This document shows, one piece after another, positions 1 through 64,000 of a stretch of DNA of 64,000 nucleotides. Source of the DNA: Arthrobacter pascens (GTDB taxonomy: Bacteria > Actinomycetota > Actinomycetes > Actinomycetales > Micrococcaceae). The notes below the pieces were generated by a model. It worked only from the letters and a program-made list of their open reading frames with translations, had not been told where the DNA came from and made no database searches. The stretch lies in the NCBI RefSeq assembly GCF_030816475.1, contig NZ_JAUSXF010000001.1, positions 682,001 through 746,000 on the forward strand, read 5' to 3'. Numbering within the stretch: position 1 is the stretch's first letter; each line of letters begins with the position of its first letter. The position numbers and the translations under genes are program-made.

Positions 1-35
1 AAAGGCTCCTCACCCAACGGCCCGAGACTCCCAGA

Positions 36-2492
36 TCAGCTGGGCGCAACGCTCGGCTGGGGCTCCACAGCCGGTACCGTTTCAACCCCTCCGGTCCCGG
101 CCGTCCCCGTCGGAACGGCACCTGAGGTCACGGCACCTGTTGGGGCGGCGCCTGTGGGAGCCGGCGACGGCGGCGGGGCGCCTTGGGTTGCCTGGACCGT
201 GGCAGGGGTGGTGGCGGTCCCGGTACCTGCCGGACCAGGTGCCGGGCCAGTGGAACCGGGGGAGGGCGTCGAAGCCGGTCCTTCAGTTGACGGCGTTGCC
301 CCGCTGGAGCCGGTTCCTCCCGTCTGTGACGTGCTCGGGTCCGCCCGGATGATGGCGGCAATCCGGTCCTTGTATTCGGACAGCTTCGATTGGATCTCGG
401 AGAGGGGCATGTTCTGGATGTTCTGGCCGTAGTCGGCGATCTCGTCCCAGAGCGCCTCCAGCCTGGCCATGCCGCCATCGCTGAGCGGGCCGTCCAGGGT
501 GAGGACAAGTTGGCTGGCAAGCGCATACGTGAGGCAGTCGAGGCAGTTGTAGTTTGCCGCTGCGGACAGGTTCTCCGGCACCACGACGTCCGCCTGGCCG
601 ACAATCAGCACTACCTGGAATCCCACGGCCACCGCCGCGCAGCCCTGGCAGCTGGCAAAGGCATACGCCTCGTTCCTGGTGTCGACAGGCTCCCCCTCCT
701 CGGCCCACACGAGCGCGAAGGCCACGTCATAGACAACGGAACCGTCCGTCGTATTCACTGCCAGGGCCTGGTTGCCGTCCGGCTTGGGGGCGCCAGGCCT
801 GTTGAAGGGAAACACCCAGGACGGCGCCGTCGCACTGGAATCGGACGGGCCGGAACCGGTGGCGCCGGCCGGGACGGCAGCGGCACTATCCCTTGGCACC
901 AGAAGCATGCTGAGCCGCGGGCTCTCCCTGGTCGGCATCTCGGTGCCGGCCGGCCACAATGCCACTGTGTCGCCGGACTGGCCTTCCTGCAACGTGGATC
1001 CGGTCCGCGGGAAAACAGAGGCAGAGGCATCCGCGAGGGTCCCGCGTTCGTAAGGCTGGACCGGACGGTACGTCCCGCCGTCGGGCCACCATGCCCAGCC
1101 GAGGCTTGCCAGCAGCGCCGCAACGACTGCCATCGCCGCGGCACGCTGCAGCCCCTTGCCGCGGGTCTTCTGCCACATGCCGATAGTGAGTTGCCGCAGG
1201 AGACGGATGACCATGTAGGCCACGCCCGCCATGGGAAGGGCGACGGCGGCGATCGCCAGGACACGTACGGCCACACCCGCCAGATCACCGGCGGAGAGGC
1301 TTCCGGCGAGTGCGGCCTGCTGCTTGACCACGCTGGCCCAGGCCGTGCCCAGCAGCCGCGGCAGGGAAATGACCATCATGGCCATGCTGAGCAGCAGCAG
1401 CGGCACTGTGACAAGGACCCACAACGTCACGACGGCGCGTGCCCACGGCTTGAGGGCGTTCGCCTCGGGATCGCGCCAGCGCCACGGCAGCATTCCCCGG
1501 AGGGTGGGCCGGATGCGCTGGAAGAGGTCCGGGACGCCTGTTGCGTCGGCCAGGATATGGTAGCCGTCATACCGGAGCAGGGGCAGCAGCTGACGGAGCA
1601 TCTGCAGGATCTGGGTGACCACCACCAGGAGCAGGGCGTCAAGACCCGTGGCCCACCAAACGCCCGTGATCGCCACCGCCACGACGGCGTTGAAATACAG
1701 GCCGCCCAGATCGGTCCGGAGCCGGCCGATGCGGCCCAGGCGGTAGGAATCGGTGACGTCGGTATAGAAAGCCGGCCAGATCAGGTAGAGTCCTGCGCCC
1801 ATCGCCCCTGGCGTCGCGCCGCCTTTCCTCGCTGCGGCCGCGTGCCCGAACTCGTGGAAGCCCGCGGACACGAGTGTGACCGCGAAGACCAGCAGCACCA
1901 GGGCGGGGTTGGCGAAGGCCTCATGGGTGGCCGAGCCCAGTCCTTTCACCATCAGAACCCACCAGCAGGCAGCCAGGAACGCCGCCGTTACCGCCACCAC
2001 TATCAGCGGGTTGAAGAGCACAGCGAACGGCGCGGTGATCCGGCTGGTATGTTCCGGATCCGTCACGGTGTACCGGAACCGCATCCCCAGGAGCGGGTCG
2101 GCCTTCTTCACCTCCGGCTGAGACCCGTCGGACCGCCGGACCAGGCCCATGGGAAGCAGCCGGGAACTGATCAGCCTGCGGACATTGTCCGCGCTGACCA
2201 CCCTGCCGGAACCGGCGCTGGCGTAATCGGCGATCTCCTCCACGTCCCGGGTTCCGTCCGCGGCTTCCAGCATCAGGTAGAGCAGCGGGGTCAGCTGGAG
2301 CGTCTGGCCGTCGGCGCGGCGGACCAGCGACGGCGGTTCGCGGTAGCCCGAACCCCGGGACCGGCCGATGAGCTGGACGCCGTCTGCCCGCATCGGCACC
2401 TGGTTCGAACCAGCGACGACTGCAGGGACGCCTGCAGGAGAGAACGACGGCGGGTCCGCCTGAGGGCGCGGCCCGCCGTGCGCGGTGGTCAT
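36..2492 (-). CDS. PqqD-like domain / M50 membrane zinc metalloprotease (peptide zinc metalloprotease type)
   Basis: An 818-residue membrane protein. Residues about 38-125 have the winged-helix pattern of PqqD/RRE peptide-binding domains, with the ADGTRDVEEIA core. Hydrophobic segments follow, and the M50 zinc motif HEFGH is at 213-217; the distal ligand motif LLRYDGYHIL (Asp309) matches YydH-type peptide zinc metalloproteases. Further membrane segments lie at about 355-380, 405-435 and 450-468. A presumed extracytoplasmic domain carries two CxxC pairs (C615/C618 and C650/C653) and ends in a Ser/Thr/Pro/Gly tail. Its start lies 6 nt downstream of the repeat-protein gene, so the two are very likely co-transcribed. 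The family reading is firm. The peptide substrate, probably the neighbouring repeat protein, is inferred. Confidence 0.85.
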   Translation of the reverse strand: MTTAHGGPRPQADPPSFSPAGVPAVVAGSNQVPMRADGVQLIGRSRGSGYREPPSLVRRADGQTLQLTPLLYLMLEAADGTRDVEEIADYASAGSGRVVSADNVRRLISSRLLPMGLVRRSDGSQPEVKKADPLLGMRFRYTVTDPEHTSRITAPFAVLFNPLIVVAVTAAFLAACWWVLMVKGLGSATHEAFANPALVLLVFAVTLVSAGFHEFGHAAAARKGGATPGAMGAGLYLIWPAFYTDVTDSYRLGRIGRLRTDLGGLYFNAVVAVAITGVWWATGLDALLLVVVTQILQMLRQLLPLLRYDGYHILADATGVPDLFQRIRPTLRGMLPWRWRDPEANALKPWARAVVTLWVLVTVPLLLLSMAMMVISLPRLLGTAWASVVKQQAALAGSLSAGDLAGVAVRVLAIAAVALPMAGVAYMVIRLLRQLTIGMWQKTRGKGLQRAAAMAVVAALLASLGWAWWPDGGTYRPVQPYERGTLADASASVFPRTGSTLQEGQSGDTVALWPAGTEMPTRESPRLSMLLVPRDSAAAVPAGATGSGPSDSSATAPSWVFPFNRPGAPKPDGNQALAVNTTDGSVVYDVAFALVWAEEGEPVDTRNEAYAFASCQGCAAVAVGFQVVLIVGQADVVVPENLSAAANYNCLDCLTYALASQLVLTLDGPLSDGGMARLEALWDEIADYGQNIQNMPLSEIQSKLSEYKDRIAAIIRADPSTSQTGGTGSSGATPSTEGPASTPSPGSTGPAPGPAGTGTATTPATVQATQGAPPPSPAPTGAAPTGAVTSGAVPTGTAGTGGVETVPAVEPQPSVAPS

Positions 2493-2498
2493 CCGGGC

Positions 2499-3170
2499 TT
2501 ACTGTTCGAGATCGGACTGCTGGTCGGCCGAGGCTGTGGCTCCGCCCTCGATGTGCTGCGAAAGGATGGCGTCCTGGTCTGCCACCGCGTAGGACTGGCT
2601 GTCTATGGAGCCGATGTTGGCCGCCACGGCCGCGTCGATCGGGGCAGCCACGTTGGCATTGGCGGCCACCGCGCCGTTGATCGGGGCAGCGATGTCAGCG
2701 TCGGCGGCGAGGTCAACGTTGACATTAAGGAGGTCTCCGTCAAGTGCCGCGGCAGGATCGACCGGCAGCGCACCGACGTCGGGCGTTGTAGCGCCAGGCA
2801 ACGTACTGTCCGTGGTTCCTGCGGCGGGTTCAGTGCCGCCGACAGCGTCGTTGCCCTGGCCGATCGTGCTGTCCTGGACGGAGTCGGCGGACGCGTCCGC
2901 CACGATGCCCTGGTCGATCATGACGCCCTGATCCGCCAGCGCCTGGGACTCGGAACCGAAGGACAGGATGTTGGCCGAGGCCGCAGCATCAATGGGTGCT
3001 GCCACGTTCGCATTGGCTGCAACCGCCAGGTCGATGGGGGCCGCGGCATCAATGCCGAGGTCCAGATCCGCGTTCAGGTCCAGAACGGATGCCACTTCCT
3101 TGTCCGGCAATGCTGTGGCCTGCTCTGCTTCGAGTTCGTCGTCAGTCAATGGATTCTGTTCGTGTTCCAT
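2499..3170 (-). CDS. Small acidic two-repeat protein with leader-like N-terminus; candidate precursor or substrate of the adjacent protease
   Basis: The start at 3170 is set by GGAGG ten bases upstream; a longer frame to 3245 has no ribosome site. The 223-residue product has no Cys, no signal peptide and no membrane segment. Residues 1-32 are acidic and leader-like (ELEAEQATALPDKEVASVL). Residues 43-68 and 161-186 are a repeat of 26 residues with 22 identical, built on AAPIxxAVAANANVAAPIDA. Each copy is followed by a Ser-rich, ADQ-containing segment. A Gly/Thr/Pro linker joins them. It is the first gene of the operon with the PqqD-M50 protease. I recognise no family; a peptide precursor or secreted repeat protein is inferred from layout only. 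Confidence 0.75.
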   Translation of the reverse strand: MEHEQNPLTDDELEAEQATALPDKEVASVLDLNADLDLGIDAAAPIDLAVAANANVAAPIDAAASANILSFGSESQALADQGVMIDQGIVADASADSVQDSTIGQGNDAVGGTEPAAGTTDSTLPGATTPDVGALPVDPAAALDGDLLNVNVDLAADADIAAPINGAVAANANVAAPIDAAVAANIGSIDSQSYAVADQDAILSQHIEGGATASADQQSDLEQ

Positions 3171-3234
3171 GTTCGCGCAACCTCCAGTCCGGCGCGGGTC
3201 GGCCTGCCCCCAGCGGGCAGGCCAGCGCCAGACA

Positions 3235-3254
3235 ATAGTAAGCATGATTAGCTT
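3235..3254. promoter_or_regulatory. Palindrome-like element A (TAAGC-x-TG-x-TTAGC)
   Basis: About 65 bp upstream of the repeat-protein start lies ATAGTAAGCATGATTAGCTT. Read in the opposite orientation, the element at 12746-12765 matches it at 16 of 20 positions. Both are imperfect copies of CTAAGCATGCTTAG. It is a probable regulator site; the protein that binds it is unknown. Confidence 0.4.
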
Positions 3255-3341
3255 TTTTGTGTATCACCGGTGCTTCGAACAGCACTTGATGCCGGCTCAG
3301 TAGATTCGGACCGGATATCTTCAACACCAACTGATGCACAA

Positions 3342-3381
3342 CAAGACGGCGGCCACGTCTGTAGACATGACCGCCGCCTTG
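3342..3381 (-). terminator. Hairpin downstream of the ABC importer operon
   Basis: Outer arms 3342-3352 and 3371-3381 pair at 10 of 11 positions (core CGGCGG/CCGCCG). A nested GTCT-gt-AGAC helix fills the loop. It lies just after the substrate-binding protein stop codon. The T-tract is weak, so this is a terminator or 3'-end stabiliser. Confidence 0.6.
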
Positions 3382-3397
3382 CTGTGTGGCCGGAGGA

Positions 3398-4450
3398 TTA
3401 CTTCGCGGCGTGGACGAATTCGTTGGTAAACGTCTTCGCTAGGTCGATGGTCTTGCCCTTGACGTCGGCGTTGGTCTGCAGGACGTCGTTGACAATCTTG
3501 GGGCCGTCGTCCGGCATGAGGCCGGTGGGGCTGTAGATGCCCTTTTCTGAGTCCAGCGCCTTGATATAGGCGTCCTTCCCCACGCCGGCGTAGTAGTCGG
3601 CGGGAACTTTGTCAGTGATTTCGGCAGCGGTGTGGTCCTGGATGTATTTGAGCGTCTTCACGTAGACGTTGGCCAGTTTCTGGACAATATCCTTGTGTGC
3701 GTCGACATAGGCGGTTGTCATGTACAGCGAGGATGCGGGGTAGGCGCCTCCGAACGTCTGGTTCGCACCGTCAAGGGTCCGTGAGTCGTAGAGGATGAAG
3801 GCCTTGTTGGTGCTGACCAGCTGCGAGACGGTCGGTTCGGTAGTCATGGCACAGTCAATGTTCTTATGGTCCATGGCCGCGATGAGGGTTGCCCCGGACT
3901 GAACGCCGATGCGGTGCGTATCCGTGGGTGCGACGCCGTTCTTCTGGCCGATGTACTGGGTCAGGTAGTCGGTGGATGATCCGAGGTCGGTGATCCCCAG
4001 GTTGCGTCCCTTCCAATCGGCCGCGGACTTGATCTGGTCCTTGAGATCGGTCCGGCAGAGCTCGACTTCTCCGGGTACCTGGAGCATGGTCACTACTGCC
4101 TCCGTTGACTTTCCTTTGGCCTGCAGGACCTGGTTGTGGTCATAGAACCCGCCCACGCCGTCGACCTGTCCGGAAATCATGTTGGTCTCCGCATCCACAC
4201 CCGCCGGTTCGTCCGAAAGCTGGACATTCAGGCCGGCGTCCTTGTAGTAGCCCAGCTGGTCGGCCAGCTTGAAGGGTAGGTAGATCTGCTTGTTCAGGCC
4301 GCCCACCATGATCTTCACTTGCTGTCCGCTGGCATCCCCTGCCTGCTGGGGTGCCTGTCCTGCTGTGCTGGCTGTGTTCGCGCAGGCGGTCATCCCCGCC
4401 ACCAGGGCTATCGCCATGCCTGCTCCGGCGATCACTTTTTTCGTAAACAT
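3398..4450 (-). CDS. NitT/TauT-family ABC transporter substrate-binding lipoprotein
   Basis: The protein has 350 residues. Its start at 4450 is supported by GAGGAG five bases upstream. The N-terminus is a lipoprotein signal ending MTACA, with Cys as the lipidation site. The body is the NMT1/SsuA-like periplasmic-binding fold: an opening KIMVGGLNKQIYLPFKLAD strand, YYKDAGLNV and the hinge-region GITDLGSSTDYL. It delivers a small anion to the permease and ATPase encoded upstream in the same operon. Relatives carry sulfonates, nitrate, thiamine precursors or aromatic acids. The substrate cannot be read from sequence. The divergent CitA-type sensor hints at a carboxylate, which is inference. Confidence 0.85.
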   Translation of the reverse strand: MFTKKVIAGAGMAIALVAGMTACANTASTAGQAPQQAGDASGQQVKIMVGGLNKQIYLPFKLADQLGYYKDAGLNVQLSDEPAGVDAETNMISGQVDGVGGFYDHNQVLQAKGKSTEAVVTMLQVPGEVELCRTDLKDQIKSAADWKGRNLGITDLGSSTDYLTQYIGQKNGVAPTDTHRIGVQSGATLIAAMDHKNIDCAMTTEPTVSQLVSTNKAFILYDSRTLDGANQTFGGAYPASSLYMTTAYVDAHKDIVQKLANVYVKTLKYIQDHTAAEITDKVPADYYAGVGKDAYIKALDSEKGIYSPTGLMPDDGPKIVNDVLQTNADVKGKTIDLAKTFTNEFVHAAK

Positions 4451-4524
4451 TGTTCTCCTCTTTGAGATGATGGTGCCCCGGGCACTCTGGTGGCCGGTGG
4501 CGGTGAGGCTGGTTTGTTCGGCGG

Positions 4525-5409
4525 TCACGCTTCGGCTGCTGAGCTGTGCTGCGGCGGCCGCCAGCGCAGCAGCCTGTTTTCCAGCTTGGTTATCAGCCAC
4601 TCGGCGATGAGCGCGACGCCGGCCATGATGATCATGGCCGCCCAGATGCCGTTCTGGTTGAGGTTTCCCTGCGCCTGCCGGATCAGGTTGCCGAGGCCCT
4701 CCTGGGACCCCAGGAACTCCCCGACGATGGCACCGATCAGCGCGAAGCCGAAGGCCACATGGAGGCTGGCAATGATCCAGGAGAAGGCAGAGGGGATGAC
4801 CACCTGGCGGGTGACCTGCCATTTGCTGGCGCCGAGGATCTCCGCATTGGCGATGAAGTTCTTGTCCACTTCCCTGGTTCCCTGGAAGGCGTTGAAGAAC
4901 ACTCCGAAGAACACCAGGACGATGACCAGCATGACTTTGGACATCAGGCCCAGGCCAAACATGACCACGAAGGAGGATCCGAGCACGATGCGGGGAACCG
5001 CGTTGATGACCTTGAGGAAGGGGCCGATGACTTCGGACAGGAACTGGATCCGGCCCATGGCGACGCCGAAGACGATGCCGAGGGCGGTACCGATGAAGAA
5101 GCCGATGAGGGCTTCCTCTATGGTCACCGTGATTTGCTGGCCCAGTGAGCCGTTGTCGGTCCCCTGCGTGACCCAGATGTAGAGCTGGCTCACGATGAGG
5201 CTCGGCTGGCCGTACAGCAGAGCATCGAGCACTCCGCCGCGGACCAGCAGTTCCCAGCTGCCCAGCAGCACGACGACGATGCCAAGCTGGACTGCCAGAA
5301 CCTTCAGCCTGCGTTGGTTGAGGGATTTCCTTCGCCCCTCGGACCGTGCTTGGGCGGACGGGAGCTGTTCCTTGGCGGAGACGTTGTTTTCCAGGCTGGC
5401 GGTGGTCAT
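4525..5409 (-). CDS. NitT/TauT-family ABC transporter permease
   Basis: A 294-residue inner-membrane permease of the SsuC/TauC type. An N-terminal cytoplasmic stretch of about 35 residues precedes the first membrane helix (VQLGIVVVLLGSWELLV), then a BPD_transp_1 domain with about six helices. The EAA-loop region EVDKNFIANAEILGASKWQV contacts the ATPase. The start codon overlaps the ATPase stop as ATGA, so translation is coupled. It is the middle gene of an ATPase-permease-binding protein operon; a 74-bp gap separates it from the binding-protein gene. Confidence 0.88.
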   Translation of the reverse strand: MTTASLENNVSAKEQLPSAQARSEGRRKSLNQRRLKVLAVQLGIVVVLLGSWELLVRGGVLDALLYGQPSLIVSQLYIWVTQGTDNGSLGQQITVTIEEALIGFFIGTALGIVFGVAMGRIQFLSEVIGPFLKVINAVPRIVLGSSFVVMFGLGLMSKVMLVIVLVFFGVFFNAFQGTREVDKNFIANAEILGASKWQVTRQVVIPSAFSWIIASLHVAFGFALIGAIVGEFLGSQEGLGNLIRQAQGNLNQNGIWAAMIIMAGVALIAEWLITKLENRLLRWRPPQHSSAAEA

Positions 5410-6278
5410 TCTGCTTCCTTTCCGTCCGGGGCGACGCTCCGGGTCGTCTGGGCGTAGGCGATGTCCACTTCCTCCCGGAGGGCTTCCCAGATGTTCTGGT
5501 AGATCTCGTTGAATTTCTTGTCGAACCGGATTTCCTGCACGACCCTCGGCCGGGGAAGGTCAATGGTGAAGGTCGCCTTGATTGAGGCGGCCGGACCGGC
5601 GGTCAGGACCACGACCTTGTCTGCGAGGGCAATGGCTTCCTCGAGGTCGTGGGTCACGAACACCACAGCTGGTTTGCTTTGCTCCCACAGGTTCAGCAGT
5701 TCGGTGCTCATCTTGGCCCTCGTCTGAACGTCCAGCGCGCTGAACGGTTCATCCATCAGCAGCAGCTCGGGCTCGTTGATCAGGTTCTGGGCCAGCGCCA
5801 CGCGTTTGCGCATCCCGCCGGATAGCTGGTGCGGAAAGTTGCTTTCAAATCCCGCCAGACCGACTCTCCGGATCCAGTCGCGGGCATCGCGGTAGGCCGT
5901 GGCCTTGGCCACGCCACGGTACCTGGGACCTGCGGCAACGTTTTCCAGGACGGACTGCCAGGGCAGGATCGCGTCGGTCTGGAACATGAAGCCGGCCTTG
6001 GGGGTGATGCCCTGTACTTCTTTGCCGAAGACACGCACGGAGCCCTCGGATGCCTTTTCCATGCCCGCAGCCAGGGTCAGGGCAGTTGATTTGCCGCAGC
6101 CTGTCGGTCCGACGATGGCGCAGAACTCTCCGCGCTCCACCCGCAGGTCAAGATTTTTCAGGGCCGTGTAGCTGGACCCGTCGGGGGTCCTGAATCTCTT
6201 CGTAGCTGCTGTCATTTCGATAGCCGCGGACGTAGCTGCCGCCCGGCCATTCGTTCGTGATTCGGACACCGTCGTCAC
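5406..6278 (-). CDS. NitT/TauT-family ABC transporter ATP-binding protein
   Basis: A 290-residue ABC ATPase and first gene of the importer operon. Walker A is GPTGCGKST, the Q-loop is MFQTDAILPW, the signature is LSGGMRKR, Walker B is LLLMDEP, and the H-loop is VFVTHDLEEA. This is the SsuB/TauB subclass. The start is GTG, preceded by GAGGAGAGG at proper spacing. The N-terminal 20 residues are a variable extension. The 190-bp gap to the divergent sensor kinase should contain both promoters. Confidence 0.9.
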   Translation of the reverse strand: MTTVSESRTNGRAAATSAAIEMTAATKRFRTPDGSSYTALKNLDLRVERGEFCAIVGPTGCGKSTALTLAAGMEKASEGSVRVFGKEVQGITPKAGFMFQTDAILPWQSVLENVAAGPRYRGVAKATAYRDARDWIRRVGLAGFESNFPHQLSGGMRKRVALAQNLINEPELLLMDEPFSALDVQTRAKMSTELLNLWEQSKPAVVFVTHDLEEAIALADKVVVLTAGPAASIKATFTIDLPRPRVVQEIRFDKKFNEIYQNIWEALREEVDIAYAQTTRSVAPDGKEAE

Positions 6279-6471
6279 TCGAATCCTCTCCTCAGTTATC
6301 TGGCTTGGGTGAAGTGGATCACCTAAGCTGTGTTGAGCCTAGAAAGAGATGGCAGGTGCTGAAACACTTCTGTAAGTTCTGCAAAATAGCCGCAATGTTG
6401 CAGGTTTTGTGCGTTTTGTTCAAGTACCCGACGGCGGATGCCCTTCACCTCGGCCATCCCGGCCGCGTTCT

Positions 6472-8112
6472 GTGAGATTGCCCCGGATCGGGGACCTGCT
6501 CTCTGCCCGGAGGCGGACCCGGACCCTGACCGCGCAGATACTGGTCTGGATCCTGTCGATCCTGGTGCTCACGGTGACCACGGGCGCTATCCTCTTCACT
6601 CTGATCAGTAACCAGACACTGGACCGTCAGTACCAGTTGCGAGCGCTGGGGATTGCCGTCACAGTTGCCCAGATGCCTGAGGTGGTTCAAGCCCTGGAAT
6701 CAGGGGACCCCGGACACTCGATCCAGGCCCTAGCCATGCGTGTCCAGACCGAGGCCCGGCCCGATTACGTGGTGGTTGCCGACAGGAACGGTATCCGCTA
6801 CTCCCACCCGAACCCCGAGCTGATCGGACGGACCCTGGAAGAGCCGGTGGCAGTGCTGGACGGCCAGAACCACGTAGGAACCGACCAAGGCAGCCTGGGG
6901 GCATCCGTAAACGCCAAAGCGCCGATCCGCGCGGCAGATGGCACCGTGATCGGCCAGGTGTCGGTAGGCATCCTGGAAACCGTCGAGTACACGGAGGTGG
7001 CGCAGCAGATTTGGGTCATCGCAGGATATTCGCTGGTGGTGCTGCTCATCAGCGCCTCCGGGTCACTCGTGCTGGGCCGCCGCATCAAGAGGGTGACTTT
7101 CGATCTCGAACCGGCCGAAATCGCCTCCTTGCTGCAGGAACGCGAAGCCCTGCTGCACGGCATCCGCGAAGCAATGGTCGGCGTCGATGACGACGGACGC
7201 GTGACAGTGATCAATGAGGAGGCACGCCGCCTGCTTCGCCTTGAAGGACGCAGCGTCCTAGGTGAGCCCCTGGAGGACCTCCTTCCCGCCGGACGGCTCA
7301 GGGATCTCCTCACCGGTCATGTTGACGGCGCCGATGAGGTGGTCATTACCGACGACGCGCTCCTGGTGGTCAACCGTATGCCCGTCAACCTCGCCGGCAG
7401 AAGCATCGGCGCCGTGGTGACCATGCGGGACCGCACTGAGGTTGAGGCGCTGGTGCGGGATCTGAGCTCCCTCCGGGGCCTGACGGAAGCGTTGAGGGCG
7501 CAGGAACACGAGTATGCCAACCGGCTTCATGTCGTGGACGGACTCCTGGAGATGGGTGACGTGAACCAGGCGCGGAGCTTTGTCTCCAGGATTTCCGACA
7601 CGTCGCGCTCCCTTGGTGAGGGACTCCGCGGCCGGGTTGAACCTCCGGAACTTGCCGCCCTGCTGCTGGCCAAGATCACTGTTGCCGCCGAACAGGACGT
7701 GCTGATCACGGTGACGGAGGACTCGCGCCTGGACCAGACCTCGGCCAGCTCCCAGTCCCTGCTGACCATCGTTGGCAACCTCCTGGACAACGCCGTCGAC
7801 GCGCTGTCGAACACTCCCGGTCCGCGGGTGGTGACGATCCAGTTCGATGATGCGGACGGTGTCTTCATCGCCGTGCGCGACAACGGACCGGGCGTTCCTT
7901 CCCACAGCATCGAAAAAGTCCTGGTTGATGGCTATTCCACCAAGGAAGCACTGCCCGGCATGAGGCGGGGGATTGGACTGGCGCTCGTGAGCCGGATTGT
8001 CCGGCGAGCGGAGGGAACCCTGGATATTTTTCCCGGCCCCGGCGGACATTTCGAAGTCTGGCTCCCGGCCGACCCGCACGCTATTTACCTGAACGATGAG
8101 GACGCTTCATGA
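6472..8112 (+). CDS. CitA/DcuS-type sensor histidine kinase
   Basis: Membrane sensor kinase: helix 1 (LTAQILVWILSILVLTVTTGAI), an extracytoplasmic Cache-type domain with PDYVVVADRNGIRYSHPNPELIG, a second helix near IWVIAGYSLVVLLIS, a cytoplasmic PAS domain, then the SPOB-like phosphoacceptor EHEYANRLHVVDGLLEMG and an HATPase with NLLDNAVDA and GRGIGLALV-like boxes (RRGIGLALV). This architecture senses carboxylates such as citrate or C4-acids in characterised relatives. I chose GTG at 6472, 21 codons inside the longer frame from GTG 6409; neither has a clear ribosome site. It overlaps its response regulator (ATGA) and diverges from the ABC importer, which is its likely target. Confidence 0.87.
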   Translation: MRLPRIGDLLSARRRTRTLTAQILVWILSILVLTVTTGAILFTLISNQTLDRQYQLRALGIAVTVAQMPEVVQALESGDPGHSIQALAMRVQTEARPDYVVVADRNGIRYSHPNPELIGRTLEEPVAVLDGQNHVGTDQGSLGASVNAKAPIRAADGTVIGQVSVGILETVEYTEVAQQIWVIAGYSLVVLLISASGSLVLGRRIKRVTFDLEPAEIASLLQEREALLHGIREAMVGVDDDGRVTVINEEARRLLRLEGRSVLGEPLEDLLPAGRLRDLLTGHVDGADEVVITDDALLVVNRMPVNLAGRSIGAVVTMRDRTEVEALVRDLSSLRGLTEALRAQEHEYANRLHVVDGLLEMGDVNQARSFVSRISDTSRSLGEGLRGRVEPPELAALLLAKITVAAEQDVLITVTEDSRLDQTSASSQSLLTIVGNLLDNAVDALSNTPGPRVVTIQFDDADGVFIAVRDNGPGVPSHSIEKVLVDGYSTKEALPGMRRGIGLALVSRIVRRAEGTLDIFPGPGGHFEVWLPADPHAIYLNDEDAS

Positions 8113-8792
8113 TCAGAACCCTGGTAGTCGATGATGATTTCCGGGTGGCCGCCATCCACGCCGCGCGGTTGGGCAGGGTTGATGGTTTCGAATGCGTCGG
8201 TGAGGTGTACACCGCCGCTGCCGCACGTGAGGCCATCGACCGTCTGGCCCCGGAATTGCTCCTGTTGGACGTCCATCTTCCGGACGAGGACGGGATTTCA
8301 CTCCTGCGTTCCCTGCAGGCTGCGGGCAGCCAGGTTGATTGCATCATCATTACCGCTGCGCGGGACCTTGCCACCGTCCGCTCGGCGATGAGCAGCGGAG
8401 CCGTCTACTACCTGGTCAAGCCCTTCAGTTTCGACCAGTTGCGCATCCAGCTTGAGGCCTACCGACGCTGGCGGGACGAACTGGCGTCATCTGCCCGCGG
8501 TGACCAGGCCACCGTTGACAGCCTTTACAACCTGCGGCGTGCCGTCGTCCAACCACCAGCCGGCCCGACACCCCGGCTGCAGCCCACCATGCAGAAGGTT
8601 TTTGACGCTGTGCGGTCGTCGCCAAAACCGGTGGGCGCGGCGGACATCGCCGAGAAGCTGGGAGTGAGCCGCCCGACGGCGCAGCGCTACCTGGGAGCCC
8701 TTGAACGCAAGGGACTGATAGACCTCGATCTTGCCTACGGGACCACCGGGCGCCCCATCAACTCGTATACCGCCAAACCGGGAGCCCTGTAG
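8109..8792 (+). CDS. CitB/DcuR-type response regulator
   Basis: A 227-residue regulator, translationally coupled to the sensor kinase. The receiver domain has the acidic pocket VVDDDF, the phosphoacceptor Asp in LLLLDVHLPDEDG, the Thr/Ser in IIITAARD and Lys in YYLVKPFSF. The C-terminal helix-turn-helix (DIAEKLGVSRPTAQRYLGAL) is the DcuR/CitB type. It likely activates the divergent ABC importer in response to the ligand seen by the kinase; this is inferred from adjacency. Confidence 0.88.
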   Translation: MIRTLVVDDDFRVAAIHAARLGRVDGFECVGEVYTAAAAREAIDRLAPELLLLDVHLPDEDGISLLRSLQAAGSQVDCIIITAARDLATVRSAMSSGAVYYLVKPFSFDQLRIQLEAYRRWRDELASSARGDQATVDSLYNLRRAVVQPPAGPTPRLQPTMQKVFDAVRSSPKPVGAADIAEKLGVSRPTAQRYLGALERKGLIDLDLAYGTTGRPINSYTAKPGAL

Positions 8793-8934
8793 CCCACCGC
8801 TGTCACGGCCAGACAGTCGCTCTGCCTGAAGGCTCCGGAGACCGTTGACGGCCCGCGGCGCCGGGGCCAAACTGGCGCTGTGCCCAGGTACCGGCAGAGC
8901 CGCTCCGGCGCCGGGCGTTTCTAAGGAGAACCCG

Positions 8935-9402
8935 ATGCCCACGGTAGAAGAGAGTATTTTCATTGCCCGTCCTCCACAGGAGGTCTTCAATTTCCTGGCA
9001 AAGAGCGAGAACATCCCCGTCTGGGATTCCTCTGCTCTGCATGTCGAAACGGTCGGGGACGATCCCGTCGGACTGGGCACGCGCGCCCAGGGCACCAGCA
9101 AGGTAGTCGGACGGAAATTCGACTGGACCACCGAGGTGACAGAATTCGATCCTCCCCGTCGCTTCACGTCAAAGTCCGTGGAGGGACAGCTGGACTTCAC
9201 GGTTACCAACACCCTGGAACCCGAAGGCGACGGTACGCGCCTGACCTTCAGGATCGATGCTGCATCCGGGCTGGGCGGGGTGTTCGGAAAGCTCGCTGAC
9301 CGTTTCGTGGAGAGCGCCCAGGCCCGTACTGTCCGCGCCAACCTTGAGACGCTATCCGAGTTGCTGACTGAGCACCCTGAGCTCGGCAGCGAGGAAGGCT
9401 AG
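8935..9402 (+). CDS. SRPBCC-fold (polyketide cyclase/START-like) protein
   Basis: A 155-residue protein starting at 8935, with AAGGAGAA five bases upstream. An upstream in-frame extension lacks a ribosome site. It shows the SRPBCC helix-grip pattern: SIFIARPPQEVFNFLAKSEN at the N-terminus, the WTTEVTEFDPPRRF strands, and a long C-terminal helix (RTVRANLETLSELL). Such proteins bind hydrophobic ligands; no ligand or enzymatic residue can be assigned. It appears monocistronic and convergent with the S9 peptidase. Confidence 0.8.
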   Translation: MPTVEESIFIARPPQEVFNFLAKSENIPVWDSSALHVETVGDDPVGLGTRAQGTSKVVGRKFDWTTEVTEFDPPRRFTSKSVEGQLDFTVTNTLEPEGDGTRLTFRIDAASGLGGVFGKLADRFVESAQARTVRANLETLSELLTEHPELGSEEG

Positions 9403-9434
9403 CGCGAGGCTCAGAGCAAGGAAGCTTCCGCGCC

Positions 9435-11678
9435 CTACTTCAGTCCGGCTCCGGGAAGCAGCTCCCTCGCGCCCAGCGAATCTGCGATGAATGCGTAGTC
9501 CCAGGCACGCTCGCGCCACTGCACATACCGTCCGGAGGCGCCGCCGTGGCCGCCTTCCATCTCGATCTTCATGACGACTGGCTGGTCCCCGGTGGTCTTG
9601 TTACGCAGCTCCTGGACCCATTTGGCAGGCTCTACATACAGGACCCGGGTGTCGTTGAACGACGTGACAGCGGCGATCTTCGGGTAGGCCACCTCCTGCA
9701 CGTTTTCGTAGGGCGAATATGACTTCATGTAGGCGTACACCTGGGGATCCGTGATGGGGTTGCCCCACTCCTCCCATTCCAGGGCGGAGAGCGGCAGGTC
9801 AGGGTCCAGGATGCTGGTGAGGGGGTCCACGAACGGTACCTGGGCCACGACTGCGGCGTACTTTTCCGGGGCGAGATTCGCCACGGCGCCCATGAGGAGC
9901 CCGCCGGCGGAGCCGCCCAGCGCCGCAATCCGGGACGGGTCCACCCATCCCGAGTCCGCCAGCCAGTCGGTGGCGGCTATGAAGTCGGTGAAAGTGTTGT
10001 GCTTGGCTAGCTTCTTGCCGTCCTCGTACCAGTGCCTGCCGAGCTCACCGCCGCCGCGGATGTGGGCGATCACGAATACTACGCCCCGGTCCAGCAGCGA
10101 CAGCCGCGCAATTCCAAATCCTGGATCCATGCTCAGCTCGTAGGAGCCGTAGCCGTAAACCAGCCCGGCCGCCGTCGAATCCTGCTTGACGGCCTTGTGC
10201 CGCAGCACCGACAGCGGGATCCTGGTGCCGTCCGCGGCGTCGGCCCACTCCCGGGTTGCCACGTAATCGTCCGCCGAGTAGCCGCCCAGTACCGGGCTCT
10301 CCTTGCGAAGCAGCAGTTCCCCGGCGGGCTTTTCCGGCGTGGGCAGCACAAAGTCGTACACGCGCGACGGCGTGAAGTAGGAAGTGTAGCCGAGCCTGAT
10401 CACGGGAGCCTCGAAGTCTGAGCCGCCCACCCCGGCGGTATAGAGCTCCTCGTCGAAAGCCGGCTCGACGGGGGCCTGCTGCCCGGAGGTGCCCAGGCCC
10501 TCGAGGCCAAGCACCTGCACCCGCTCGATGGTGTCCTTACGGACGGACACGATGAGGTGCGTGGACGTGACACCGGCGCCGTTGACCCGGACGTCGTCGG
10601 AATGCTCGACGACGGTGTCCCAGTGCTGCTCCGCCAGCGGCTTGCTGAGCTGGGCGGGGTCCGCCAGGGAGACCATGGAGTTGATGGCGCCCCGGTTGTG
10701 CGTCAGGAGGATCCGCTCGGATTTTTCGCCGTCGGGGCCGGCCAGCAGGAAGGGCTCCGCTTCATACAGGACGCGTTCATTTCGTGAAATGACCGTAGTC
10801 AGGGCGGCGGTGGGATCATCGAAGCGCAGCAGGCGGGTTTCGCTGTATTCGGAGCAGCCGATGCCCAGCACGAGGTAACGCCTGTCCGCGGAGAGCTCGA
10901 AACCCAGCCACATGGCGGCGTCGTCCTCCTGGTAAATCACCTCATCGTCGGTGACCGGAGTGCCCAGGACATGGGACTTGACCTGGTACGGCCGCCAGGA
11001 ATCATCCACCACCGTGTAGAAGATCCGGCTGCCGTCGGGCGAGAAGGAGATGCCGTAGAAGATGTTCTCAATGACATCCGGCAACGGTTCGCCGGTCCTG
11101 AGGTCCTTGATGTGGAGGGTGAAGCGTTCGTCGCCGGAGTTGTCCACGGCGTACGCGTACAGATTCCCGTCCACAGTGACTGCTGAGCCCCCGATGGAGA
11201 AGAAGGGCTTACCCTCGGCCTCGATGTTGCCGTCCAGCAGGACTTCCTCGCCCGGAATTTCGACGCCGGCCTCCACCGCCGGGGGAGTCCAGTCGGCCAC
11301 CGGATCGCCGGTGCTTGAGGCCTTGACGCGGCACTGGATGCCGTACTCCTTGCCTTCCACCGAGCGGCTGAAGTACCACCAGTCGTCCTTGCGGTTCGGA
11401 ACGGACAGGTCTGTCTCCTGGGTCCGGCCCTTGATTTCCTGGAATATGGCCTCGCGCAGCGGTTCCTGGTGTGCCGTGACTGCTTCCTGGTAGGCGTTCT
11501 CGGCCTTGAGGTGCTCCACCACTTCCGGGGAATCCTTCTCCCGCAGCCACTCGTAGTTGTCCACGAAAGTGTCGCCGTGATGCGTGCGCTCCGTCGGGAC
11601 CTTCTTGGCTACCGGCGGCCGGGCTGAAGCAGTCGTGGCGGAGTTGCTGGCGGAATCCTGCAGCGGAGTCTGGGTCAT
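9435..11678 (-). CDS. ptrB: Prolyl oligopeptidase family S9A serine peptidase (oligopeptidase B type)
   Basis: A 747-residue cytosolic peptidase. The N-terminal motif THHGDTFVDNYEWLREKD and the seven-bladed propeller are followed by an alpha/beta hydrolase domain. The nucleophile is in GGSAGGLLMG, the Asp in SFNDTRVLY, and the His in EGGHGGASGR. It cleaves short peptides, after basic residues in characterised oligopeptidase B. The start at 11678 lacks a strong ribosome site, but a TATATT box lies six bases before the ATG, which suggests a leaderless transcript. A longer frame to 11828 looks non-coding. Confidence 0.87.
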   Translation of the reverse strand: MTQTPLQDSASNSATTASARPPVAKKVPTERTHHGDTFVDNYEWLREKDSPEVVEHLKAENAYQEAVTAHQEPLREAIFQEIKGRTQETDLSVPNRKDDWWYFSRSVEGKEYGIQCRVKASSTGDPVADWTPPAVEAGVEIPGEEVLLDGNIEAEGKPFFSIGGSAVTVDGNLYAYAVDNSGDERFTLHIKDLRTGEPLPDVIENIFYGISFSPDGSRIFYTVVDDSWRPYQVKSHVLGTPVTDDEVIYQEDDAAMWLGFELSADRRYLVLGIGCSEYSETRLLRFDDPTAALTTVISRNERVLYEAEPFLLAGPDGEKSERILLTHNRGAINSMVSLADPAQLSKPLAEQHWDTVVEHSDDVRVNGAGVTSTHLIVSVRKDTIERVQVLGLEGLGTSGQQAPVEPAFDEELYTAGVGGSDFEAPVIRLGYTSYFTPSRVYDFVLPTPEKPAGELLLRKESPVLGGYSADDYVATREWADAADGTRIPLSVLRHKAVKQDSTAAGLVYGYGSYELSMDPGFGIARLSLLDRGVVFVIAHIRGGGELGRHWYEDGKKLAKHNTFTDFIAATDWLADSGWVDPSRIAALGGSAGGLLMGAVANLAPEKYAAVVAQVPFVDPLTSILDPDLPLSALEWEEWGNPITDPQVYAYMKSYSPYENVQEVAYPKIAAVTSFNDTRVLYVEPAKWVQELRNKTTGDQPVVMKIEMEGGHGGASGRYVQWRERAWDYAFIADSLGARELLPGAGLK

Positions 11679-11914
11679 GCCTTCAATATATAGAGCCCCG
11701 CCGACAAAGGGAGCCGCGTTCGCTACCGGGGTAGCCCACCCCAAACCCTCTCTCACATCCTGCGGCTTTTCCCGGGACCCTTCCTCAGGTCCCAACGCTG
11801 GGGGAGGCTGCGAAAGGTGAGGAAGCATGCCAAGCCGCAGCCTAGTTGGGACATGCCGGTAGGCGTATCCTGATCACGCGAGAGAACATCCGCCCAGCGT
11901 GAGAGGTAAATTCA

Positions 11915-12112
11915 ATGACCATTCCGCCAGTGCACGAACCCGAGCCGTTTCCGCCCGAGCCCGGACCGGACCCCATGTCTCCTGATCCCACGTCGCCCGG
12001 ACATCCGGGCCCGGCCAGACCCAGCCCGGTGCCCACACCTGAACCCCCAGGGCCCCTGCCGGTTCCCGACCCAGGTCCGACGCCCCTGCGACCTGACCCC
12101 ACCAGGAGCTGA
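11915..12112 (+). CDS. Small proline-rich protein
   Basis: 65 codons, of which 28 are Pro (43%), in a P-[DEGTS]-P pattern with no hydrophobic segment or Cys. AGAGG lies 8 bases before the ATG and a perfect terminator hairpin follows 7 bases after the stop, so a real short gene is plausible. It could be an unstructured stress-related protein. The bias could also reflect GC-rich noncoding sequence; homologues in relatives would decide. Confidence 0.5.
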   Translation: MTIPPVHEPEPFPPEPGPDPMSPDPTSPGHPGPARPSPVPTPEPPGPLPVPDPGPTPLRPDPTRS

Positions 12113-12118
12113 AGCCAC

Positions 12119-12152
12119 AAAGCCGGCCCCGCCGCTGGGCGGGGCCGGCTTT
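12119..12152. terminator. Bidirectional terminator between Pro-rich gene and CBS gene
   Basis: A perfect 12-bp stem (12122-12133 with 12138-12149, loop GCTG) is flanked by AAA on the left and TTT on the right. It can terminate both convergent genes. Confidence 0.85.
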
Positions 12153-12190
12153 CCGCTGGGCCGAGGACACTGTGCCACGGTTCAAGGACG

Positions 12191-12607
12191 TCAGTACGAA
12201 ATAAACTCCACCAGTTCACCCACACGGTCTTCGGGGTAGTTGCGGGCGATGTCGGCCTGGCTGACCACGCCCACCAGGTCATGGCCATCGATCACCGGAA
12301 GCCGGCGTACTTGGTGGTCCTGCATGGTGCGGATGGCTTCTTCGATGGTGTCGTCGGCGCCGATGGTCACGGGCTTGCCCTCTGCGAACTGGCCGGCAGT
12401 GGCCGTGCGGGGGTCGCCGCCCGTAGCAAGGCACTTCACCACGATGTCGCGGTCCGTAATCATCCCTTTCAGCCTGTTGTCTTCTCCGCAGATCGGCAGA
12501 GAGCCGACGTCGAGGTCTTTCATTTTCCGGGCGGCCTGCTCCAGCGTTTCGTTCTCGCCGATGCATTCGACGCTGCCGGTCATGATGTCACGTGCCGTGG
12601 TGGACAT
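12191..12607 (-). CDS. Tandem CBS-domain protein
   Basis: A 138-residue protein made of two CBS motifs (SLPICGEDNRLKGMITDRDI and RRLPVIDGHDLVGVVSQADI), i.e. one Bateman module with no attached enzyme. Such modules bind adenine nucleotides and serve as energy or stress sensors. The start at 12607 has GGGAGAAG seven bases upstream; the longer frame to 12727 is not supported. A palindrome (12746-12765) like the one before the repeat-protein operon lies 140 bp upstream. It is divergent from Hsp20, which fits a stress role. Confidence 0.87.
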   Translation of the reverse strand: MSTTARDIMTGSVECIGENETLEQAARKMKDLDVGSLPICGEDNRLKGMITDRDIVVKCLATGGDPRTATAGQFAEGKPVTIGADDTIEEAIRTMQDHQVRRLPVIDGHDLVGVVSQADIARNYPEDRVGELVEFISY

Positions 12608-12745
12608 TTCACTTCTCCCAACCATCGAGGCGGCGCCCTCGGTGCCGCCTTGCTTCCTTGAATTTGGCTGATTCCGATGTGCGCCAGCCGGGGATCCGCG
12701 GCGCCCAGAGCCCGCTCGCTTTCCCACTGTGCCGACACAATAATT

Positions 12746-12765
12746 ATGCTAAGCAGGCTTAGTAT
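12746..12765. promoter_or_regulatory. Palindromic element B (CTAAGC-AG-GCTTAG)
   Basis: Perfect 6-bp arms CTAAGC and GCTTAG flank AG, within the 305-bp gap between the CBS gene and Hsp20. It is related to element A at 3235-3254 (16 of 20). Apart from it the gap holds AT-rich promoter-like sequence (12740-12860) and no coding frame. A shared stress regulator is possible but not shown. Confidence 0.45.
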
Positions 12766-12912
12766 CTGAAAAGACCGGATCAAAAAACCATCCAATTCGG
12801 CCCGCCAAACCCCTTGCGTGACACCTCCGTCGGTGCTAGAAAATCTATATCAGCCAACATAGATCGGCTGAGAAGGAAATGTGTTGGACCGTCTCTTACG
12901 AGGAGGGAAGCC

Positions 12913-13335
12913 ATGTTGATGCGAACCGATCCGTTCCGCGAGCTGGACAGGCTGGCCCAGCAAGTCCTCGGCACGGCAGCGCGTCCGGCAGCGATGCCCA
13001 TGGACGCGTGGCGGGAGGACCAGGAATTCGTAGTCGCCTTTGATCTGCCAGGCGTCGCAGCGGATTCAGTGGATCTGAATGTGGAACGGGATGTCTTGAC
13101 GGTACGGGCCGAGCGGCCTGAACCGGCAGGCAAGGACACTGAGCTGATCATTTCCGAGCGCCCATACGGCGTTTTTAGCCGCCAGGTGATCCTCGGAGAC
13201 AGCCTGGATACCGATAAGGTCAAAGCAACGTACGACGGCGGTGTCCTGACACTGCGGATTCCAGTCGCCGAGCAGGCCAAGCCGCGCAAGATCGAGATTG
13301 AAACCAAGGAGGCGCATCACGAGATTGCCGCCTAG
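12913..13335 (+). CDS. Hsp20/alpha-crystallin family small heat-shock protein
   Basis: A 140-residue holdase chaperone. AGGAGG lies seven bases before ATG 12913; an earlier in-frame start at 12814 is less likely. The alpha-crystallin domain spans about residues 35-130, with [18 protein letters not shown] at its start. The C-terminal edge-strand motif is degenerate (IPVAEQAK). It prevents aggregation of unfolded proteins. No HspR HAIR or CIRCE motif is visible upstream; only a small CAGCC...GGCTG stem at about 12856-12875. Confidence 0.9.
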
Positions 13336-13457
13336 TTTCAGCACAGGACCGGGAGGTCCGGACATAATGTTGACTGCCTCTTTGGGGCGAATAGCCATTC
13401 TGTGCACGCCACAGCGCCAGACAGCGCATCGGCAGTAGGAGTCCGTTCCTCCCTTAA

Positions 13458-13487
13458 GGCAGCCCCCGGCATTCGCCGGGGGCTGCC
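13458..13487 (+). terminator. Terminator hairpin after Hsp20
   Basis: Perfect 13-bp stem (13458-13470 with 13475-13487, loop ATTC), very GC-rich, without a following T-run. Confidence 0.7.
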
Positions 13488-13515
13488 CCATGTGTGCGCG
13501 CCATCCCTGGCCAAC

Positions 13516-13578
13516 CAACGCGGAGTCACTTACGGCCCATCCTGACCACCCGCATGGGCCGTAAGTGACCCCGCGTTG
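13516..13578. repeat. 25-bp near-perfect inverted repeat
   Basis: Arms 13516-13540 and 13554-13578 are inverted copies with 24 of 25 identical, separated by 13 nt. The right end runs into CTTTTT. The arms contain GGGTCACTTACGGCC-like sequence. It lies between Hsp20 and the NAD(P)HX dehydratase, 29 bp after a separate terminator. It may be a REP-like dispersed element or a terminator for the minus-strand gene. Confidence 0.8.
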
Positions 13579-13594
13579 CTTTTTGGGAAGGGGG

Positions 13595-14542
13595 TCAGGT
13601 GTCGAGTTCCATCATGAGGGCAGGCAGTTCATCCGCGAGTTCGCGGGCCAGAAAGCCGAGGGGCCCCAGCCTGCTGGCCAGCCGGTCCGCCGCGGCCGCG
13701 TGCAGGTGCGAGCCCCAACAGGCCGCCTGTGCTGCCGTGGCTCCACGGGCGCTGAGCCCGGCGATGGCTCCGGCCAGGATGTCGCCGCTGCCTGATGTGC
13801 CGAGGCCGCCGTAACCCGTGCCGATTTCCCAGAGTTCGGAGTCCTCGGGTGCATCATCGCCCGAGGGCCGGGCAATGAAGCCCTGACAGCTCACCACTGC
13901 CTGGTACTTGTCCGCGATCACGGCGACGTCGGACTCCAGGGCATCGACCTCGCGGCCCAGCAGGATGCCGGCCTCCGTGGGGTTCGGAGTCAGGATCAGC
14001 CGGCCGCGCCAGGGGCGCAGCTCGTCCTCGATCCTGGGCAGGCACCCGAGGGCGTAGGCGTCCAGGACGATCGTGGCCCCGCCTGAAGCCCCGCCGGTGG
14101 CCCCGCCGGAGGCCCGGGCCAGCAGTACCCGGAGCAGCTCCTCGGCGTGTCCCATGTCGTCCAGGCCCGGGCCAATGAGCACGACGTCGGCCGCGTCCAG
14201 GTCGGCGAAGATCCGTTCCAGCCCGGATCCGCTCACGGAGCCTTCGGTGGTCTCGGCGAGGCCGGTGACTCCAGCTTCAGGGAGGGCGACGGCGACCTGC
14301 ACGGCCGCGGATTCGGCCACAGCCAGCATGAGCTTCCCAGCCCCGGCGCGCAGGGCCGCGGTGCCTGCCAGCAGGGCGGCGCCGGGAGTGCTGCGGGCTC
14401 CGCCGATCACCAGCACGGTGCCGCGCGAATACTTGTCCTCGCCGGCTGGCGGGAGCGGCCAGTTCCGCAGCAGCGACGGCGTAACGGGCACTGCCCGCGA
14501 ACCGCCGGAACCAGGATTCGGCCCGTCACCGCGGCCGGACAC
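13595..14542 (-). CDS. nnrD: ADP/ATP-dependent NAD(P)H-hydrate dehydratase
   Basis: A 315-residue YjeF C-terminal (CARKD) domain protein of the ribokinase-like fold. It dehydrates S-NAD(P)HX back to NAD(P)H. Visible motifs are KYSRGTVLVIGGARSTPGAA at the N-terminus, VLIGPGLDD, LILTPNPTEAG, and the C-terminal nucleotide motif GTSGSGDILAGAIAGL with catalytic Asp. The NnrE epimerase domain is absent, so the epimerase must lie elsewhere. It starts with GTG and overlaps the upstream histidine-phosphatase gene by 17 bp, so the two form an operon. Confidence 0.88.
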   Translation of the reverse strand: MSGRGDGPNPGSGGSRAVPVTPSLLRNWPLPPAGEDKYSRGTVLVIGGARSTPGAALLAGTAALRAGAGKLMLAVAESAAVQVAVALPEAGVTGLAETTEGSVSGSGLERIFADLDAADVVLIGPGLDDMGHAEELLRVLLARASGGATGGASGGATIVLDAYALGCLPRIEDELRPWRGRLILTPNPTEAGILLGREVDALESDVAVIADKYQAVVSCQGFIARPSGDDAPEDSELWEIGTGYGGLGTSGSGDILAGAIAGLSARGATAAQAACWGSHLHAAAADRLASRLGPLGFLARELADELPALMMELDT

Positions 14543-15302
14543 TGGCGTCCCCCGCGTGCTCAGTCACTTCGACACCCTGTTCGCTGAGATGGTCCGCCTG
14601 ATTGAAGCTCTCGAGGGTCCAGGGCCCCGCGCCTTCAGGGCGGACATAGCGGGTGATGGAGGCGTTCAGCACCGACGTGCCGGCGGCGACGTCCAGCACC
14701 TCCTGTTCGGTCATGCCTTCCAGGATGTAGCGGAACAGCAGGATCACGGCATCATGGCACACCAGCATCACGCGGTGCCCCATGCCCAGGCTGTTCAGTT
14801 CGCTCAGCACGGAGCGCAGCCGGAGCGCTACATCGGCCCACGATTCACCCCCCGGTGGCCGATAGTAGAACTTGCCCAGCCAGCGCCGTCGTTCCGCTTC
14901 TTCAGGGAAACGCTGCTGGACGCCTTGCCATGTGAGCATGTCAAGGATGCCGAGCTCACGGTCCCGCAGCCGTTCGTCGGTGCGGACGGCAAGCTGCCAG
15001 CCTGAGGTTTCAACGGCGATCTCAGCGGTCTGGCGGGCGCGGACATACGGCGAGGAGACCACCGCGTCGGGCCTTGACTCGGCCGGAAAGGAGGCAAGGG
15101 CCCTGCCCAGCGCGAGCGCCTGTTCCTGGCCGGTGGGTGACAGGATGACGTCGGCGTCCCGGGCAGGGACGTCGATCAGTTCCACCCCGGCCAGCTGAGC
15201 CTCGGAGGCGGCCACATTTCCCAGGCTCTCGCCGTGGCGGATCAGGATGAGCTCCACGGCCCCCGCTTCCCGGACCGCCTGCGTCATTCCATCGTTTCCC
15301 AA
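14526..15302 (-). CDS. Histidine phosphatase superfamily protein (phosphoglycerate-mutase-like)
   Basis: A 258-residue protein. The catalytic RHG motif is LILIRHGESLGN near residue 20; SSPYVRARQTAEI carries the second Arg, and the second His is in MLVCHDAVIL. This is a phosphatase-like branch; a metabolic mutase role is unlikely given the long C-terminus and context. It is upstream of and overlapping nnrD, which suggests coupled expression. An alternative ATG lies five codons downstream. Substrate unknown. Confidence 0.82.
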   Translation of the reverse strand: MGNDGMTQAVREAGAVELILIRHGESLGNVAASEAQLAGVELIDVPARDADVILSPTGQEQALALGRALASFPAESRPDAVVSSPYVRARQTAEIAVETSGWQLAVRTDERLRDRELGILDMLTWQGVQQRFPEEAERRRWLGKFYYRPPGGESWADVALRLRSVLSELNSLGMGHRVMLVCHDAVILLFRYILEGMTEQEVLDVAAGTSVLNASITRYVRPEGAGPWTLESFNQADHLSEQGVEVTEHAGDASVRPR

Positions 15303-15473
15303 GAGATTTCACCCCGCTGCCAGGTTTCCGCAGTCCTATCCTCCAAGAACTAAGACACTACTAGCCGCGTACCCGCGGGGGGAAGAAAATAACGGCCGAC
15401 GGCGGAGGGCCGCCTTGCGCAAGGGCAAGTTTCAGGTCGCGGCGGCAGGGGTTGTACGGCCCCTGAAAGGCAC

Positions 15474-15514
15474 TTGACAGTAGGACCGGATCGTTGGCTA
15501 CTTAATAAGTAGCC
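15474..15514 (+). promoter_or_regulatory. Putative promoter with 19-bp palindromic operator
   Basis: TTGACA at 15474-15479 is followed by a perfect palindrome GGCTACTT-AAT-AAGTAGCC at 15496-15514, overlapping where the -10 box should lie. It is 33 bp before the start of the 144-residue gene. The layout suggests repression by a dimeric regulator. Confidence 0.55.
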
Positions 15515-15547
15515 TTAGTAATTAACCGCTGCGAAAGGACGGACACC

Positions 15548-15982
15548 ATGGCAGACGACAAGAGCAACCAGGCCACGGATACCCCTGAAGATCTGGGAGC
15601 CGGCCCCGAGGGCGGGAAGATCCGACGCGGGCCCGAGTCGTCCAAGTCCCTGGACTATTCGCAGGAAGTGACCTCAACCGACGATGAGCCTGAACGTGAG
15701 GGGAGGAGCCTGGCCACCACTCATCACGAAGTCATCAGGGAATGGGCCGAGGCACGGAACGGTGTCCCGGCAACTGTGGAAGGTACTGAGCACGATGACC
15801 ATCTGGGGGTGCTCCGGATCGACTTTGGCGGCGATGACAAGAAGCTCCGCCACGTCAGCTGGGAGGAATGGTTCGAAACCTTCGACGCCCGCGGGCTGAA
15901 CTTCATCTACCAGGAGCAGCGTAGCGACGGCCAGCAGTCCAATTTCTTCCGGCTCGAGAACCCGGGCCGGGAAGACGCCTAG
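15548..15982 (+). CDS. Conserved hypothetical soluble protein (stress-associated look)
   Basis: 144 residues, acidic and hydrophilic. The first 55 are low-complexity and likely disordered. The C-terminal part (about 58-138) has a compact conserved-looking pattern: HHEVIREWAEARNGVPATVE, GVLRIDFGGDD, SWEEWFETFDARGLNFIYQE. I have seen this signature in short proteins of unknown function but cannot name a domain. GAAAGGA precedes the ATG. The promoter carries a palindromic operator (15496-15514). Probably the first gene of an operon with the next. Confidence 0.7.
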   Translation: MADDKSNQATDTPEDLGAGPEGGKIRRGPESSKSLDYSQEVTSTDDEPEREGRSLATTHHEVIREWAEARNGVPATVEGTEHDDHLGVLRIDFGGDDKKLRHVSWEEWFETFDARGLNFIYQEQRSDGQQSNFFRLENPGREDA

Positions 15983-16027
15983 CCGGTGCGGTAAAACCGC
16001 GGGCAGGCACGCCCCAAGGAGTAGGAA

Positions 16028-16426
16028 ATGACTGTGCAGGACCTGATACCCAGCGGCTCGTTGCGGCACATGCTGTTGCCGCCGACGTTCGGGCTGCATG
16101 CCACGCAGGCGGCAGAATTTACGGTGCTTTCCGTTGAAGTCTGGACAACCGGGATCGTCATCAACATCCAGGTGGCATCAGCTAACGGCAAGTCATTGCC
16201 GGAGATTGCCGTTGAGGACCATCAGGGCACGGAGTATTCCCTGCATGGCTCCGCCACAGTGGGATCCAGGAACCTGCAGGTCTTTACCCCTACCGTGCCG
16301 CCTGGAACGAGGAGCCTGACCATCAGGTCAACCGACGGAGGCCGGCTGGTGGTGACTTTCGCCGTCCCGCCACTCCGGAAGGCTGATGCCCTGGCCCCGC
16401 AGGAAGACCTTCCAAAGGCCGGATGA
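16028..16426 (+). CDS. Hypothetical beta-rich protein
   Basis: 132 residues with AAGGAG eight bases before the ATG. The pattern is alternating hydrophobic strands (FTVLSVEVWTTGIVINIQVA, LHGSATVGSRNLQVFTPTV, SLTIRSTDGGRLVVTFAVP), suggesting a small beta-sandwich. No signal peptide, Cys or recognisable catalytic residues. It follows the 144-residue gene by 45 bp on the same strand. Function not recognised. Confidence 0.65.
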   Translation: MTVQDLIPSGSLRHMLLPPTFGLHATQAAEFTVLSVEVWTTGIVINIQVASANGKSLPEIAVEDHQGTEYSLHGSATVGSRNLQVFTPTVPPGTRSLTIRSTDGGRLVVTFAVPPLRKADALAPQEDLPKAG

Positions 16427-16514
16427 CCGGCACCTGCAGTCCCAGACAATCAGTCCATAACGATATTTGACCGATACTTCACCCCTGATAGTTCACGCCC
16501 GAAAGGTTCCCGGC

Positions 16515-17324
16515 ATGCAAGACACCACAGGATTTTCGCCTGTCACAGCAATCGTCACCGGCTCGGATTCGGGCATCGGGAGGGCCACCGCGGTGGCCCT
16601 CGCCAAGTCCGGGCTGGACATCGGAATCACCTGGCACTCTGACCGGCAAGGCGCGGAAGACACCGCCGAAGAAGTGCGCAGCCTGGGCCGGAATGCTGTG
16701 GTGCGGCAACTGGACACCACCGATGTCCCCGGAGCGGCCAAGGTCATCGAGGAACTCGCCGAGGAGCTGGGAGGCGTGGACGTCTTCGTCAACAACGCGG
16801 GGACAGGCGACAACACGAAGTTCCTGGACCTCGACGTCGAAACCTGGATGGGCACCCTGGATACCAACCTCAACGGCGCATTTGCCTGCATGCAGGCGGC
16901 CGCACGCAGCATGGTCAAAACAGGCAAGGGCGGCCGCATTGTGGCGGTCACAAGCGTCCACGAATTCCAGCCTCGCGTCGGCTCGTCGGCCTACGACGCG
17001 TCAAAGCACGGTCTCGGCGGGCTCATCAAGACCATGGCCCTGGAACTCGCGGAATACGGCATCACAGCCAACAGTGTGGCGCCGGGTGAGATTGCGACGC
17101 CAATGACGGGGCAGACGGACGAGGATCCTACTGAAAAGGACCGGCCCGGTGTTCCGCTGGGCAGGCCCGGTGATGCCCGCGAGGTCGCCGCCGTCATCGC
17201 GTTCCTGGCATCTCCGGCCTCAAGCTATGTCACCGGGGCGTCGTGGGCGGTCGACGGCGGCATGCTCCAGATGGGTCCGCAGGCCGGCTCGCACATCACC
17301 GAACACCAGTGGCGGGAAGGCTGA
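16515..17324 (+). CDS. SDR family oxidoreductase
   Basis: A 269-residue classical short-chain dehydrogenase. Cofactor motif TGSDSGIGRAT, structural NNAG, catalytic Ser in AVTSVHEF, and YDASK with catalytic Tyr and Lys; the C-terminus has SYVTGASWAVDGG. It is closest in look to glucose 1-dehydrogenase/3-ketoacyl reductase-like SDRs; substrate unknown. I used ATG 16515 (GAAAGG upstream) rather than the TTG at 16467. Confidence 0.87.
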   Translation: MQDTTGFSPVTAIVTGSDSGIGRATAVALAKSGLDIGITWHSDRQGAEDTAEEVRSLGRNAVVRQLDTTDVPGAAKVIEELAEELGGVDVFVNNAGTGDNTKFLDLDVETWMGTLDTNLNGAFACMQAAARSMVKTGKGGRIVAVTSVHEFQPRVGSSAYDASKHGLGGLIKTMALELAEYGITANSVAPGEIATPMTGQTDEDPTEKDRPGVPLGRPGDAREVAAVIAFLASPASSYVTGASWAVDGGMLQMGPQAGSHITEHQWREG

Positions 17325-17358
17325 CAGTACGCCGTGGGTGTCGGCAGGCCTGCAGCTA

Positions 17359-18489
17359 TCACAGGCCGTTGGCGGCAGCGTACTGGGCAAGCCGGCCTTC
17401 CCTGAGCGCGGCGGCGACGCCGGCGATCCTTCCATAGTCGGGCAACACCACCGATGCCCCGCCAATGGTGCCAACCCCCGCTGTCGGTAGTGTGACAAAG
17501 GTGCTGGCATTGTAGTCCAGACCGCGCATGCCGTACGCGAGGATTGCCACTGTCATGGCATCGAAGCCCTGGTCCACGGTAAGCCATGGCCCGGACAGAG
17601 CCACCAGGCTACGGACAACATTGGGGTCGTTCAAGTGTCCGCCGCTGGTCAGCTTCGCAAGCAGGGCGCGGAGGAACGTCTGTTGGTTGCGTACCCGCTG
17701 ATAGTCGCCGTCAACGAACGAATAGCGTTCGCGGACAAACTCGAGCGCCGCCTGTCCGTCCAGATGATTCAGGCCCTGATTGAAGACATGGTGGGTCTCG
17801 AAGCTGGCCTGGAAGGGGATGGGGACATCCACGTCAATGCCGCCAAGCGCGTCAGTCAGGGCCCTAAAGCCGCCGAAGTCCAGCATCACGGTGTGATCTA
17901 TGTGCGTGCCCATCAAGGACTCAACGGTCCGCACCGTCATTGGTATGCCGCCCACTTGGAGTCCCGTGTTGATCTTGGAAGCCCCGTACCCGGGGATGTT
18001 CACCCACAGGTCCCGCATGATGGAAACGACCTGTATGGTGCGGTGGTCCGCCGGGACGTGGACCACCATGAGGGCGTCCGAGCGGTGGTCCTGGGACTCG
18101 CCCGTGGCCAGGGTTTGGGCTGCCTGCTCGCGGGCATTACCGCGGCTGTCGCTGCCGATGATCAGGATGTTCATGTCTCCCGGCGCAAGCTCCGGGATGG
18201 GCTCCGGCGGCGGGGGAGGGGCGGGCGTCGGCTCCGGCGTCGGAGTCTCGGACGGAGTCGGAGTCGGGGTTTCGGTAGGCTGGACGGTTTGGGCGGCGGC
18301 ACTCGTCGAGGTGGACGCCGGACGGTTGAAGACCAAGGCGGCCACGGCAACCCCGACCACCAGGACAAGTGTCAGGAGAGCAGCGATAAGGCGCCGTCGT
18401 CGAACGCCCGCATCCGGCCCGGGCGGGCCGGACGGTCCGGGGGCGGATGGTTCTCGGCCGGATGGTTCTGGGCCGGTCGGGGTGCTCAC
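17359..18489 (-). CDS. LytR-CpsA-Psr (LCP) family protein, copy 2
   Basis: A 376-residue cell-wall glycopolymer ligase candidate. A cytoplasmic Pro-rich start, one membrane helix (LIAALLTLVLVVGVAVAALVF), a Thr/Pro-rich spacer, then the LCP domain with NILIIGSDSRGN, RSDALMVVHVPAD, SIMRDLWVNIPGYG and FVRERYSFVDGDYQRVRNQQ. LCP enzymes transfer undecaprenyl-linked polymers to peptidoglycan. GTG start with GGAGG four bases upstream. It follows a paralogous LCP gene by 15 bp, so a tandem duplication in one operon. Confidence 0.9.
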   Translation of the reverse strand: MSTPTGPEPSGREPSAPGPSGPPGPDAGVRRRRLIAALLTLVLVVGVAVAALVFNRPASTSTSAAAQTVQPTETPTPTPSETPTPEPTPAPPPPPEPIPELAPGDMNILIIGSDSRGNAREQAAQTLATGESQDHRSDALMVVHVPADHRTIQVVSIMRDLWVNIPGYGASKINTGLQVGGIPMTVRTVESLMGTHIDHTVMLDFGGFRALTDALGGIDVDVPIPFQASFETHHVFNQGLNHLDGQAALEFVRERYSFVDGDYQRVRNQQTFLRALLAKLTSGGHLNDPNVVRSLVALSGPWLTVDQGFDAMTVAILAYGMRGLDYNASTFVTLPTAGVGTIGGASVVLPDYGRIAGVAAALREGRLAQYAAANGL

Positions 18490-18504
18490 GGTGCCTCCAT
18501 GGCA

Positions 18505-19629
18505 TCAGTTTCCGCCCTGGAGGCCGTTCGCCGCTACATAGCCGCGCAGCGTGTCGGTTTCCATGGCCTGGGAGATGGCGCCTATGGCCAGCGGATCAGT
18601 CAGCACGATTGACTGGCCATCGGCGGAGGTGCCGGTGCCCAGCGTGGGGAGCGTGAACATCACCATGTCCTGGCGCCGCACGTCCTTCAGTTCTATCGCC
18701 AGTCCGGCGAGGGCGGCAGCATCCAGGCCGGAGTCCACGCTGATGAACGGGGCGATGGCGCTGACAACTCCGTGGACTTTGAGCGGGTTGAGCAGCGTGT
18801 CGGCGCTCAGGTTCTTAGCCAGCAGCGCCTGCACGAAAGCCTGTTGGTTGCGTACCCGCTGGTAGTCGCCGTCCGCGAACGCATAGCGCTCGCGGACGAA
18901 CTCCAGGGCGTGCTTGCCGTCGAGGGTGTTCTTGCCCGCCGGGAAGGAGACCTCGTCGTGGAAGGACACGAACGGCTGCCGGATGTCCACTTCCACCCCG
19001 CCCAGGGCATCCGTCATACCGACGAAGCCTTCGAAGTCGATCATGGCCACGTGGTCGATCCGCTGGCCGAAGATGGATTCAACGGTCTGCACCATGAGGG
19101 GCACGCCGCCGTAGGCCAGTGCGGCGTTGATCTTGGCCTGGCCATGACCGGGGATCGCTACCCACAGGTCCCGCATCAGGGAGATGGAGTAGATCTTGGA
19201 GCGGTCGGCGGGGATGTGAACCAGCATGAGGGTATCGGCGCGCTGGTTGGATCCGGCTCCGGATACGGCCTCCTGCGGGGTAGCGCCGCGGCTGTCACTT
19301 CCCATGACCAGGATGTTCATCGGCCGGCGTGAGCCCGGGTCACCCGTTGTGGCGGGCGGAACCGCGCCGGCCACGCTTCCTGCCCCGTTCGGCCCCGGCC
19401 CTTGGAGAGCGGCTGGCTGCGGCCTGGTGGATTCGTCGGGGAAGGCGTTATCGATCTTGGTGGTCTCTGAATCGAAGATGCGGCCCAGGCTGAAAAGGTA
19501 GGCTCCTGCCGACGCCGGAATGAGCAGCACCAGGGCCAGGAGCACCAGCAGGACTGTCCGGAGCGGACGGCGGCGGCGCGCAGAATCGCCCGGAGTGGCG
19601 GTGCTGGCGTGCTCGGACGTGGTGCCCAT
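18505..19629 (-). CDS. LytR-CpsA-Psr (LCP) family protein, copy 1
   Basis: A 374-residue paralogue of the downstream gene. Membrane anchor TVLLVLLALVLLIPASAGAYLF, then LCP motifs NILVMGSDSRGA, RADTLMLVHIPAD, SLMRDLWVAIPGHG and FVRERYAFADGDYQRVRNQQ. The likely role is attaching a secondary cell-wall polymer. No ribosome site precedes the ATG; TAATTT lies about seven bases upstream, consistent with a leaderless mRNA. The downstream LCP and the nearby tyrosine phosphatase suggest a cell-surface polysaccharide setting. Confidence 0.9.
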   Translation of the reverse strand: MGTTSEHASTATPGDSARRRRPLRTVLLVLLALVLLIPASAGAYLFSLGRIFDSETTKIDNAFPDESTRPQPAALQGPGPNGAGSVAGAVPPATTGDPGSRRPMNILVMGSDSRGATPQEAVSGAGSNQRADTLMLVHIPADRSKIYSISLMRDLWVAIPGHGQAKINAALAYGGVPLMVQTVESIFGQRIDHVAMIDFEGFVGMTDALGGVEVDIRQPFVSFHDEVSFPAGKNTLDGKHALEFVRERYAFADGDYQRVRNQQAFVQALLAKNLSADTLLNPLKVHGVVSAIAPFISVDSGLDAAALAGLAIELKDVRRQDMVMFTLPTLGTGTSADGQSIVLTDPLAIGAISQAMETDTLRGYVAANGLQGGN

Positions 19630-19731
19630 TGGGGAAAATTAGCACCGGCGTCGGGGCCCCCACATCAGGGGAATCCGCAGAAAACCCGCACAATAAACCA
19701 CAGTCAGCCGGACGACGACGGCGGCACGCTT

Positions 19732-20379
19732 TCAGGCGGGGGCGTTCAGCCGTGCGTGGCGCAGGATGGAGACGATCGCGGGGGCCAGTTCGTCTTCCAT
19801 CTGGCGGTAGGTTTCCGGTCCGCGGCGGTACGGGTCAATGATGTCGTTCTCGGAAGGGTCAGCCGGCAGTGACAGGTGCCGGACCGACGCAGCGCGGGCA
19901 GGTAGCCCCCGCCAGAAGTCGACGTGGGCGGCCATCGGGTCTGCTTCCTCCTGCGCCAACGGGGCTGAAGCAGGGGAGGAAGCAGCGGCGCGATCGTCCA
20001 GGACATCCAGCATCCGGGCGAACTCGCGGATGGTGAAGGTGCGTTTCAGAAGGGAGGCGTCGAGCTGAAGCACGTCGCCGCGGTGGCCGGAGGTCATAGT
20101 GAGGACCAGGTCCACGCCGCGCAGGATCCTGCTGGTCAGCTGCCGAGCGGCGAAGTTCTCGGGATTGCCGCCGAAGGTCCTGACCATATCCGCTGAAGGC
20201 GGCTGCATGGGCTCGCCCACCATGGCGCGCGTGCCGGCGCTCGTCACAACGAATCCTCCCGGCACCACCTGGTCCAGTCCCGCCTGCAGCAGCCGCTCCG
20301 CCGCAGGGGAGCGGCAGATGTTGCCTGTGCAGACAGTCAGGATCCTCACGTGTGCGGGGGCGAATGCGGGGGATTCCAA
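19732..20379 (-). CDS. Low-molecular-weight protein tyrosine phosphatase
   Basis: The P-loop VRILTVCTGNICRSP carries the Cys-x5-Arg-Ser signature. The C-terminal catalytic Asp is expected in IIDPYRRGPETYRQM (canonical DP[YF]). The length is typical with an insertion. Such enzymes act on tyrosine autokinases in polysaccharide export or on stress proteins. I placed the start at TTG 20379 because GGAAAGAG lies six bases upstream; GTG 20424 or GTG 20349 are alternatives. It lies just upstream of the LCP pair, on the same strand. Confidence 0.82.
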   Translation of the reverse strand: MESPAFAPAHVRILTVCTGNICRSPAAERLLQAGLDQVVPGGFVVTSAGTRAMVGEPMQPPSADMVRTFGGNPENFAARQLTSRILRGVDLVLTMTSGHRGDVLQLDASLLKRTFTIREFARMLDVLDDRAAASSPASAPLAQEEADPMAAHVDFWRGLPARAASVRHLSLPADPSENDIIDPYRRGPETYRQMEDELAPAIVSILRHARLNAPA

Positions 20380-20432
20380 GAAGTACTCTTTCCAGCCGGT
20401 GCGCCGGACCTGTCTGGTCCGCACTTTTCAAC

Positions 20433-21128
20433 TTAACACGTGAAGGTGCGGCTACTGCCCAAGCCGTGTGCCGCCGTCGTACTTTCCGGCTGATGCTGAG
20501 CCAGGATAGAGCGGGTTTGCTCACTAATGTCCGCGAGGACCTCCTCCACGGAACGGTCAATATAGACAGCGGCGGTGGTGCTCAGGTGCAGGATGGCTGA
20601 GATCACCCGGGCTAGCGTCCGGGCATCCTTTGAACTGATTCCATCGCGACGAGAGAGCACGTTTGAGACAGCGTCCTCCAAACGAGCGGCCAGCATGAGT
20701 CCTTCACGCCGATAAGGCTCTCCGGGATCACCGAAAACGAGTTCGTGCAGATAGGTGGGGCCGTTCTCGAGGTGCTCGCGCAGGCACGCCACCACTGGTT
20801 GCATCAGTGCCAGTAGTTCATCCACGGTCCCGGTGTTGTCCCCCTCCTCGTCCCTCGCTTTGTCCTTGGCCTTGTCCGCCCCTGCCACGCCCTCATCGAG
20901 CGCCGCGGCGAACTTCCGGTTTTGCACCATGATCAGCAATTCCGCTTTTGTCGCGGCGTACAGGTACAGGGTTCCGATGGCGACGTCGGCCTGGTCGGCA
21001 ATCTGCTGCGTTGTCACCCGTCTCACGCCATGCAGCGCGAAGAGATCCCTGGCGGCGAGCATGATGCGTTCCCGTTTGTCCTGCTTTCCGCGCTCACGGC
21101 GCCCGGGCGCCCGGCTTTCACTGCACAT
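20433..21128 (-). CDS. TetR family regulator of the hydrolase/oxidoreductase island, copy 1
   Basis: 231 residues from ATG 21128 (AGAGAGG five bases upstream). The N-terminal HTH is VTTQQIADQADVAIGTLYLYAATKAELL. The paralogue at 25968-26573 has nearly the same recognition helix. It diverges from the alpha/beta hydrolase gene, and a palindrome in the shared promoter (21149-21184) is the likely autoregulatory operator. The ligand is probably a hydrophobic substrate of the island; this is inference. Confidence 0.88.
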   Translation of the reverse strand: MCSESRAPGRRERGKQDKRERIMLAARDLFALHGVRRVTTQQIADQADVAIGTLYLYAATKAELLIMVQNRKFAAALDEGVAGADKAKDKARDEEGDNTGTVDELLALMQPVVACLREHLENGPTYLHELVFGDPGEPYRREGLMLAARLEDAVSNVLSRRDGISSKDARTLARVISAILHLSTTAAVYIDRSVEEVLADISEQTRSILAQHQPESTTAAHGLGSSRTFTC

Positions 21129-21148
21129 GGCAACCTCTCTTGACATCA

Positions 21149-21184
21149 TTACTGAGTGCGCTCATAATTGAGTTTACTCGGTAA
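21149..21184. promoter_or_regulatory. TetR operator 1
   Basis: A long palindrome between tetR1 and the first hydrolase. Outer arms TTACTGAGT and ACTCGGTAA match at 8 of 9; the centre is CTCATAATTGAG (21161-21172). The same core with one change, CTCATAAGTGAG, occurs before tetR2 at 25924-25935. Confidence 0.65.
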
Positions 21185-21211
21185 ATCGAGGAAAGCCATT
21201 AGGAGCCAGGA

Positions 21212-22063
21212 ATGACAGAGCTACTCTGCACCCCGAGCCAGCGAACTGCGCCGACGTTGAGTATCTCGGTGGCAGGGACAAAATTCGCCTATCGTGAACT
21301 TGGCTCCCGGACAGACATCCCGTTGGTTGTCCTGACTCATCTGGCCGCCAATCTGGATAGCTGGGATCCACGGCTCCTCGACGGCTTGGCTGAGGACCGC
21401 CGCGTGATTGCCCTTGACTACCGCGGGGTGGGCAACTCCACAGGTAAGGTTCGCGACTCCATCGAGGACATGGCTGAGGACATGGCCGCAGTGATCCATG
21501 CCCTCGGATACGACCGGATCGATCTGTTCGGGCTGTCAATGGGCGGCATGGTCGGCCAGGCGATGGCCGCAGAGATGCCGGAGCTGATCGACCGGCTCAT
21601 CCTGGCCGGCTCCGGCCCCGCCGGGGGACCGGGGCTCACCGCGATGACCCGCGTCTTCATGAAGACGGCCTTGCGGGCAGCCATCACCTTCCAGGATCCA
21701 AGGACGCTGCTGTTTTTCACCCGCACCCCCGCCGGGAAGAAGGCAGCGGGCGAGTATCTCGCCCGGTTGAAGGAGCGCACTACCGGACGCGATAGGCCAG
21801 TCACCCCGAGGGTCTACCGCGCCCAATTGGCCGCGGTGCGCCGATGGGGCCTGCAGCAGCCGGCCGGTCGTTCGCAGTTCGCTGGCCCGGCGCTCATTTT
21901 CCACGGGGACAGCGACCTCATGGTTCCGCCCGCGAACGCCACCGCCCTCACAGGGCAGCTACCAACCGCGGCACTCACTCTTTTCCCGGATTCCGGTCAT
22001 GGCGCCGCCTTCCAACACCATTCCGCGTTCATCGACGCGGCCCGCGTCTTCCTCCGCCGATAA
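21212..22063 (+). CDS. Alpha/beta hydrolase, copy 1
   Basis: A 283-residue hydrolase. The oxyanion-side strand is LVVLTHLAANLDSWDP (HL-A instead of HG). Nucleophile elbow GLSMGG, acid in GDSDLMVPP, and His in DSGHGAAFQ. AGGAGCCAGG precedes the ATG. A paralogue lies at 23161-24027. Esterase, lactonase or C-C hydrolase activity is possible. First gene of a plus-strand operon: hydrolase, MDR, hydrolase, enoyl-CoA hydratase. Confidence 0.88.
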   Translation: MTELLCTPSQRTAPTLSISVAGTKFAYRELGSRTDIPLVVLTHLAANLDSWDPRLLDGLAEDRRVIALDYRGVGNSTGKVRDSIEDMAEDMAAVIHALGYDRIDLFGLSMGGMVGQAMAAEMPELIDRLILAGSGPAGGPGLTAMTRVFMKTALRAAITFQDPRTLLFFTRTPAGKKAAGEYLARLKERTTGRDRPVTPRVYRAQLAAVRRWGLQQPAGRSQFAGPALIFHGDSDLMVPPANATALTGQLPTAALTLFPDSGHGAAFQHHSAFIDAARVFLRR

Positions 22064-22104
22064 CGGAAAACCAAGCACTTCACACAGAAATAGGAGCAAC
22101 AAAT

Positions 22105-23100
22105 ATGAGAGCCTTCGTCATCAACAAGTACAAGGGCCCGCTGCAGGAATCAGATGTCCCCGAGCCAACGGTTGGGGAGCGTGACGTGCTCGTACAGGTG
22201 CAGGCCGCAGGCCTGAACGTGCTCGATGCGAAGATCCGCGCAGGCGAGTTCAAGCAGGTCCTGCCCTACAAGCTTCCCTTAATCCCTGGCAACGATGTCG
22301 CCGGAACCGTCATCCGTGTCGGCTCGAAGGTCCGCGCCTTCAATCCCGGCGACGAGGTCTATGCACGGCCCCACCAGGACCGCATCGGTACGTTCGCCGA
22401 GCGGATCGCCGTCGACGAGGCCGATCTGGCCCTGAAGCCGGCCTCGATCACTATGGAGGAGGCAGGTTCCCTGCCCTTGGTCGCATTGACCGCGTGGCAG
22501 GCCCTCGTTGAGCTCGGCAACGTGCAGCCAGGACAGAAGGTCCTTATCCACGCCGGCGCTGGCGGAGTCGGGTCCATCGCGATCCAGCTCGCGAAGCACC
22601 TCGGTGCCACGGTCGCCACAACAGCGAGTGCCGGAAACCTGGATTTCGTCCGGGAGCTAGGTGCCGACATTGTCATCGATTACCGCAGCCAGGACTTCGA
22701 ACAGCTCCTGAGCGGCTACGACCTGGTGCTGGACAGCCTGGGCGGACAAAACCTGCAAAAGTCCCTGCGCGTCCTCAAGCCCGGCGGCAAAGCCATCGGG
22801 ATCTCCGGACCTCCGGACCCGGCCTTTGCACGGGAAGCAGGCATGAATCCACTATTGCGGCTGGCCGTTGCGGGCCTTAGTGCAGGCGTCCGCCGTCAAG
22901 CGAAGAAACTTGGCGTGAGCTACGAGTTCCTGTTCATGCGCGCCAGCGGCGACCAGCTGCGTCACATCACAGCACTCATCGACAACGGCTCTCTGCGCCC
23001 TGTCGTCGGACGGGTCTTCCCCTTCGATCAGACCGCCGAAGCCCTCCAGGGGCTGGAAATGGGCGGCATCCGTGGCAAAGCCGTCATCAGCAATCCCTGA
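22105..23100 (+). CDS. NADP-dependent MDR oxidoreductase (quinone oxidoreductase-like, zinc-free)
   Basis: 331 residues from ATG 22105 (TAGGAG upstream). It has the GroES-like N-terminal domain (PGNDVAGTVIRVGSKVRAF) and the Rossmann motif HAGAGGVGSIAIQLAKHLGA, whose AGGVG is typical of NADPH quinone/enone reductases. The Cys/His zinc ligands of alcohol dehydrogenases are absent. It reduces an enone or quinone-like intermediate, by family. It sits between two hydrolase paralogues. Confidence 0.88.
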   Translation: MRAFVINKYKGPLQESDVPEPTVGERDVLVQVQAAGLNVLDAKIRAGEFKQVLPYKLPLIPGNDVAGTVIRVGSKVRAFNPGDEVYARPHQDRIGTFAERIAVDEADLALKPASITMEEAGSLPLVALTAWQALVELGNVQPGQKVLIHAGAGGVGSIAIQLAKHLGATVATTASAGNLDFVRELGADIVIDYRSQDFEQLLSGYDLVLDSLGGQNLQKSLRVLKPGGKAIGISGPPDPAFAREAGMNPLLRLAVAGLSAGVRRQAKKLGVSYEFLFMRASGDQLRHITALIDNGSLRPVVGRVFPFDQTAEALQGLEMGGIRGKAVISNP

Positions 23101-23160
23101 GCGCAGCGGGCAGCTGAACAACCTTAACCCCACTTCAACAACACTTACGGGAGCACCATC

Positions 23161-24027
23161 ATGAATACGCGTGAGCCTTCGAAAGAACCCGTCATCACGT
23201 CCTACGCCAAAGCGCCGTCCCGCACCATCAATGCCGGAGGCACCAGCTACGCATATCGGGAACTCGGACCTAAGGGCGGGGTCCCCGTCATTTTCTTTGT
23301 CCATCTCGCGGCGACCCTGGATAACTGGGATCCGCGCATCATTGACCTCATCGCGAAGAACCACCACGTCATCACGTTCAACAACAAGGGTGTCGGCGCC
23401 TCCACCGGCCAGGTGCCCGACAGTATCGAGGCGATGGCAGACGACGCCTACAGTTTCATCAAGGCACTCGGATTCGGAAAGATCGACGTCTTCTCGTTCT
23501 CCCTCGGCGGCATGGTTGCCCAGGCGCTGATCCTCAAGCACCCGGAGCTCGTCCGGAAGCTCATCCTCACCGGCACGGGACCCCGGGGCGGCAAAGACAT
23601 GGACAAGGTCATCGGAACTACCTACTACGACATACTTCGCGCTGCCCTGACCCGGTCCGACGCCAAGGAATTCCTGTTCTTCAACCGGGACAGCGCAGGC
23701 AAACAGGCCGCCAAAGCCTTCGTGAAACGGCTGGAGGAGCGCACCGCGGACCGCGATGCGCCCATCAAGATCAAAGCCTTCCGGACCCAACTGAAGGCCA
23801 TCAGGAATTGGGGGCGCGGAAAGTCTGCTGACCTGTCCAGGATCACCCAACCCACCCTGATCGCCAACGGGGACAATGACCGGATGGTCCCCTCTGTTCT
23901 CTCCGAGGATCTGCACCGCCGCATTAACGGTTCCGAGCTGATCATCTACCCCGGCTCCGGCCACGGAGGCATCTTCCAGTTCCACGACAAGTTCGCCCCG
24001 GTCGCCGTCGAGTTCCTCGCCCGCTGA
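23161..24027 (+). CDS. Alpha/beta hydrolase, copy 2
   Basis: A 288-residue paralogue of the 21212 hydrolase, with a shared framework such as TSYAYRELGPKGGVPVIFFV and HLAATLDNWDPR. The nucleophile elbow reads FSFSLGG, so the first Gly of GxSxG is Ser. The acid is in GDNDRMVPS and the His in GSGHGGIFQ. Activity is likely retained since the second Gly pair is intact. GGGAG precedes the ATG. Tandem divergence within the operon suggests two related ester substrates. Confidence 0.87.
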   Translation: MNTREPSKEPVITSYAKAPSRTINAGGTSYAYRELGPKGGVPVIFFVHLAATLDNWDPRIIDLIAKNHHVITFNNKGVGASTGQVPDSIEAMADDAYSFIKALGFGKIDVFSFSLGGMVAQALILKHPELVRKLILTGTGPRGGKDMDKVIGTTYYDILRAALTRSDAKEFLFFNRDSAGKQAAKAFVKRLEERTADRDAPIKIKAFRTQLKAIRNWGRGKSADLSRITQPTLIANGDNDRMVPSVLSEDLHRRINGSELIIYPGSGHGGIFQFHDKFAPVAVEFLAR

Positions 24028-24103
24028 CGGCACTTGAAACTCGCCGAACGGACGAGCAGGAACTCCCACCTATCCCGATATCGATGCATCTTTGGAGCAG
24101 AAC

Positions 24104-24934
24104 ATGACCGAGCAGAGCACCATCCACTACGAACGCACCTCACCACAGGTCGCGAAGATCACCTTTGCGAACCCGCCCGTGAACCTGATCGCCGGCGAGA
24201 CCGTCCTCCGCCTCACCGGGATCGTCGACGAGTTGGCGACCGATCCCGACATCCAGGTCGTCGTGTTCGACAGCAGCGTGCCCGACTTCTTCTACAACCA
24301 CTTCGACCTGGCCGCGGCTGCCGACTTTCCCGCCCCCGAAGACGAGAAGACATTGCCGGTGTGGACCGACCTGGTCCTGAGGCTTTCCAAGGCCCCCTAC
24401 ATCAGCATCGCCACCATCCGAGGCCGCACCCGTGGCGGAGGCAACGAGCTCGCACTAGCGTTCGACCTGCGCTACGCCAGCCGTGAGAAGGCGATTTTCG
24501 GGCAGCCCGAGGTCGGCAGCGGCCTGCTGCCCGGTGGTGGCGGGACGGAACGGCTTCCACGCACCATCGGTCGTGACCGGGCACTGGAGGTTATCCTCAC
24601 CAGCGCCGACTACGACGCCTCCACCGCCGAGCAATGGGGCTGGGTCACCCGCGCCCTGCCTGACGCCGAGCTGGATGCCTTCGTCGAGAGCATCGTCGCC
24701 CGGCTGGCCTCCTTCGACCGCACATCCCTGGCGTCCGCCAAGTCGATGATCAACAGGGCCTCGCTACCGCCGGACGCGGACCTCGCCGCCGCTTACCGTG
24801 AGTTCGCGCACTCCCTCACCCTGCCTGGATTCCTCGCTCGCGCCGCAGGCAGCCAGGCGCTGGCAGAGCAGGCCGGCATCGAGTTGGAATACCGACTCGG
24901 CGAGTACATCGGCATCGCCAATCAGCGACGCTGA
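24104..24934 (+). CDS. Enoyl-CoA hydratase/isomerase family protein
   Basis: 276 residues from ATG 24104 (GGAG upstream). Crotonase fold: the oxyanion-hole region is TIRGRTRGGGNELALAFDLRYAS, followed by FGQPEVGSGLLPGGGGTERLPR. The family's first catalytic Glu lies in GNELALA, the second position in GQPEVGSG. Its short active-site loop resembles non-beta-oxidation crotonases. It is the last gene of the plus-strand operon and ends at a strong terminator. Substrate unknown. Confidence 0.85.
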   Translation: MTEQSTIHYERTSPQVAKITFANPPVNLIAGETVLRLTGIVDELATDPDIQVVVFDSSVPDFFYNHFDLAAAADFPAPEDEKTLPVWTDLVLRLSKAPYISIATIRGRTRGGGNELALAFDLRYASREKAIFGQPEVGSGLLPGGGGTERLPRTIGRDRALEVILTSADYDASTAEQWGWVTRALPDAELDAFVESIVARLASFDRTSLASAKSMINRASLPPDADLAAAYREFAHSLTLPGFLARAAGSQALAEQAGIELEYRLGEYIGIANQRR

Positions 24935-24950
24935 CACCAGTTACCACGAG

Positions 24951-24980
24951 TGAGGGCCGCAGCATTTGCTGCGGCCCTCA
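24951..24980. terminator. Terminator between convergent operons
   Basis: Perfect 13-bp stem (24951-24963 with 24968-24980, loop ATTT). It can serve the plus-strand operon and the minus-strand SDR genes. Confidence 0.85.
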
Positions 24981-25009
24981 TGCATTCCACGCCACTTCGA
25001 CGGTGAGCG

Positions 25010-25093
25010 TCAGCCCGGTAGAGCGACCGCTGCCGCTTTGCCGATGCCTGAGAAGGCACCCGTCATGAGGGCGACCTGCTGAGTTGCTGTCAT
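25010..25093 (-). pseudogene. N-terminal stub of a second SDR gene
   Basis: ATG 25093 overlaps the stop of the SDR at 25090-25815 as ATGA. The 27 codons read MTATQQVALMTGAFSGIGKA and then run to a stop after ALPG. This is the first strand and the complete cofactor-binding glycine motif (TGxxSGIG) of a classical SDR, whose normal length is about 250 residues. The rest is missing, with the terminator 30 bp further on. Remnant of a deleted second dehydrogenase. Confidence 0.75.
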
Positions 25094-25815
25094 GACTGGC
25101 TCGTGACGTTCGTGCCCTGCAACTGCGGGTAAAGAGCTTCGATGGGAGCGCTGAGCCCGGCCTTGAGCTGGACGGATGTCTCATCCGCGAGCACTTCATA
25201 CTCTCCGGCTTCGACGGCATCCAATACGATGCGGACCAGATCAGCCGGGTCCGTTTTGGGGTCGGTAGTGTGCGCGGCCATTGCGGTGTCAACCCACCCG
25301 ACGTGCACACCCACCACATGGACGCCTTCGGGGGCGAGTTCCAGGCGCAGAGAGTTGGTGGCTGACCAGAGTGCAGCCTTGGTGGCGCTGTAGATGCCTG
25401 CGACGGCGTACCAGCTCAGTGCGGAGTGGATGTCGATGATGACAGAGTCGTCCTTCGCTGAGAGGATCGGTGCGAACGCGCGGGCGAGGAATAGCGGGCC
25501 GAGAAAGTTCGTCTCCACGTTGTTCCGGATTTCCTCATCGGTCTGGGTAAGGATGCCGAAGCTGGCCACGGACGCGCCGGCGTTGTTGACCAACACCGTG
25601 ACGTCGCCCGCCGCCTCAACAGCTGCCTGGATGGAAGCCGGGTCTGTGACGTCGAGGGTGAGCGGGATGATGCGCTCGTCCTCCCAGGTCCGGGGGGTGC
25701 GGGCGGTGGCGTAGACCTTGCTGGCGCCGCGGGTGAGGGCGTCGTGGACGAAGTGCGTTCCGATGCCGCCGTTTGCTCCGGTGACGAGTACGACGGCTCC
25801 ATTAAGTGAGGGCAT
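25090..25815 (-). CDS. SDR family oxidoreductase of the TetR-bracketed island
   Basis: 241 residues. Cofactor motif VLVTGANGGIGTHFV, NNAG, Ser in DIHSALSWY, and catalytic YSATK. The conserved HVVGVHVGWVDTAMA follows. It diverges from tetR2 with about 150 bp between, containing the operator at 25916-25943. It likely oxidises or reduces an intermediate of the same pathway as the hydrolases. Confidence 0.88.
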   Translation of the reverse strand: MPSLNGAVVLVTGANGGIGTHFVHDALTRGASKVYATARTPRTWEDERIIPLTLDVTDPASIQAAVEAAGDVTVLVNNAGASVASFGILTQTDEEIRNNVETNFLGPLFLARAFAPILSAKDDSVIIDIHSALSWYAVAGIYSATKAALWSATNSLRLELAPEGVHVVGVHVGWVDTAMAAHTTDPKTDPADLVRIVLDAVEAGEYEVLADETSVQLKAGLSAPIEALYPQLQGTNVTSQS

Positions 25816-25915
25816 TTTCTTGGACTTTCTTGTCGGGATAATCCGCGCCGGTCAGCGCGCATCGTGTCGAGGAGTCACCTCATGGGAGAATAAAAGTACT
25901 GAGCTCACACAGGAG

Positions 25916-25943
25916 TGACTATACTCATAAGTGAGTGTGGTCA
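25916..25943. promoter_or_regulatory. TetR operator 2
   Basis: Arms TGACTATACTCA and TGAGTGTGGTCA flank TAAG; 10 of 12 pair. The core CTCATAAGTGAG (25924-25935) differs by one base from that of operator 1. It ends 25 bp before tetR2. Confidence 0.65.
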
Positions 25944-25967
25944 GAATGTATTCCCGGAGGAAACGTA

Positions 25968-26573
25968 ATGTCAGTCGCCCCTCAAGCGGTCGGACGGCGC
26001 GAGCGGAACAAGCAGAACAAGCTCGACCGGATCACGGCTGCCGCCCGGGAGCTCTTCTCGGAGCATGGCGTGGATGACGTCACCACGCAGCAGATCGCCG
26101 ACAAGGCTGATATTGGTACGGGGACCCTGTTTCTGTACGCAAAGACCAAGGGTGAGTTGCTCCTGCTTGTGCAGAACTCCACCTATGCCGAGGCGCTCGT
26201 CGCCGGTCGGGCCGCTGCCGAAGCAATCCCCGATGTGTTCGAGGCTGTGATGGCAATCGTTCGTCCGGTGGTGGAGTGCAACCGCAAACAAATCGATAAC
26301 GGCCGGACCTATCTTCGAGAGCTCGTGTTCGGCGACCCCGAAGAACCCCACCACCGGGAAGCCCTCACTTTGACTGTCCAGACCGAGCAGGCGATTGCTG
26401 ACGTACTGGCGCGCGACCCGGGGCTGGAGCCACGGAGCGCTGCCGTGCTCGGGCATGTTGTCTCGGCGATCATGTTCCTCAGCCTGGCGGCCACGATCAA
26501 CATCTCCCGCTCGGTTGATGAAATCGTCTCCGAAATTTCGGAGCAGGTTCGGGTTCTCCTGCCGAGACGTTAG
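25968..26573 (+). CDS. TetR family regulator, copy 2
   Basis: 201 residues from ATG 25968, with GGAGG upstream. HTH: VTTQQIADKADIGTGTLFLY, nearly the same as copy 1, so both probably read the same or overlapping operators. The ligand-binding halves diverge more, suggesting two inducers. Divergent from the SDR gene. Confidence 0.88.
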   Translation: MSVAPQAVGRRERNKQNKLDRITAAARELFSEHGVDDVTTQQIADKADIGTGTLFLYAKTKGELLLLVQNSTYAEALVAGRAAAEAIPDVFEAVMAIVRPVVECNRKQIDNGRTYLRELVFGDPEEPHHREALTLTVQTEQAIADVLARDPGLEPRSAAVLGHVVSAIMFLSLAATINISRSVDEIVSEISEQVRVLLPRR

Positions 26574-26661
26574 CAGCAAGCCTTCCAAAAACAGCCTGAA
26601 GCCAATCGCGACGCCGGGGCCCGGCTGTGTGGTCAGCGGGGGCTTTTAGCTGCGTGCCGGC

Positions 26662-27327
26662 TTATTCCGTCGCCACTGTCAGCCGGGCGCAGCAGGGCGC
26701 ACTTTCGGGTGCGTCCTCAACCCGGTGCTGTGTGTCGTTGCAGCCGTCCAGTGTTCCCTGGAGGAGCGAGACATTGAGGCCGCAGATGAGGCCGATGTGG
26801 TCCTTAGCGAGGCGGTGGAACGGGCAATTTCCCAGGGAAAGCCCCTGTGCGTCGGCCTCCGGTTCAAATCCGTTGTCTGCCAGCGCTTGCGCGGTGTTTC
26901 CTGCAAGCAGCCCTAGTTTTTGCCCTTCCCGGTAGGCAACGGTGTGAAGGGCTTCCTCGACACGTTCGCCGGTAACCATGGACGCTTCAATCGCGGAAGC
27001 GAGCACACGGGCCGCGAGTTCATATTCTCGGGATGGAAACGAGACGCTGACCTCGTCAAATACCGGCTTGTACAGCTTCGCCGGCCTTCCCGATCCGGGG
27101 CCGGTGCGCGTTCCCATTTTCTTGCTCTCGGTTTCCAGCAGGCCCTCACGGACCATCTTCTCGAGATGGAAGGCTGCTGTGCTCGGCGCGACGTTCAACA
27201 TCCTGGCCAGCTGATCCCGGGAAAGTGGGGCGGGGCTGCGCACGAGTGCCCGATAAAGTGAGCGACGAACCGGATCGGCCAGCACTGCGACACCCGGCTC
27301 CCGGGCGGAAGACCCCGAAGGTTCCAT
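26662..27327 (-). CDS. Winged-HTH regulator with SufR-like cysteine cluster
   Basis: 221 residues. The N-terminal wHTH (LSRDQLARMLNVAPSTAAFH) is ArsR/DeoR-like. The C-terminus has NCPFH...C...C...CC with spacings of 13, 13 and 15 residues, resembling the Fe-S cluster ligands of SufR-type repressors. It should sense redox, NO or cluster status. It diverges from the membrane-protein/GH15 operon, with a TTCTAAA...TTTAGAA repeat between. ATG 27327 is used; GGAGG is rather far (14 bases), so a TTG at 27333 is possible. Confidence 0.82.
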   Translation of the reverse strand: MEPSGSSAREPGVAVLADPVRRSLYRALVRSPAPLSRDQLARMLNVAPSTAAFHLEKMVREGLLETESKKMGTRTGPGSGRPAKLYKPVFDEVSVSFPSREYELAARVLASAIEASMVTGERVEEALHTVAYREGQKLGLLAGNTAQALADNGFEPEADAQGLSLGNCPFHRLAKDHIGLICGLNVSLLQGTLDGCNDTQHRVEDAPESAPCCARLTVATE

Positions 27328-27375
27328 GGGCAAATTCAACCACCTCCGAGAGGACTTGACGCACCCCAGTCTACG

Positions 27376-27404
27376 TTCTAAATTCAATAGAACCAACTTT
27401 AGAA
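27376..27404. promoter_or_regulatory. Putative operator of the SufR-like regulator
   Basis: Inverted TTCTAAA (27376-27382) and TTTAGAA (27398-27404) with 15 bases between, in the divergent promoter region between the regulator (start 27327) and the membrane protein (start 27497). Confidence 0.5.
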
Positions 27405-27496
27405 GGCGGCATGAATGCCATTCCCTCCTTCGCTTCGCAGGCAGCTCTCTGCACGGCGTGATCATCCCGGGCGAAAGCCTCCTGAGGCGGGCTGAG

Positions 27497-27973
27497 ATGG
27501 ACTGGCAGGGTTGGGCCTTATTCGGCCTCCTGGCCACCACCGTGCTGACGGTTGTCATGATCGCGGCCCAGATGGCCGGCTGGACCCGTCTTGACCTGCC
27601 GCTGGTGCTCGGCACCCTGGTGACCCCGGACCCGGATCGGGCGCGCGTCGCGGGATTCTTCATTCACCTTGTTGCCGGCCAGGTTTTCGCCCTGGGATAT
27701 GCGGCTACCTTTGCCCTGCTGGGCCAGGCCACCTGGTGGCTCGGGGCTTTGTTGGGGCTGGTCCACGTCGCCGTTGCTTTGACGGTGATCCTGCCGCTGC
27801 TGCCCGGGGTCCACCCGCGGATGGCCTCTACAAGGGCCGGGCCCGCCAACCGGGCTGCACTTGAACCACCCGGGCTGCTCGGCCTGAACTACGGAATCCA
27901 GACACCCGCCGTCGCCATTGTCGCCCACGTGGTTTACGGCATGGTGCTCGGACTGCTGCTGAGGGCATCATGA
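27497..27973 (+). CDS. Multispan membrane protein of unknown function
   Basis: 158 residues with about four hydrophobic helices (WALFGLLATTVLTVVMIAAQ, GFFIHLVAGQVFALGYAATF, LGALLGLVHVAVALTVIL, AIVAHVVYGMVLGLLL). No family recognised. It overlaps the GH15 gene (ATGA) and is the first gene after the SufR-like regulator, so its expression probably follows redox or Fe-S status. Confidence 0.75.
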   Translation: MDWQGWALFGLLATTVLTVVMIAAQMAGWTRLDLPLVLGTLVTPDPDRARVAGFFIHLVAGQVFALGYAATFALLGQATWWLGALLGLVHVAVALTVILPLLPGVHPRMASTRAGPANRAALEPPGLLGLNYGIQTPAVAIVAHVVYGMVLGLLLRAS

Positions 27974-29850
27974 GAACCCCGAGGGAAGCTGAAGCCGAAA
28001 TGCGCGAGGAGTCGCCCGCTGCAGCCCCGCACTGGGAGCCCTCACCCATCGCGGACTACGGGCTGCTCGGTGACACCCGCACCGCAGCCCTTGTCTCCGC
28101 GGACGGGGCGGTGGACTGGCTCTGCGCCCCCGCGTTCGACGGCGAGCCGGTCTTCGGCGCACTCCTGGGCGGCCCTGAGGCCGGAACCTTTCTGGCCGGA
28201 CCGGTCCTGCCTGCACAGCGGGTCATGCGCCGGTATCGTCACCATAGCGCAACCCTGGAAACAGCCTGGTCAACAGGCGAAGGCCGCCTCATCCTAACGG
28301 AAGCGATGGTGGCTGACGTTGCCGGCCGGCTGCTGCCCACCACCGTCCTCATCAGGCGCCTCACGGCAGAGGGCGCTCCCGTGCCCGCTGTGATCTACTT
28401 TGATCCCAGGCTGGGCGAACGGCACCGGCGCCCACGCGTCCGCCGCGGGCGAGACATGGTCTGCGACTGGGGTCCGCTGGCACTGTCCCTTCACTGCAGC
28501 CCTGAGACGGATATTGAACCAGGCCGCCGGACCTACCTGACGGTCGAACCCGGCCAGCCCGTTACCCTCGTACTCTCCGTGGCCTTCGGCGAACCGATCA
28601 TTCACCTCGATCCGGCAACTGCGTGGGGCCTCGTCGAGGATGACGAGGCCCGCTGGCGGGACTGGACTGACGACGTCGATAATGACATTCCCTTTCGGGA
28701 GGCCGTCCTCCGGAGCCTGTTGACGCTTCGGCTGCTGACGTATTCCCCCTGCGGCGCGCCCGTCGCAGCTCCGACCACGTCCCTGCCGGAGTACCCGGGA
28801 GGGATACGCAACTGGGATTACAGATATGCCTGGCCGCGGGACGCCAGCATCGGCGTCGGTTCCTTCCTGGGGGTCGGCAAATCAGCTGAGGCGCTGAACT
28901 TCCTCGGTTGGCTGCTGCACGCCAGCAGGCTCGAACGGCCCCGCCTGCCGGCGCTGCTGACCCTTGCCGGCGGACATGTGCCCGCGGAGCGCACCCTCAA
29001 TGGCTGGCCGGGATACGCCGGGAGCGCGCCCGTGCGCACCGGCAACGGCGCCGCCCACCAGCATCAGCTCGACGGCTACGGATGGGTCCTCGACGCCGCG
29101 TGGGTCCTGGTGCAGGGCCGGCACCGGCTCTACTCAGAGACGTGGCGTGCCATGCGCGGGTTCGCTGACTTTGTAGCCCGGCGGTGGCAGGAGCCGGACG
29201 CGGGAATCTGGGAGCTGCGTGCCGATGCCGCCCATCACGTCCACTCCAAAATGATGGGCTGGCTCGCGCTGGACCGCGCACTTCGCATCGGACGGACCCA
29301 CCGCCTTGGATCACGGCAGCGACAGCGATGGCAGACCGCCAAGGAAAATATCGCCGCCGAGATCAGGGCTGAGGGCTTCGACCCAGCCCGGAACACCTTT
29401 ACCCGCACTTACGGATCCTCCGACCTGGACGCCGCACTTCTGGTCCTGCCCGTCATCGGCCTCGAAGACGCCGCTTCGCCACGTATCAGGGGAACAGTGG
29501 ATGCAGTCAGGGAGGAACTGTCCGCAGGATTCCCCTTCCTCTACCGTTACCCGCCCGGGCGGGACGGGCTGCCCGGAACCGAAGGCGCATTCCTGCCTTG
29601 TTCATTCTGGCTCGTGCAGGCCCTCGCGCTCACCGAAAGGCACGATGAAGCCACAGAACTTTTCACCGCGCTCCTGGACAGAGCCACGGTGCTCGGGCTT
29701 TACAGCGAAGAAATCGATCCCGCCACCGGAGTCCTCCTGGGGAACTTTCCACAGGCCCTCACCCACGCCGCGCTCGTCCAGGCAGCCCTTGCCCTCCGCA
29801 CATCTCGACTGGAAGGCGGGAGGAAAGAGCACGATGACAACCCCCTATGA
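27970..29850 (+). CDS. Glycoside hydrolase family 15 protein (glucoamylase/trehalase type)
   Basis: 626 residues. N-terminal beta domain with IADYGLLGDTRTAALVSADG and VDWLCAPAFD, then the (alpha/alpha)6 catalytic domain with NWDYRYAWPRDASI, a Glu-bearing stretch near GIWELRA, and the closing SEEIDPATGVLLGNFPQALTH-like motif (YSEEIDPATGVLLGNFPQAL). No signal peptide, so cytosolic; actinobacterial relatives include trehalases. Co-translated with the membrane protein and overlapping DUF488 downstream. Confidence 0.9.
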   Translation: MRTPREAEAEMREESPAAAPHWEPSPIADYGLLGDTRTAALVSADGAVDWLCAPAFDGEPVFGALLGGPEAGTFLAGPVLPAQRVMRRYRHHSATLETAWSTGEGRLILTEAMVADVAGRLLPTTVLIRRLTAEGAPVPAVIYFDPRLGERHRRPRVRRGRDMVCDWGPLALSLHCSPETDIEPGRRTYLTVEPGQPVTLVLSVAFGEPIIHLDPATAWGLVEDDEARWRDWTDDVDNDIPFREAVLRSLLTLRLLTYSPCGAPVAAPTTSLPEYPGGIRNWDYRYAWPRDASIGVGSFLGVGKSAEALNFLGWLLHASRLERPRLPALLTLAGGHVPAERTLNGWPGYAGSAPVRTGNGAAHQHQLDGYGWVLDAAWVLVQGRHRLYSETWRAMRGFADFVARRWQEPDAGIWELRADAAHHVHSKMMGWLALDRALRIGRTHRLGSRQRQRWQTAKENIAAEIRAEGFDPARNTFTRTYGSSDLDAALLVLPVIGLEDAASPRIRGTVDAVREELSAGFPFLYRYPPGRDGLPGTEGAFLPCSFWLVQALALTERHDEATELFTALLDRATVLGLYSEEIDPATGVLLGNFPQALTHAALVQAALALRTSRLEGGRKEHDDNPL

Positions 29851-30235
29851 AGTGAAAGTGCGGCGGATCTGTGAAGAGCCTCTTAAGACGGACGGAATGC
29901 GCATCCTCGTGGACCGGCTCTGGCCACGTGGCCTCAGCAAGGAAAAGGCGCACATCGACGAATGGTGCAAAACGGTAGCGCCGTCACCTGAGCTGCGAAA
30001 GTGGTACGGCCACGACCCGGACCTCTTCGAAGATTTCAGCCGCCGCTATCGCAAAGAACTCCAGGAACCCGAGCCGGCAGCAGCCCTCGATCGGCTCGGC
30101 GACCTTGCGCGCCAGTGTCCCTTGACACTGTTAACCGCAACCAGGGAGCCGGGGATCAGTGAGGCAGCAGTACTCAGCAAATTGATCCAGGAGAGCCTCC
30201 GGCGCCCGGGTTCCCGACCCGAGGCGTCCCGATAG
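29834..30235 (+). CDS. DUF488 family protein
   Basis: 133 residues from ATG 29834, overlapping GH15 by 17 bp. The signature is RILVDRLWPRGLSKEKAHID, then ELRKWYGHDP and FSRRYRKEL. This is a small soluble family of unknown biochemical role, common in stress operons. GAAAGAG precedes the ATG. Confidence 0.87.
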   Translation: MTTPYEVKVRRICEEPLKTDGMRILVDRLWPRGLSKEKAHIDEWCKTVAPSPELRKWYGHDPDLFEDFSRRYRKELQEPEPAAALDRLGDLARQCPLTLLTATREPGISEAAVLSKLIQESLRRPGSRPEASR

Positions 30236-30325
30236 AGCAGCGTCGGGCCCCTTTTGCAGCAGGGTATGCCTGGGCAAGAGGCCTCCTTGACTTACCTCGG
30301 GAACCAAATTATGGTCGGTTGATAC

Positions 30326-30375
30326 TAACATTAGAGATGTTAAATTTAGAGTTGCAGCGCACAGTGAGTGTGCGC
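30326..30375 (+). promoter_or_regulatory. Two palindromes upstream of the DUF3040 gene
   Basis: TAACAT-tagag-ATGTTA (30326-30342) is a perfect operator-like repeat, followed by a GCGCACA-gtgag-TGTGCGC hairpin (30357-30375) in the presumed 5' leader. The remaining gap (30236-30424) has no coding frame. Confidence 0.45.
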
Positions 30376-30424
30376 GGCAAGGCCCATCCGACAGTGGAGG
30401 AGGGGTTTCCAGAGGAGGTTCGTG

Positions 30425-30727
30425 ATGCCGTTGTCGGACCGAGAGCGGAAAGTACTTGAAGAACTGGAGCTGGACCTGGCCAGTGAGGATCCACGTCTGG
30501 CCCGGCAACTCTCGTCGGGTTCTGTTGGACAGAGCTTTAGGGCCCGCTCCTACTTCGGTGCCATGTCGTTCCTGATCGGGGTTGTGTTGCTCATCGCCGG
30601 AATTGCGGCCCAAATCATCCTCGTCGGGATCGGCGGTTTCCTGCTGATGGGAACTGGTTCCTACCTTCTCGTGGAGAGGGGCTTAGCTGGCCGCTTTGCC
30701 GGGCCCAAACCAACGAAGCACGCTTGA
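30425..30727 (+). CDS. DUF3040 small membrane protein
   Basis: 100 residues. MPLSDRERKVLEELELDL opens the DUF3040 signature, followed by DPRLARQL and two adjacent membrane helices (MSFLIGVVLLIAGIAAQIIL, IGGFLLMGTGSYLLV). AGAGGAGG precedes the start. Actinobacterial membrane protein of unknown role. Confidence 0.87.
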   Translation: MPLSDRERKVLEELELDLASEDPRLARQLSSGSVGQSFRARSYFGAMSFLIGVVLLIAGIAAQIILVGIGGFLLMGTGSYLLVERGLAGRFAGPKPTKHA

Positions 30728-30769
30728 CACTTCATACTCAACCGAAACTATCCCTGGGAGGATGCGGCC

Positions 30770-31027
30770 GTGACAGGAATATTCGAACTGGTGGAACCCA
30801 GCCGCGGAGCCTTTGCGTTCAGGCTGCTCTCCCACCACGGGAAAGTATTGGCCGTGTCCGGAACCTACAGCGATAAGGATTCGGCCGAAGCGGCCATGCG
30901 CCTGGTACGCGAATGGGCAGCTACAGCGCCGGTCCAGGATCGGACAACCGGAACATCGCAGCCACCACCGTCCTTGACCACAGATTCACGTTTTGAACAA
31001 GGGGCTCCCTCCCGATGGTTCGGATGA
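30770..31027 (+). CDS. DUF1508 (YegP-like) protein, copy 1
   Basis: 85 residues with a GTG start and GGGAGG upstream. One YegP repeat: MTGIFELVEPSRGAFAFRLL, GKVLAVSGTYSDKDSAEAAM and RLVREWA. The usual protein has two repeats. A Ser/Thr/Pro tail follows. Stress-linked family of unknown activity; copy 2 lies at 34903-35136. Confidence 0.8.
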   Translation: MTGIFELVEPSRGAFAFRLLSHHGKVLAVSGTYSDKDSAEAAMRLVREWAATAPVQDRTTGTSQPPPSLTTDSRFEQGAPSRWFG

Positions 31028-31072
31028 ACAGGTCCGGAACTAAAAAGGAGGCCCGGAACAATAAGGGGATGC

Positions 31073-31768
31073 ATGGCCGCCCTTTCCATCCACACGTTCG
31101 TGCAAGGGCTCGCTGAAACCAAAGCCGGTGGGAATAGCGACAACTTCTTCGATTTCACCAATCCGGAGAACGCCGCCCGCCGAAGTAATTTGGAGCTGTA
31201 TCTGCAGGAGATGGTTCTGAGGGAACCAACTGTTCTCCTCTTGGGGGAGGCGCCCGGATTTCGAGGAATGCGGGTTACCGGCGTCCCGTTCACTAACACG
31301 GCCATTCTCGACGTCGGGTCCAACCACTTTGGACTATTCGGGCCCGGAAAGGGTTACATGGTTCCGCCAGGAACGGTCTTAGCAGCTGAACCGACAGCCA
31401 CGGTGATGTGGAAGGTTCTCGAGGAGCTTGATTTCCTGCCTCTGCTTTGGAGCGCCTACCCGCTCCATCCCCACCTTCCGAACCGACACCTATCGAATCG
31501 CACCCCCACCGCCGCTGAGGCCATCGCGGGTCAACACTTTTGGCTCGACTTGACCCGTTTGTTCGCCATCACATCTGTGGTGGCCGTCGGGAACGTGGCC
31601 TACCGCGGCATTCTCGCCACCGGAAGGTCCGTGCCCAAAGTGCGGCATCCAGCGCACGGAGGCAAGGAAGGGTTCCGCAGCGGATTGCGTGAGCTTCTGG
31701 AAGCCGGGATCGCCGTCAACCCTGACGGCAAGGAACCCCGTCCCAATGTTGTCCGGTCTCTTACCTAA
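31073..31768 (+). CDS. Uracil-DNA glycosylase superfamily protein
   Basis: 231 residues. Motif A reads LLLGEAPGFRGMRVTGVPFT (GEAPG...GxPF as in family 4/5 UDGs); the distal motif is VRHPAHGGKEGFRSGL, with the catalytic His. The four Cys of Fe-S UDGs are not evident, so a cluster-free branch. Role: base-excision repair or a related activity. ATG 31073 with AAGGGG just upstream. Confidence 0.75.
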   Translation: MAALSIHTFVQGLAETKAGGNSDNFFDFTNPENAARRSNLELYLQEMVLREPTVLLLGEAPGFRGMRVTGVPFTNTAILDVGSNHFGLFGPGKGYMVPPGTVLAAEPTATVMWKVLEELDFLPLLWSAYPLHPHLPNRHLSNRTPTAAEAIAGQHFWLDLTRLFAITSVVAVGNVAYRGILATGRSVPKVRHPAHGGKEGFRSGLRELLEAGIAVNPDGKEPRPNVVRSLT

Positions 31769-31919
31769 GAAGATCACCAGGGTCAGCTGTCGTTTCTTTT
31801 CCTATGCGGGTTACCACAGTCCTGACCCAAAGGTCTTCAAAAGAGGCCAGTGAAGTCCTCATACTTGAGGTATCCCAGGCGCCCGCGGTGGGTCCTGGAC
31901 GATGCCGGGAGGTGCTGCG

Positions 31920-32591
31920 GTGCCACGCTTGAGTAGCCCTTTCACCTATTCCAGCGCGCTCGGTGACGGTGATCTTCCGGCCGGAACGTTCCACCTTGAC
32001 GTGGCCACCCGGCAATTGGAATGGTCGGACGGGCTGTACCAGCTGCACGGCTACGAGCGCGGTGAGGTAGTGCCCACGGTTGAGCTGTTGCTGTCCCATA
32101 AGCATCCCGATGACCGGGCGCGGGCCGGGGAGATACTGGCTGAGGTTATCCGCACGGGAGGGCGCTACTGCATTTACCACCGGCTCATCGATGCCCGGAA
32201 CCGCGTTCACCGGGTGCTGACATCAGGGGAGGGAATAACTGACAGCGAAGGGAACGTGACCGCCGTCGACGGCCTCATGCTGGATCTGACGGCAACCCTG
32301 CGGCGGGAGACGGAGCAGACTGCCCACGACGCCGTTGAAGGGGCCACGGCCACACGCTCCGTCATTGACCAGGCCCGGGGCATCCTGATGGGCAGGCTGC
32401 TCATCAGTTCCGACGCGGCCTTTCAGCTGCTCGTTGACTACAGCAGCCACAGAAACCGCAAGATCTGCGTTGTTGCCGCGGACCTTGTGCGCCTGTTCGA
32501 TAAACCGGACGGAACGGAACGGCTGGAATCGGCAGTGCGGGCTATCCGGGAGGGGGCAGCGCCCAAGGGCAATTCCGCCCGGCGCCAGTAG
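31920..32591 (+). CDS. PAS-ANTAR domain antiterminator/sensor
   Basis: 223 residues. A PAS-fold-3 domain (LEWSDGLYQLHGYERGEVVP, then KHPDDRARAGEILAEV) is followed by a C-terminal ANTAR RNA-binding domain (SVIDQARGILMGRLLISSDA, AFQLLVDYSSHRNRK, VVAADLV). ANTAR domains bind paired hexaloop hairpins to prevent termination. GTG 31920 is preferred since GGGAGG lies seven bases upstream; ATG 31902 is the alternative. No two-hexaloop ANTAR target was evident nearby. Confidence 0.85.
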   Translation: MPRLSSPFTYSSALGDGDLPAGTFHLDVATRQLEWSDGLYQLHGYERGEVVPTVELLLSHKHPDDRARAGEILAEVIRTGGRYCIYHRLIDARNRVHRVLTSGEGITDSEGNVTAVDGLMLDLTATLRRETEQTAHDAVEGATATRSVIDQARGILMGRLLISSDAAFQLLVDYSSHRNRKICVVAADLVRLFDKPDGTERLESAVRAIREGAAPKGNSARRQ

Positions 32592-32633
32592 CAGCCTCCA
32601 GAATCCCGGTCCCGCCGTGGGGTGGGGCAGGTC

Positions 32634-32653
32634 AGTACATCCTTCGATGTACT
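32634..32653. promoter_or_regulatory. CmtR-type operator
   Basis: Perfect palindrome AGTACATC-cttc-GATGTACT. It ends eight bases before the repressor ATG, so binding would block transcription initiation or the mRNA start. Confidence 0.65.
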
Positions 32654-32661
32654 CTTGTCTG

Positions 32662-32988
32662 ATGGAGACCCTCACGCATGCGCCGGTCCTGGCGCGGTTC
32701 GGCTACGCGGTTTCGGACCCTACCCGGGCCCGGATCCTGCTTGCCCTCGCAGCCGAACCTGCCTTTCCGTCTGACCTGGCTGATGCCCTTGGGGTATCAC
32801 GGCAGAGCATGTCGAATCATCTGGCCTGCCTGCGCGGCTGCGGCCTGGTGGTGGCCGTTCCGGCCGGCCGGCGGACACAATACGAACTTGCGGATGCCAG
32901 GCTGGGGCACGCAGTCAGGGACCTGATCGGCGTCGTGCTGGCCGTCGATCCGAATTGTTGTGCGCCCGACGGGACGTGCGTGGCATGA
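32662..32988 (+). CDS. cmtR: ArsR/SmtB metalloregulator resembling CmtR (Cd/Pb-sensing)
   Basis: 108 residues. The DNA helix is DLADALGVSRQSMSNHLACLRGCGLVVA. NHLACLRGCGLVV carries the two Cys found in CmtR, and the C-terminus has VLAVDPNCCAPDGTC, placing the third Cys ligand. This matches the Cd(II)/Pb(II) site of mycobacterial CmtR as I remember it. It overlaps the cation transporter (ATGA), which it should derepress on metal binding. A perfect 20-bp palindrome lies just upstream. Confidence 0.82.
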   Translation: METLTHAPVLARFGYAVSDPTRARILLALAAEPAFPSDLADALGVSRQSMSNHLACLRGCGLVVAVPAGRRTQYELADARLGHAVRDLIGVVLAVDPNCCAPDGTCVA

Positions 32989-33713
32989 CGGCGGCCCTCC
33001 AGGCGTCGTCCACAGGGCAGCGGCGGGCTGTTTTGGGCCGCCGCATCCGGCTGTTGGCGGCGGCCACCATCACCTACAACCTCGTGGAGGCCGCCGTCGC
33101 GCTCTGGGCCGGCACGGCGGCTGATTCTTCGGCGCTGCTCGGCTTCGGCCTTGATTCGGTCATCGAAGTTGCTTCCGCCGTCGCCCTGTCCTGGCAGTTT
33201 TCCGCGCAGGATCCTGAACGGCGCGAACAACTGACGCTGCGGATCATTGCCCTGTCCTTCTTCGCGCTCGCCCTGTTCGTCACGGTGGATTCGGTCCGCT
33301 CACTGTCCGGCGGCGGCCAAGCGCAACACTCCACCGCCGGGATTGTGATTGCTGCCCTAAGCCTTGCCATCATGCCCGTCCTGTCCTGGCTGCAACGCCG
33401 TGCCGGCAGGGAGCTTGGCTCAAGGACCGCCGTCGCCGATTCGAAGCAGACGCTCCTCTGCACCTACCTCTCCGCAGTCCTACTGGCCGGCCTGCTGCTG
33501 AACAGCGCCCTTGGCTGGTGGTGGGCCGACGCCGGCGCCGCCCTGGCCATCGCAGCGATCGCCGTCCGCGAAGGCATCGGCGCCTGGAAAGGTGATGTCT
33601 GCTGTCCGGTCCCGGATTCCGCAGGCGTGAAGCACGACGCCGGTGCTGCCGCCGCTGACGCTGTCAGTTCAGGAGTCGACGCGGAAGCGGGCTGCTGCGG
33701 GGGCTGCCGTTAG
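32985..33713 (+). CDS. Cation diffusion facilitator-like transporter
   Basis: 242 residues, with about five or six helices (ITYNLVEAAVALWAG, SALLGFGLDSVIEVASAVAL, IALSFFALALFVTVDSV, STAGIVIAALSLAIMPVLSW). GLDSVIE with Asp aligns with the CDF metal-site region. The C-terminal tail is Cys/His-containing, ending GCCGGCR. Translationally coupled to the CmtR-like repressor, so it likely exports Cd, Pb or Zn. Truncated relative to CDFs with a full cytosolic domain. Confidence 0.8.
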   Translation: MTAALQASSTGQRRAVLGRRIRLLAAATITYNLVEAAVALWAGTAADSSALLGFGLDSVIEVASAVALSWQFSAQDPERREQLTLRIIALSFFALALFVTVDSVRSLSGGGQAQHSTAGIVIAALSLAIMPVLSWLQRRAGRELGSRTAVADSKQTLLCTYLSAVLLAGLLLNSALGWWWADAGAALAIAAIAVREGIGAWKGDVCCPVPDSAGVKHDAGAAAADAVSSGVDAEAGCCGGCR

Positions 33714-34174
33714 CGGGCCGAGGCGGGGGCAGCCGAGCCGGCCTTCGCCTTTCCTGATCGGCTCAGCAGGATGTATCCGGCGATCGCGAGCACACCGGCA
33801 ATTCCTTCGACGACGGCGGTAACGACTTTTTCCGTGAACCAAACAGGCTCGTACATCGAGGGGATTGGACCGATGGCCGGGAGCTGCACGTAGCGGTAGA
33901 GAATAATGGCCGCGAAAGCGGACAGGGCCACCAGCGCAGCCACCAGGAATGCGGGACGGGATCCCCTGGCCAGGACGTAAAGGGCGCTCAGGATTGCCAC
34001 CGAGGCCTGGATGCGGAACAAGGTGCCCTGGCCGATGCCGCCCGGCGCGGCCTGCTGGTAACCGGGAGCCAGCTGAAAATGGATGACCGCAGAGGTGACC
34101 AGGCCCGCGGCGACCAGCACCCGCAGCGCCCATAACGTTGACGGGGACCTGGCTCCCGCCGTCGTACGGCTCAT
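33710..34174 (-). CDS. Four-helix membrane protein paired with cupredoxin
   Basis: 154 residues from ATG 34174 (ATGA overlap with the cupredoxin stop). Four helices: LWALRVLVAAGLVTSAVIHF, ASVAILSALYVLA, FLVAALVALSAFAAIILY, and VVEGIAGVLAIAGYIL. Conserved-looking HFQLAPGYQ is near the first helix. The pairing with a copper-binding lipoprotein suggests a role in copper or respiratory-chain assembly; family unknown to me. Confidence 0.75.
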   Translation of the reverse strand: MSRTTAGARSPSTLWALRVLVAAGLVTSAVIHFQLAPGYQQAAPGGIGQGTLFRIQASVAILSALYVLARGSRPAFLVAALVALSAFAAIILYRYVQLPAIGPIPSMYEPVWFTEKVVTAVVEGIAGVLAIAGYILLSRSGKAKAGSAAPASAR

Positions 34175-34563
34175 TTCACCACCAGCATCCCGCTCATTGC
34201 CGGATGGAATGTGCAAATAATGGCGTACTCGCCCGCTTCCGCCGGCGCCGTGAACGTGGCCGTCTTCCCGCCATCCACCTCGACGTCGAACCCGCCCTTG
34301 TCCTTGTCCTTGGCGGTGACGGTGTGCGGGGCGGAGTCCTTGTTGACCACGGTGACGGTGGCACCGGGTTTGACCGAGGCCGGCACCTGATAGGCGAACC
34401 CGCTGATGGTGACAGTCACAGCGCCGGAGGCGTCCGAAGCACCGGCGGAGCTGGCCGGAGTTGTTGTCTGCGTGACCGTTCCGCCGCCGGGGGAACCGCA
34501 CCCCGCCAGTCCCGCGAGCAGTACTGCGGCGGCGATGGCACATACCCTGTTGCTCAGTTTCAT
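34171..34563 (-). CDS. Cupredoxin-domain lipoprotein
   Basis: 130 residues. The signal peptide ends with lipobox LAGLAGC. After a Thr/Ser linker comes a plastocyanin-like domain: copper ligands in SAPHTVT (His), IICTFHPAM (Cys, His, Met). It is extracytoplasmic and lipid-anchored, acting in electron transfer or copper handling. ATG 34563 has GGAAAGG eight bases upstream; ATG 34569 is two codons earlier. Confidence 0.85.
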   Translation of the reverse strand: MKLSNRVCAIAAAVLLAGLAGCGSPGGGTVTQTTTPASSAGASDASGAVTVTISGFAYQVPASVKPGATVTVVNKDSAPHTVTAKDKDKGGFDVEVDGGKTATFTAPAEAGEYAIICTFHPAMSGMLVVK

Positions 34564-34902
34564 GACCATTCCCTTTCCAGGAAGTTGATCATCCAGGCAG
34601 GCGCCCGGCGGCGCTTTGTTATCCGATGATAGGCCGATCCTTCGGCACCCGGAAGAGCCCGCGACGGCCGGGTGGGAGGGCAGGGCCAGAGCTGAACAGC
34701 TCCGGCTAATCGCCCCGGACCCTTGCGGTACGGCAAGGATTGCGGCTAGCGTGATCCGAAGAACAAACCCCGCCCTTCCGGTGGCTGGTTTATCGGCGTT
34801 TTACGCGTTGACTGTGTTTTGCCTGAACGGCGTCGGCCGTGTCACGGCATGAAGCAAAAAATTAGGGGAATGGGCGATGATGCCCAAACAGCAGGGGGTC
34901 CG
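34564..34902. other. Divergent promoter gap between cupredoxin and DUF1508 copy 2
   Basis: About 340 bp without a convincing gene. TTGACT at 34809 precedes the DUF1508 side. No strong palindrome or terminator was seen. GGGCGATGATGCCCAAAC at about 34872-34889 resembles the start of fluoride riboswitches but lacks the other helices. Confidence 0.4.
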
Positions 34903-35136
34903 TTGACTGGTACATTCGAACTCTTTTTTGACAGGGCTACAGGATTCGGCTTCCGGCTTAAGGCCCCGGATGGAACGGTGATGGCGGTGTCAGAACCGTT
35001 CGTTGACAAGCGGGCCGCCGTTCGCGGAATCAGTGCCGTACGTGAATGCGCAGGGATGGGCCTCATCTCGGACCTCTGCCCGGAGATGCCGCTGGATGCC
35101 GGATGCAAGGGAGCAGCCGTCTTGAAGGTGGCCTAG
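34903..35136 (+). CDS. DUF1508 (YegP-like) protein, copy 2
   Basis: 77 residues from TTG 34903. MTGTFELFFDRATGFGFRLK aligns from residue 1 with copy 1 (MTGIFELVEP), and GGGGG lies four bases upstream. An ATG at 34870 would add 11 residues. Motifs APDGTVMAVSEPFVDKRAA and GISAVRE complete one YegP repeat. Likely co-expressed with UspA and the fluoride channels. Confidence 0.75.
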   Translation: MTGTFELFFDRATGFGFRLKAPDGTVMAVSEPFVDKRAAVRGISAVRECAGMGLISDLCPEMPLDAGCKGAAVLKVA

Positions 35137-35205
35137 TCTCGAAGCTTCCGCGGGGAAGGGCCTTCCTGGGCGTGCATGCAGGAATTGTTTGCAAGAATCT
35201 GCAGT

Positions 35206-35736
35206 ATGGACCCATCAGATTTGGACACAGCCATTGCCGCACGCCGGATAACCGGGCCGGTGCTGATGGGTGTTGTGCCCGGCCAGCCGCTGACGGTCAC
35301 GCAGCGCGCTGCTGAACTCGCTTACAGCCTGAACGTCAAACTCATCTGCGCCTACGTCGACGTCACCACCTACCTTTCAGAGGAACCGGACGGCCGCGTT
35401 GAGGCCCGGCCGATCGACCCTGACGGCGTCGACGACGATATCGAAGGAATCAGCCAAGGCATCAGGGAACGCCTGCAACACGCCCTGGACGGTATGGGGA
35501 TCACCTGGTCCTTCCGCACGCTTGCCGGGGACCCGGCCCGGGCCCTGGGACGGCTGGCCGAATCAGCGGACGCCTCTGTCATCGTCGTGGGCACCCGCGA
35601 ACGCGGCCTTGGAGCCAGGTTCGAGGAACTGCTCGTCGGTTCGGTGGGGGTCCACCTCACGCACCAACAGCACCGGCCCGTCCTGGTCGTCCCGCTCTCC
35701 GGGCATGACAGGCACCAGCGGCAGGAGGGCCACTGA
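35206..35736 (+). CDS. Universal stress protein (UspA family)
   Basis: About 176 residues. The UspA strand PVLMGVVPGQPL, an acidic insertion, then SFRTLAGDPARAL and the nucleotide-binding ADASVIVVGTRERGLGARFE, GSVGVHLTHQQHRPVLVVPL. The G-2x-G-9x-G(S/T) ATP motif is roughly kept. Start uncertain: ATG 35206 or 35176, neither with a strong ribosome site. It overlaps crcB1 as TGATG. Confidence 0.82.
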   Translation: MDPSDLDTAIAARRITGPVLMGVVPGQPLTVTQRAAELAYSLNVKLICAYVDVTTYLSEEPDGRVEARPIDPDGVDDDIEGISQGIRERLQHALDGMGITWSFRTLAGDPARALGRLAESADASVIVVGTRERGLGARFEELLVGSVGVHLTHQQHRPVLVVPLSGHDRHQRQEGH

Positions 35737-36308
35737 TGGAACCGCCAGTCCCCGAGGCCGCCGCGGCGACAAGCCATACCGGAACCAACGCGGAGGAGGA
35801 CGGGGGGACGCCCGTTGCCCCAAGGTCGCATCGGCCGGTGCACCTGCACCCCGGGTTCGTGATGATTGTCATCGCCGGGGGTGTGTTTGGAACCTTGGCC
35901 CGTTACGGCCTGAGCAGGGTTTTGCCTTCCCCGGACGGCTGGCCGCTGCCCACGCTGGTCATTAACCTGGCCGGGGCCTTCCTGCTCGGCGTCCTGCTTG
36001 AAGCCCTGGCCCGCCGCGGTCCCGACGCGGGCAAGCTCAGGATGATCCGTCTGCTTGCGGGCACAGGCTTCATGGGCGGATTTACGACCTACAGCACTCT
36101 GGCCCTGGAAACGAACACCTTGCTAGGGGCAGGCCGGGGTACCGATGCTTTGGTCTATGTCGCCGCCACGTTGATCGGGGGCGCCGTGGCAACGTTGGCA
36201 GGGATCCGGGCCGCCGCCGGCCACCACAGCAGCATGACCGCCCGGCACCAGGATGCAACCGTTCGTCCGGACCGGCCGCGCCCCAACCAGTCCGGGAGCA
36301 ACCAGTGA
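35736..36308 (+). CDS. crcB: Fluoride ion channel subunit CrcB/FluC, copy 1
   Basis: 190 residues. A hydrophilic N-terminus of about 40 residues, then four helices with FGTLARYGLSRVLP, LVINLAGAFLLGVLLEAL, GTGFMGGFTTYSTLALE. The Asn of the pore and the Phe-box/TYST track are present. Fluoride exporter; overlaps the second copy by four bases, typical of heterodimeric dual-topology Fluc pairs in Actinobacteria. The N- and C-terminal tails are longer than usual. Confidence 0.92.
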   Translation: MEPPVPEAAAATSHTGTNAEEDGGTPVAPRSHRPVHLHPGFVMIVIAGGVFGTLARYGLSRVLPSPDGWPLPTLVINLAGAFLLGVLLEALARRGPDAGKLRMIRLLAGTGFMGGFTTYSTLALETNTLLGAGRGTDALVYVAATLIGGAVATLAGIRAAAGHHSSMTARHQDATVRPDRPRPNQSGSNQ

Positions 36309-36682
36309 ACGCCGTCACCATTCTTTTGCTGGGACTCGCCGGGGGACTTGGCGCCGGAACCCGCTTTGTCGTCGACGGGCTGATCCGTTCCAGGCTCCGC
36401 ACCGCCCTGCCCGTGGCCACCATCGCCATCAACGTCACGGGGTCCTTCCTGCTGGGCCTGGTGGCCGGTGCCGTGATCGTCCATGCGGCACCCCCTGAAC
36501 TCCAGGCCATTGCAGGCACCGGGTTCTTGGGCGGATACACCACATTCAGCACGGCCAGCTTCGAGACTGTACGCCTCGTCCAGTCCGGCCGCACCGGACT
36601 GGCTCTCCTGAACGGGATCGGCACCGCGGTTGCGGCCATCGCTGCGGCTGCCGGAGGCCTTGCCCTGGCAAGCCTGCTCTAG
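36305..36682 (+). CDS. crcB: Fluoride ion channel subunit CrcB/FluC, copy 2
   Basis: 125 residues, standard length. GAGTRFVVDGLIRSRLRTAL, INVTGSFLLGLVAGAV, GTGFLGGYTTFSTASFE. ATGA overlap with copy 1 gives coupled translation in equal amounts, as needed for a heterodimer of opposite orientation. Confidence 0.92.
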   Translation: MNAVTILLLGLAGGLGAGTRFVVDGLIRSRLRTALPVATIAINVTGSFLLGLVAGAVIVHAAPPELQAIAGTGFLGGYTTFSTASFETVRLVQSGRTGLALLNGIGTAVAAIAAAAGGLALASLL

Positions 36683-36762
36683 CGCCCGCAAGCAGACTTG
36701 TGGCAGCAGAATGACGATGGAAGCATGGCCAGTACCGTCCGGCAGGGCGATCAGGGGTGAAC

Positions 36763-37419
36763 ATGGGCACGGATAACGGCGATCTCTCTCGGCTGCAACA
36801 TCCCCGCTTTGCGCGCGCCTACGCCCGTGCGGTGGGAAATATGAACCGGCGCGGCGGCACGGAACACCGCCGCGCCTTGCTGGCCGGGCTCCAGGGGACC
36901 GTGATCGAGATCGGTTCCGGCGACGGATCCGCCTTCGGACTGTATCCCGCGGCTGTCACCCAGGTCATTGCCCTGGAGCCGGATGACTACCTCAGAAGCC
37001 TGGCCGCGGAGGCTGCCGCGTCGGCGCCGGTTCCTGTCAGGGTCCTGGCTGCCGCCGCGGAGCAGATCCCGGCCGACGACGGGAGTGCGGACGCCGTCGT
37101 CGCAAGCCTGGTGCTCTGCAGCGTCGCCGACCAGAATGCGGTCCTCAACGAGATCCGACGGGTCCTGCGCCCCGGCGGAACCCTGGCCTTCTACGAACAC
37201 GTCCGCTCCGGGCACCGGCTGCTCGGCAAAGCCGAGGACCTCCTCACGCCTGCCTGGGGCTCGATCGCCGGCGGCTGCCATCCCAACCGGGACACCCTCA
37301 ATGCCATCGCAGCAGCAGGGTTCAATGTCCGGGACTACCAGCGCTTCGGCTTCGCCGTCCACCCGCTGGTTCCCCCGGTTTCCCACATCCTGGGCCACGC
37401 CACCCGGCCTGAGGCATAA
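36763..37419 (+). CDS. Class I SAM-dependent methyltransferase
   Basis: 218 residues from ATG 36763 (AGGGG five bases upstream). Methyltransf_11/UbiE-like: motif I VIEIGSGDGSAFGLYP, acidic ALEPDDY, motif II DAVVASLVLCSV, and post motif VLRPGGTLAFYEHVRS. C-terminus GGCHPNRDTLNAIAAAGF is typical of small-molecule or lipid methyltransferases (thiopurine/UbiE-like). Acceptor unknown. Confidence 0.87.
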   Translation: MGTDNGDLSRLQHPRFARAYARAVGNMNRRGGTEHRRALLAGLQGTVIEIGSGDGSAFGLYPAAVTQVIALEPDDYLRSLAAEAAASAPVPVRVLAAAAEQIPADDGSADAVVASLVLCSVADQNAVLNEIRRVLRPGGTLAFYEHVRSGHRLLGKAEDLLTPAWGSIAGGCHPNRDTLNAIAAAGFNVRDYQRFGFAVHPLVPPVSHILGHATRPEA

Positions 37420-37478
37420 CACCGGAGGGATGACACCAGGACGCATAATGCCGGACCTTGGTTATCACTTCCGTGGGT

Positions 37479-38534
37479 TCAGGCGTGACCAACTCGCAAA
37501 GCCCTGCCGGCACCGAGAATGCCTGTTGTGGAGTGGCAATTGTTGTACTCGTAGTACTGCTGGTCGCGTGAGACCACTGCCACTTCATGGCTAAGCCGGA
37601 GCTTGGCCCCCGCGTTTGCCTGCAGGAATTTCATGGCAGCCATGAAGATGGCGACGTGGGTCGGATGCGATTCCGCCCACCGTTCCATGTCTTCCAGGCT
37701 GTGCCAGAAGCTCAGGCCGAAGCTCTGTTCAAGGACTGTGCCGTCCCCGTCGCTGCTCGTCATGTACCTGTTCGCGTAGCAGCCGATGGACGCACCCTCC
37801 GTTGTCAGGAAGTCCATGCCGGCCTTCAGCTGGGGTTCCACGTCGCCGAAATAGGATGCCAGTTCTGAATCTTCACAAAGGCTCCAGTCCTGGCCGGAAC
37901 GGATGACGGCGAGGTTGTGGTGCGGTTCCACCCTGACAATCCCGGAGTTGTCGGGGATGAACGGGTCGCCGGCAGGCTCAAGGGCTTCCGTTTGCGCAAT
38001 CGGCAGGCGGTCACGCATGCTTCCCCAGTAGCCGTGTTCCTGGATTTCGCCGCTGTACGCTCCAGTGGCCACCCGGGCGGCGCCTTCCGGGAAGGTGTTG
38101 GACGAGTACAGGGTCTCAAACCCGCGTGCTTCCGGGGCAAATGCTTCGATCCAGCGGCCATGCCCCGCAGGCTCCAGGCCGGCGCCGATGAGTGCGTCGC
38201 GGTGCTCCTGAAACCATCGCCCGTAGGCCTCAGCGTCGTCCCAATAGGCAATGATGACCTGGTTGTCGAAGCCTTGTTCGTCCGTGTGGACGGCGTGCTC
38301 ACGGGATATCGGTCCGTCATCGCGTGCGCACAGCTCCCACATTCCATCGGAGGCTGCCTTCGCCTCCCGGGACAGCGGTTGTTTGCTTTGGACACCTAAG
38401 AAGGCGCAGACAAGATTGCTGACGCCTTCCGCGAATCGCACGGAGTAGGACGGGTAGGGAGGCGTGTAGTTTTCGCCCACCCGCTTAGTGCGCGTCCGTT
38501 TGACAGTCAGGTGCGCCGGGATTGAAGATTCCAT
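37479..38534 (-). CDS. oxd: Aldoxime dehydratase (phenylacetaldoxime/alkylaldoxime dehydratase, heme enzyme)
   Basis: 351 residues, the family length. It converts aldoximes to nitriles using heme. It matches OxdA/OxdB as I recall: N-terminus MESSIPAHLTVKRTR, GFDNQVIIAYWDDAEAY, EIQEHGYWGSMRDRLPI, SGQDWS, and the heme-ligand segment ERWAESHPTH, with the distal LSHEVAVV. I start at 38534 because the sequence there aligns with known OxdA N-termini; an ATG at 38567 immediately after the nitrilase stop is alternative. Operon: nitrilase then oxd, under the AraC regulator. Confidence 0.9.
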   Translation of the reverse strand: MESSIPAHLTVKRTRTKRVGENYTPPYPSYSVRFAEGVSNLVCAFLGVQSKQPLSREAKAASDGMWELCARDDGPISREHAVHTDEQGFDNQVIIAYWDDAEAYGRWFQEHRDALIGAGLEPAGHGRWIEAFAPEARGFETLYSSNTFPEGAARVATGAYSGEIQEHGYWGSMRDRLPIAQTEALEPAGDPFIPDNSGIVRVEPHHNLAVIRSGQDWSLCEDSELASYFGDVEPQLKAGMDFLTTEGASIGCYANRYMTSSDGDGTVLEQSFGLSFWHSLEDMERWAESHPTHVAIFMAAMKFLQANAGAKLRLSHEVAVVSRDQQYYEYNNCHSTTGILGAGRALRVGHA

Positions 38535-38567
38535 GGCCGGTTCCAGCCCGCCGGGCCCGGGTGCCAT

Positions 38568-39602
38568 CTAGAGTCCCGCCATTGCCGGAAGGGCCGGCTC
38601 TTCGACGTTGCGCGGCATCTCCGGAGCGGATGCTTTCTCCGCCTGCGGGGCTGTTTCGATGACGGCGCGTCGAGGAGTCTGGTTGTGGACCAGCTGCGTG
38701 ACATCGGCGCGGGAGTAGTGGCCCGCCGGGTCCCCAACAGCCTTCGACACCGATATCAGGCCCAGATCGATCTCGGCATAGACGAGGCCTTCTTCGTCTG
38801 CCGGAAGGGACTCGTGGAGTTGCTGGCCGTCTGGTCCGAAGATGCGGGCATGTCCGCCGCCGGTCTTCAGAAGTGCCTTCTGCAGTTCCGTGGTGCACAT
38901 TTCGTCCACCATGTCCTGCGATACGGTGGCGCACGGAGCCAGGACGAAACACTGGCCCTCGACCGCGTAGATCCGCGAGGCGGAGGTGTTGACCTCGGGG
39001 CCGAGGGCGTAGGCGCCGCCCTCGTAGAGGGAAAAACTCGGCCATGCGGCCACATGGACCTGCTCGTTCTGGGCGTACATGGCGTATTTGGACAGCGGCT
39101 GCAGGTGCTCCCAGCAGCAGAGTCCGCCCACCCGGCCCAGTGCCGTGTCCCAGACGGCGAGGTCGCTTCCGTCGCCTTCGCCGAAGATGGTGCGCTCCAC
39201 GTGGGTCGGCTTGAGCTTACGCCGCTGGGAGATGGTCTGCCCGTCGCTGTCGATGAACCACTGGGCGATGTACAGGCTGCCGCCGCTTCGTTCGCTCAGG
39301 CCCATGCCGACCATGATGTTGTTGTCCTTGGCTGCCTTGGAGATCCGCTCAGCCTGCGGTGTTCCGTACTCGAGGGAATTATCGAAGTATCGCTGCGTGT
39401 ACTGCGGCAGCCACAGAGCCGGAGCATCCAGCCAGGCGTACCACGGATAACCCGGGAGCCAGGTCTCGGGGAACGCAATCATCCCGGCGCCGTTACGGGC
39501 GGCGTCCTCGATCAGGGCAATTGTTTTATCAATGGTCTTGTCCAGGTCGAGGAATACTGGTGCTGCCTGAACGACTGCTGCTTTGAACTGGGGGTGGTTC
39601 AT
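38568..39602 (-). CDS. Nitrilase
   Basis: 344 residues. Catalytic triad: Glu46 in FPETWLPGYP, Lys129 in RRKLKPTHVERT, Cys163 in GGLCCWEHLQPLSKYA. It hydrolyses nitriles to carboxylic acids and ammonia. AGGAG precedes the ATG. Upstream of and co-directional with aldoxime dehydratase, completing the route aldoxime to nitrile to acid. FGEGDGSDL and the sequence around Cys suggest the arylacetonitrilase/aliphatic nitrilase branch. Confidence 0.93.
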   Translation of the reverse strand: MNHPQFKAAVVQAAPVFLDLDKTIDKTIALIEDAARNGAGMIAFPETWLPGYPWYAWLDAPALWLPQYTQRYFDNSLEYGTPQAERISKAAKDNNIMVGMGLSERSGGSLYIAQWFIDSDGQTISQRRKLKPTHVERTIFGEGDGSDLAVWDTALGRVGGLCCWEHLQPLSKYAMYAQNEQVHVAAWPSFSLYEGGAYALGPEVNTSASRIYAVEGQCFVLAPCATVSQDMVDEMCTTELQKALLKTGGGHARIFGPDGQQLHESLPADEEGLVYAEIDLGLISVSKAVGDPAGHYSRADVTQLVHNQTPRRAVIETAPQAEKASAPEMPRNVEEPALPAMAGL

Positions 39603-39787
39603 GGCGATCTCCTAAAGCATGTGACCTAGTCACGAAGGTGGATGTGTGCTCCACGCTAGGCCTCAATCCTGAGGGGGTCTTGATCGAAGATCGCAGGATC
39701 ATTGACTGCGAGTGTCATGTTGCTTCCACCGCATCGGCCCTGCCAAGCCGGCCCTGGAAGGGGTGCAAGGGGGCAGTAGGATTAGGC

Positions 39788-40756
39788 ATGGCCAAGGTTG
39801 TGAGCACAGCGGCGGTGTCTCCCCGGAACAGTGTTTCATTCTGGACTGAGAGCGTTTCTGATACTTTCGTCGACCTCGAATGCAGGGCGGGTGACGGACG
39901 CGAGTCAATAGACGGTGAAATAGTCGTCCAGTCGTTGGCGTCACTGGATTTGGCGCGGGTGCGTGCCTCCGCGCAATCCGTGCACCGCACACCGGCTGCC
40001 ATCCGGGCTTCCTCGGATGACTATTATCTGGTGGGCATGCAAACCGAAGGCGCATGCCTGGTGACACAGGATGGGCGTTCGGCGGCCATCCACAACGGCG
40101 GGTTCGCGCTCTATGACACCACCCGACCGTATTCACTCCTGCTGACCGACCACTTTGAGCAACTCGTGATCCGCCTGCCAAGAGCCGCTTTGGAGCGGCA
40201 CCTGCCCGAGGCTGCAGGACTAACGGCGCTGGCAGTGAACGCGGACCCGGGGGCTGCACGGCTGCTGGTCAATACAATCCAGTTTTTAGCGAACGATATC
40301 GACGCGCTGTCCCCGGACATTGCCTTATCGGTCTCCCAAGGCGTGGAGCACCTGATCGTTGCCGGCCTGGGCGGCATCGCCCGAGGTGTCCCGGACGTGC
40401 ACCGTTTCTCCCGCCGCAAGCTCATCCAGACCCACATCCTTCAGAACCTGGGCGACGAATCCCTGAGTATCAAATCCATCGCAAGCGAGCTCCACTTGTC
40501 CCCGAGCAGCATCCACCGCGCTTTCGCAGCTGATGGCGAGACGGTGATGGGCTGGGTCTGGCAACAACGCCTGAACCAGATCAGGGAGAGTCTGTTGAGC
40601 GGAAAACATCACGGCACGCTGACGGACTTGTTCGTTACCTGGGGATTCTCGGACCCGGCGCACTTCAGCCGGGCCTTCCGCCAACGGTTCGGCCACGCAC
40701 CTTCAGATTTGCTCCGGCCGACGGCGGTTGTTCAGGATCAGGGGCAGCAGGCCTGA
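39788..40756 (+). CDS. AraC family regulator of the aldoxime-nitrile operon
   Basis: 322 residues from ATG 39788. N-terminal AraC-binding-like domain (FALYDTTRPYSLLLTDHFEQ, the AraC_binding_2/NitR type), C-terminal double HTH (SIKSIASELHLSPSSIHRAF and LTDLFVTWGFSDPAHFSRAF). Divergent from nitrilase-oxd, like OxdR/NitR in other bacteria, so a likely aldoxime- or nitrile-responsive activator. The 185-bp gap holds the promoters. Its 3' end overlaps the truncated HAD gene by 54 bp. Confidence 0.88.
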   Translation: MAKVVSTAAVSPRNSVSFWTESVSDTFVDLECRAGDGRESIDGEIVVQSLASLDLARVRASAQSVHRTPAAIRASSDDYYLVGMQTEGACLVTQDGRSAAIHNGGFALYDTTRPYSLLLTDHFEQLVIRLPRAALERHLPEAAGLTALAVNADPGAARLLVNTIQFLANDIDALSPDIALSVSQGVEHLIVAGLGGIARGVPDVHRFSRRKLIQTHILQNLGDESLSIKSIASELHLSPSSIHRAFAADGETVMGWVWQQRLNQIRESLLSGKHHGTLTDLFVTWGFSDPAHFSRAFRQRFGHAPSDLLRPTAVVQDQGQQA

Positions 40757-41071
40757 GGGGGAGCGGGCCACCGCGGCAGCCTGTGAAGCCTCGGAGGCGT
40801 CCGTGATCGGCATACTCTTGGCGATAGCATTGGAGGGCCCGTTGGGCGGTTTTGTCATCCAGCTGGGAACCTTTCTGAAGGATTCAATCATCGGCGGCCC
40901 TACGAAGCGACGCAGTTTTTTCATCGACGGGACCGGCGCGCCTACAGCCGCCAGAGCCGCGGCAGCACTCGCTGTCACACCGGGCGCTGAATCCAGCAGC
41001 GTTCCGTCCATGTCGAACAGAATGCAGCTGATGTCACTAAGAGGGAGCCGGGTCTGGTGCAGAAGCGTCAT
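40703..41071 (-). pseudogene. Truncated HAD-superfamily hydrolase gene
   Basis: The frame starts well (TGAGGAAAA before ATG 41071) with CILFDMDGTLLDSAPGVTAS and RRFVGPPMIESFRKV, the first 70 residues of a phosphoglycolate-phosphatase-like HAD with the nucleophile Asp. Then similarity ends: motifs II-IV are missing and the frame runs through unrelated sequence antisense to the AraC gene end. Normal length is about 220 residues. A 3' deletion is the simplest reading. Confidence 0.75.
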
Positions 41072-41154
41072 TTTTCCTCAGGGGCTTTCGGGCTTGGAGT
41101 TGGTCCCGTTCCGGTGGTGCGGGACAGTTGCGGTGAAGGGTAGGCATTGATCGA

Positions 41155-41595
41155 GTGAGCCTTGACCAGATAGACCAAAAAATTCTTGCGGAGCTCACGC
41201 AGAACGCCCGCGTGAGCCATGCAGAGCTGGCGGCCAAAGTCCTTCTGTCAAGGAATGCAGTGCGGCAACGGGTGGAACGGATGGAACGGCAGGGTTACAT
41301 CCAGGGGTACACGATCGTTGCCGGTCCTTCCGCCCAGGGCCAGGTGTCAGCCTTCCTGATGGTTTACCGGAAGGACAGGGTGCGGGGAGCGGACGTCGTC
41401 ACGGTGTTAAGGTCGATCCCGGAAGTGGTTCTGTGCGATGTGGTGAGCGGTGACTTTGACCTGCTGGTGAGGGTCGAGGCCCGGTCGCTGGAGAGGGTCC
41501 AGGAGATCTGGGAGCAGATCGCGGCGATTCCCGGTGTCGCTGACACGGTGACGGCCATGACGCTGTCCAGCCTCATCAGGCGGGGCAGCCGCTAG
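41155..41595 (+). CDS. Lrp/AsnC family regulator
   Basis: 146 residues, GTG start. HTH: ARVSHAELAAKVLLSRNAVRQRVERME; the C-terminal RAM domain shows VSAFLMVYRKD and VVSGDFDLLVRVEARSLERV, with GDFD typical of amino-acid binding. Convergent with the aldehyde dehydrogenase. Candidate sensor of an amino acid for the neighbouring homoserine/S-methylmethionine genes. Confidence 0.9.
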   Translation: MSLDQIDQKILAELTQNARVSHAELAAKVLLSRNAVRQRVERMERQGYIQGYTIVAGPSAQGQVSAFLMVYRKDRVRGADVVTVLRSIPEVVLCDVVSGDFDLLVRVEARSLERVQEIWEQIAAIPGVADTVTAMTLSSLIRRGSR

Positions 41596-41607
41596 GTTGA
41601 AGAAACT

Positions 41608-41639
41608 GGAGGGGCCCAACACGCTGGTCGTGCCCCTCC
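41608..41639. terminator. Terminator between Lrp and aldehyde dehydrogenase genes
   Basis: 8-bp GGAGGGGC/GCCCCTCC stem with a 16-nt loop, placed in the 50-bp convergent gap. Confidence 0.65.
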
Positions 41640-41645
41640 CGTCCA

Positions 41646-43058
41646 TCAGTTCCGGATGCAGACGACCTTCGGCTGGGTCATCTCCTCGTAGGCGAACCGG
41701 ACGCCCTCCCGGCCCATGCTCCCGTACTTCGCCCCGCCGAAGGGCATGCCGTCGAACCGGTAGTCAGAGGAGTCGTTGATCATCACGCCGCCTGCTTCAA
41801 GCTGCCGGGCTGCGTCCATGGCCGCGGCCAGGGAGTCGGTGAAGATACCCGCATGGAGACTGAATTCGATGTCGTTGGCGATTTCGATGGCTTCTTCGAA
41901 GGTGTCGAATCTGCGCAACATGACCACAGGCCCGAATACCTCCTCCTTCCACAGCCGGCTGTCTGCCGGGACCGCTTCCAGGACGGTGGGGTGCAGCAGA
42001 TTGCCCTCCGTGACATTACCCGTGAGAAGGACGGCGCCGGCGTCGAGGGCCTGGTCCAGCTTGGCCTGGAGCTCATGCAGTGCGCCGCTGCTGATCATCG
42101 GTCCGACATCCGTCCGTTCATCGAAGGGATCTCCAGCAACCAGCTGTGCCGCTGCCGCCAGGAAGCGCCGGCGGAACGCGTCGTACACCGGAGCGGCTAC
42201 CAGGATCCGCTGCACGCCCACGCAGTTCTGGCCGGCGGCCCAAAACGCTCCGGAGACGCAGGATTCCACCGCCTTGTCGATCTGGGCATCCTCGAGGACG
42301 ATGACGGGCGCGTTTCCGCCAAGATCCATGGACAGCTTCTTCAGGCCTGCGGTCCTGGCGATACTTTCACCGGTGGAGAACCCGCCGGTGAAGGAAACCA
42401 TCCGTACGTCCCGGGACCTGATGATGGTTTCGGCCACTTCCCGGTCGCCGTGCACGATGGTGAGCGCCTCCGGCGGGAGCCCGGAGCTGACCAGGACGTC
42501 CGTGAGCAACTCGGCCGACAGGGGAGTCAGCGCAGATGGCTTGAGGATCACGGCGTTTCCTCCCGCGATGGCGGGGCCGATCTTGTGTGCCACGAGGTTG
42601 AGCGGATCGTTGAACGGAGTGATTGCCGCAATGATGCCCAGCGGTTCACGCGAATACCATCCGGTGCGGTCCTCTGAGCCCTCGTAGGAGTCAAAGGGGA
42701 TGACCTCGCCTGCGTTCCGCCGTGCCTCCGCAGCCGAGAGGCGGAGCGTATTGACGGCGCGCAGTACTTCCTTCCGCGCCTGGCGGATCGTTTTCCCGGC
42801 TTCGCAGACAATTGTTTGCGCGAATTCTTCGGCGCGCTGCTCAATCTCTGTTGCGGCGGCGTCGAGGATTTTCCCGCGTGCGTTCCGCGACAGTGCCCCC
42901 GCTTTCCGGGCACCGATGCGGGCTCTTTCGATGGCTGCCTGGCCGGCAGTGGGTTCGGTCAGCGGAACGACGCCGACCACCCTGCCGTCATACGGGCTCA
43001 TCACTTCGCGGAACTGCGGCAGTGCCGTTTGGGTTGAAAACTGGGTGGATTCAGGCAT
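41646..43058 (-). CDS. Aldehyde dehydrogenase family protein
   Basis: 470 residues. NAD(P)-binding [38 protein letters not shown]; catalytic Cys in [12 protein letters not shown]-terminal [10 protein letters not shown]. The usual catalytic Glu motif (ELGG) reads MDLGGNAP with Asp, as in some lactaldehyde-type branches. GGAGG lies nine bases upstream, inside the homoserine dehydrogenase gene which it overlaps by 8 bp. In context it may oxidise aspartate semialdehyde made by that enzyme. Confidence 0.88.
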
Positions 43059-44103
43059 TTGCGGATACCTCCGTGCTGGCTGCGTGCATGGTGATGATGT
43101 CGGAGAGGAGTGCGTAGGCCGTCTCCACCCGGCCGGCTCCCGGTCCCGAGACTGTTACCGGGCCCAGGAGGTCGGTGTCGAAGGACAGAGCATTCGTAGC
43201 GCCGGAAATCCCGGCCAGCCCATGATCGAGGGGGAGTGCCACGGGGGATACGCCTGCCGTCACGGACCCGTCCGGGTTCCGCCGGGCGGAGCCGACGAGC
43301 TTCCAGCGGCGTCCCTCAAGGGCGCCAGTCCGGATATCCTCCGGCGTCACGGTTGAAATCCCCTGGCGCTGAACGTCCTTGAGCTCCAGGCCGGCGTCAA
43401 GCAGCTCGTTGGCGAGGATGAGGACCTTGAGCTGAACGTCGTAACCTTCGATGTCTGCTGCCGGGTTTGCTTCCGCGTAGCCAAGCGCCTGTGCCTCGCT
43501 GATGGCGGCTTCGAAATCCAGGCCGGCCTCCATCCGCCCCAGGACGTAGTTGCTGGTGCCGTTGAGGATGCCTTCGAAGCCGTTCAGCTTGAGCCCCGCG
43601 AACATCTTCTTGGCCAGGCGGATGACGGGAGTGCCGCTCATGACAGCGCCCTCGAACTCAAAGTGGACGCCGTTCCGGGCAGCCAGCGATGTCAGCTCTG
43701 CGCCGCGCAGGGCTACCGGGCCCTTGTTTGTCGTGCAGACGCTCTTTCCCGATTCGAGCGCCCAGCGGACGTGGGAGACTGCAGGTTCGCCGTCCTCGGG
43801 ATTCGTAAAGGTGGCCTCGCAGATGATATTCGCGGTGCAGTTGCGGATCACTGATTCGTTGTTGGTGTCCGCGGACCCGCCGTACTCGGCAAAGGTTTCG
43901 CTGCCCTGGCCCAGGTTGAGAACCACAGGGAGGTCGATACCTTCGGGCTGGACCAGGGATCCGAGGCGGAGATCGGTGATGGCCACTACCCGCAGGCCGA
44001 AGCCCAGTTCGGAACGAAGTGCCTCACCGCGAGTGGGGATCAATTCGGCGAGCGTCCTGTTGACGCCGCCGAAGCCGATCAGTGCAATGTCGTACGTGGT
44101 CAT
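43051..44103 (-). CDS. Homoserine dehydrogenase, ACT-less, probably catabolic
   Basis: 350 residues. [16 protein letters not shown] nucleotide motif, [23 protein letters not shown], and the catalytic stretch [20 protein letters not shown] with the Asp/Lys pair. The C-terminal ACT domain of biosynthetic enzymes is absent, so no threonine feedback is expected. GAAGGAG before the ATG. Operon head with an aldehyde dehydrogenase overlapping by 8 bp, divergent from the MmuP-like permease: this argues for homoserine oxidation rather than threonine synthesis. Confidence 0.85.
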
Positions 44104-44242
44104 GGTGCTCCTTCATCAGTTACATCGGTCCTCCAATGCTGGCCGCATTCCTTGTCCGTCAGTGCATGTGATTCTGACCGAAAGACTGGGCGGAATGACC
44201 ATCTGGGTGCCGATCCGACATGTGCCCTTCACGTATATGACG

Positions 44243-44262
44243 TTCAACATGCGCATGACGAA
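44243..44262. promoter_or_regulatory. Palindrome in the homoserine dehydrogenase / mmuP divergent promoter
   Basis: TTCAACATGCGCATGACGAA: perfect central CATGCGCATG and outer TTC/GAA. It lies within a 300-bp gap (44104-44403) that otherwise contains AT-richer promoter-like sequence and no gene. Plausible IclR or Lrp site. Confidence 0.5.
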
Positions 44263-44403
44263 ATGTTTTTGATGACCAAATGAGGCTTCCTGTGTTAGTT
44301 TCATCACTACCGTTACTGCACAGCTTCGAAATTGCCTGCCCCACAGGCGGTTGGCTGTGACCACCTTTCGCATCAAGACCTGTCCACTCACCTGGGAGAA
44401 ACC

Positions 44404-45843
44404 ATGGAACCTTTGTCACCAGTCCGGCTGGAACCCCGGCCCGATACATCCTCGTCGACCGAATCCGGGCTCCGGCGGTCCATGGGGCCCCGACACCTTG
44501 TGATGATCGCCATGGGCGGGGTGATCGGCTCCGGGCTGTTCCTCAGCTCGGGCTACACCATTTCCCAGGCGGGGCCGCTCGGGGCCGTGCTCGCCTATCT
44601 CATTGGCGCCTTCGTCGTGTATCTGGTGATGGCCTGCCTGGGCGAACTTGCCATTGCCTATCCGGTTTCCGGCGCCTTCCACATTTACGCGGCGAGGTCG
44701 ATCGGGCCGGCAACCGGGTTCACCACCGCCTGGCTCTACTGGCTCTGCTGGGCTGTAGCCATCGGATCGGAGTTCACCGCCTCCGGCCTCCTGATGCAGC
44801 GCTGGTTCCCGGGCGTCGACGTGTGGGTCTGGTGTGTCATCTTCGCGGCCGTCCTCTTCGGCCTGAACGCAGTTTCTTCGAAGTTCTTCGGTGAATCCGA
44901 GTTCTGGTTTGCAATCGTCAAGGTCGGCGCCATCATCGTCCTGATCGTTTTCGGTGGCGCGGCGCTGTTCGGCTTCCACCCGCTCAGCGAGGCGGCCAAC
45001 CATCCCAGCCTGTTCCAGAACTTCAACACCTCCGGCGGTCTCTTCCCCAACGGCTTCACCGGGGTCCTGGTCACCGCACTTGCAGTGTTCTACGCCTTCT
45101 CCGGCTCGGAACTCATCGGTGTGGCAGCGGGCGAGACAACTGATCCCGCCACCAGCATCCCCAAAGCTATGCGCAGCACAGTCATCCGTCTCCTGATCTT
45201 CTTCGTCGGGGCCATTGCTGTCATCGCCGCCACCATCCCGTTCGAGCAGGTCGGACTTGATGAAAGCCCGTTCGTGACGGTCTTCTCATCCATCGGCATC
45301 CCGTTCGCCGCCGACATCATGAACTTCGTCATCATCACCGCGCTCCTCTCCGCCGGAAACAGCGGTCTCTTCTCCTGCGCCCGCATGCTGTACTCCCTTG
45401 CCGATGAGGGGCACGCTCCCCAGGCACTGAAGAAGCTGACCCGGCGCGGCATCCCGATGATTGCACTCTCCGTCAGCATGCTCGGCGGCCTGGCTTCGCT
45501 GATCAGCAGCGTCGTTGCCCCGGAAACTGTGTACCTCGCGCTGGTGTCAGTGGCAGGATTCGCCGTCGTCGGAGTGTGGATGTCCATCACCGCCTCGCAC
45601 TTTTTCCACCGCAGGGCCTTCGTCAAGAACGGCGGCGATGTTGCTGCCCTCGCCTACCGGGCCCCGCTGTTCCCGCTGGTGCCGATCCTGGCCTTTTCGC
45701 TCTGCCTTATTTCGCTGGTAGGCATCGCCTATGACCCGAACCAGGTTGCGGCACTCTACTTCGGAGTCACCTTTGTGGGTGTCTGCTACGCCTTCTTCTA
45801 CTTCAAGTACGGGCGCAAGGCACGCTTCGGCCAGCCTGCCTAA
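44404..45843 (+). CDS. mmuP: Amino-acid permease resembling S-methylmethionine permease MmuP
   Basis: 479 residues, twelve helices, APC/AAT family. GGVIGSGLFLSSGYTISQAG, CLGELAIAYPVSGAFHIYAA, IGPATGFTTAWLYWLCWAVA and AFSGSELIGVAAGETTDP follow E. coli MmuP closely as I remember it (LSSGYxISQAG, GAFHxYAAR). A MmuM-type methyltransferase gene lies 3 kb downstream, strengthening the call. ATG 44404 with GGGAGAAA; earlier in-frame starts are unsupported. Ends at a 17-bp terminator. Confidence 0.82.
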   Translation: MEPLSPVRLEPRPDTSSSTESGLRRSMGPRHLVMIAMGGVIGSGLFLSSGYTISQAGPLGAVLAYLIGAFVVYLVMACLGELAIAYPVSGAFHIYAARSIGPATGFTTAWLYWLCWAVAIGSEFTASGLLMQRWFPGVDVWVWCVIFAAVLFGLNAVSSKFFGESEFWFAIVKVGAIIVLIVFGGAALFGFHPLSEAANHPSLFQNFNTSGGLFPNGFTGVLVTALAVFYAFSGSELIGVAAGETTDPATSIPKAMRSTVIRLLIFFVGAIAVIAATIPFEQVGLDESPFVTVFSSIGIPFAADIMNFVIITALLSAGNSGLFSCARMLYSLADEGHAPQALKKLTRRGIPMIALSVSMLGGLASLISSVVAPETVYLALVSVAGFAVVGVWMSITASHFFHRRAFVKNGGDVAALAYRAPLFPLVPILAFSLCLISLVGIAYDPNQVAALYFGVTFVGVCYAFFYFKYGRKARFGQPA

Positions 45844-45872
45844 GGCAGTCATCAAAAATTGAAGGGCTGACC

Positions 45873-45912
45873 GGCTTGGTGGCCGGGGACTTCCGTCCCC
45901 GGCCACCAAGCC
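45873..45912 (+). terminator. Strong terminator after the permease
   Basis: Perfect 17-bp stem (45873-45889 with 45896-45912), 6-nt loop CTTCCG. Confidence 0.85.
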
Positions 45913-45963
45913 ATGACGGCATGTGAGAATAGGCGTAGTTGTCGGCCGGAAGGAGCGTAGAGC

Positions 45964-46764
45964 GTGGATTCCTCCTCGGAAGCGTCATCCATGGCCCAGG
46001 GACTTCGGATTGTCCGGCTGGTTGCAGACCGGGAGAAGTGGGGCAGGCGGCTCCTTGGCGTTTCCCAGCTCGCCGCCGAGCTGGAGATGGAACAAAGCCG
46101 GGTCTCCCGGCTGACCCAGGAACTGTGTGAGCTGGGCCTGTTGGAACGCGTGGAACGCGGCCCTTTCCGGACCGGCCCGCGTTTTTTCGGCCTGGCAGCA
46201 GCGTTGAATACAGGATGGGTGCGTGAATCCAGGAGCGAGCTGGAGGCTCTGGTGGCTTCTTTCGGCCTGAGAGCCAGGGTCTCCGTCCGCGAGGGGTTCC
46301 GCGTCATTCTCCTGCGGGCCTCGAGCAATGACGCGGTGCCGGGCAGCTTCGTGAAGCCCGGTATGGTCACGCCGGTGTGGTGTACGGGCTCCGGCCGCGC
46401 TTTGTTGTGGGACCACGGGACGCCTGCCGTCGAGGCCCTCCTCGAAGGCGTTAACTTCATCGGAGTAGGCGGCCCCGGGGCGGCTCATTCACCGCAGGAA
46501 GTCGCCGAACTGTTGGACCGGGACAGGGCGCGGGGCTTCATCCTTGCGGAGGAAGAATTCGAGCACGGAGTCTATGAACTGGCCGTTCCCGTCCGCCGCG
46601 CTGATGGCTCCATACTTGCCGCCCTCAGTGTCCTGGGTGGTCGGGCCGAGATCGAGTCCGGCACCGATGACATAGCAGCGGCACTCACTGCAGCAGGCCA
46701 GCGGCTGGGGTCCAACGATGGCCGCGCGCGGGAAAACGACGGCCGGAAGGGCCTCGCCGGGTAA
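45964..46764 (+). CDS. IclR family regulator, copy 1
   Basis: 266 residues, GTG start with GAAGGAG upstream. wHTH: LLGVSQLAAELEMEQSRVSRLT; the effector domain ends with AVPVRRADGSILAALSVLG and ARGFILAEEEFEHGVYELAV. It follows the permease terminator, so it is transcribed on its own. Likely regulator of the S-methylmethionine/homoserine genes. Confidence 0.88.
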   Translation: MDSSSEASSMAQGLRIVRLVADREKWGRRLLGVSQLAAELEMEQSRVSRLTQELCELGLLERVERGPFRTGPRFFGLAAALNTGWVRESRSELEALVASFGLRARVSVREGFRVILLRASSNDAVPGSFVKPGMVTPVWCTGSGRALLWDHGTPAVEALLEGVNFIGVGGPGAAHSPQEVAELLDRDRARGFILAEEEFEHGVYELAVPVRRADGSILAALSVLGGRAEIESGTDDIAAALTAAGQRLGSNDGRARENDGRKGLAG

Positions 46765-46778
46765 AGCCCGGTCTGCGG

Positions 46779-47537
46779 CTAGGCCCGGCCCAGTGTCGAC
46801 TCAAGCCATTTTCCCCATGACTGGAGCGCCTTGGCGCAGGATTCCCGCCGTGGCTCCAGGCGGGTCTTGGCGCCCACGGTCTGCAGCGCTGCCACCACGT
46901 CGCCCTTGAAGTCCCGAATCGGAACGGCGAGGGAATACAGTCCGGGCTCGGCTTCCTCGTCGACGATGGAGTACCCGCGTGCCCGCGCCGTGCGCAGCCG
47001 TGACAGGAAATCGTCGACGTCGACAGGTGTCTTGGGGCCGTGCCGCACGAAGGCGACGCCGGAGAAAACGGTCCTGACCTCGTCGTCGGACGCTTCCCAC
47101 AGCAGTGCCTGGCCGGCATCGCTGCAGTAGGCCGGATAGGGGCGGCCCAGCCAGGAACCTACCATGTTGCTGCTTGCCGGGACACGCTCACCGACGGTGA
47201 CGGTGCTGTCCCCGCTCAGAATGCCAAGGAAGCATCCTTCATCAGTTTCAGCGGCCAGGCCTTCCAGTGCGGTCACGCCGTCAGTCTGCAGGCGCTGCTC
47301 AGTCAGGAGCTGCGCGTCCGTCAGGAGCGACCAGTCCAGGGCGTAGGACCGATGGTCCCCGCGTGCCAGGAACCCTTCCTGCTGGGCGGTCCGCAGGCTG
47401 CGCGAAACCTGGCTGCGGTCCTTGCCGAGATCGGCCGCTATGTCAGCGACCGTCCCGCCGGGGAGGCCGTCTGCGGTGCGGGAGCCCACCGCCAGGACGG
47501 CCATGATTCCCCGGCCCATGCTGGATGTTTTAGGCAT
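46779..47537 (-). CDS. IclR family regulator, copy 2
   Basis: 252 residues from ATG 47537; the longer frame to 47693 is unsupported. wHTH: GTVADIAADLGKDRSQVSRSLRT; effector domain YPAYCSDAGQALLWEASDD and ARARGYSIVDEEAEPGLYSLAVP. Last gene of the hypothetical-cyclase-IclR operon and convergent with IclR copy 1. Confidence 0.87.
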   Translation of the reverse strand: MPKTSSMGRGIMAVLAVGSRTADGLPGGTVADIAADLGKDRSQVSRSLRTAQQEGFLARGDHRSYALDWSLLTDAQLLTEQRLQTDGVTALEGLAAETDEGCFLGILSGDSTVTVGERVPASSNMVGSWLGRPYPAYCSDAGQALLWEASDDEVRTVFSGVAFVRHGPKTPVDVDDFLSRLRTARARGYSIVDEEAEPGLYSLAVPIRDFKGDVVAALQTVGAKTRLEPRRESCAKALQSWGKWLESTLGRA

Positions 47538-47569
47538 GGATCCGATTCTAGTCACTGGACGGGTGAGCC

Positions 47570-48325
47570 CTAGTGGATGGCGACAATCCTGGCAGGAAAG
47601 CCGCTTCCGCCCAGAGGCTTGGGCCAGCTGGCGATCAGCGCCGCGCCGGCCTCCGGAAGCCCGTCCAGGTTCGCCATCAACTCGATCTGCCACCGGTTCT
47701 GCGCCAGGACGTAGGTCTCCAGGGTGAAGTCCTGCCGGGACGTGGCGAGGCCCGGGTCTGTGTCTGTTTGTTCATGCCCCACCGCGGTGACTGAACGCTC
47801 CTCGATCAGGAATGACAGGACTTCGTGCGACCACCCCGGCGTGTGGCTGACGCCGTCGTCGTCCCTGTTTGCCATCGCGCCGGCATAGGGCCACCGGTGG
47901 CTCCACCCTGTCCGCAAGGCCACGAAGGAGCCCGAAGGGATGGCACCGTTGCGCTCTTCCCATGCCTGGACGTCCGCCATCGTCGGAGTGGCGTCGGCGT
48001 CTGCGGTGACACGTCCGGAGATGTCGAGGATGACGAGCGGAAGGATCATCTCCTCCACCGGAATCTGGTCCAGGGTCCGTCCGCCGCGGATGAAGTGCGA
48101 GGGGGGATCAACGTGTGTTCCCCATTGGCCGATGATGGAATAGCGGTGGGCGGTGAAGCCGTCACCCTTTTCCAGATCGAAGACGGCTTCCCTGACTTCG
48201 TCGGGGAAGGCCGGGAAATGCGGCTGGCCGGGGTGGAATGCGTGCGTCAGGTCGGTGAATGACCTACCGGCAAGGAGCAGCTCCAGGCTGTCCCACAGTG
48301 CAGTCGTGGTGGTGGCTTGAGTCAT
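47570..48325 (-). CDS. Cyclase-family metal-dependent hydrolase (kynurenine formamidase-like)
   Basis: 251 residues with the family metal motif GQWGTHVDPPSHF (HxGTHxDxPxH variant with the first His replaced by Gln-Trp context), preceded by DLTHAFHPGQPHFP, and GHEQTDTDPG near the C-terminus. Members hydrolyse formamides, lactones or amides. ATGA overlap with the upstream hypothetical gene. Substrate unknown; a lactone or amide derived from homoserine is a speculative fit. Confidence 0.83.
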   Translation of the reverse strand: MTQATTTTALWDSLELLLAGRSFTDLTHAFHPGQPHFPAFPDEVREAVFDLEKGDGFTAHRYSIIGQWGTHVDPPSHFIRGGRTLDQIPVEEMILPLVILDISGRVTADADATPTMADVQAWEERNGAIPSGSFVALRTGWSHRWPYAGAMANRDDDGVSHTPGWSHEVLSFLIEERSVTAVGHEQTDTDPGLATSRQDFTLETYVLAQNRWQIELMANLDGLPEAGAALIASWPKPLGGSGFPARIVAIH

Positions 48326-48771
48326 GATGCGGCCTGGCTTTCAAAGACTGCCGGAAGGGCGGTGTTGGAGACACTGATCGGCCCTGTCAGCTCGATGACG
48401 GGCACCTCCCAGGGATGGATATCCACGATGTGCTGCACGAAGAGTTCCACGTCAGCATCATCGAGCGCCGCATCGAAATATGTCGTGAAGACAAAGGTGG
48501 GTGAGATCGTCGGCTGGCCAGCCTTGCCCAGCGTCGGATTGGCGCCCTCCGTGCAGGTAAACCCCTCGAAACCCAGACTTGATTCGAAGACGTGCTGGTA
48601 GTTGCCAAAATCGCCCAGCGCCGGGGAGTCAACCAAGGCCTGGAGCAGGGCCACGATGCCCGCCTCATCCTTGAGTGCTCCCGCATCGCCCTCGGCGAGC
48701 CGTGTGAAGGTTTCCGATGCTATGGGCCAGTGCACGCGCAGTTTACGCACGGCTTTCATTTCAATCTTCAA
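48322..48771 (-). CDS. Hypothetical protein upstream of the cyclase-family gene
   Basis: 149 residues from TTG 48771, chosen because AGAGG lies six bases upstream; ATG 48759 is the alternative. Soluble, with FTTYFDAALDDADVELFVQH and IHPWEVPVIEL. The HPWEVP strand resembles HPYEVP seen in ferredoxin-like folds (CutA/NIF3-type), which suggests an oligomerisation or metal-binding domain; this is a guess. It starts the operon with cyclase and IclR copy 2, divergent from mmuM. Confidence 0.65.
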   Translation of the reverse strand: MKIEMKAVRKLRVHWPIASETFTRLAEGDAGALKDEAGIVALLQALVDSPALGDFGNYQHVFESSLGFEGFTCTEGANPTLGKAGQPTISPTFVFTTYFDAALDDADVELFVQHIVDIHPWEVPVIELTGPISVSNTALPAVFESQAAS

Positions 48772-48843
48772 GGGAATCCTCTTCCTGATCAGTTCACAAA
48801 CGGGCTGCTGCATGCCATGCTGGCATATAGTGATGATCATTAC

Positions 48844-48861
48844 AAGCATCAAGAAATGCTT
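48844..48861. promoter_or_regulatory. AAGCAT-n6-ATGCTT repeat upstream of mmuM
   Basis: Perfect 6-bp inverted arms with spacer CAAGAA, 46 bp before the mmuM ATG. A second imperfect palindrome, GTGATGATCATTAC, lies just left at about 48830-48843. Confidence 0.5.
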
Positions 48862-48907
48862 ATCCCGCACACCTTGAGAAGCAATCGAACAGCCTGGAGC
48901 CCGTACG

Positions 48908-49855
48908 ATGCCCAGTAACACCAAGCTTTCCCGCCTGCTCGAAGCCGGAGCCGACCTGACAGTGGATGGCGCCCTGGCCACGGAGCTTGAAGCGCACGGC
49001 TGCAATCTGGAAGACCCTTTGTGGTCGGCCAAGGTCCTGCTGGAACAGCCGCAGCTGGTCAAACGCGTTCACCGCGATTACTTCCGCGCCGGGGCCAACA
49101 TCGCCATCACAGCGAGCTACCAGGCCACCCCGCTCGGATTTGCCCGCCGGGGCATTTCTGAGGAGGCGGCCCTGGAACGGGTGGCGTTGAGTGTGCAGCT
49201 GGCCGATGAAGCGCGCCGCGAGCACCTCGCCGAAAACCCGGACGCTGGCCCGCTGCTGATAGCGGGTTCGGTGGGACCCTACGGTGCTTACCTCGCGGAC
49301 GGATCGGAATACCGGGGTGATTACAGCCTCAGCCGAAACGAGTTCATGGAGTTCCATCGGCCACGGATTGCGGCACTGGTGGAGGCGGGCGCCGACCTTC
49401 TGGCCTGTGAGACGATTCCGTCTTTGCCGGAGGCAGAGGCCCTTTTGGCCCTGATGGAAGAGTTCGACGTCGAGTCCTGGCTCTCGTTCACGCTCCGGGA
49501 CGGCGGCCACATCAGTGACGGTACGCCACTGGCCCAGGTGGCCAAGGTCTGCGGGGAGCAGCCGCTCGTCGTGGCAATCGGCGTGAACTGTGTGCCGTTG
49601 GAGCTGGTTTCCCCTGCCCTGGCCGCCCTCGGTGAAGCCACGGACAAGCCCCTCATCGCCTATCCGAATTCGGGCGAAAGCTATGACGCGGTCACCAAAA
49701 CATGGGGGCCCGCCGTCGCCGTCCCCGGGGGCGGGCAGCCCGCAAGCCTGGCAGAAGGTACCGCCGTCTGGCGTGAACTCGGGGCCCGGCTGGTGGGCGG
49801 ATGCTGCCGAACCACGCCCGAGGATATCGCCGGCGTCGCCGGCCGCCTCGCCTGA
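48908..49855 (+). CDS. mmuM: Homocysteine S-methyltransferase (MmuM-type)
   Basis: 315 residues. N-terminal VDGALATELEAHG, AITASYQATPLGF, then VGPYGAYLADGSEYRGDY; zinc Cys ligands in GVNCVPLEL and GGCCRTTPEDI. It transfers methyl from S-methylmethionine (or SAM) to homocysteine, giving methionine. Together with the MmuP-like permease it forms an S-methylmethionine salvage set. Confidence 0.92.
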   Translation: MPSNTKLSRLLEAGADLTVDGALATELEAHGCNLEDPLWSAKVLLEQPQLVKRVHRDYFRAGANIAITASYQATPLGFARRGISEEAALERVALSVQLADEARREHLAENPDAGPLLIAGSVGPYGAYLADGSEYRGDYSLSRNEFMEFHRPRIAALVEAGADLLACETIPSLPEAEALLALMEEFDVESWLSFTLRDGGHISDGTPLAQVAKVCGEQPLVVAIGVNCVPLELVSPALAALGEATDKPLIAYPNSGESYDAVTKTWGPAVAVPGGGQPASLAEGTAVWRELGARLVGGCCRTTPEDIAGVAGRLA

Positions 49856-49898
49856 GCGCAAGCGATCACCGCGATATCGCCGGGCGCTCGCGCGGAGT

Positions 49899-51293
49899 TC
49901 AGCCGATGATGGGTCGTTCCTCGGGCAGTTGGTAGAGCCTGGGCCGGGATGAAAGTGCTACGGCTGAGGCCACCGTGACGGTGCCTATACGGCCGGTAAA
50001 CATCAGAGCCATCAGGACCCATTCGGCGTTGACCGGCAGGTGGTAGGTGATTCCTGTACTTAGCCCGACTGTGCCGAATGCAGAGATGGACTCAAACAGC
50101 ACTTTTTCGAGGCTGTAGTCGGTGAACATCAGCAGCAGCATGGTTCCCATGATCACTGCTCCGACGCCCAGCAGGGCAACAGTGAGCGCTTGCCGTTGCG
50201 ATGACGAGCTGATCGACCGGTGCGCGATCGTCACCTGTTCGCGCCCGCGGATTTCATTCCAGATCGCAAAGGCCAACACCAGGAAGGTGGTTACCTTGAT
50301 GCCTCCCGCGGTACCTGCACTGCCGCCGCCGATGAACATCAGGACGTTGGTGACCATCAATGTTTCCGGAGACGCGAGGCCGTAGTCGATGCTGTTGAAA
50401 CCGGCCGTCCTCGGAAAGACCCCTCCGGCCAGGGAGCCCAGCAGCTTTCCTCCGAAGCTGAGCGGGCCCAGCGTTTCCGGCCGGTTCCATTCGAACGCCG
50501 CGAACAGGGCGATCCCCGCCACGAGAAGCAGCAGTGTGCCATAGATGGTGAGGCGGAGGTGGACACTCCAGTCCTTGATCCTGGTCCCGCCTCTGAGGAG
50601 TTGGATGATGACAGGAAAACCAAGTCCTCCGGCAATGATGGCCGCGCAGATCGGAACGATGATCCATGGATCTTCCGCGAAGCCGATGAGGTTGTCGCTG
50701 TAGAGGCCGAATCCTGCATTGTTGAATGCCGAAACAGCGTGGAAAATGCCGTGCCACAACGCCGTGGCGGGATTGCGGTCATAGGCGATCCAGAAGCGGG
50801 CTGTCAGGATGGTGGCGGTGGCTGCCTCGAAGAAGAGCATGATCCTGGCCACCCGGAACAGCACTGCCCGGACATCGCCAAAGTTCAGCGTGTGGGTTTC
50901 GGATTGCGCCACGAGCTGGCCTCTTAAGCCGATGCTCTTGCGCACAAGCAGTGCCAGCAGCGTTGCCAAGGTCATGATCCCGAACCCTCCGACCTGGATG
51001 AGTCCGAGGATTACACCTTGGCCGAACGGGGTCCAGAATGTTGCCGTGTCAACGGTGATCAGGCCGGTAACGCAGACCGCGGAGACGGAGGTGAAGAGTG
51101 CTGTTGTGAACGTGTCGCCCTCATCTCCTGTCCGAGATATCGGCAGCATCAGCAACATTGCCCCCACAATGATGACGGCCAGGAATGCCAGCGGCACTGA
51201 GCGGACCGGGTGCAGCAGACCTCTCTTGAAACGCTCTCCCTCGTCGGCAAAGACTCGCACCTGGCTCCGGCGGATGATTGGACTGTCCGTCAT
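49899..51293 (-). CDS. TrkH/KtrB-type potassium transporter subunit
   Basis: 464 residues. K+-transporter repeats with filter-loop signatures: SVSAVCVTGLITVDT, SAFNNAGFGLYSDN, FPRTAGFNSIDYG, SAFGTVGLSTGIT, each with the key Gly. Integral membrane, K+ or Na+-coupled. The KtrA/TrkA RCK partner is not in the window. AGGAG ten bases upstream; ATGA overlap with the APC transporter gene. Confidence 0.9.
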   Translation of the reverse strand: MTDSPIIRRSQVRVFADEGERFKRGLLHPVRSVPLAFLAVIIVGAMLLMLPISRTGDEGDTFTTALFTSVSAVCVTGLITVDTATFWTPFGQGVILGLIQVGGFGIMTLATLLALLVRKSIGLRGQLVAQSETHTLNFGDVRAVLFRVARIMLFFEAATATILTARFWIAYDRNPATALWHGIFHAVSAFNNAGFGLYSDNLIGFAEDPWIIVPICAAIIAGGLGFPVIIQLLRGGTRIKDWSVHLRLTIYGTLLLLVAGIALFAAFEWNRPETLGPLSFGGKLLGSLAGGVFPRTAGFNSIDYGLASPETLMVTNVLMFIGGGSAGTAGGIKVTTFLVLAFAIWNEIRGREQVTIAHRSISSSSQRQALTVALLGVGAVIMGTMLLLMFTDYSLEKVLFESISAFGTVGLSTGITYHLPVNAEWVLMALMFTGRIGTVTVASAVALSSRPRLYQLPEERPIIG

Positions 51294-52693
51294 GTGGCAC
51301 CGGCTCCTAGTGGTTCTGCTTCTGCTTCCGCTCCCACGTTCCGGATACCTGGCGGGCGGCCGGCCTTGGACCACGCCCGATAGAGGACGCCAGCAATAGC
51401 GAGGGCAGCCGCGAGACTTGCGACGGGAAGACCGCGGGATAAATTGGCGATGAGCGTGAACGTGACGACGAGCGTGCCGGCAATGTTCATGATCAAATAA
51501 CCGAGGTGACGGGCACGGCGGGAGAAGACGGCCATGGACATCAGTCCTGCGAGGAAGCTGAGAAAGACCGACACGGCGTAGAACAGGACAAGCTCCTGAT
51601 CATTTCCACCTGCTGCAGCCGTGGCCGCTCCAGCCAGGAGAGCAAACAGGCCCACTCCCCAATAGGGGGTGTGATGAGTGTTGGTGTGGCCCAGACGGGC
51701 TGAGAGTATGCCGACGGTTGTTCCTTTCGGACTGGTGTGTCGCGCAAGCGCTTTAAGCAGACCAGGGCCAGCCTGGAAGGACGAACTCGCCGCTGCCAGG
51801 AGCAGGAGGGCGGTGACGAGTTGGAAGGCGGCAAAGACGGGTCCGGGCGCGGCCAGCCGTGCGAGTTCTGCTATCTGGGTGCTGTGTTGGGGTGGGATTC
51901 CGACCTGCAAGAGAGCAGCTTCCGCTGCCAGGCCAAGCGTAATGGTTCCAACAATGGTGAGGGTGAGCCAGAGGGTAACGCGTCCGAAGCGGCTTCTGCC
52001 CGGGTTGTCCAGCTGTCCCAGTTGCGCGATCGCGGAGGACGGAGCCTCGACACCGGTGGCGAGGGCCATGGCGACCGGAAAAGCCAGGATCACTGCTATC
52101 GCCGGGGGCTGCCCCGGTGTGTTGGTGATGGTGCCTATCGGCCGCGGTGTCGCGCCCAGACCGTAAAACAGGACGACAGCGGCGACGATGATGAACGCCA
52201 GAGTCATCGAAGCGAAGACCAGTCTCCCAAGGTGGCCGAACCAGGTGATTCCCCCGACGAGGACGACCAGGCACAAAGCCAGCAATACCCGCCAAGGCGC
52301 CAAGGCCGGGAAGTAGGCAATCGCGGCTGAGGCGCCGGCCGAGACGCTGATGGCAATGGTGAGGACAAAATCGACCACGAGCGCGCCGATGGGGATAAAG
52401 GACCAGCCGTCTCCGAAGGCTTCACCCGTTGCGGCTGCGGCACCGCCACCCTGCGGATAGCGGATGATCAGCTGCCTGTAGTTAAGGATGACCAACGCGA
52501 TGATCGCCACGACAAGGAGCATCGTCGGCACCAGCAGCGCCAAGTCACCGCCCAAGGCCCGCAGGGCTGCTTCGATGGCGTAGGCGACTGAGGAAACAGG
52601 GTCAGCCATCACTGCGAACGCGAAGGCGAGCAACAGCGCTGTGCGGGAGTGCAGAAGGCCACCGGTCTGCGCGTGGCTTTTGAATCGGCTCAT
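51290..52693 (-). CDS. APC superfamily transporter next to TrkH-type gene
   Basis: 467 residues, about twelve helices. MADPVSSVAYAIEAALRALGG matches the first-helix motif of KimA/YdaO-like and related APC carriers. TM segments and GVEAPSSAIAQLG follow. It lacks the large C-terminal soluble domain of the 658-residue relative at 58371-60347. Coupled with the TrkH-type gene, so potassium is a likely but unproven substrate. Confidence 0.8.
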   Translation of the reverse strand: MSRFKSHAQTGGLLHSRTALLLAFAFAVMADPVSSVAYAIEAALRALGGDLALLVPTMLLVVAIIALVILNYRQLIIRYPQGGGAAAATGEAFGDGWSFIPIGALVVDFVLTIAISVSAGASAAIAYFPALAPWRVLLALCLVVLVGGITWFGHLGRLVFASMTLAFIIVAAVVLFYGLGATPRPIGTITNTPGQPPAIAVILAFPVAMALATGVEAPSSAIAQLGQLDNPGRSRFGRVTLWLTLTIVGTITLGLAAEAALLQVGIPPQHSTQIAELARLAAPGPVFAAFQLVTALLLLAAASSSFQAGPGLLKALARHTSPKGTTVGILSARLGHTNTHHTPYWGVGLFALLAGAATAAAGGNDQELVLFYAVSVFLSFLAGLMSMAVFSRRARHLGYLIMNIAGTLVVTFTLIANLSRGLPVASLAAALAIAGVLYRAWSKAGRPPGIRNVGAEAEAEPLGAGAT

Positions 52694-53010
52694 CTACATA
52701 GACCCGGGGCCGACGGGGATTCCATCGTCCAGCGGAAGCAGATGTTCGGCATCAGACCCGTCACATCCTGCTATGGATCTCCTGGGAGGCCCGTCCACGT
52801 TGGAGGACATAAACTCCAATGCCTCCTGGTCAAGTGGATACGGATGGCATACAGCTCGAAAGAACGCCGGACGCGCGACAGCGCTGACACCACAACAATG
52901 CACACGATAACACGACCGCGATGTTGATGATCCTGAGGCCCACGAGGGTAAACACGAGCACGAGCGGCCGCGACTTAGGGGCCGCTCGGGGTGCCTGCAG
53001 GTCTGGTAGG
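52694..53010 (-). pseudogene. Decayed KimA-like potassium transporter (C-terminal remnants)
   Basis: Conceptual translation on the minus strand gives three collinear blocks matching the intact protein at 58371-60347: [11 protein letters not shown] (around 52950); [16 protein letters not shown] continuing in another frame as LDQEALEFMSSNVDGP (about 52790-52890; a single missing G makes the frameshift); and DVTGLMPNICFRWT (about 52720-52770). Intervening sequence is deleted. Also a possible degenerate stretch to 53010. The TrkH-coupled APC gene starts immediately downstream. Confidence 0.8.
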
Positions 53011-53092
53011 CGGCAGGGGTTTCGCTGATGGCGTTCTTCCGGTATCTTCCGACGAAAGAGGCCATGATCATCGATCACAGGGCGGCGAACCG

Positions 53093-53830
53093 ATGAAAAC
53101 CCCAGCTGCCGTTAATGCAGAGCGGGTATCGAAGGCTGTAGGCGGATTTCCAGTCCTGGACGAGGTGTGTCTTGATGTGGGGCCGTCGGAAATTCATGCC
53201 CTGATAGGGCTGAACGGCGCCGGAAAGACAACGTTGATGCGGATACTGCTTGGCATGCTCAAACCGGACCGGGTATCCGTGCACTTGGCGCGGATCCCGG
53301 TATTCGATTCGCCTGCGCAGGTATGGTCAAGAGTCGGACAGATGCTGGAGACTCCCTTCGCGTACCCGGAGTTGACTGCGCGCGAGAACGTGTACTGCTC
53401 CGCACGGTTGCATGGAATGCGCCGGGAGGCAGCCGACCTCGCCACGAGGCGTGCATTATCTGATCTGGGTCTGGAGCGCTATGCCCGTCAGCGTGTCGGG
53501 ACGCTGTCCCTTGGAAACCGGCAGCGTGTCGGTCTGGCGGCCGCCCTGGTCCATGGACCGGATGTGCTTGTCCTGGACGAGCCGACCAATGCCCTGGACC
53601 CCCGCGGTGTCATCGTTCTTCGCCGGCTACTTCGGGAGGCGTGCCGGGACAGGGGCGCCGCCATCCTTGTCTCGAGCCACCACCTTGATGAAGTCTCACG
53701 GATGGCAGACAGGATTAGCGTGCTTCACCGGGGAAGGATCATCGGTTCACTGCAGCCAGGGACAGTGGACCTTGAACGCCGGTTCTTCGATCTCGTGCTG
53801 CACTCCGACCTGCATGAGCAGGGGCAATAG
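53093..53830 (+). CDS. ABC-2 type exporter ATP-binding protein
   Basis: 245 residues. Walker A GLNGAGKTTLMRILLG, Walker B VLVLDEPTNALDP, H-loop LVSSHHLDEV. The signature motif is TLSLGNRQRVGLAAAL instead of LSGGQ, with Asn-Arg after Gly. It resembles BcrA-type drug or bacteriocin-immunity exporters. The TAGTG stop-start overlap links it to its permease. The pair occupies the place where kdpFAB would be expected. Confidence 0.87.
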   Translation: MKTPAAVNAERVSKAVGGFPVLDEVCLDVGPSEIHALIGLNGAGKTTLMRILLGMLKPDRVSVHLARIPVFDSPAQVWSRVGQMLETPFAYPELTARENVYCSARLHGMRREAADLATRRALSDLGLERYARQRVGTLSLGNRQRVGLAAALVHGPDVLVLDEPTNALDPRGVIVLRRLLREACRDRGAAILVSSHHLDEVSRMADRISVLHRGRIIGSLQPGTVDLERRFFDLVLHSDLHEQGQ

Positions 53831-54612
53831 TGAGCACTTCCGCCGAGGCCAGGGAGTTCGAGGCCCTGAAGTTCCGCCGGGCACCGGTGGTACGGACCGT
53901 GTCCGTCCTGATTGGTGTCGCCCTTCCGGTACTCGCGGCGGCCTTCATGGTCGCGGCGACCTCTGACGGCTCCAGCCAGATTGGTCTCAAAGCTGCTGCC
54001 ATGCTGACTGGTACAGGCTGGGACGGGTATCTGGCGATAGTGGGAATGCTCCTGTCCGTCGGGGCGCTGATGGGTATTGGTTTCGTGGTGTGCTGGTGCT
54101 TCGGGCGCGAGTTCACTGAAAAGACCGAGGCCTGCCTCTTTGCCTTGCCGGTCAGTCGGCGGCGGCTGGCCTACGCGAAGTTTACGGTGATCCTTCTCTG
54201 GTCACTTGTGCTTTGCCTGACCAGCGTAATGGTTGCCTTGCTTGCAGGCGTCATCATCGGTCTGGGCCTGCCGGGTCCTGAACTGCTCGGTGCCGCGGGG
54301 AAGGCATGGTGCGGGGGTGTCCTCGCAGCCCTGCTGGCTTGTCCCCTTGCTGTCGTGGCCAGCATGGCCCGCGGCTACCTTCCCGGCGTCGGCGCACTGG
54401 TGCTCCTGGTGGTCATCACCCAGGTGGTGACTGCGTTTGGAGCCGGGGCGTGGTTTCCCTATGCAGCGCCCGGGCTATGGATGGGCATGGGCGGTGCTGC
54501 CGCAGCCGAAACGGTTAGCCCACTGCAACTCTTCCTCTGCCTCCCGGTCGCCCTGCTCGGCATCGCTATAACCGGTCAGTGGTGGAAGGACATGCAAATC
54601 AGTTCGGGCTAG
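53830..54612 (+). CDS. ABC-2 type exporter permease
   Basis: 260 residues, GTG start overlapping the ATPase stop. Six helices (VRTVSVLIGVALPVLAAAFM, YLAIVGMLLSVGALMGIGFV, FTVILLWSLVLCLTSVMVAL, GGVLAALLACPLAVVA, GALVLLVVITQVVTAFG, PLQLFLCLPVALLGIAI), with REFTEKTEACLFALPVSRR as the cytoplasmic loop typical of ABC2_membrane_4. Substrate unknown. Seven bp after its stop begins a kdpC fragment. Confidence 0.85.
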   Translation: MSTSAEAREFEALKFRRAPVVRTVSVLIGVALPVLAAAFMVAATSDGSSQIGLKAAAMLTGTGWDGYLAIVGMLLSVGALMGIGFVVCWCFGREFTEKTEACLFALPVSRRRLAYAKFTVILLWSLVLCLTSVMVALLAGVIIGLGLPGPELLGAAGKAWCGGVLAALLACPLAVVASMARGYLPGVGALVLLVVITQVVTAFGAGAWFPYAAPGLWMGMGGAAAAETVSPLQLFLCLPVALLGIAITGQWWKDMQISSG

Positions 54613-54619
54613 GACAGGC

Positions 54620-54823
54620 ACGACCCTCGTCCCGGGCCTGCTCTACCCGGCCGCGGTCTTCGGCATTGGCCAGCCCGCCCAGGCGAATGGCTCAATCATC
54701 AAGAACGCAACAGGAAGCCCGGCAGCCTCCGCCCTGATCGTCCAGAGCCAAGACGCTGTCTTGGCCCTGTGGAGCGGAACACCATCTCCGGGCTGGAGGC
54801 CTTGCTTGGCCAGCCATCCGTGA
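54620..54823 (+). pseudogene. kdpC remnant
   Basis: The frame has no start codon and reads TTLVPGLLYPAAVFGIGQPA, AQANGSIIKN, ASALIVQSQ, then degenerates to a stop at 54821. This is the membrane anchor and the PxQANGS/GSxLIGQ region of KdpC; the normal protein is about 190-200 residues, so about one third is left. It lies directly before kdpD, as kdpC should. Remaining gap bases 54824-54903 hold nothing recognisable. Confidence 0.82.
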
Positions 54824-54903
54824 ACGTCACCACTGAACCTTGACGTCGCCGCCCGGTAACGGCCTCGGCAACCAATATGCCTACGCAATGAAAGAATGAC
54901 GGC

Positions 54904-57555
54904 ATGGCACGTGGAACGCTGCGGATCTTCCTCGGGGCAGCGCCCGGGGTCGGCAAGACCTTCGCCATGCTCGAGGAGGCCCACGGCTTGCTGGGCAAGG
55001 GCCACGACGTGGTCGTCGCCCTAGTGATGGACCATGGACGGGTCGGCACCAGGGCCCTGCTGGACGGTCTGGAGGTAGTCCCGCCCAAGGTCCTGAGCTA
55101 CCGTGGAACCAGCTTCGAAGAGATGGACATTGACGCTGTCCTGGCCCGCAAACCCGCCACGGCCATCGTGGACGAATACGCCCACTCCAACATCCCGGGC
55201 AGCCGCCATGAAAAACGCTGGCAGGACATCGAAGAACTTCTCGATGCCGGGATCAACGTTCACTCCACGGTGAACGTCCAGCATCTGGCCTCGCTCGGGG
55301 ATGTGGTCAGTGCGATCGCCGGGGTAAAGCAGTCCGAAGCCGTTCCCGATGACATTGTCCGCCGGGCCGATCAGATCGACTTGGTGGACATATCCCCCGA
55401 ACTGCTTCGCCAGCGCCTCAGCGAAGGCAGCATCTACGCGCCGGACAAAATCGACGCCGCCCTGTCCAACTACTTCCGGCTGGGAAACCTGACCGCGCTC
55501 CGTGAACTGGCTCTGCTGTGGCTGGCAGACAGGGTGGACGAAGGGCTCTCCCGCTACCGCGCTGAAAACAATATCGTCGCAACCTGGCCTGCCCGTCAGC
55601 GGATCGTTGTCGGGCTCACTGGCGGTACGGAAGGTGAAGTGCTCATCCGCAGGGCTGCCCGGGCGCTGACTCGGGTCAGCGGCGGAGACCTGCTCGCCGT
55701 CCACGTCCGCGACTCCGACGGCGGAACTAGCGAATCCCCGCGCTCACTTGAAGCCCAGCGTCAGCTGGTGGCAGACCTCGGTGGCAGCTACCACACCGTC
55801 GCTGGCGACGACGCGGCCCGGGCGCTGCTGGACTTCGCCCGGAGCGTCAACGCCACCCAGATCGTCATTGGTGTCTCCCAGCACAAGGCAATGACACGGC
55901 TTTTCGCCGGAGCCGGCATCGGTGCCCGGGTGGTGCGCGGATCCGGGGACATCGACGTGCTCATGGTCTCCCATCCGCTGGGAGCCAAAGGAACCGGGAG
56001 CCAGCCACGCGGTGCGCTTGGCCGACGACGGGTGGCGTCCGGATTTGCACTCGCCGTCGTCCTCCCGGTCCTGCTGCAGGTTGTGCTCGGCCAAAGCCCC
56101 GAACACAATGTCGGCACCGCCGCGCTGCTCCAGTTGACCGGGTCCGTCACTGTGGCCCTGGTCGGCGGATTGTGGCCGGCCATCCTTGCGGCCATGTGGA
56201 GCAGCCTGCTGGTGAACTACTTCTCCACACCTCCGCTGGGCACACTGACCATCAGCGACCCGCAAAACGTTCTGGCCCTCCTGGTGTTCGTCGGAGTGTC
56301 CACCGCGGTGGCGTTGGTCGTTGACCGTTCAGCCCGCCGCTCAAAGGAAGCAGCCCGAGCACGGGTAGAAGCCGTCACGCTCAGTGAACTGGCGCGCGGT
56401 GCCGTACGGTCAGCCGATTCCTTGACGGCGCTGCTGGATCAGGCCGTGGATGTATTCCAGGTCCGCAGCGCGGCCCTCTTCACCGCAGAGACCAGCGTGG
56501 ATCCCGGTGCCGCCGGCGGAGATGACGTGTCATGGCACAGGGTTGCAGCTGCCGGCGAAAATCCGCCCGATTCGATGGCCGACGCTGAAAACATCGAACG
56601 CATCGACGCCGCCACCGCACTTGTCCTGACAGGCCGGACCCTGCCCGCCAGCGACAGGCGCCTCCTCAGCGCGTTCGCTGCCCACGTAACCGCTCTGCAG
56701 GAACGCAAGCAACTAAGTATGAGTCGGAGGGAGAATCTCCGCTTGGCCGAGGGAAACACCATGCGCACGGCAATCCTCCGCGCGGTATCCCACGATCTGC
56801 GCACGCCCTTGACCGGCATCAAGCTCGCCGTCAGCAGCCTGCGTCAGACCGGTGTCCGTTTCACCCAGGAAGAGGAGAAGGAGATGCTGGCCACCATCGA
56901 GGACTACACCGACAGGCTCGATCTGCTGGTCGGGAACCTGCTGGACATGTCACGAATTACCAGCGACGCGGTGAACCCGCTGCTGCGGCCGCTGCGGTGG
57001 TACGAGGTCCTTCCGGGCGCCTTACAGGGTGTTCCTCCGGGAAGCGTTCGCGTGGACCTGGCTCCCAACATGCCCGAAATCGACGCCGACGCGGGGATGC
57101 TCGAGAGGGTCATTGCCAATATCGTCGAGAACGCGCACAAATACGCCCCCAACTCTGACATTGTCATTGTCGGAACAGTCGGGGGCCTGGGTACGGCCAC
57201 CATCAAGGGCCGCCCGACCGGTGAACTACGCATCATCGACCATGGACAAGGCGTGCCAGCCGAAAACGTCGTAGCCATGTTCAGGCCCTTCCAACGGCTC
57301 GACGACATCCCCTCCGTCACTGGTGTAGGCCTTGGGCTTGCCGTGGCCAAAGGATTCCTCGAAGCCATGGGAGGCACACTCACTGCTGAGCCGACCCCGG
57401 GCGGGGGACTCACCATGGTCATCCGGCTGCCCCTGTCCACCGGAACGCCCTGGGAGGGCACACACGATGCTGTCACCACCGAGTCGCAATCAGTGCTCAA
57501 AGCATGGAAGAAACCTGAACTCCACCTGCCTGGGCAGGTGAAGAAAACTTCATGA
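54904..57555 (+). CDS. kdpD: KdpD-type potassium/turgor sensor histidine kinase
   Basis: 883 residues. N-terminal KdpD domain with Walker A-like GAAPGVGKTFAMLEEAH and VDEYAHSNIPGSRHEKRWQD (canonical VDELAHTN..), a Usp-like domain (VIGVSQHKAMTRLF), four closely spaced helices (DUF4118), a GAF-like linker and HisKA/HATPase with AVSHDLRTPLTGIK and ENAHKYAP. Overlaps kdpE (ATGA). Its classical target, kdpFABC, is absent here apart from the kdpC fragment. Confidence 0.93.
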   Translation: MARGTLRIFLGAAPGVGKTFAMLEEAHGLLGKGHDVVVALVMDHGRVGTRALLDGLEVVPPKVLSYRGTSFEEMDIDAVLARKPATAIVDEYAHSNIPGSRHEKRWQDIEELLDAGINVHSTVNVQHLASLGDVVSAIAGVKQSEAVPDDIVRRADQIDLVDISPELLRQRLSEGSIYAPDKIDAALSNYFRLGNLTALRELALLWLADRVDEGLSRYRAENNIVATWPARQRIVVGLTGGTEGEVLIRRAARALTRVSGGDLLAVHVRDSDGGTSESPRSLEAQRQLVADLGGSYHTVAGDDAARALLDFARSVNATQIVIGVSQHKAMTRLFAGAGIGARVVRGSGDIDVLMVSHPLGAKGTGSQPRGALGRRRVASGFALAVVLPVLLQVVLGQSPEHNVGTAALLQLTGSVTVALVGGLWPAILAAMWSSLLVNYFSTPPLGTLTISDPQNVLALLVFVGVSTAVALVVDRSARRSKEAARARVEAVTLSELARGAVRSADSLTALLDQAVDVFQVRSAALFTAETSVDPGAAGGDDVSWHRVAAAGENPPDSMADAENIERIDAATALVLTGRTLPASDRRLLSAFAAHVTALQERKQLSMSRRENLRLAEGNTMRTAILRAVSHDLRTPLTGIKLAVSSLRQTGVRFTQEEEKEMLATIEDYTDRLDLLVGNLLDMSRITSDAVNPLLRPLRWYEVLPGALQGVPPGSVRVDLAPNMPEIDADAGMLERVIANIVENAHKYAPNSDIVIVGTVGGLGTATIKGRPTGELRIIDHGQGVPAENVVAMFRPFQRLDDIPSVTGVGLGLAVAKGFLEAMGGTLTAEPTPGGGLTMVIRLPLSTGTPWEGTHDAVTTESQSVLKAWKKPELHLPGQVKKTS

Positions 57556-58226
57556 CATCGGTGCTGATCGTCGACGACGAGGCGCAGATCCTGCGCACGC
57601 TTCAAATCAACCTCCAGGCCCGTGGCTACACCGTCTACACCGCCGATGACGGCGCCTCGGCGCTTCACGAAGCCGCGCAACACTCGGTCGATGTCATCAT
57701 CCTGGACCTGGGGCTCCCGGATATCGACGGCGTCGAGGTGATCAGGCGGCTTCGAGGCTGGAGCCCCACGCCGGTCATCGTCCTGTCGGCACGCCATGGT
57801 TCCGATGATAAAGTCAACGCTCTGGACGCCGGGGCGGATGACTACATCACCAAACCCTTTGGCCTGGAAGAGCTCCTGGCACGGCTGCGCGCCGTGTCCC
57901 GCCGTACCGCCGAAGCCGATGACGTTCCAGCCATCATCACTGCTGCATTCACGGTCGACCTTGCCCGCCGACGCGTGAGCCGGGACGACCGGGAGATCCG
58001 CCTGACGCCGATCGAGTGGAGCATCCTGGAGATCCTCATACGCAACCCCGAAAAACTCGTCACACAGCAGCAGCTCCTGACACGCATTTGGGGTCCCGCG
58101 TACGTCAAAGAAACCCACTATCTCCGCGTCTACATGGGACAGCTCCGGCGCAAACTTGAACTGGAGCCCTCCAGCCCCCGGCATCTGCTGACCGAAGCCG
58201 GCGTAGGCTACCGGTTCATCCCCTAG
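57552..58226 (+). CDS. kdpE: KdpE-type response regulator
   Basis: 224 residues. Receiver with IVDDEAQILRTLQINLQARG, phosphoacceptor in IILDLGLPDIDG, Lys in DDYITKPFG; winged-helix OmpR/PhoB domain with LTPIEWSILEIL and VKETHYLRVYMGQLRRKLE, the KdpE family hallmark. With kdpFABC gone, the KimA-like gene 145 bp downstream is the obvious remaining target. Confidence 0.93.
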   Translation: MTSVLIVDDEAQILRTLQINLQARGYTVYTADDGASALHEAAQHSVDVIILDLGLPDIDGVEVIRRLRGWSPTPVIVLSARHGSDDKVNALDAGADDYITKPFGLEELLARLRAVSRRTAEADDVPAIITAAFTVDLARRRVSRDDREIRLTPIEWSILEILIRNPEKLVTQQQLLTRIWGPAYVKETHYLRVYMGQLRRKLELEPSSPRHLLTEAGVGYRFIP

Positions 58227-58370
58227 CCCCGCGCGCGGCAAGTTTGTCTGAGGGGCGTTAATAATGCGTCAGGCGGGCATCAAGAATCCGTAAAGGGCGT
58301 CATCCCGCGACCCTGCCGGTGTTACGGTCGGCTGTGATCGCGGCGTGGTGCGCTGCGCGGAAAGGTACAG

Positions 58371-60347
58371 ATGACCACGTTAAGCAGGCCCCCGGCAGAT
58401 CCGTCGGCACCCCGGCCTGGCGGCATGACCTCCCTTAAGGGCTGGCTGCTATTCGGTCTCCAGGACAGCAAGGGGATCCATCAGGGCCCGGGCGCGGTGA
58501 GCGACGCCCACCTGAAGAAGCACTCGTGGTGGCAGGTCATGTGCCTGACCGGAGTCGACTATTTCTCCACCCTGGGCTACCAGCCAGCCATCGCCGCGCT
58601 GGCAGCAGGGGTCATCTCGCCCCTTGCCACCATGGTGCTCGTTGCCGTCACCCTGCTTGGCGCCCTGCCGGTCTACCGTCGCGTTGCCGGCGAGAGCCAT
58701 CGCGGGGAAGGCTCCATCGCGATGCTTGAACGGCTTCTGCCCCGCTGGGGAGGCAAGCTCTTCGTCCTCATCCTCCTGGGGTTCGCCGCTACCGACTTCA
58801 TGATCACCATGACACTCTCGGCCGCCGACGCCAGCGCACACTTGATCCAGAACCCGATTGCCCCCGGGTGGCTGCAGGGCCAGAACGTCCTTGTCACCCT
58901 GTTCCTGCTGGCGCTGCTCGCGGCGGTGTTCCTCCGGGGCTTCAGGGAAGCAATCGGAGTCGCAGTCGCCCTCGTGGTCCTCTACCTTGGGCTCAATGCG
59001 GTAGTGGTGGTGGTGACGCTCATGGAGGTGTTCTCACACCCCGTTGCCCTAGGAGACTGGTGGACTACGCTCTGGACATCGCACGGGGACCCACTTATGG
59101 TCGTGGCGATTGCCCTTCTGGTCTTTCCCAAACTGGCCCTCGGCCTTTCCGGTTTCGAGACGGGCGTGGCCGTCATGCCCCAGGTCAGGGGAGACGAGAC
59201 TGACACCGAGGACAACCCTGCCGGCCGAATCCGCGGAACCAGGCGCATGCTGACCACTGCCGCGGTGATCATGAGCTGTTTCCTGATCGCCACCAGCTTC
59301 ATTACCGTCGTCCTCATCCCGGCCCAGGAGTTCGAACCGGGCGGTCAGGCAAACGGACGTGCCCTGGCCTTCCTTGCACATGAGTACATGGGCGTAGAGT
59401 TCGGCAGCGTCTACGACATCAGCACCATTGCCATCCTCTGGTTCGCGGGCGCCTCCGCCATGGCCGGACTGCTGAACCTCGTGCCGAGGTACCTGCCCCG
59501 CTACGGGATGGCGCCCGGATGGGCCAAAGCCGTCCGTCCCCTCGTTCTTGTCTTCACCCTGATCGGTTTCGTCATCACCTACCTGTTTGACGCTGACGTG
59601 GATGCCCAAGGCGGCGCCTACGCCACCGGTGTCCTGGTGCTGATGACGTCCGCAGCCGTTGCCGTGACGCTGTCCGCGCGCCGGAAAAACCAGCGCAAAC
59701 GTACAGTCGGATTCGGCGTGATTTCCCTGGTGTTCACCTACACCACCGTGGCCAACATCTTTGAACGGCCGGAAGGCATCAGGATCGCCGGCATCTTCAT
59801 CCTCGGCATCATCGTGATCTCCCTGCTATCCCGCGTGCGCCGTTCCTTCGAACTGCACGCCACGCACGTCCACCTCGACCGCCAGGCCCTGGAATTCATG
59901 TCCGAGGTGCTCGACGGGCCGCTGGCGATCATTTCCCACGAACCCCTACGGCTGAGCGCAGAGGCGTACAAGGCGAAGCTTTCGTCAGCGATCGAGGTCA
60001 GCCACCTGCCCGTGGACCAGCAGGCCCTGTTCCTGGAGGTCGTCGTCGATGATTCCTCCGACTTCGAAACCGAGCTCGAAGTCCGCGGCGTAACCCGCCA
60101 CGGATACCGCATCCTGGAAGTGCACGGCCCCGTCGTTCCCAACACCATCGCCTCCGTCCTGCTCCACATCCGCGACGTCACCGGTTTGATGCCCCACATC
60201 TACTTCCGCTGGACTGAAGGGAATCCGGTGGCCAACCTCCTGCGGTTCCTGTTCCTCGGCGAGGGTGAGATCGCTCCGGTCACCCGGGAAGTGTTGAGGG
60301 AGGCTGAGCCCGATGTCACCAAACGCCCCTGGGTCCACGTTGGCTGA
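58371..60347 (+). CDS. KimA-like APC potassium uptake transporter
   Basis: 658 residues. N-terminal [20 protein letters not shown] is characteristic of the KimA/YdaO type; twelve helices follow, then a C-terminal soluble domain ([39 protein letters not shown]) of about 170 residues. Proton-coupled K+ uptake in characterised relatives. Placed after kdpDE. A second copy is decayed at 52694-53010. No c-di-AMP riboswitch is apparent in the 144-bp leader. Confidence 0.87.
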
Positions 60348-60376
60348 CGCGTCTGCATAAGCCGGAAGAAGGGCGG

Positions 60377-60739
60377 ATGGACTGGCGTGGAGGGCGTGGC
60401 GACGGCGGGCTGAGGTTTGCTGCAGCGCGTGAGTTTGTGGAGGGTTACGGCGGCCGCGGCGTGGACGGCTTTGCCTACCGGCCGCCGGGCGACTATCTCT
60501 TCAGGGATGAGTCCGGGGATGTCTGGTGGATCATTTTCCAGGAATCCGACGATGCTTCAAACAATTCCCGGCGCCGGGGAGATGTTCTGGCGTGCAGCGA
60601 ATCCCATGGGGAACAGGTCCATGTGCGGGTGCTGGCTTCCGATGTCGGCCGCGCTGAAGCTGACGCAGCGTTCCGGCAGAACGTACCGTGCACTTTCGAA
60701 GAGGCCGCAGAAATTGCCGTCCGGATCAGGCCGGCCTGA
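60377..60739 (+). CDS. Hypothetical soluble protein
   Basis: 120 residues, GAAGGGCGG just before the ATG. Charged, no signal peptide; GDVWWIIFQESDD and SDVGRAEADAAFRQNVPCTF are the most ordered-looking parts. Unrecognised family. Same strand as and 30 bp after the KimA-like gene, so possibly co-transcribed. Confidence 0.6.
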   Translation: MDWRGGRGDGGLRFAAAREFVEGYGGRGVDGFAYRPPGDYLFRDESGDVWWIIFQESDDASNNSRRRGDVLACSESHGEQVHVRVLASDVGRAEADAAFRQNVPCTFEEAAEIAVRIRPA

Positions 60740-60809
60740 CTCCGCCGTTTCATCTAACGCCGCAAGATCAGCTAGCAATTGCTTATGCCGGTTCAGCCCG
60801 GCAGGGTTC

Positions 60810-62534
60810 CTAATCGACCATTCGAAATGTCGCGTCGGCACGGTCGAGGTCACTCACGATCGGTGTCAGGCTGACGCCGAAGTTGCGGTGGCGGATGTAA
60901 TGGTCCGGGTAGTTGTGTGCTCGAAACGAAGTAAGGCGGTCATGGGCGAGCCCGGTGACCGGGAGGAAGGTCGCATCGGCCTTGAACAGTGCCGAGCCGT
61001 CATTGGGGGCCAGCACCATCCGGTAGAACGAGTGGCGCAGGAAGTGGCCGGGCATGTCCACTGACTCGAACGAGATACGGCCGTCCGCCTGGGCGGCCAG
61101 CCCGGGGACCACCCGGAACTGTGAGTCCATGAGCGGCGAGGTTGTGGGCTCGATCCGCACTGTTGATCCTGTGTGCCGGATGTACCGGTCCGGGAAGTTG
61201 AAGGTTTGCAGCCGGGAGACGTGGCTGCCGGTCTGGGCCGGGTACTGCATGAGGGTGCCGAATCCCAGGGCGTCGTATCCGCCCGAAGCCGTGCCGTAGT
61301 CGCCGCCTCCGCCGTCGGGCCGCAGGGTGGCGGCGATCTGGCTCACCCACGGGGCACTGAGGCCCATGCGGCCGGAGTAGTGCCCCAGAACCTGGTCCCA
61401 CACCGGCCGGGCCTGCCCGCGGCCGCCCGCGCCGGGGACCGTCTGGGTGTTCCAGCCGGCGTGGGGTGCGGTAGTCGACTTTGGGCCGGACTGCCAGGTG
61501 TAAGGGGTAAACGGGACGTCGTATCCGAGGTTGTACTTTGCGACGTACTCGGCGGCCTTGAGGAATCGGTTGTTGTCCTGGCCGTAGCAGTCGATGCCCT
61601 GGTTCCATGCCATTTCACAGAACGCGCCCATGAGCCCGATGCCCATGATCGTGTGGCCCTGGTCGCGGCCGCTCTCCTGCCACTGGGCCAGGCCCTGGTC
61701 CTCGTAAACGTAGGGCACGGCGTGCGGCAGCGAGCCGTTGCCCGCGCCGCCCTGGAAGTACGTAACGGCCCGGTCAACGAGGTCCGCGCGGTCAGCGAAA
61801 ATGCCGATCGCCAGGACCGATGCCATATTGCACAGGTCCCAGTTGGCCCAGTAGTTGGTGATGACGGCGCCGTTGTGCTTGGTGAGGAAGTCCTCGTTCA
61901 TCGGGTAGAAGACCGTCAGAAGCATGCCGCGGAACCGCTCGAACTCGAAGTCGGGGTGGTCCCGGACCAGCTCGGCCGCGTTCGCGAACTGGTAGCCGTA
62001 GATGCCCGCTGCCAGGAAACGGTCGGCGTTGCCGCTGACTGTGGTCAGCATCCCGGACCAGGCGTTGAGGATCCGCACGGCAGCCGCCCCATGGGCAGCG
62101 TCGCCGGAGATCCGCCACCGCAGGGCGTTCTGGTAAGCGGCATGGATATCCAGGTATAACTGCGGATAGTTCTGGCCGGTGCCGCCACGGACGACTGTAT
62201 CCAGCGGGCGCGGCTGCCACCCCGAGTTGGAGCGGCCATTCGCCGCGAGGCGGTCCCATCCACCCAGCCACGGCTGCGCGCGGCTGCCGACCTGCGTCGA
62301 GACACGCTCGAGATCGGACAGCGTGTGCACTAATCCGGGATGGGCATACGTCAGCGTCGCGCCCGAAGGGGTGGTAGCCAAAGAAGCGGTACCCGGCTGG
62401 GCGAGGCTGTGCGTGGTGGCTGAGCTACTTGAGGCGCTGAACGCTACCAGTGGCAGGGCGATGGACGCGCCGGCCATAAAGGACCTGCGCGAGACACGAC
62501 CGGAAGAACTCAGTGCGCGGTGATTCCTTGTCAT
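60810..62534 (-). CDS. Tat-exported alginate-lyase-like enzyme with CBM42/AbfB module
   Basis: 574 residues from ATG 62534 (GGAAG upstream). Twin-arginine signal VSRRSFMAGASIALPLVAFS. Catalytic part (about 60-390) is the alpha/alpha-toroid alginate_lyase type: GAVITNYWANWDLCNMASVL, WQESGRDQGHTIMGIGLMG. C-terminal AbfB beta-trefoil in three repeats with FPDRYIRH, MPGHFLRH and YPDHYIRH; this fold binds arabinofuranosyl chains. Secreted polysaccharide lyase or hydrolase; the arabinan-binding module suggests a plant polymer. Confidence 0.85.
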   Translation of the reverse strand: MTRNHRALSSSGRVSRRSFMAGASIALPLVAFSASSSSATTHSLAQPGTASLATTPSGATLTYAHPGLVHTLSDLERVSTQVGSRAQPWLGGWDRLAANGRSNSGWQPRPLDTVVRGGTGQNYPQLYLDIHAAYQNALRWRISGDAAHGAAAVRILNAWSGMLTTVSGNADRFLAAGIYGYQFANAAELVRDHPDFEFERFRGMLLTVFYPMNEDFLTKHNGAVITNYWANWDLCNMASVLAIGIFADRADLVDRAVTYFQGGAGNGSLPHAVPYVYEDQGLAQWQESGRDQGHTIMGIGLMGAFCEMAWNQGIDCYGQDNNRFLKAAEYVAKYNLGYDVPFTPYTWQSGPKSTTAPHAGWNTQTVPGAGGRGQARPVWDQVLGHYSGRMGLSAPWVSQIAATLRPDGGGGDYGTASGGYDALGFGTLMQYPAQTGSHVSRLQTFNFPDRYIRHTGSTVRIEPTTSPLMDSQFRVVPGLAAQADGRISFESVDMPGHFLRHSFYRMVLAPNDGSALFKADATFLPVTGLAHDRLTSFRAHNYPDHYIRHRNFGVSLTPIVSDLDRADATFRMVD

Positions 62535-62642
62535 TGACTTCCGTTCGATTGATGTGTCCACCCCTGACGACAAATGTAGCCGACCCCGGCTCGCGCCCTC
62601 CGCCACTGGAGCTAATCGCGCCGCCTTGGTAGCTTTCAACGC

Positions 62643-63080
62643 ATGGCCATCAAATTAGAGAATGTAGGTATCGCTGTTCGCGACATCGAGGCGGCAATCG
62701 CCTTTTTCAGCGATCTCGGTCTTACGGTCATCGGCCGTGACACGATCAGCGGCGAGTGGGCCGATACTGCCGTTGGACTTGATGGCAACCACGCCAAAAT
62801 CGCCATGCTCCAGACCCCTGACGGTCAGGGTCGGCTCGAGCTCTTCGAATACATCCACCCCGAGGCGATCGAGTCGAACCCGACGCGTCCCAACGACATT
62901 GGCATGCACCGTGTTGCCTTCTCGGTAGACGACATCGATATGGCCCTTGAGGTAGCTGCAAAGCACGGATGCCATCCGCTGCGCGGAGTGGCGACCTACG
63001 GCGACGTCTACAAACTCACGTACCTCCGCGGTCCCAGCGGAATCCTGGTGATGCTCGCCGAGGAACTGAAGAAGGACTGA
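62643..63080 (+). CDS. VOC superfamily (glyoxalase/dioxygenase fold) protein
   Basis: 145 residues. VGIAVRDIEAAIAFFSDLGL opens the first beta-alpha-beta module; GMHRVAFSVDDIDMALE and LTYLRGPSGILVMLAEEL the second, with metal-site His/Glu candidates. Could be a lyase, epimerase or resistance-type protein. No ribosome site in the 10 bases before ATG, perhaps leaderless. Divergent from the lyase gene. Confidence 0.83.
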   Translation: MAIKLENVGIAVRDIEAAIAFFSDLGLTVIGRDTISGEWADTAVGLDGNHAKIAMLQTPDGQGRLELFEYIHPEAIESNPTRPNDIGMHRVAFSVDDIDMALEVAAKHGCHPLRGVATYGDVYKLTYLRGPSGILVMLAEELKKD

Positions 63081-63137
63081 CGCCCGAACCCCGCGCCAGC
63101 CTGACGTGGACGTGGCCGGGCTCCGCGTAGGCAGTGA

Positions 63138-63545
63138 TCAGTTCTTGCCCTTGTCTTTCTGGTTCTCGGCCTCTTTTTTCGCGTCTTCTTCCTGCTTCTT
63201 GCCGTCCTTGCCCGAGGAAGGAGTAGCTGTCGGATCCGGTTGGGGCGCCGGTGTCATGGCGGTGTCAAGGTCGCTCTTGATGGTGCTGATGGCGGCCTCG
63301 ATCCGGGTCTTGCGCTGCTGGGATACCTGGCCCCGTTCAGCAGCTGTTGTGACGTCCTGGCCCAGTTGTTGAAGCTCGGCCAGAGCTGCGGGGAAGTTCT
63401 TGTTCGCGGCTAGCTGCTTTGCCGTGGCCACGCGGGTTTGGAGATTTCCCGCAACCCCCTTGTCCAGGTCGGGTGCAGCGGCGCACGCAGCGAACAAGGA
63501 AACTCCAAGGCAGGCGGCCAGAGTAGCTGTCAGCAGTCTGTTCAT
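63138..63545 (-). CDS. Small Lys/Glu-rich lipoprotein
   Basis: 135 residues. Signal peptide with lipobox SLFAAC at about residue 18-22; a helical middle (ALAELQQLGQDVTTAAERG), then a Pro-Thr stretch and a charged tail KKQEEDAKKEAENQKDKGK. No family assigned. ATGA overlap with the membrane-anchored protein upstream, so the two are partners in one operon, possibly downstream of a kinase gene outside the window. Confidence 0.75.
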   Translation of the reverse strand: MNRLLTATLAACLGVSLFAACAAAPDLDKGVAGNLQTRVATAKQLAANKNFPAALAELQQLGQDVTTAAERGQVSQQRKTRIEAAISTIKSDLDTAMTPAPQPDPTATPSSGKDGKKQEEDAKKEAENQKDKGKN

Positions 63546-64000
63546 GGTGTGACGCTTTCTTCCAGTTCCTTAAAGTGTTCGCCCATTTGGCCGGGGATAA
63601 CCGCCGGCGATGTTTCCACCGGCGCCGGCGCCGCTGCCTGCCGCTGGACGGACGTCAGCAGTACTCCTACGAGGATTACGACGACGGCGGCAACCGCGGC
63701 CAGCGCCCACAGGCGGCGGCCCCGGATGCTGACAAGTTTCTTCCAGGAACGCCCTCGGACCTCTTCCGGCTGCGCGGAGGCCGGTTCACGTGCCGGCTGG
63801 TCCGGCGCAGGCCGCCACGAGGTGGCGTTGGTTGCCTGGCTGTCCGGGAGGGCAGGCAGCCGGGCCTCCTGCACCGGGGGACGGTTGCCGGCTCCGCCGG
63901 TGTCCAGGACCCTCGTCGCCGGCGAATGCGCAGGCAGGGCGGGCTCTGTCCCATCCGGAATTTTGGCTTGTGGAATTTTGGCTTGAATGGTCCATTCCCC
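63542..64000 (-). CDS. Partial membrane protein (C-terminal end only)
   Basis: The frame is open to the window edge, so the start is outside. The visible 152 residues are a Pro/Ala-rich cytoplasmic stretch, a basic segment SWKKLVSIRGRRLW, one helix (ALAAVAAVVVILVGVLLTSV) and a short extracytoplasmic tail. This layout suits a Ser/Thr protein kinase C-terminus or a secretion-associated protein; not determinable. Confidence 0.6.
   Translation of the reverse strand, partial: GEWTIQAKIPQAKIPDGTEPALPAHSPATRVLDTGGAGNRPPVQEARLPALPDSQATNATSWRPAPDQPAREPASAQPEEVRGRSWKKLVSIRGRRLWALAAVAAVVVILVGVLLTSVQRQAAAPAPVETSPAVIPGQMGEHFKELEESVTP

Follow-up and report, generated by a model that had tools for sequence, protein, structure and literature searches.

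A linked RRE-M50 membrane protease and leader-bearing two-module protein in Arthrobacter pascens that probably trim and release surface-forming peptides

The locus described here lies at the beginning of a 64,000-nucleotide stretch of the Arthrobacter pascens genome (contig NZ_JAUSXF010000001.1, positions 682,001 to 746,000), which is referred to below as the window. It consists of two genes on the minus strand, a membrane protease and a repeat protein encoded directly upstream of it (the partner), preceded by a conserved 5′ region. The features, in window coordinates, are as follows.

36..2492, minus: RRE-M50 membrane protease, 818 aa
39..332, minus: Pro/Thr/Ala-rich variable tail of the protease, residues 721-818 (26% mean pairwise identity)
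483..824, minus: outer Cys4 domain, residues 557-670 (C615, C618, C650, C653), with free-standing versions elsewhere
1566..1568, minus: D309, in the second M50 motif (RYDGYHILAD)
1842..1856, minus: HEFGH, residues 213-217, the M50 zinc-binding motif
2127..2396, minus: residues 33-122 of the RRE/PqqD-like domain (about residues 31-122), assigned by fold
2499..3170, minus: leader-bearing two-module repeat protein (partner), 223 aa
2502..2735, minus: module 2, residues 146-223
2613..2690, minus: 26-residue repeat copy 2, residues 161-186
2745..2855, minus: variable linker, residues 106-142
2856..3071, minus: module 1, residues 34-105
2967..3044, minus: 26-residue repeat copy 1, residues 43-68
3072..3149, minus: leader-like region, residues 8-33 (L..DEL...LPDKEVxSxLDLN)
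3191..3229, minus: conserved G+C-rich hairpin in the 5′ untranslated leader
3233..3250, minus: TAATCATGCTTACTATTG, an 18-mer and putative promoter

The original prediction of a Cys-free protein of 223 residues encoded 6 nt upstream of the protease gene agrees with the open reading frames and their translations: the partner contains no Cys, and 6 nt separate its stop codon from the protease start. The span first proposed for the system, 36..3254, holds for its coding part; its upper end is occupied by the promoter-like 18-mer and the 5′ hairpin, which we read as non-coding. A longer partner reading frame of 248 aa could begin at 3245, but it would cross the conserved hairpin and the Shine-Dalgarno sequence, and for this reason the additional stretch is regarded as non-coding upstream sequence. 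The hairpin shows weak covariation (two-sided change in 1 of 13 pairs across 21 sequences), and an Rfam search with it gave no credible family. Allowing up to three mismatches, TAATCATGCTTACTATTG has a single match in the window and none in 100 shuffles, and its sequence suggests that it may act as a promoter. A 17-mer of this element recurs in the host genome between a gene that we read as LEA-like and a coiled-coil membrane-protein gene, and its 15-mer core precedes a Hva1_TUDOR gene in another locus (L032).

The two genes form a dedicated, tightly linked pair, as had been proposed. The partner lies directly upstream in 79 of the 80 protease relatives kept from 309 found, the remaining one having a truncated partner. 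Among 396 sampled genomes of the phylum, the partner occurs in 19, 18 of which also carry the protease, adjacent in 17, so the repeat protein is not widespread without the protease. Pairs were found in Arthrobacter and its kin, mycobacteria, Nocardioides, Kribbella, Planosporangium and other classes of the phylum. Neighbouring genes were compared in 35 loci using ORFs of at least 90 aa picked greedily by length, a procedure that is blind to small genes, as it recovered the protease in 32 of the 35 loci and the partner in only 15. Within that scope, no third gene family was present in five or more of the 35 neighbourhoods besides antisense shadow ORFs, and a larger operon of known function around the pair was looked for and not seen. 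The antisense shadow family occurred in 19 of the 35 loci, and one further family in 4.

The original prediction also held that the protease joins a PqqD-like winged helix to an M50 core, and this architecture stands. By structure comparison the N-terminus has the RRE/PqqD-type winged-helix fold with its three strands and three helices, and its best structural matches are lasso-peptide RREs with bound leaders. The RRE assignment is supported by this fold, with no significant sequence-profile match: a Pfam search gave no match for a PqqD-like domain, and in a profile search PqqD 3g2b appeared at E 0.18, ranked behind unrelated chains at 0.08-0.1. As in M50 (site-2) proteases, an HExxH motif and a downstream Asp lie in membrane helices of an S2P fold. 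In an alignment of 40 diverse relatives H213, E214, G216 and D309 are invariant and F215 and H217 are conserved in at least 90%, while H213, E214 and D309 remain invariant in an alignment of 15 proteins that includes very distant relatives. Pfam Peptidase_M50 (PF02163) did not match the window protease at E 1 and scored 10-16 bits against distant relatives (cut-off 27.2). Foldseek gave nothing at E 0.001, its hits being the S2P 3b4r (E 0.46, probability 0.84) and SkfB (E 5.6, probability 0.41) with the outer domain barely covered, and PDB sequence searches with two family alignments (A3 and A4) gave no useful match. The four cysteines of the outer domain (615, 618, 650 and 653) are invariant in the 40 relatives. 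Neither this domain nor the partner matches any Pfam or NCBIfam model above cut-off.

The leader proposed for the partner is supported by a conserved N-terminus, with 88% mean pairwise identity over residues 20-33 in 40 relatives, and by the same leader type on the short precursors of distant loci. Like RiPPs in the broad sense, the system has a gene-encoded precursor with a conserved leader and a separate core. The two predicted 26-residue repeats are present (22 of 26 identical) and are the hearts of two longer homologous modules of about 75-80 aa that can be aligned almost end to end, with a local alignment score of 178.5 against 100.5 for the best of 1000 shuffles. In both module cores polar and apolar residues alternate at the spacing of a beta strand (40 of 40 for each; helix 0 of 40), and an amphipathic helix was rejected for the two modules. 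The partner's most hydrophobic 19-residue stretch averages 1.25, and no Sec signal peptide was recognised. Many relatives are annotated at source as 'peptidoglycan-binding protein', a label that we set aside as no Pfam domain supports it.

The original prediction that the protease cuts within or between the repeats is not supported, as the linker varies more than any other part of the partner (24% mean pairwise identity, compared with 81-86% across genera for the AAPID halves), and module 2 lacks its own leader, whereas every single-module relative has one. Between-repeat cutting is possible in two distant loci (L122 and L123), where two-module precursors carry a leader-like scrap (DEM.. or DEEL) before module 2. 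A minimal two-gene system, as first suggested, describes the window's type and is not the sole form. In 11 genomes sampled from other classes, one to four ORFs, most of them short and each bearing its own leader, take the place of the partner (two to four precursors in 10 of the 11 loci). In 5 of these genomes the Cys4 outer domain is encoded separately, and several have an additional small gene. On two Streptomyces plasmids the cores are wholly different and the leader type L...LPxR is kept, which supports leader-guided processing.

The linkage of the pair, the RRE-like and S2P-like folds, the conserved catalytic residues, the single leader type with divergent cores and the beta periodicity suggest a system in which the leader directs intramembrane processing and beta-forming surface peptides, possibly of a chaplin-like kind, are released, a reading to which we give an even chance as a whole. 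The steps of binding, cutting, export and assembly that we infer would run as follows. The partner would be a cytosolic product carrying a leader (EL...LPxK/R-E) at its N-terminus, and the RRE domain of the protease is predicted to bind this leader; this opening part is likely. The M50 core would then remove the leader at the membrane, which is fairly probable, and the remainder, here one two-module polypeptide, would pass to the outer face; that it does so through or by means of the protease is an evenly balanced proposition. There the Cys4 domain, fused here and separately encoded elsewhere, may receive or anchor the product. The strictly alternating product could form a beta-rich extracellular layer with a role comparable to that of chaplins, and a structural surface product of this kind may be given half our confidence.

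The nearest known system is that of the daptides, whose peptidase MpaP is an RRE-dependent intramembrane M50 protease and whose precursors end in Thr. Like the window protease, MpaP fuses an RRE to an M50 core, and its precursor genes are adjoining, often several, with an EL(E) leader motif; in contrast, the window protease has an extra outer Cys4 domain, and its partner exceeds 220 aa, has two modules and ends in Gln. The mpa proteins of one control daptide plasmid were used as tblastn queries against 104 loci (E 1e-5): mpaP matched 100 of the 104, whereas mpaB, mpaC, mpaD and mpaM matched none, a result from one query set that could miss distant relatives. The two best NCBIfam models for the protease were both below cut-off, namely daptide_HExxH (100.3 bits, cut-off 300) and LiaK/YydH (34.8 bits, cut-off 225), and a daptide cluster was rejected on the lack of matches to the four mpa proteins in the 104 loci, the daptide_HExxH score and the lack of a C-terminal Thr. 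The epipeptide protease EpeP/YydH/LiaK is an M50 protease for a ribosomal peptide that it is thought both to cut and to export (PMC10885120). The window protease differs from it by the added RRE and Cys4 domains. Among ORFs recurring in the neighbour tests (35 loci, test blind to small genes, and 11 distant loci) no radical-SAM epimerase family was recognised.

These likenesses, together with the multiple precursors, the letters ELE in 20 of 30 short precursor ORFs and a C-terminal Thr on some of them, could mean that the product is an antimicrobial or signalling RiPP, unmodified or lightly modified, with the protease freeing diffusible peptides as for daptides and epipeptides. We consider this unlikely, because the cores are highly conserved across genera, which is unusual for a toxin. 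The missing daptide genes, the beta rather than helical periodicity and the failure of any immunity or exporter gene to recur (35 loci in a test blind to small genes, and 11 distant loci) also argue against it.

The protease shares its M50 fold and motifs with the site-2 proteases SpoIVFB and RseP, from which it differs by the N-terminal RRE-like and outer Cys4 domains and a dedicated leader-bearing partner. The partner might accordingly be a regulator, located in the cytosol or at the membrane edge, that is cut to signal osmotic stress or stress on the envelope, as the occurrence of the promoter-like 17-mer or 15-mer core near LEA-like, coiled-coil membrane-protein and Hva1_TUDOR genes could suggest. 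A LuxR-family regulator ORF lies in 4 of the 11 distant loci (within about 1.5 kb of the precursors in L116, L122 and L123, which come from genomes of one family, and about 5 kb away in L125), but such a gene may equally control the system. The partner matches no Pfam domain and thus shows neither a DNA-binding nor a sigma/anti-sigma domain, and arrays of several similar precursors are more readily explained by a product than by a regulator, which makes this explanation improbable. It is very doubtful that the M50 protein is chiefly a translocation chaperone with cutting secondary or absent, a role in keeping with a membrane part that carries a large outer domain and with the lack of a recurring separate exporter (35 loci, test blind to small genes; 11 distant loci), since H213, E214 and D309 are invariant even in very distant relatives.

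Should the product be a surface layer, leader-guided proteolysis would add a second means of building such layers to that of the chaplins, which are exported via Sec. The chaplins (PF03777) have a similar alternating beta-type sequence but use a Sec signal peptide, in contrast to the RRE-type leader of the Cys-free window partner, which PF03777 did not match at E 1. One distant precursor (L145) is chaplin-like, with PF03777 at E 0.03 and 14.6 bits (cut-off 21). RRE domains in RiPP biosynthesis hand peptides to enzymes that modify them or to peptidases that remove the leader. The pair described here is conserved, no modifying enzyme was seen next to it, and it seems to rely on the same principle of recognition. 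A tentative extension is that Actinomycetota have, throughout the phylum, a secretion route that needs no signal peptide, in which the RRE intramembrane protease would pick cytosolic precursors by a short common leader, cut them and pass beta-forming peptides, chaplin-like and others, to the surface, with the Cys4 protein nucleating or anchoring a functional amyloid-like coat there. A mobile origin was considered and set aside, as 60 pattern matches in viral contigs included no confirmed relative and the window protease matched three records of a plasmid collection, the closest being the two Streptomyces plasmids. Distant proteases used as plasmid queries gave weaker M50 matches in groups outside actinobacteria.

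The original prediction placed a membrane protease with a PqqD-like RiPP recognition element (RRE) beside a two-repeat, leader-bearing protein, and this observation was right. Both genes are present, 6 nt apart, and the two 26-residue repeats of the partner, identical at 22 of 26 positions, each sit at the centre of a module, and the two modules can be aligned across almost their full length.

2499-3170, minus strand: partner, 223 aa
36-2492, minus strand: protease, 818 aa, 6 nt beyond the partner gene

The window is G000:C1:682001-746000, and its 4.68-Mb genome contains a single match to the protease. The next genes past the window edge are two ORFs on the strand opposite to the pair, read from their sequences as GNAT-like and acetate-kinase-like, and the ORFs upstream of the pair are likewise read as an ABC import system; the pair is thus an isolated unit in this genome.

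The pairing itself is real and widespread. A scan with the protease, using one genome per species, gave 309 relatives, and among the best 80 of these the partner profile matches the ORF directly upstream of the protease, on the same strand, in 79. The 80 come from Arthrobacter, Pseudarthrobacter, Sinomonas, Nocardioides, Phycicoccus, Pedococcus, Mycetocola, Naasia, Agromyces, Kribbella, Mycolicibacterium, Planosporangium and others. Counted in the 79 is a locus of Arthrobacter sp. OVS8 where the partner precedes a protease frame split in two (L048:8034-8267 and 8345-10363, plus strand), reflecting either a sequencing error or decay. In another locus the 3′ end (L054:7770-7931, plus strand) is all that is left of the partner; this remnant abuts opposite-strand sequence read as an aminotransferase, the result of either a rearrangement or an assembly join. 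In 2 of the 80, an extra free-standing copy of the protease's last TM plus its outer four-cysteine (Cys4) domain looks like a partial duplication:

L006:6236-7090, plus strand: last-TM-plus-Cys4 copy upstream of the partner gene
L016:6349-7143, plus strand: last-TM-plus-Cys4 copy upstream of the partner gene

Across the phylum, the partner matches at E 0.001 in 19 of 396 sampled genomes, one of which (G237) does so only at 9.4e-4. The two-module form occurs in eight of the 19, four of them outside the window's class, and the protease is adjacent in all eight. The remaining 11 genomes, all outside that class, have other partner forms. Nine of these forms adjoin the protease (two divergently), that of G167 has its protease on a different contig, and no protease was found in G006, a 250-contig draft.

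In these 11 distant genomes one to four ORFs, most of them 64-80 aa long, make up the partner. Their leaders include LSxEELExQxGExLPDREEMSL, and modules like NANVAAPVNAAVAANVLSDDSVAYANAEQDVDIDQST occur in 10 of the 11. Thirty precursor ORFs were selected from the distant loci, to the exclusion of one long shadow ORF and the small SSRQR genes. Of the 30, two carry two modules, 26 contain [L/V]Px[R/K] and 20 contain ELE at any place. The distant protease is shorter than the window's, and the Cys4 domain is a gene of its own in 5 of the 11 loci (L115, L118, L119, L120 and L121), a count that says nothing of the other loci because several contigs stop inside the protease. At least four of these separate genes read as having a signal-peptide-like start. 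The existence of both fused and separate forms suggests that the protease and the Cys4 domain act together.

Other genes accompany the distant form. Four of the 11 loci contain a LuxR-family regulator ORF, which lies near the precursors in three. A small gene with VNAxVxANVG...SSRQRxVxRNG adjoins precursor arrays or the protease; most such genes share a VNAxVxANV-like motif with the precursor cores, and they have no leader. In three loci the Cys4 gene is followed by a gene that reads as lipoprotein-like, for which Pfam gave no match above cut-off.

L116:1072-1719 (plus), L122:5432-5911 (plus), L123:4112-4510 (minus), L125:12200-12862 (plus): LuxR-family ORFs (Pfam GerE)
L115:6607-6897 (minus), L116:1804-2064 (plus), L117:6740-6988 (plus), L118:7527-7859 (minus), L119:7828-8055 (minus), L144:8263-8520 (minus): small SSRQR genes
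L119:3666-4442 (minus), L120:2998-3843 (plus), L121:3961-4764 (minus): lipoprotein-like genes

The strongest argument that this protease family recognises the leader and not the core is the occurrence of one leader type with differing cores. Two Streptomyces plasmids encode proteases that share about 40% identity with the window's protease across 44-54% of the latter's length, each preceded by a gene with the same leader type and an unrelated core. In one (L142), the precursor MNTDQLDAETAELLPGREALG... continues into a Ser/Asn/Gln-rich core, and a Cys4-like gene with one Cys pair at a different spacing follows the protease; in the other (L143), FEELNKLAGELLPERAVLSAF followed by a Gly-rich core occurs twice. 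Second protease copies adjoin ELPDREMMALVNIQ...VVVQVPIGVAANVCGVDANVLAQQ in G237, whose core is chaplin-like by eye and matches ChpA-C at E 0.03, below cut-off, and DLSKELAIQLPSRRLMATISVLGLPLLG... in G124. In an alignment of 17 precursors, hand-chosen from these loci, conservation reaches at least 90% only at the positions of EL and LPxR. The proposal that the leader guides the protease is well supported by sequence comparison. A precursor-like ORF beside a second RRE-M50 copy (L146:3364-3552, minus strand) has the leader and a hydrophobic core (TISVLGLPLLGVSDVGVNVD...), and may represent a different product class.

Conservation within the pair was measured as mean pairwise identity over 40 relatives. 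It is 88% in the leader motif, 81-86% in the AAPID halves of the modules, 59% in their second halves and 24% in the linker. The protease, by comparison, reaches 61% in the RRE domain, 73% in the M50 core and 66% in the Cys4 domain. The AAPID segments of both modules alternate between polar and apolar residues with a period of about two in 40 of 40 rows each (p<0.05), and a helical period is present in none of 40. Because the rows are related, they do not count as independent tests. The partner's structure model is poor (pLDDT 51.9) and has strands in the second halves only. The mechanism that we favour is leader-directed cutting at the membrane, at a putative site, after which beta-forming peptides would be released and retained on the outside by the Cys4 domain. 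That no membrane-spanning stretch was found in the partner counts against it.

Judged by a search with genes of one control daptide plasmid, the pair does not belong to a daptide cluster. Besides precursors and ABC genes, that plasmid carries mpaP and mpaB, M, D and C; relatives of its mpaB, M, D and C were found in none of 104 loci, and its peptidase gene mpaP matches 100 of them. The protease probably acts in the manner of the daptide peptidase, which is described as an RRE-dependent intramembrane enzyme that removes the leader (PMC10036551); cleavage of daptide leaders is placed after ELExxxxx (PMC12338566). A system without an exporter of its own is plausible because EpeP is thought, according to a leader-protease review, to combine cutting and export (PMC10885120). 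The term 'M50' is absent from the main texts of two RRE surveys (PMC12710340 and PMC7470986), and no description of the pair was found in the literature searched, whose coverage falls short of most subscription journals.

Upstream of the partner gene lies a further element:

3191-3250, minus strand: promoter-like TAATCATGCTTACTATTG, highly conserved, then a 5′ hairpin rich in G+C ahead of the SD

Motif and hairpin are conserved in the upstream regions of Micrococcaceae loci. The hairpin has a fold z of -3.3 with weak covariation (1 of 13 pairs), and matched no credible Rfam family. Of 80 regions upstream of the partner, from the window and 79 loci, 50 contain a looser CTTA[C/G]TA[T/C], that in L055 probably by chance. 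The promoter-like 17-mer has two copies in the window's genome, one upstream of the pair and the other (L084, about 1500) between a coiled-coil membrane-protein gene and a gene that reads as LEA-like, without a Pfam match. In another Arthrobacter its 15-mer core stands ahead of a Hva1_TUDOR gene (L032:13638-13652). Because of these neighbours, expression of the pair may be tied to stress, and a stress regulon shared through the promoter-like motif is possible.
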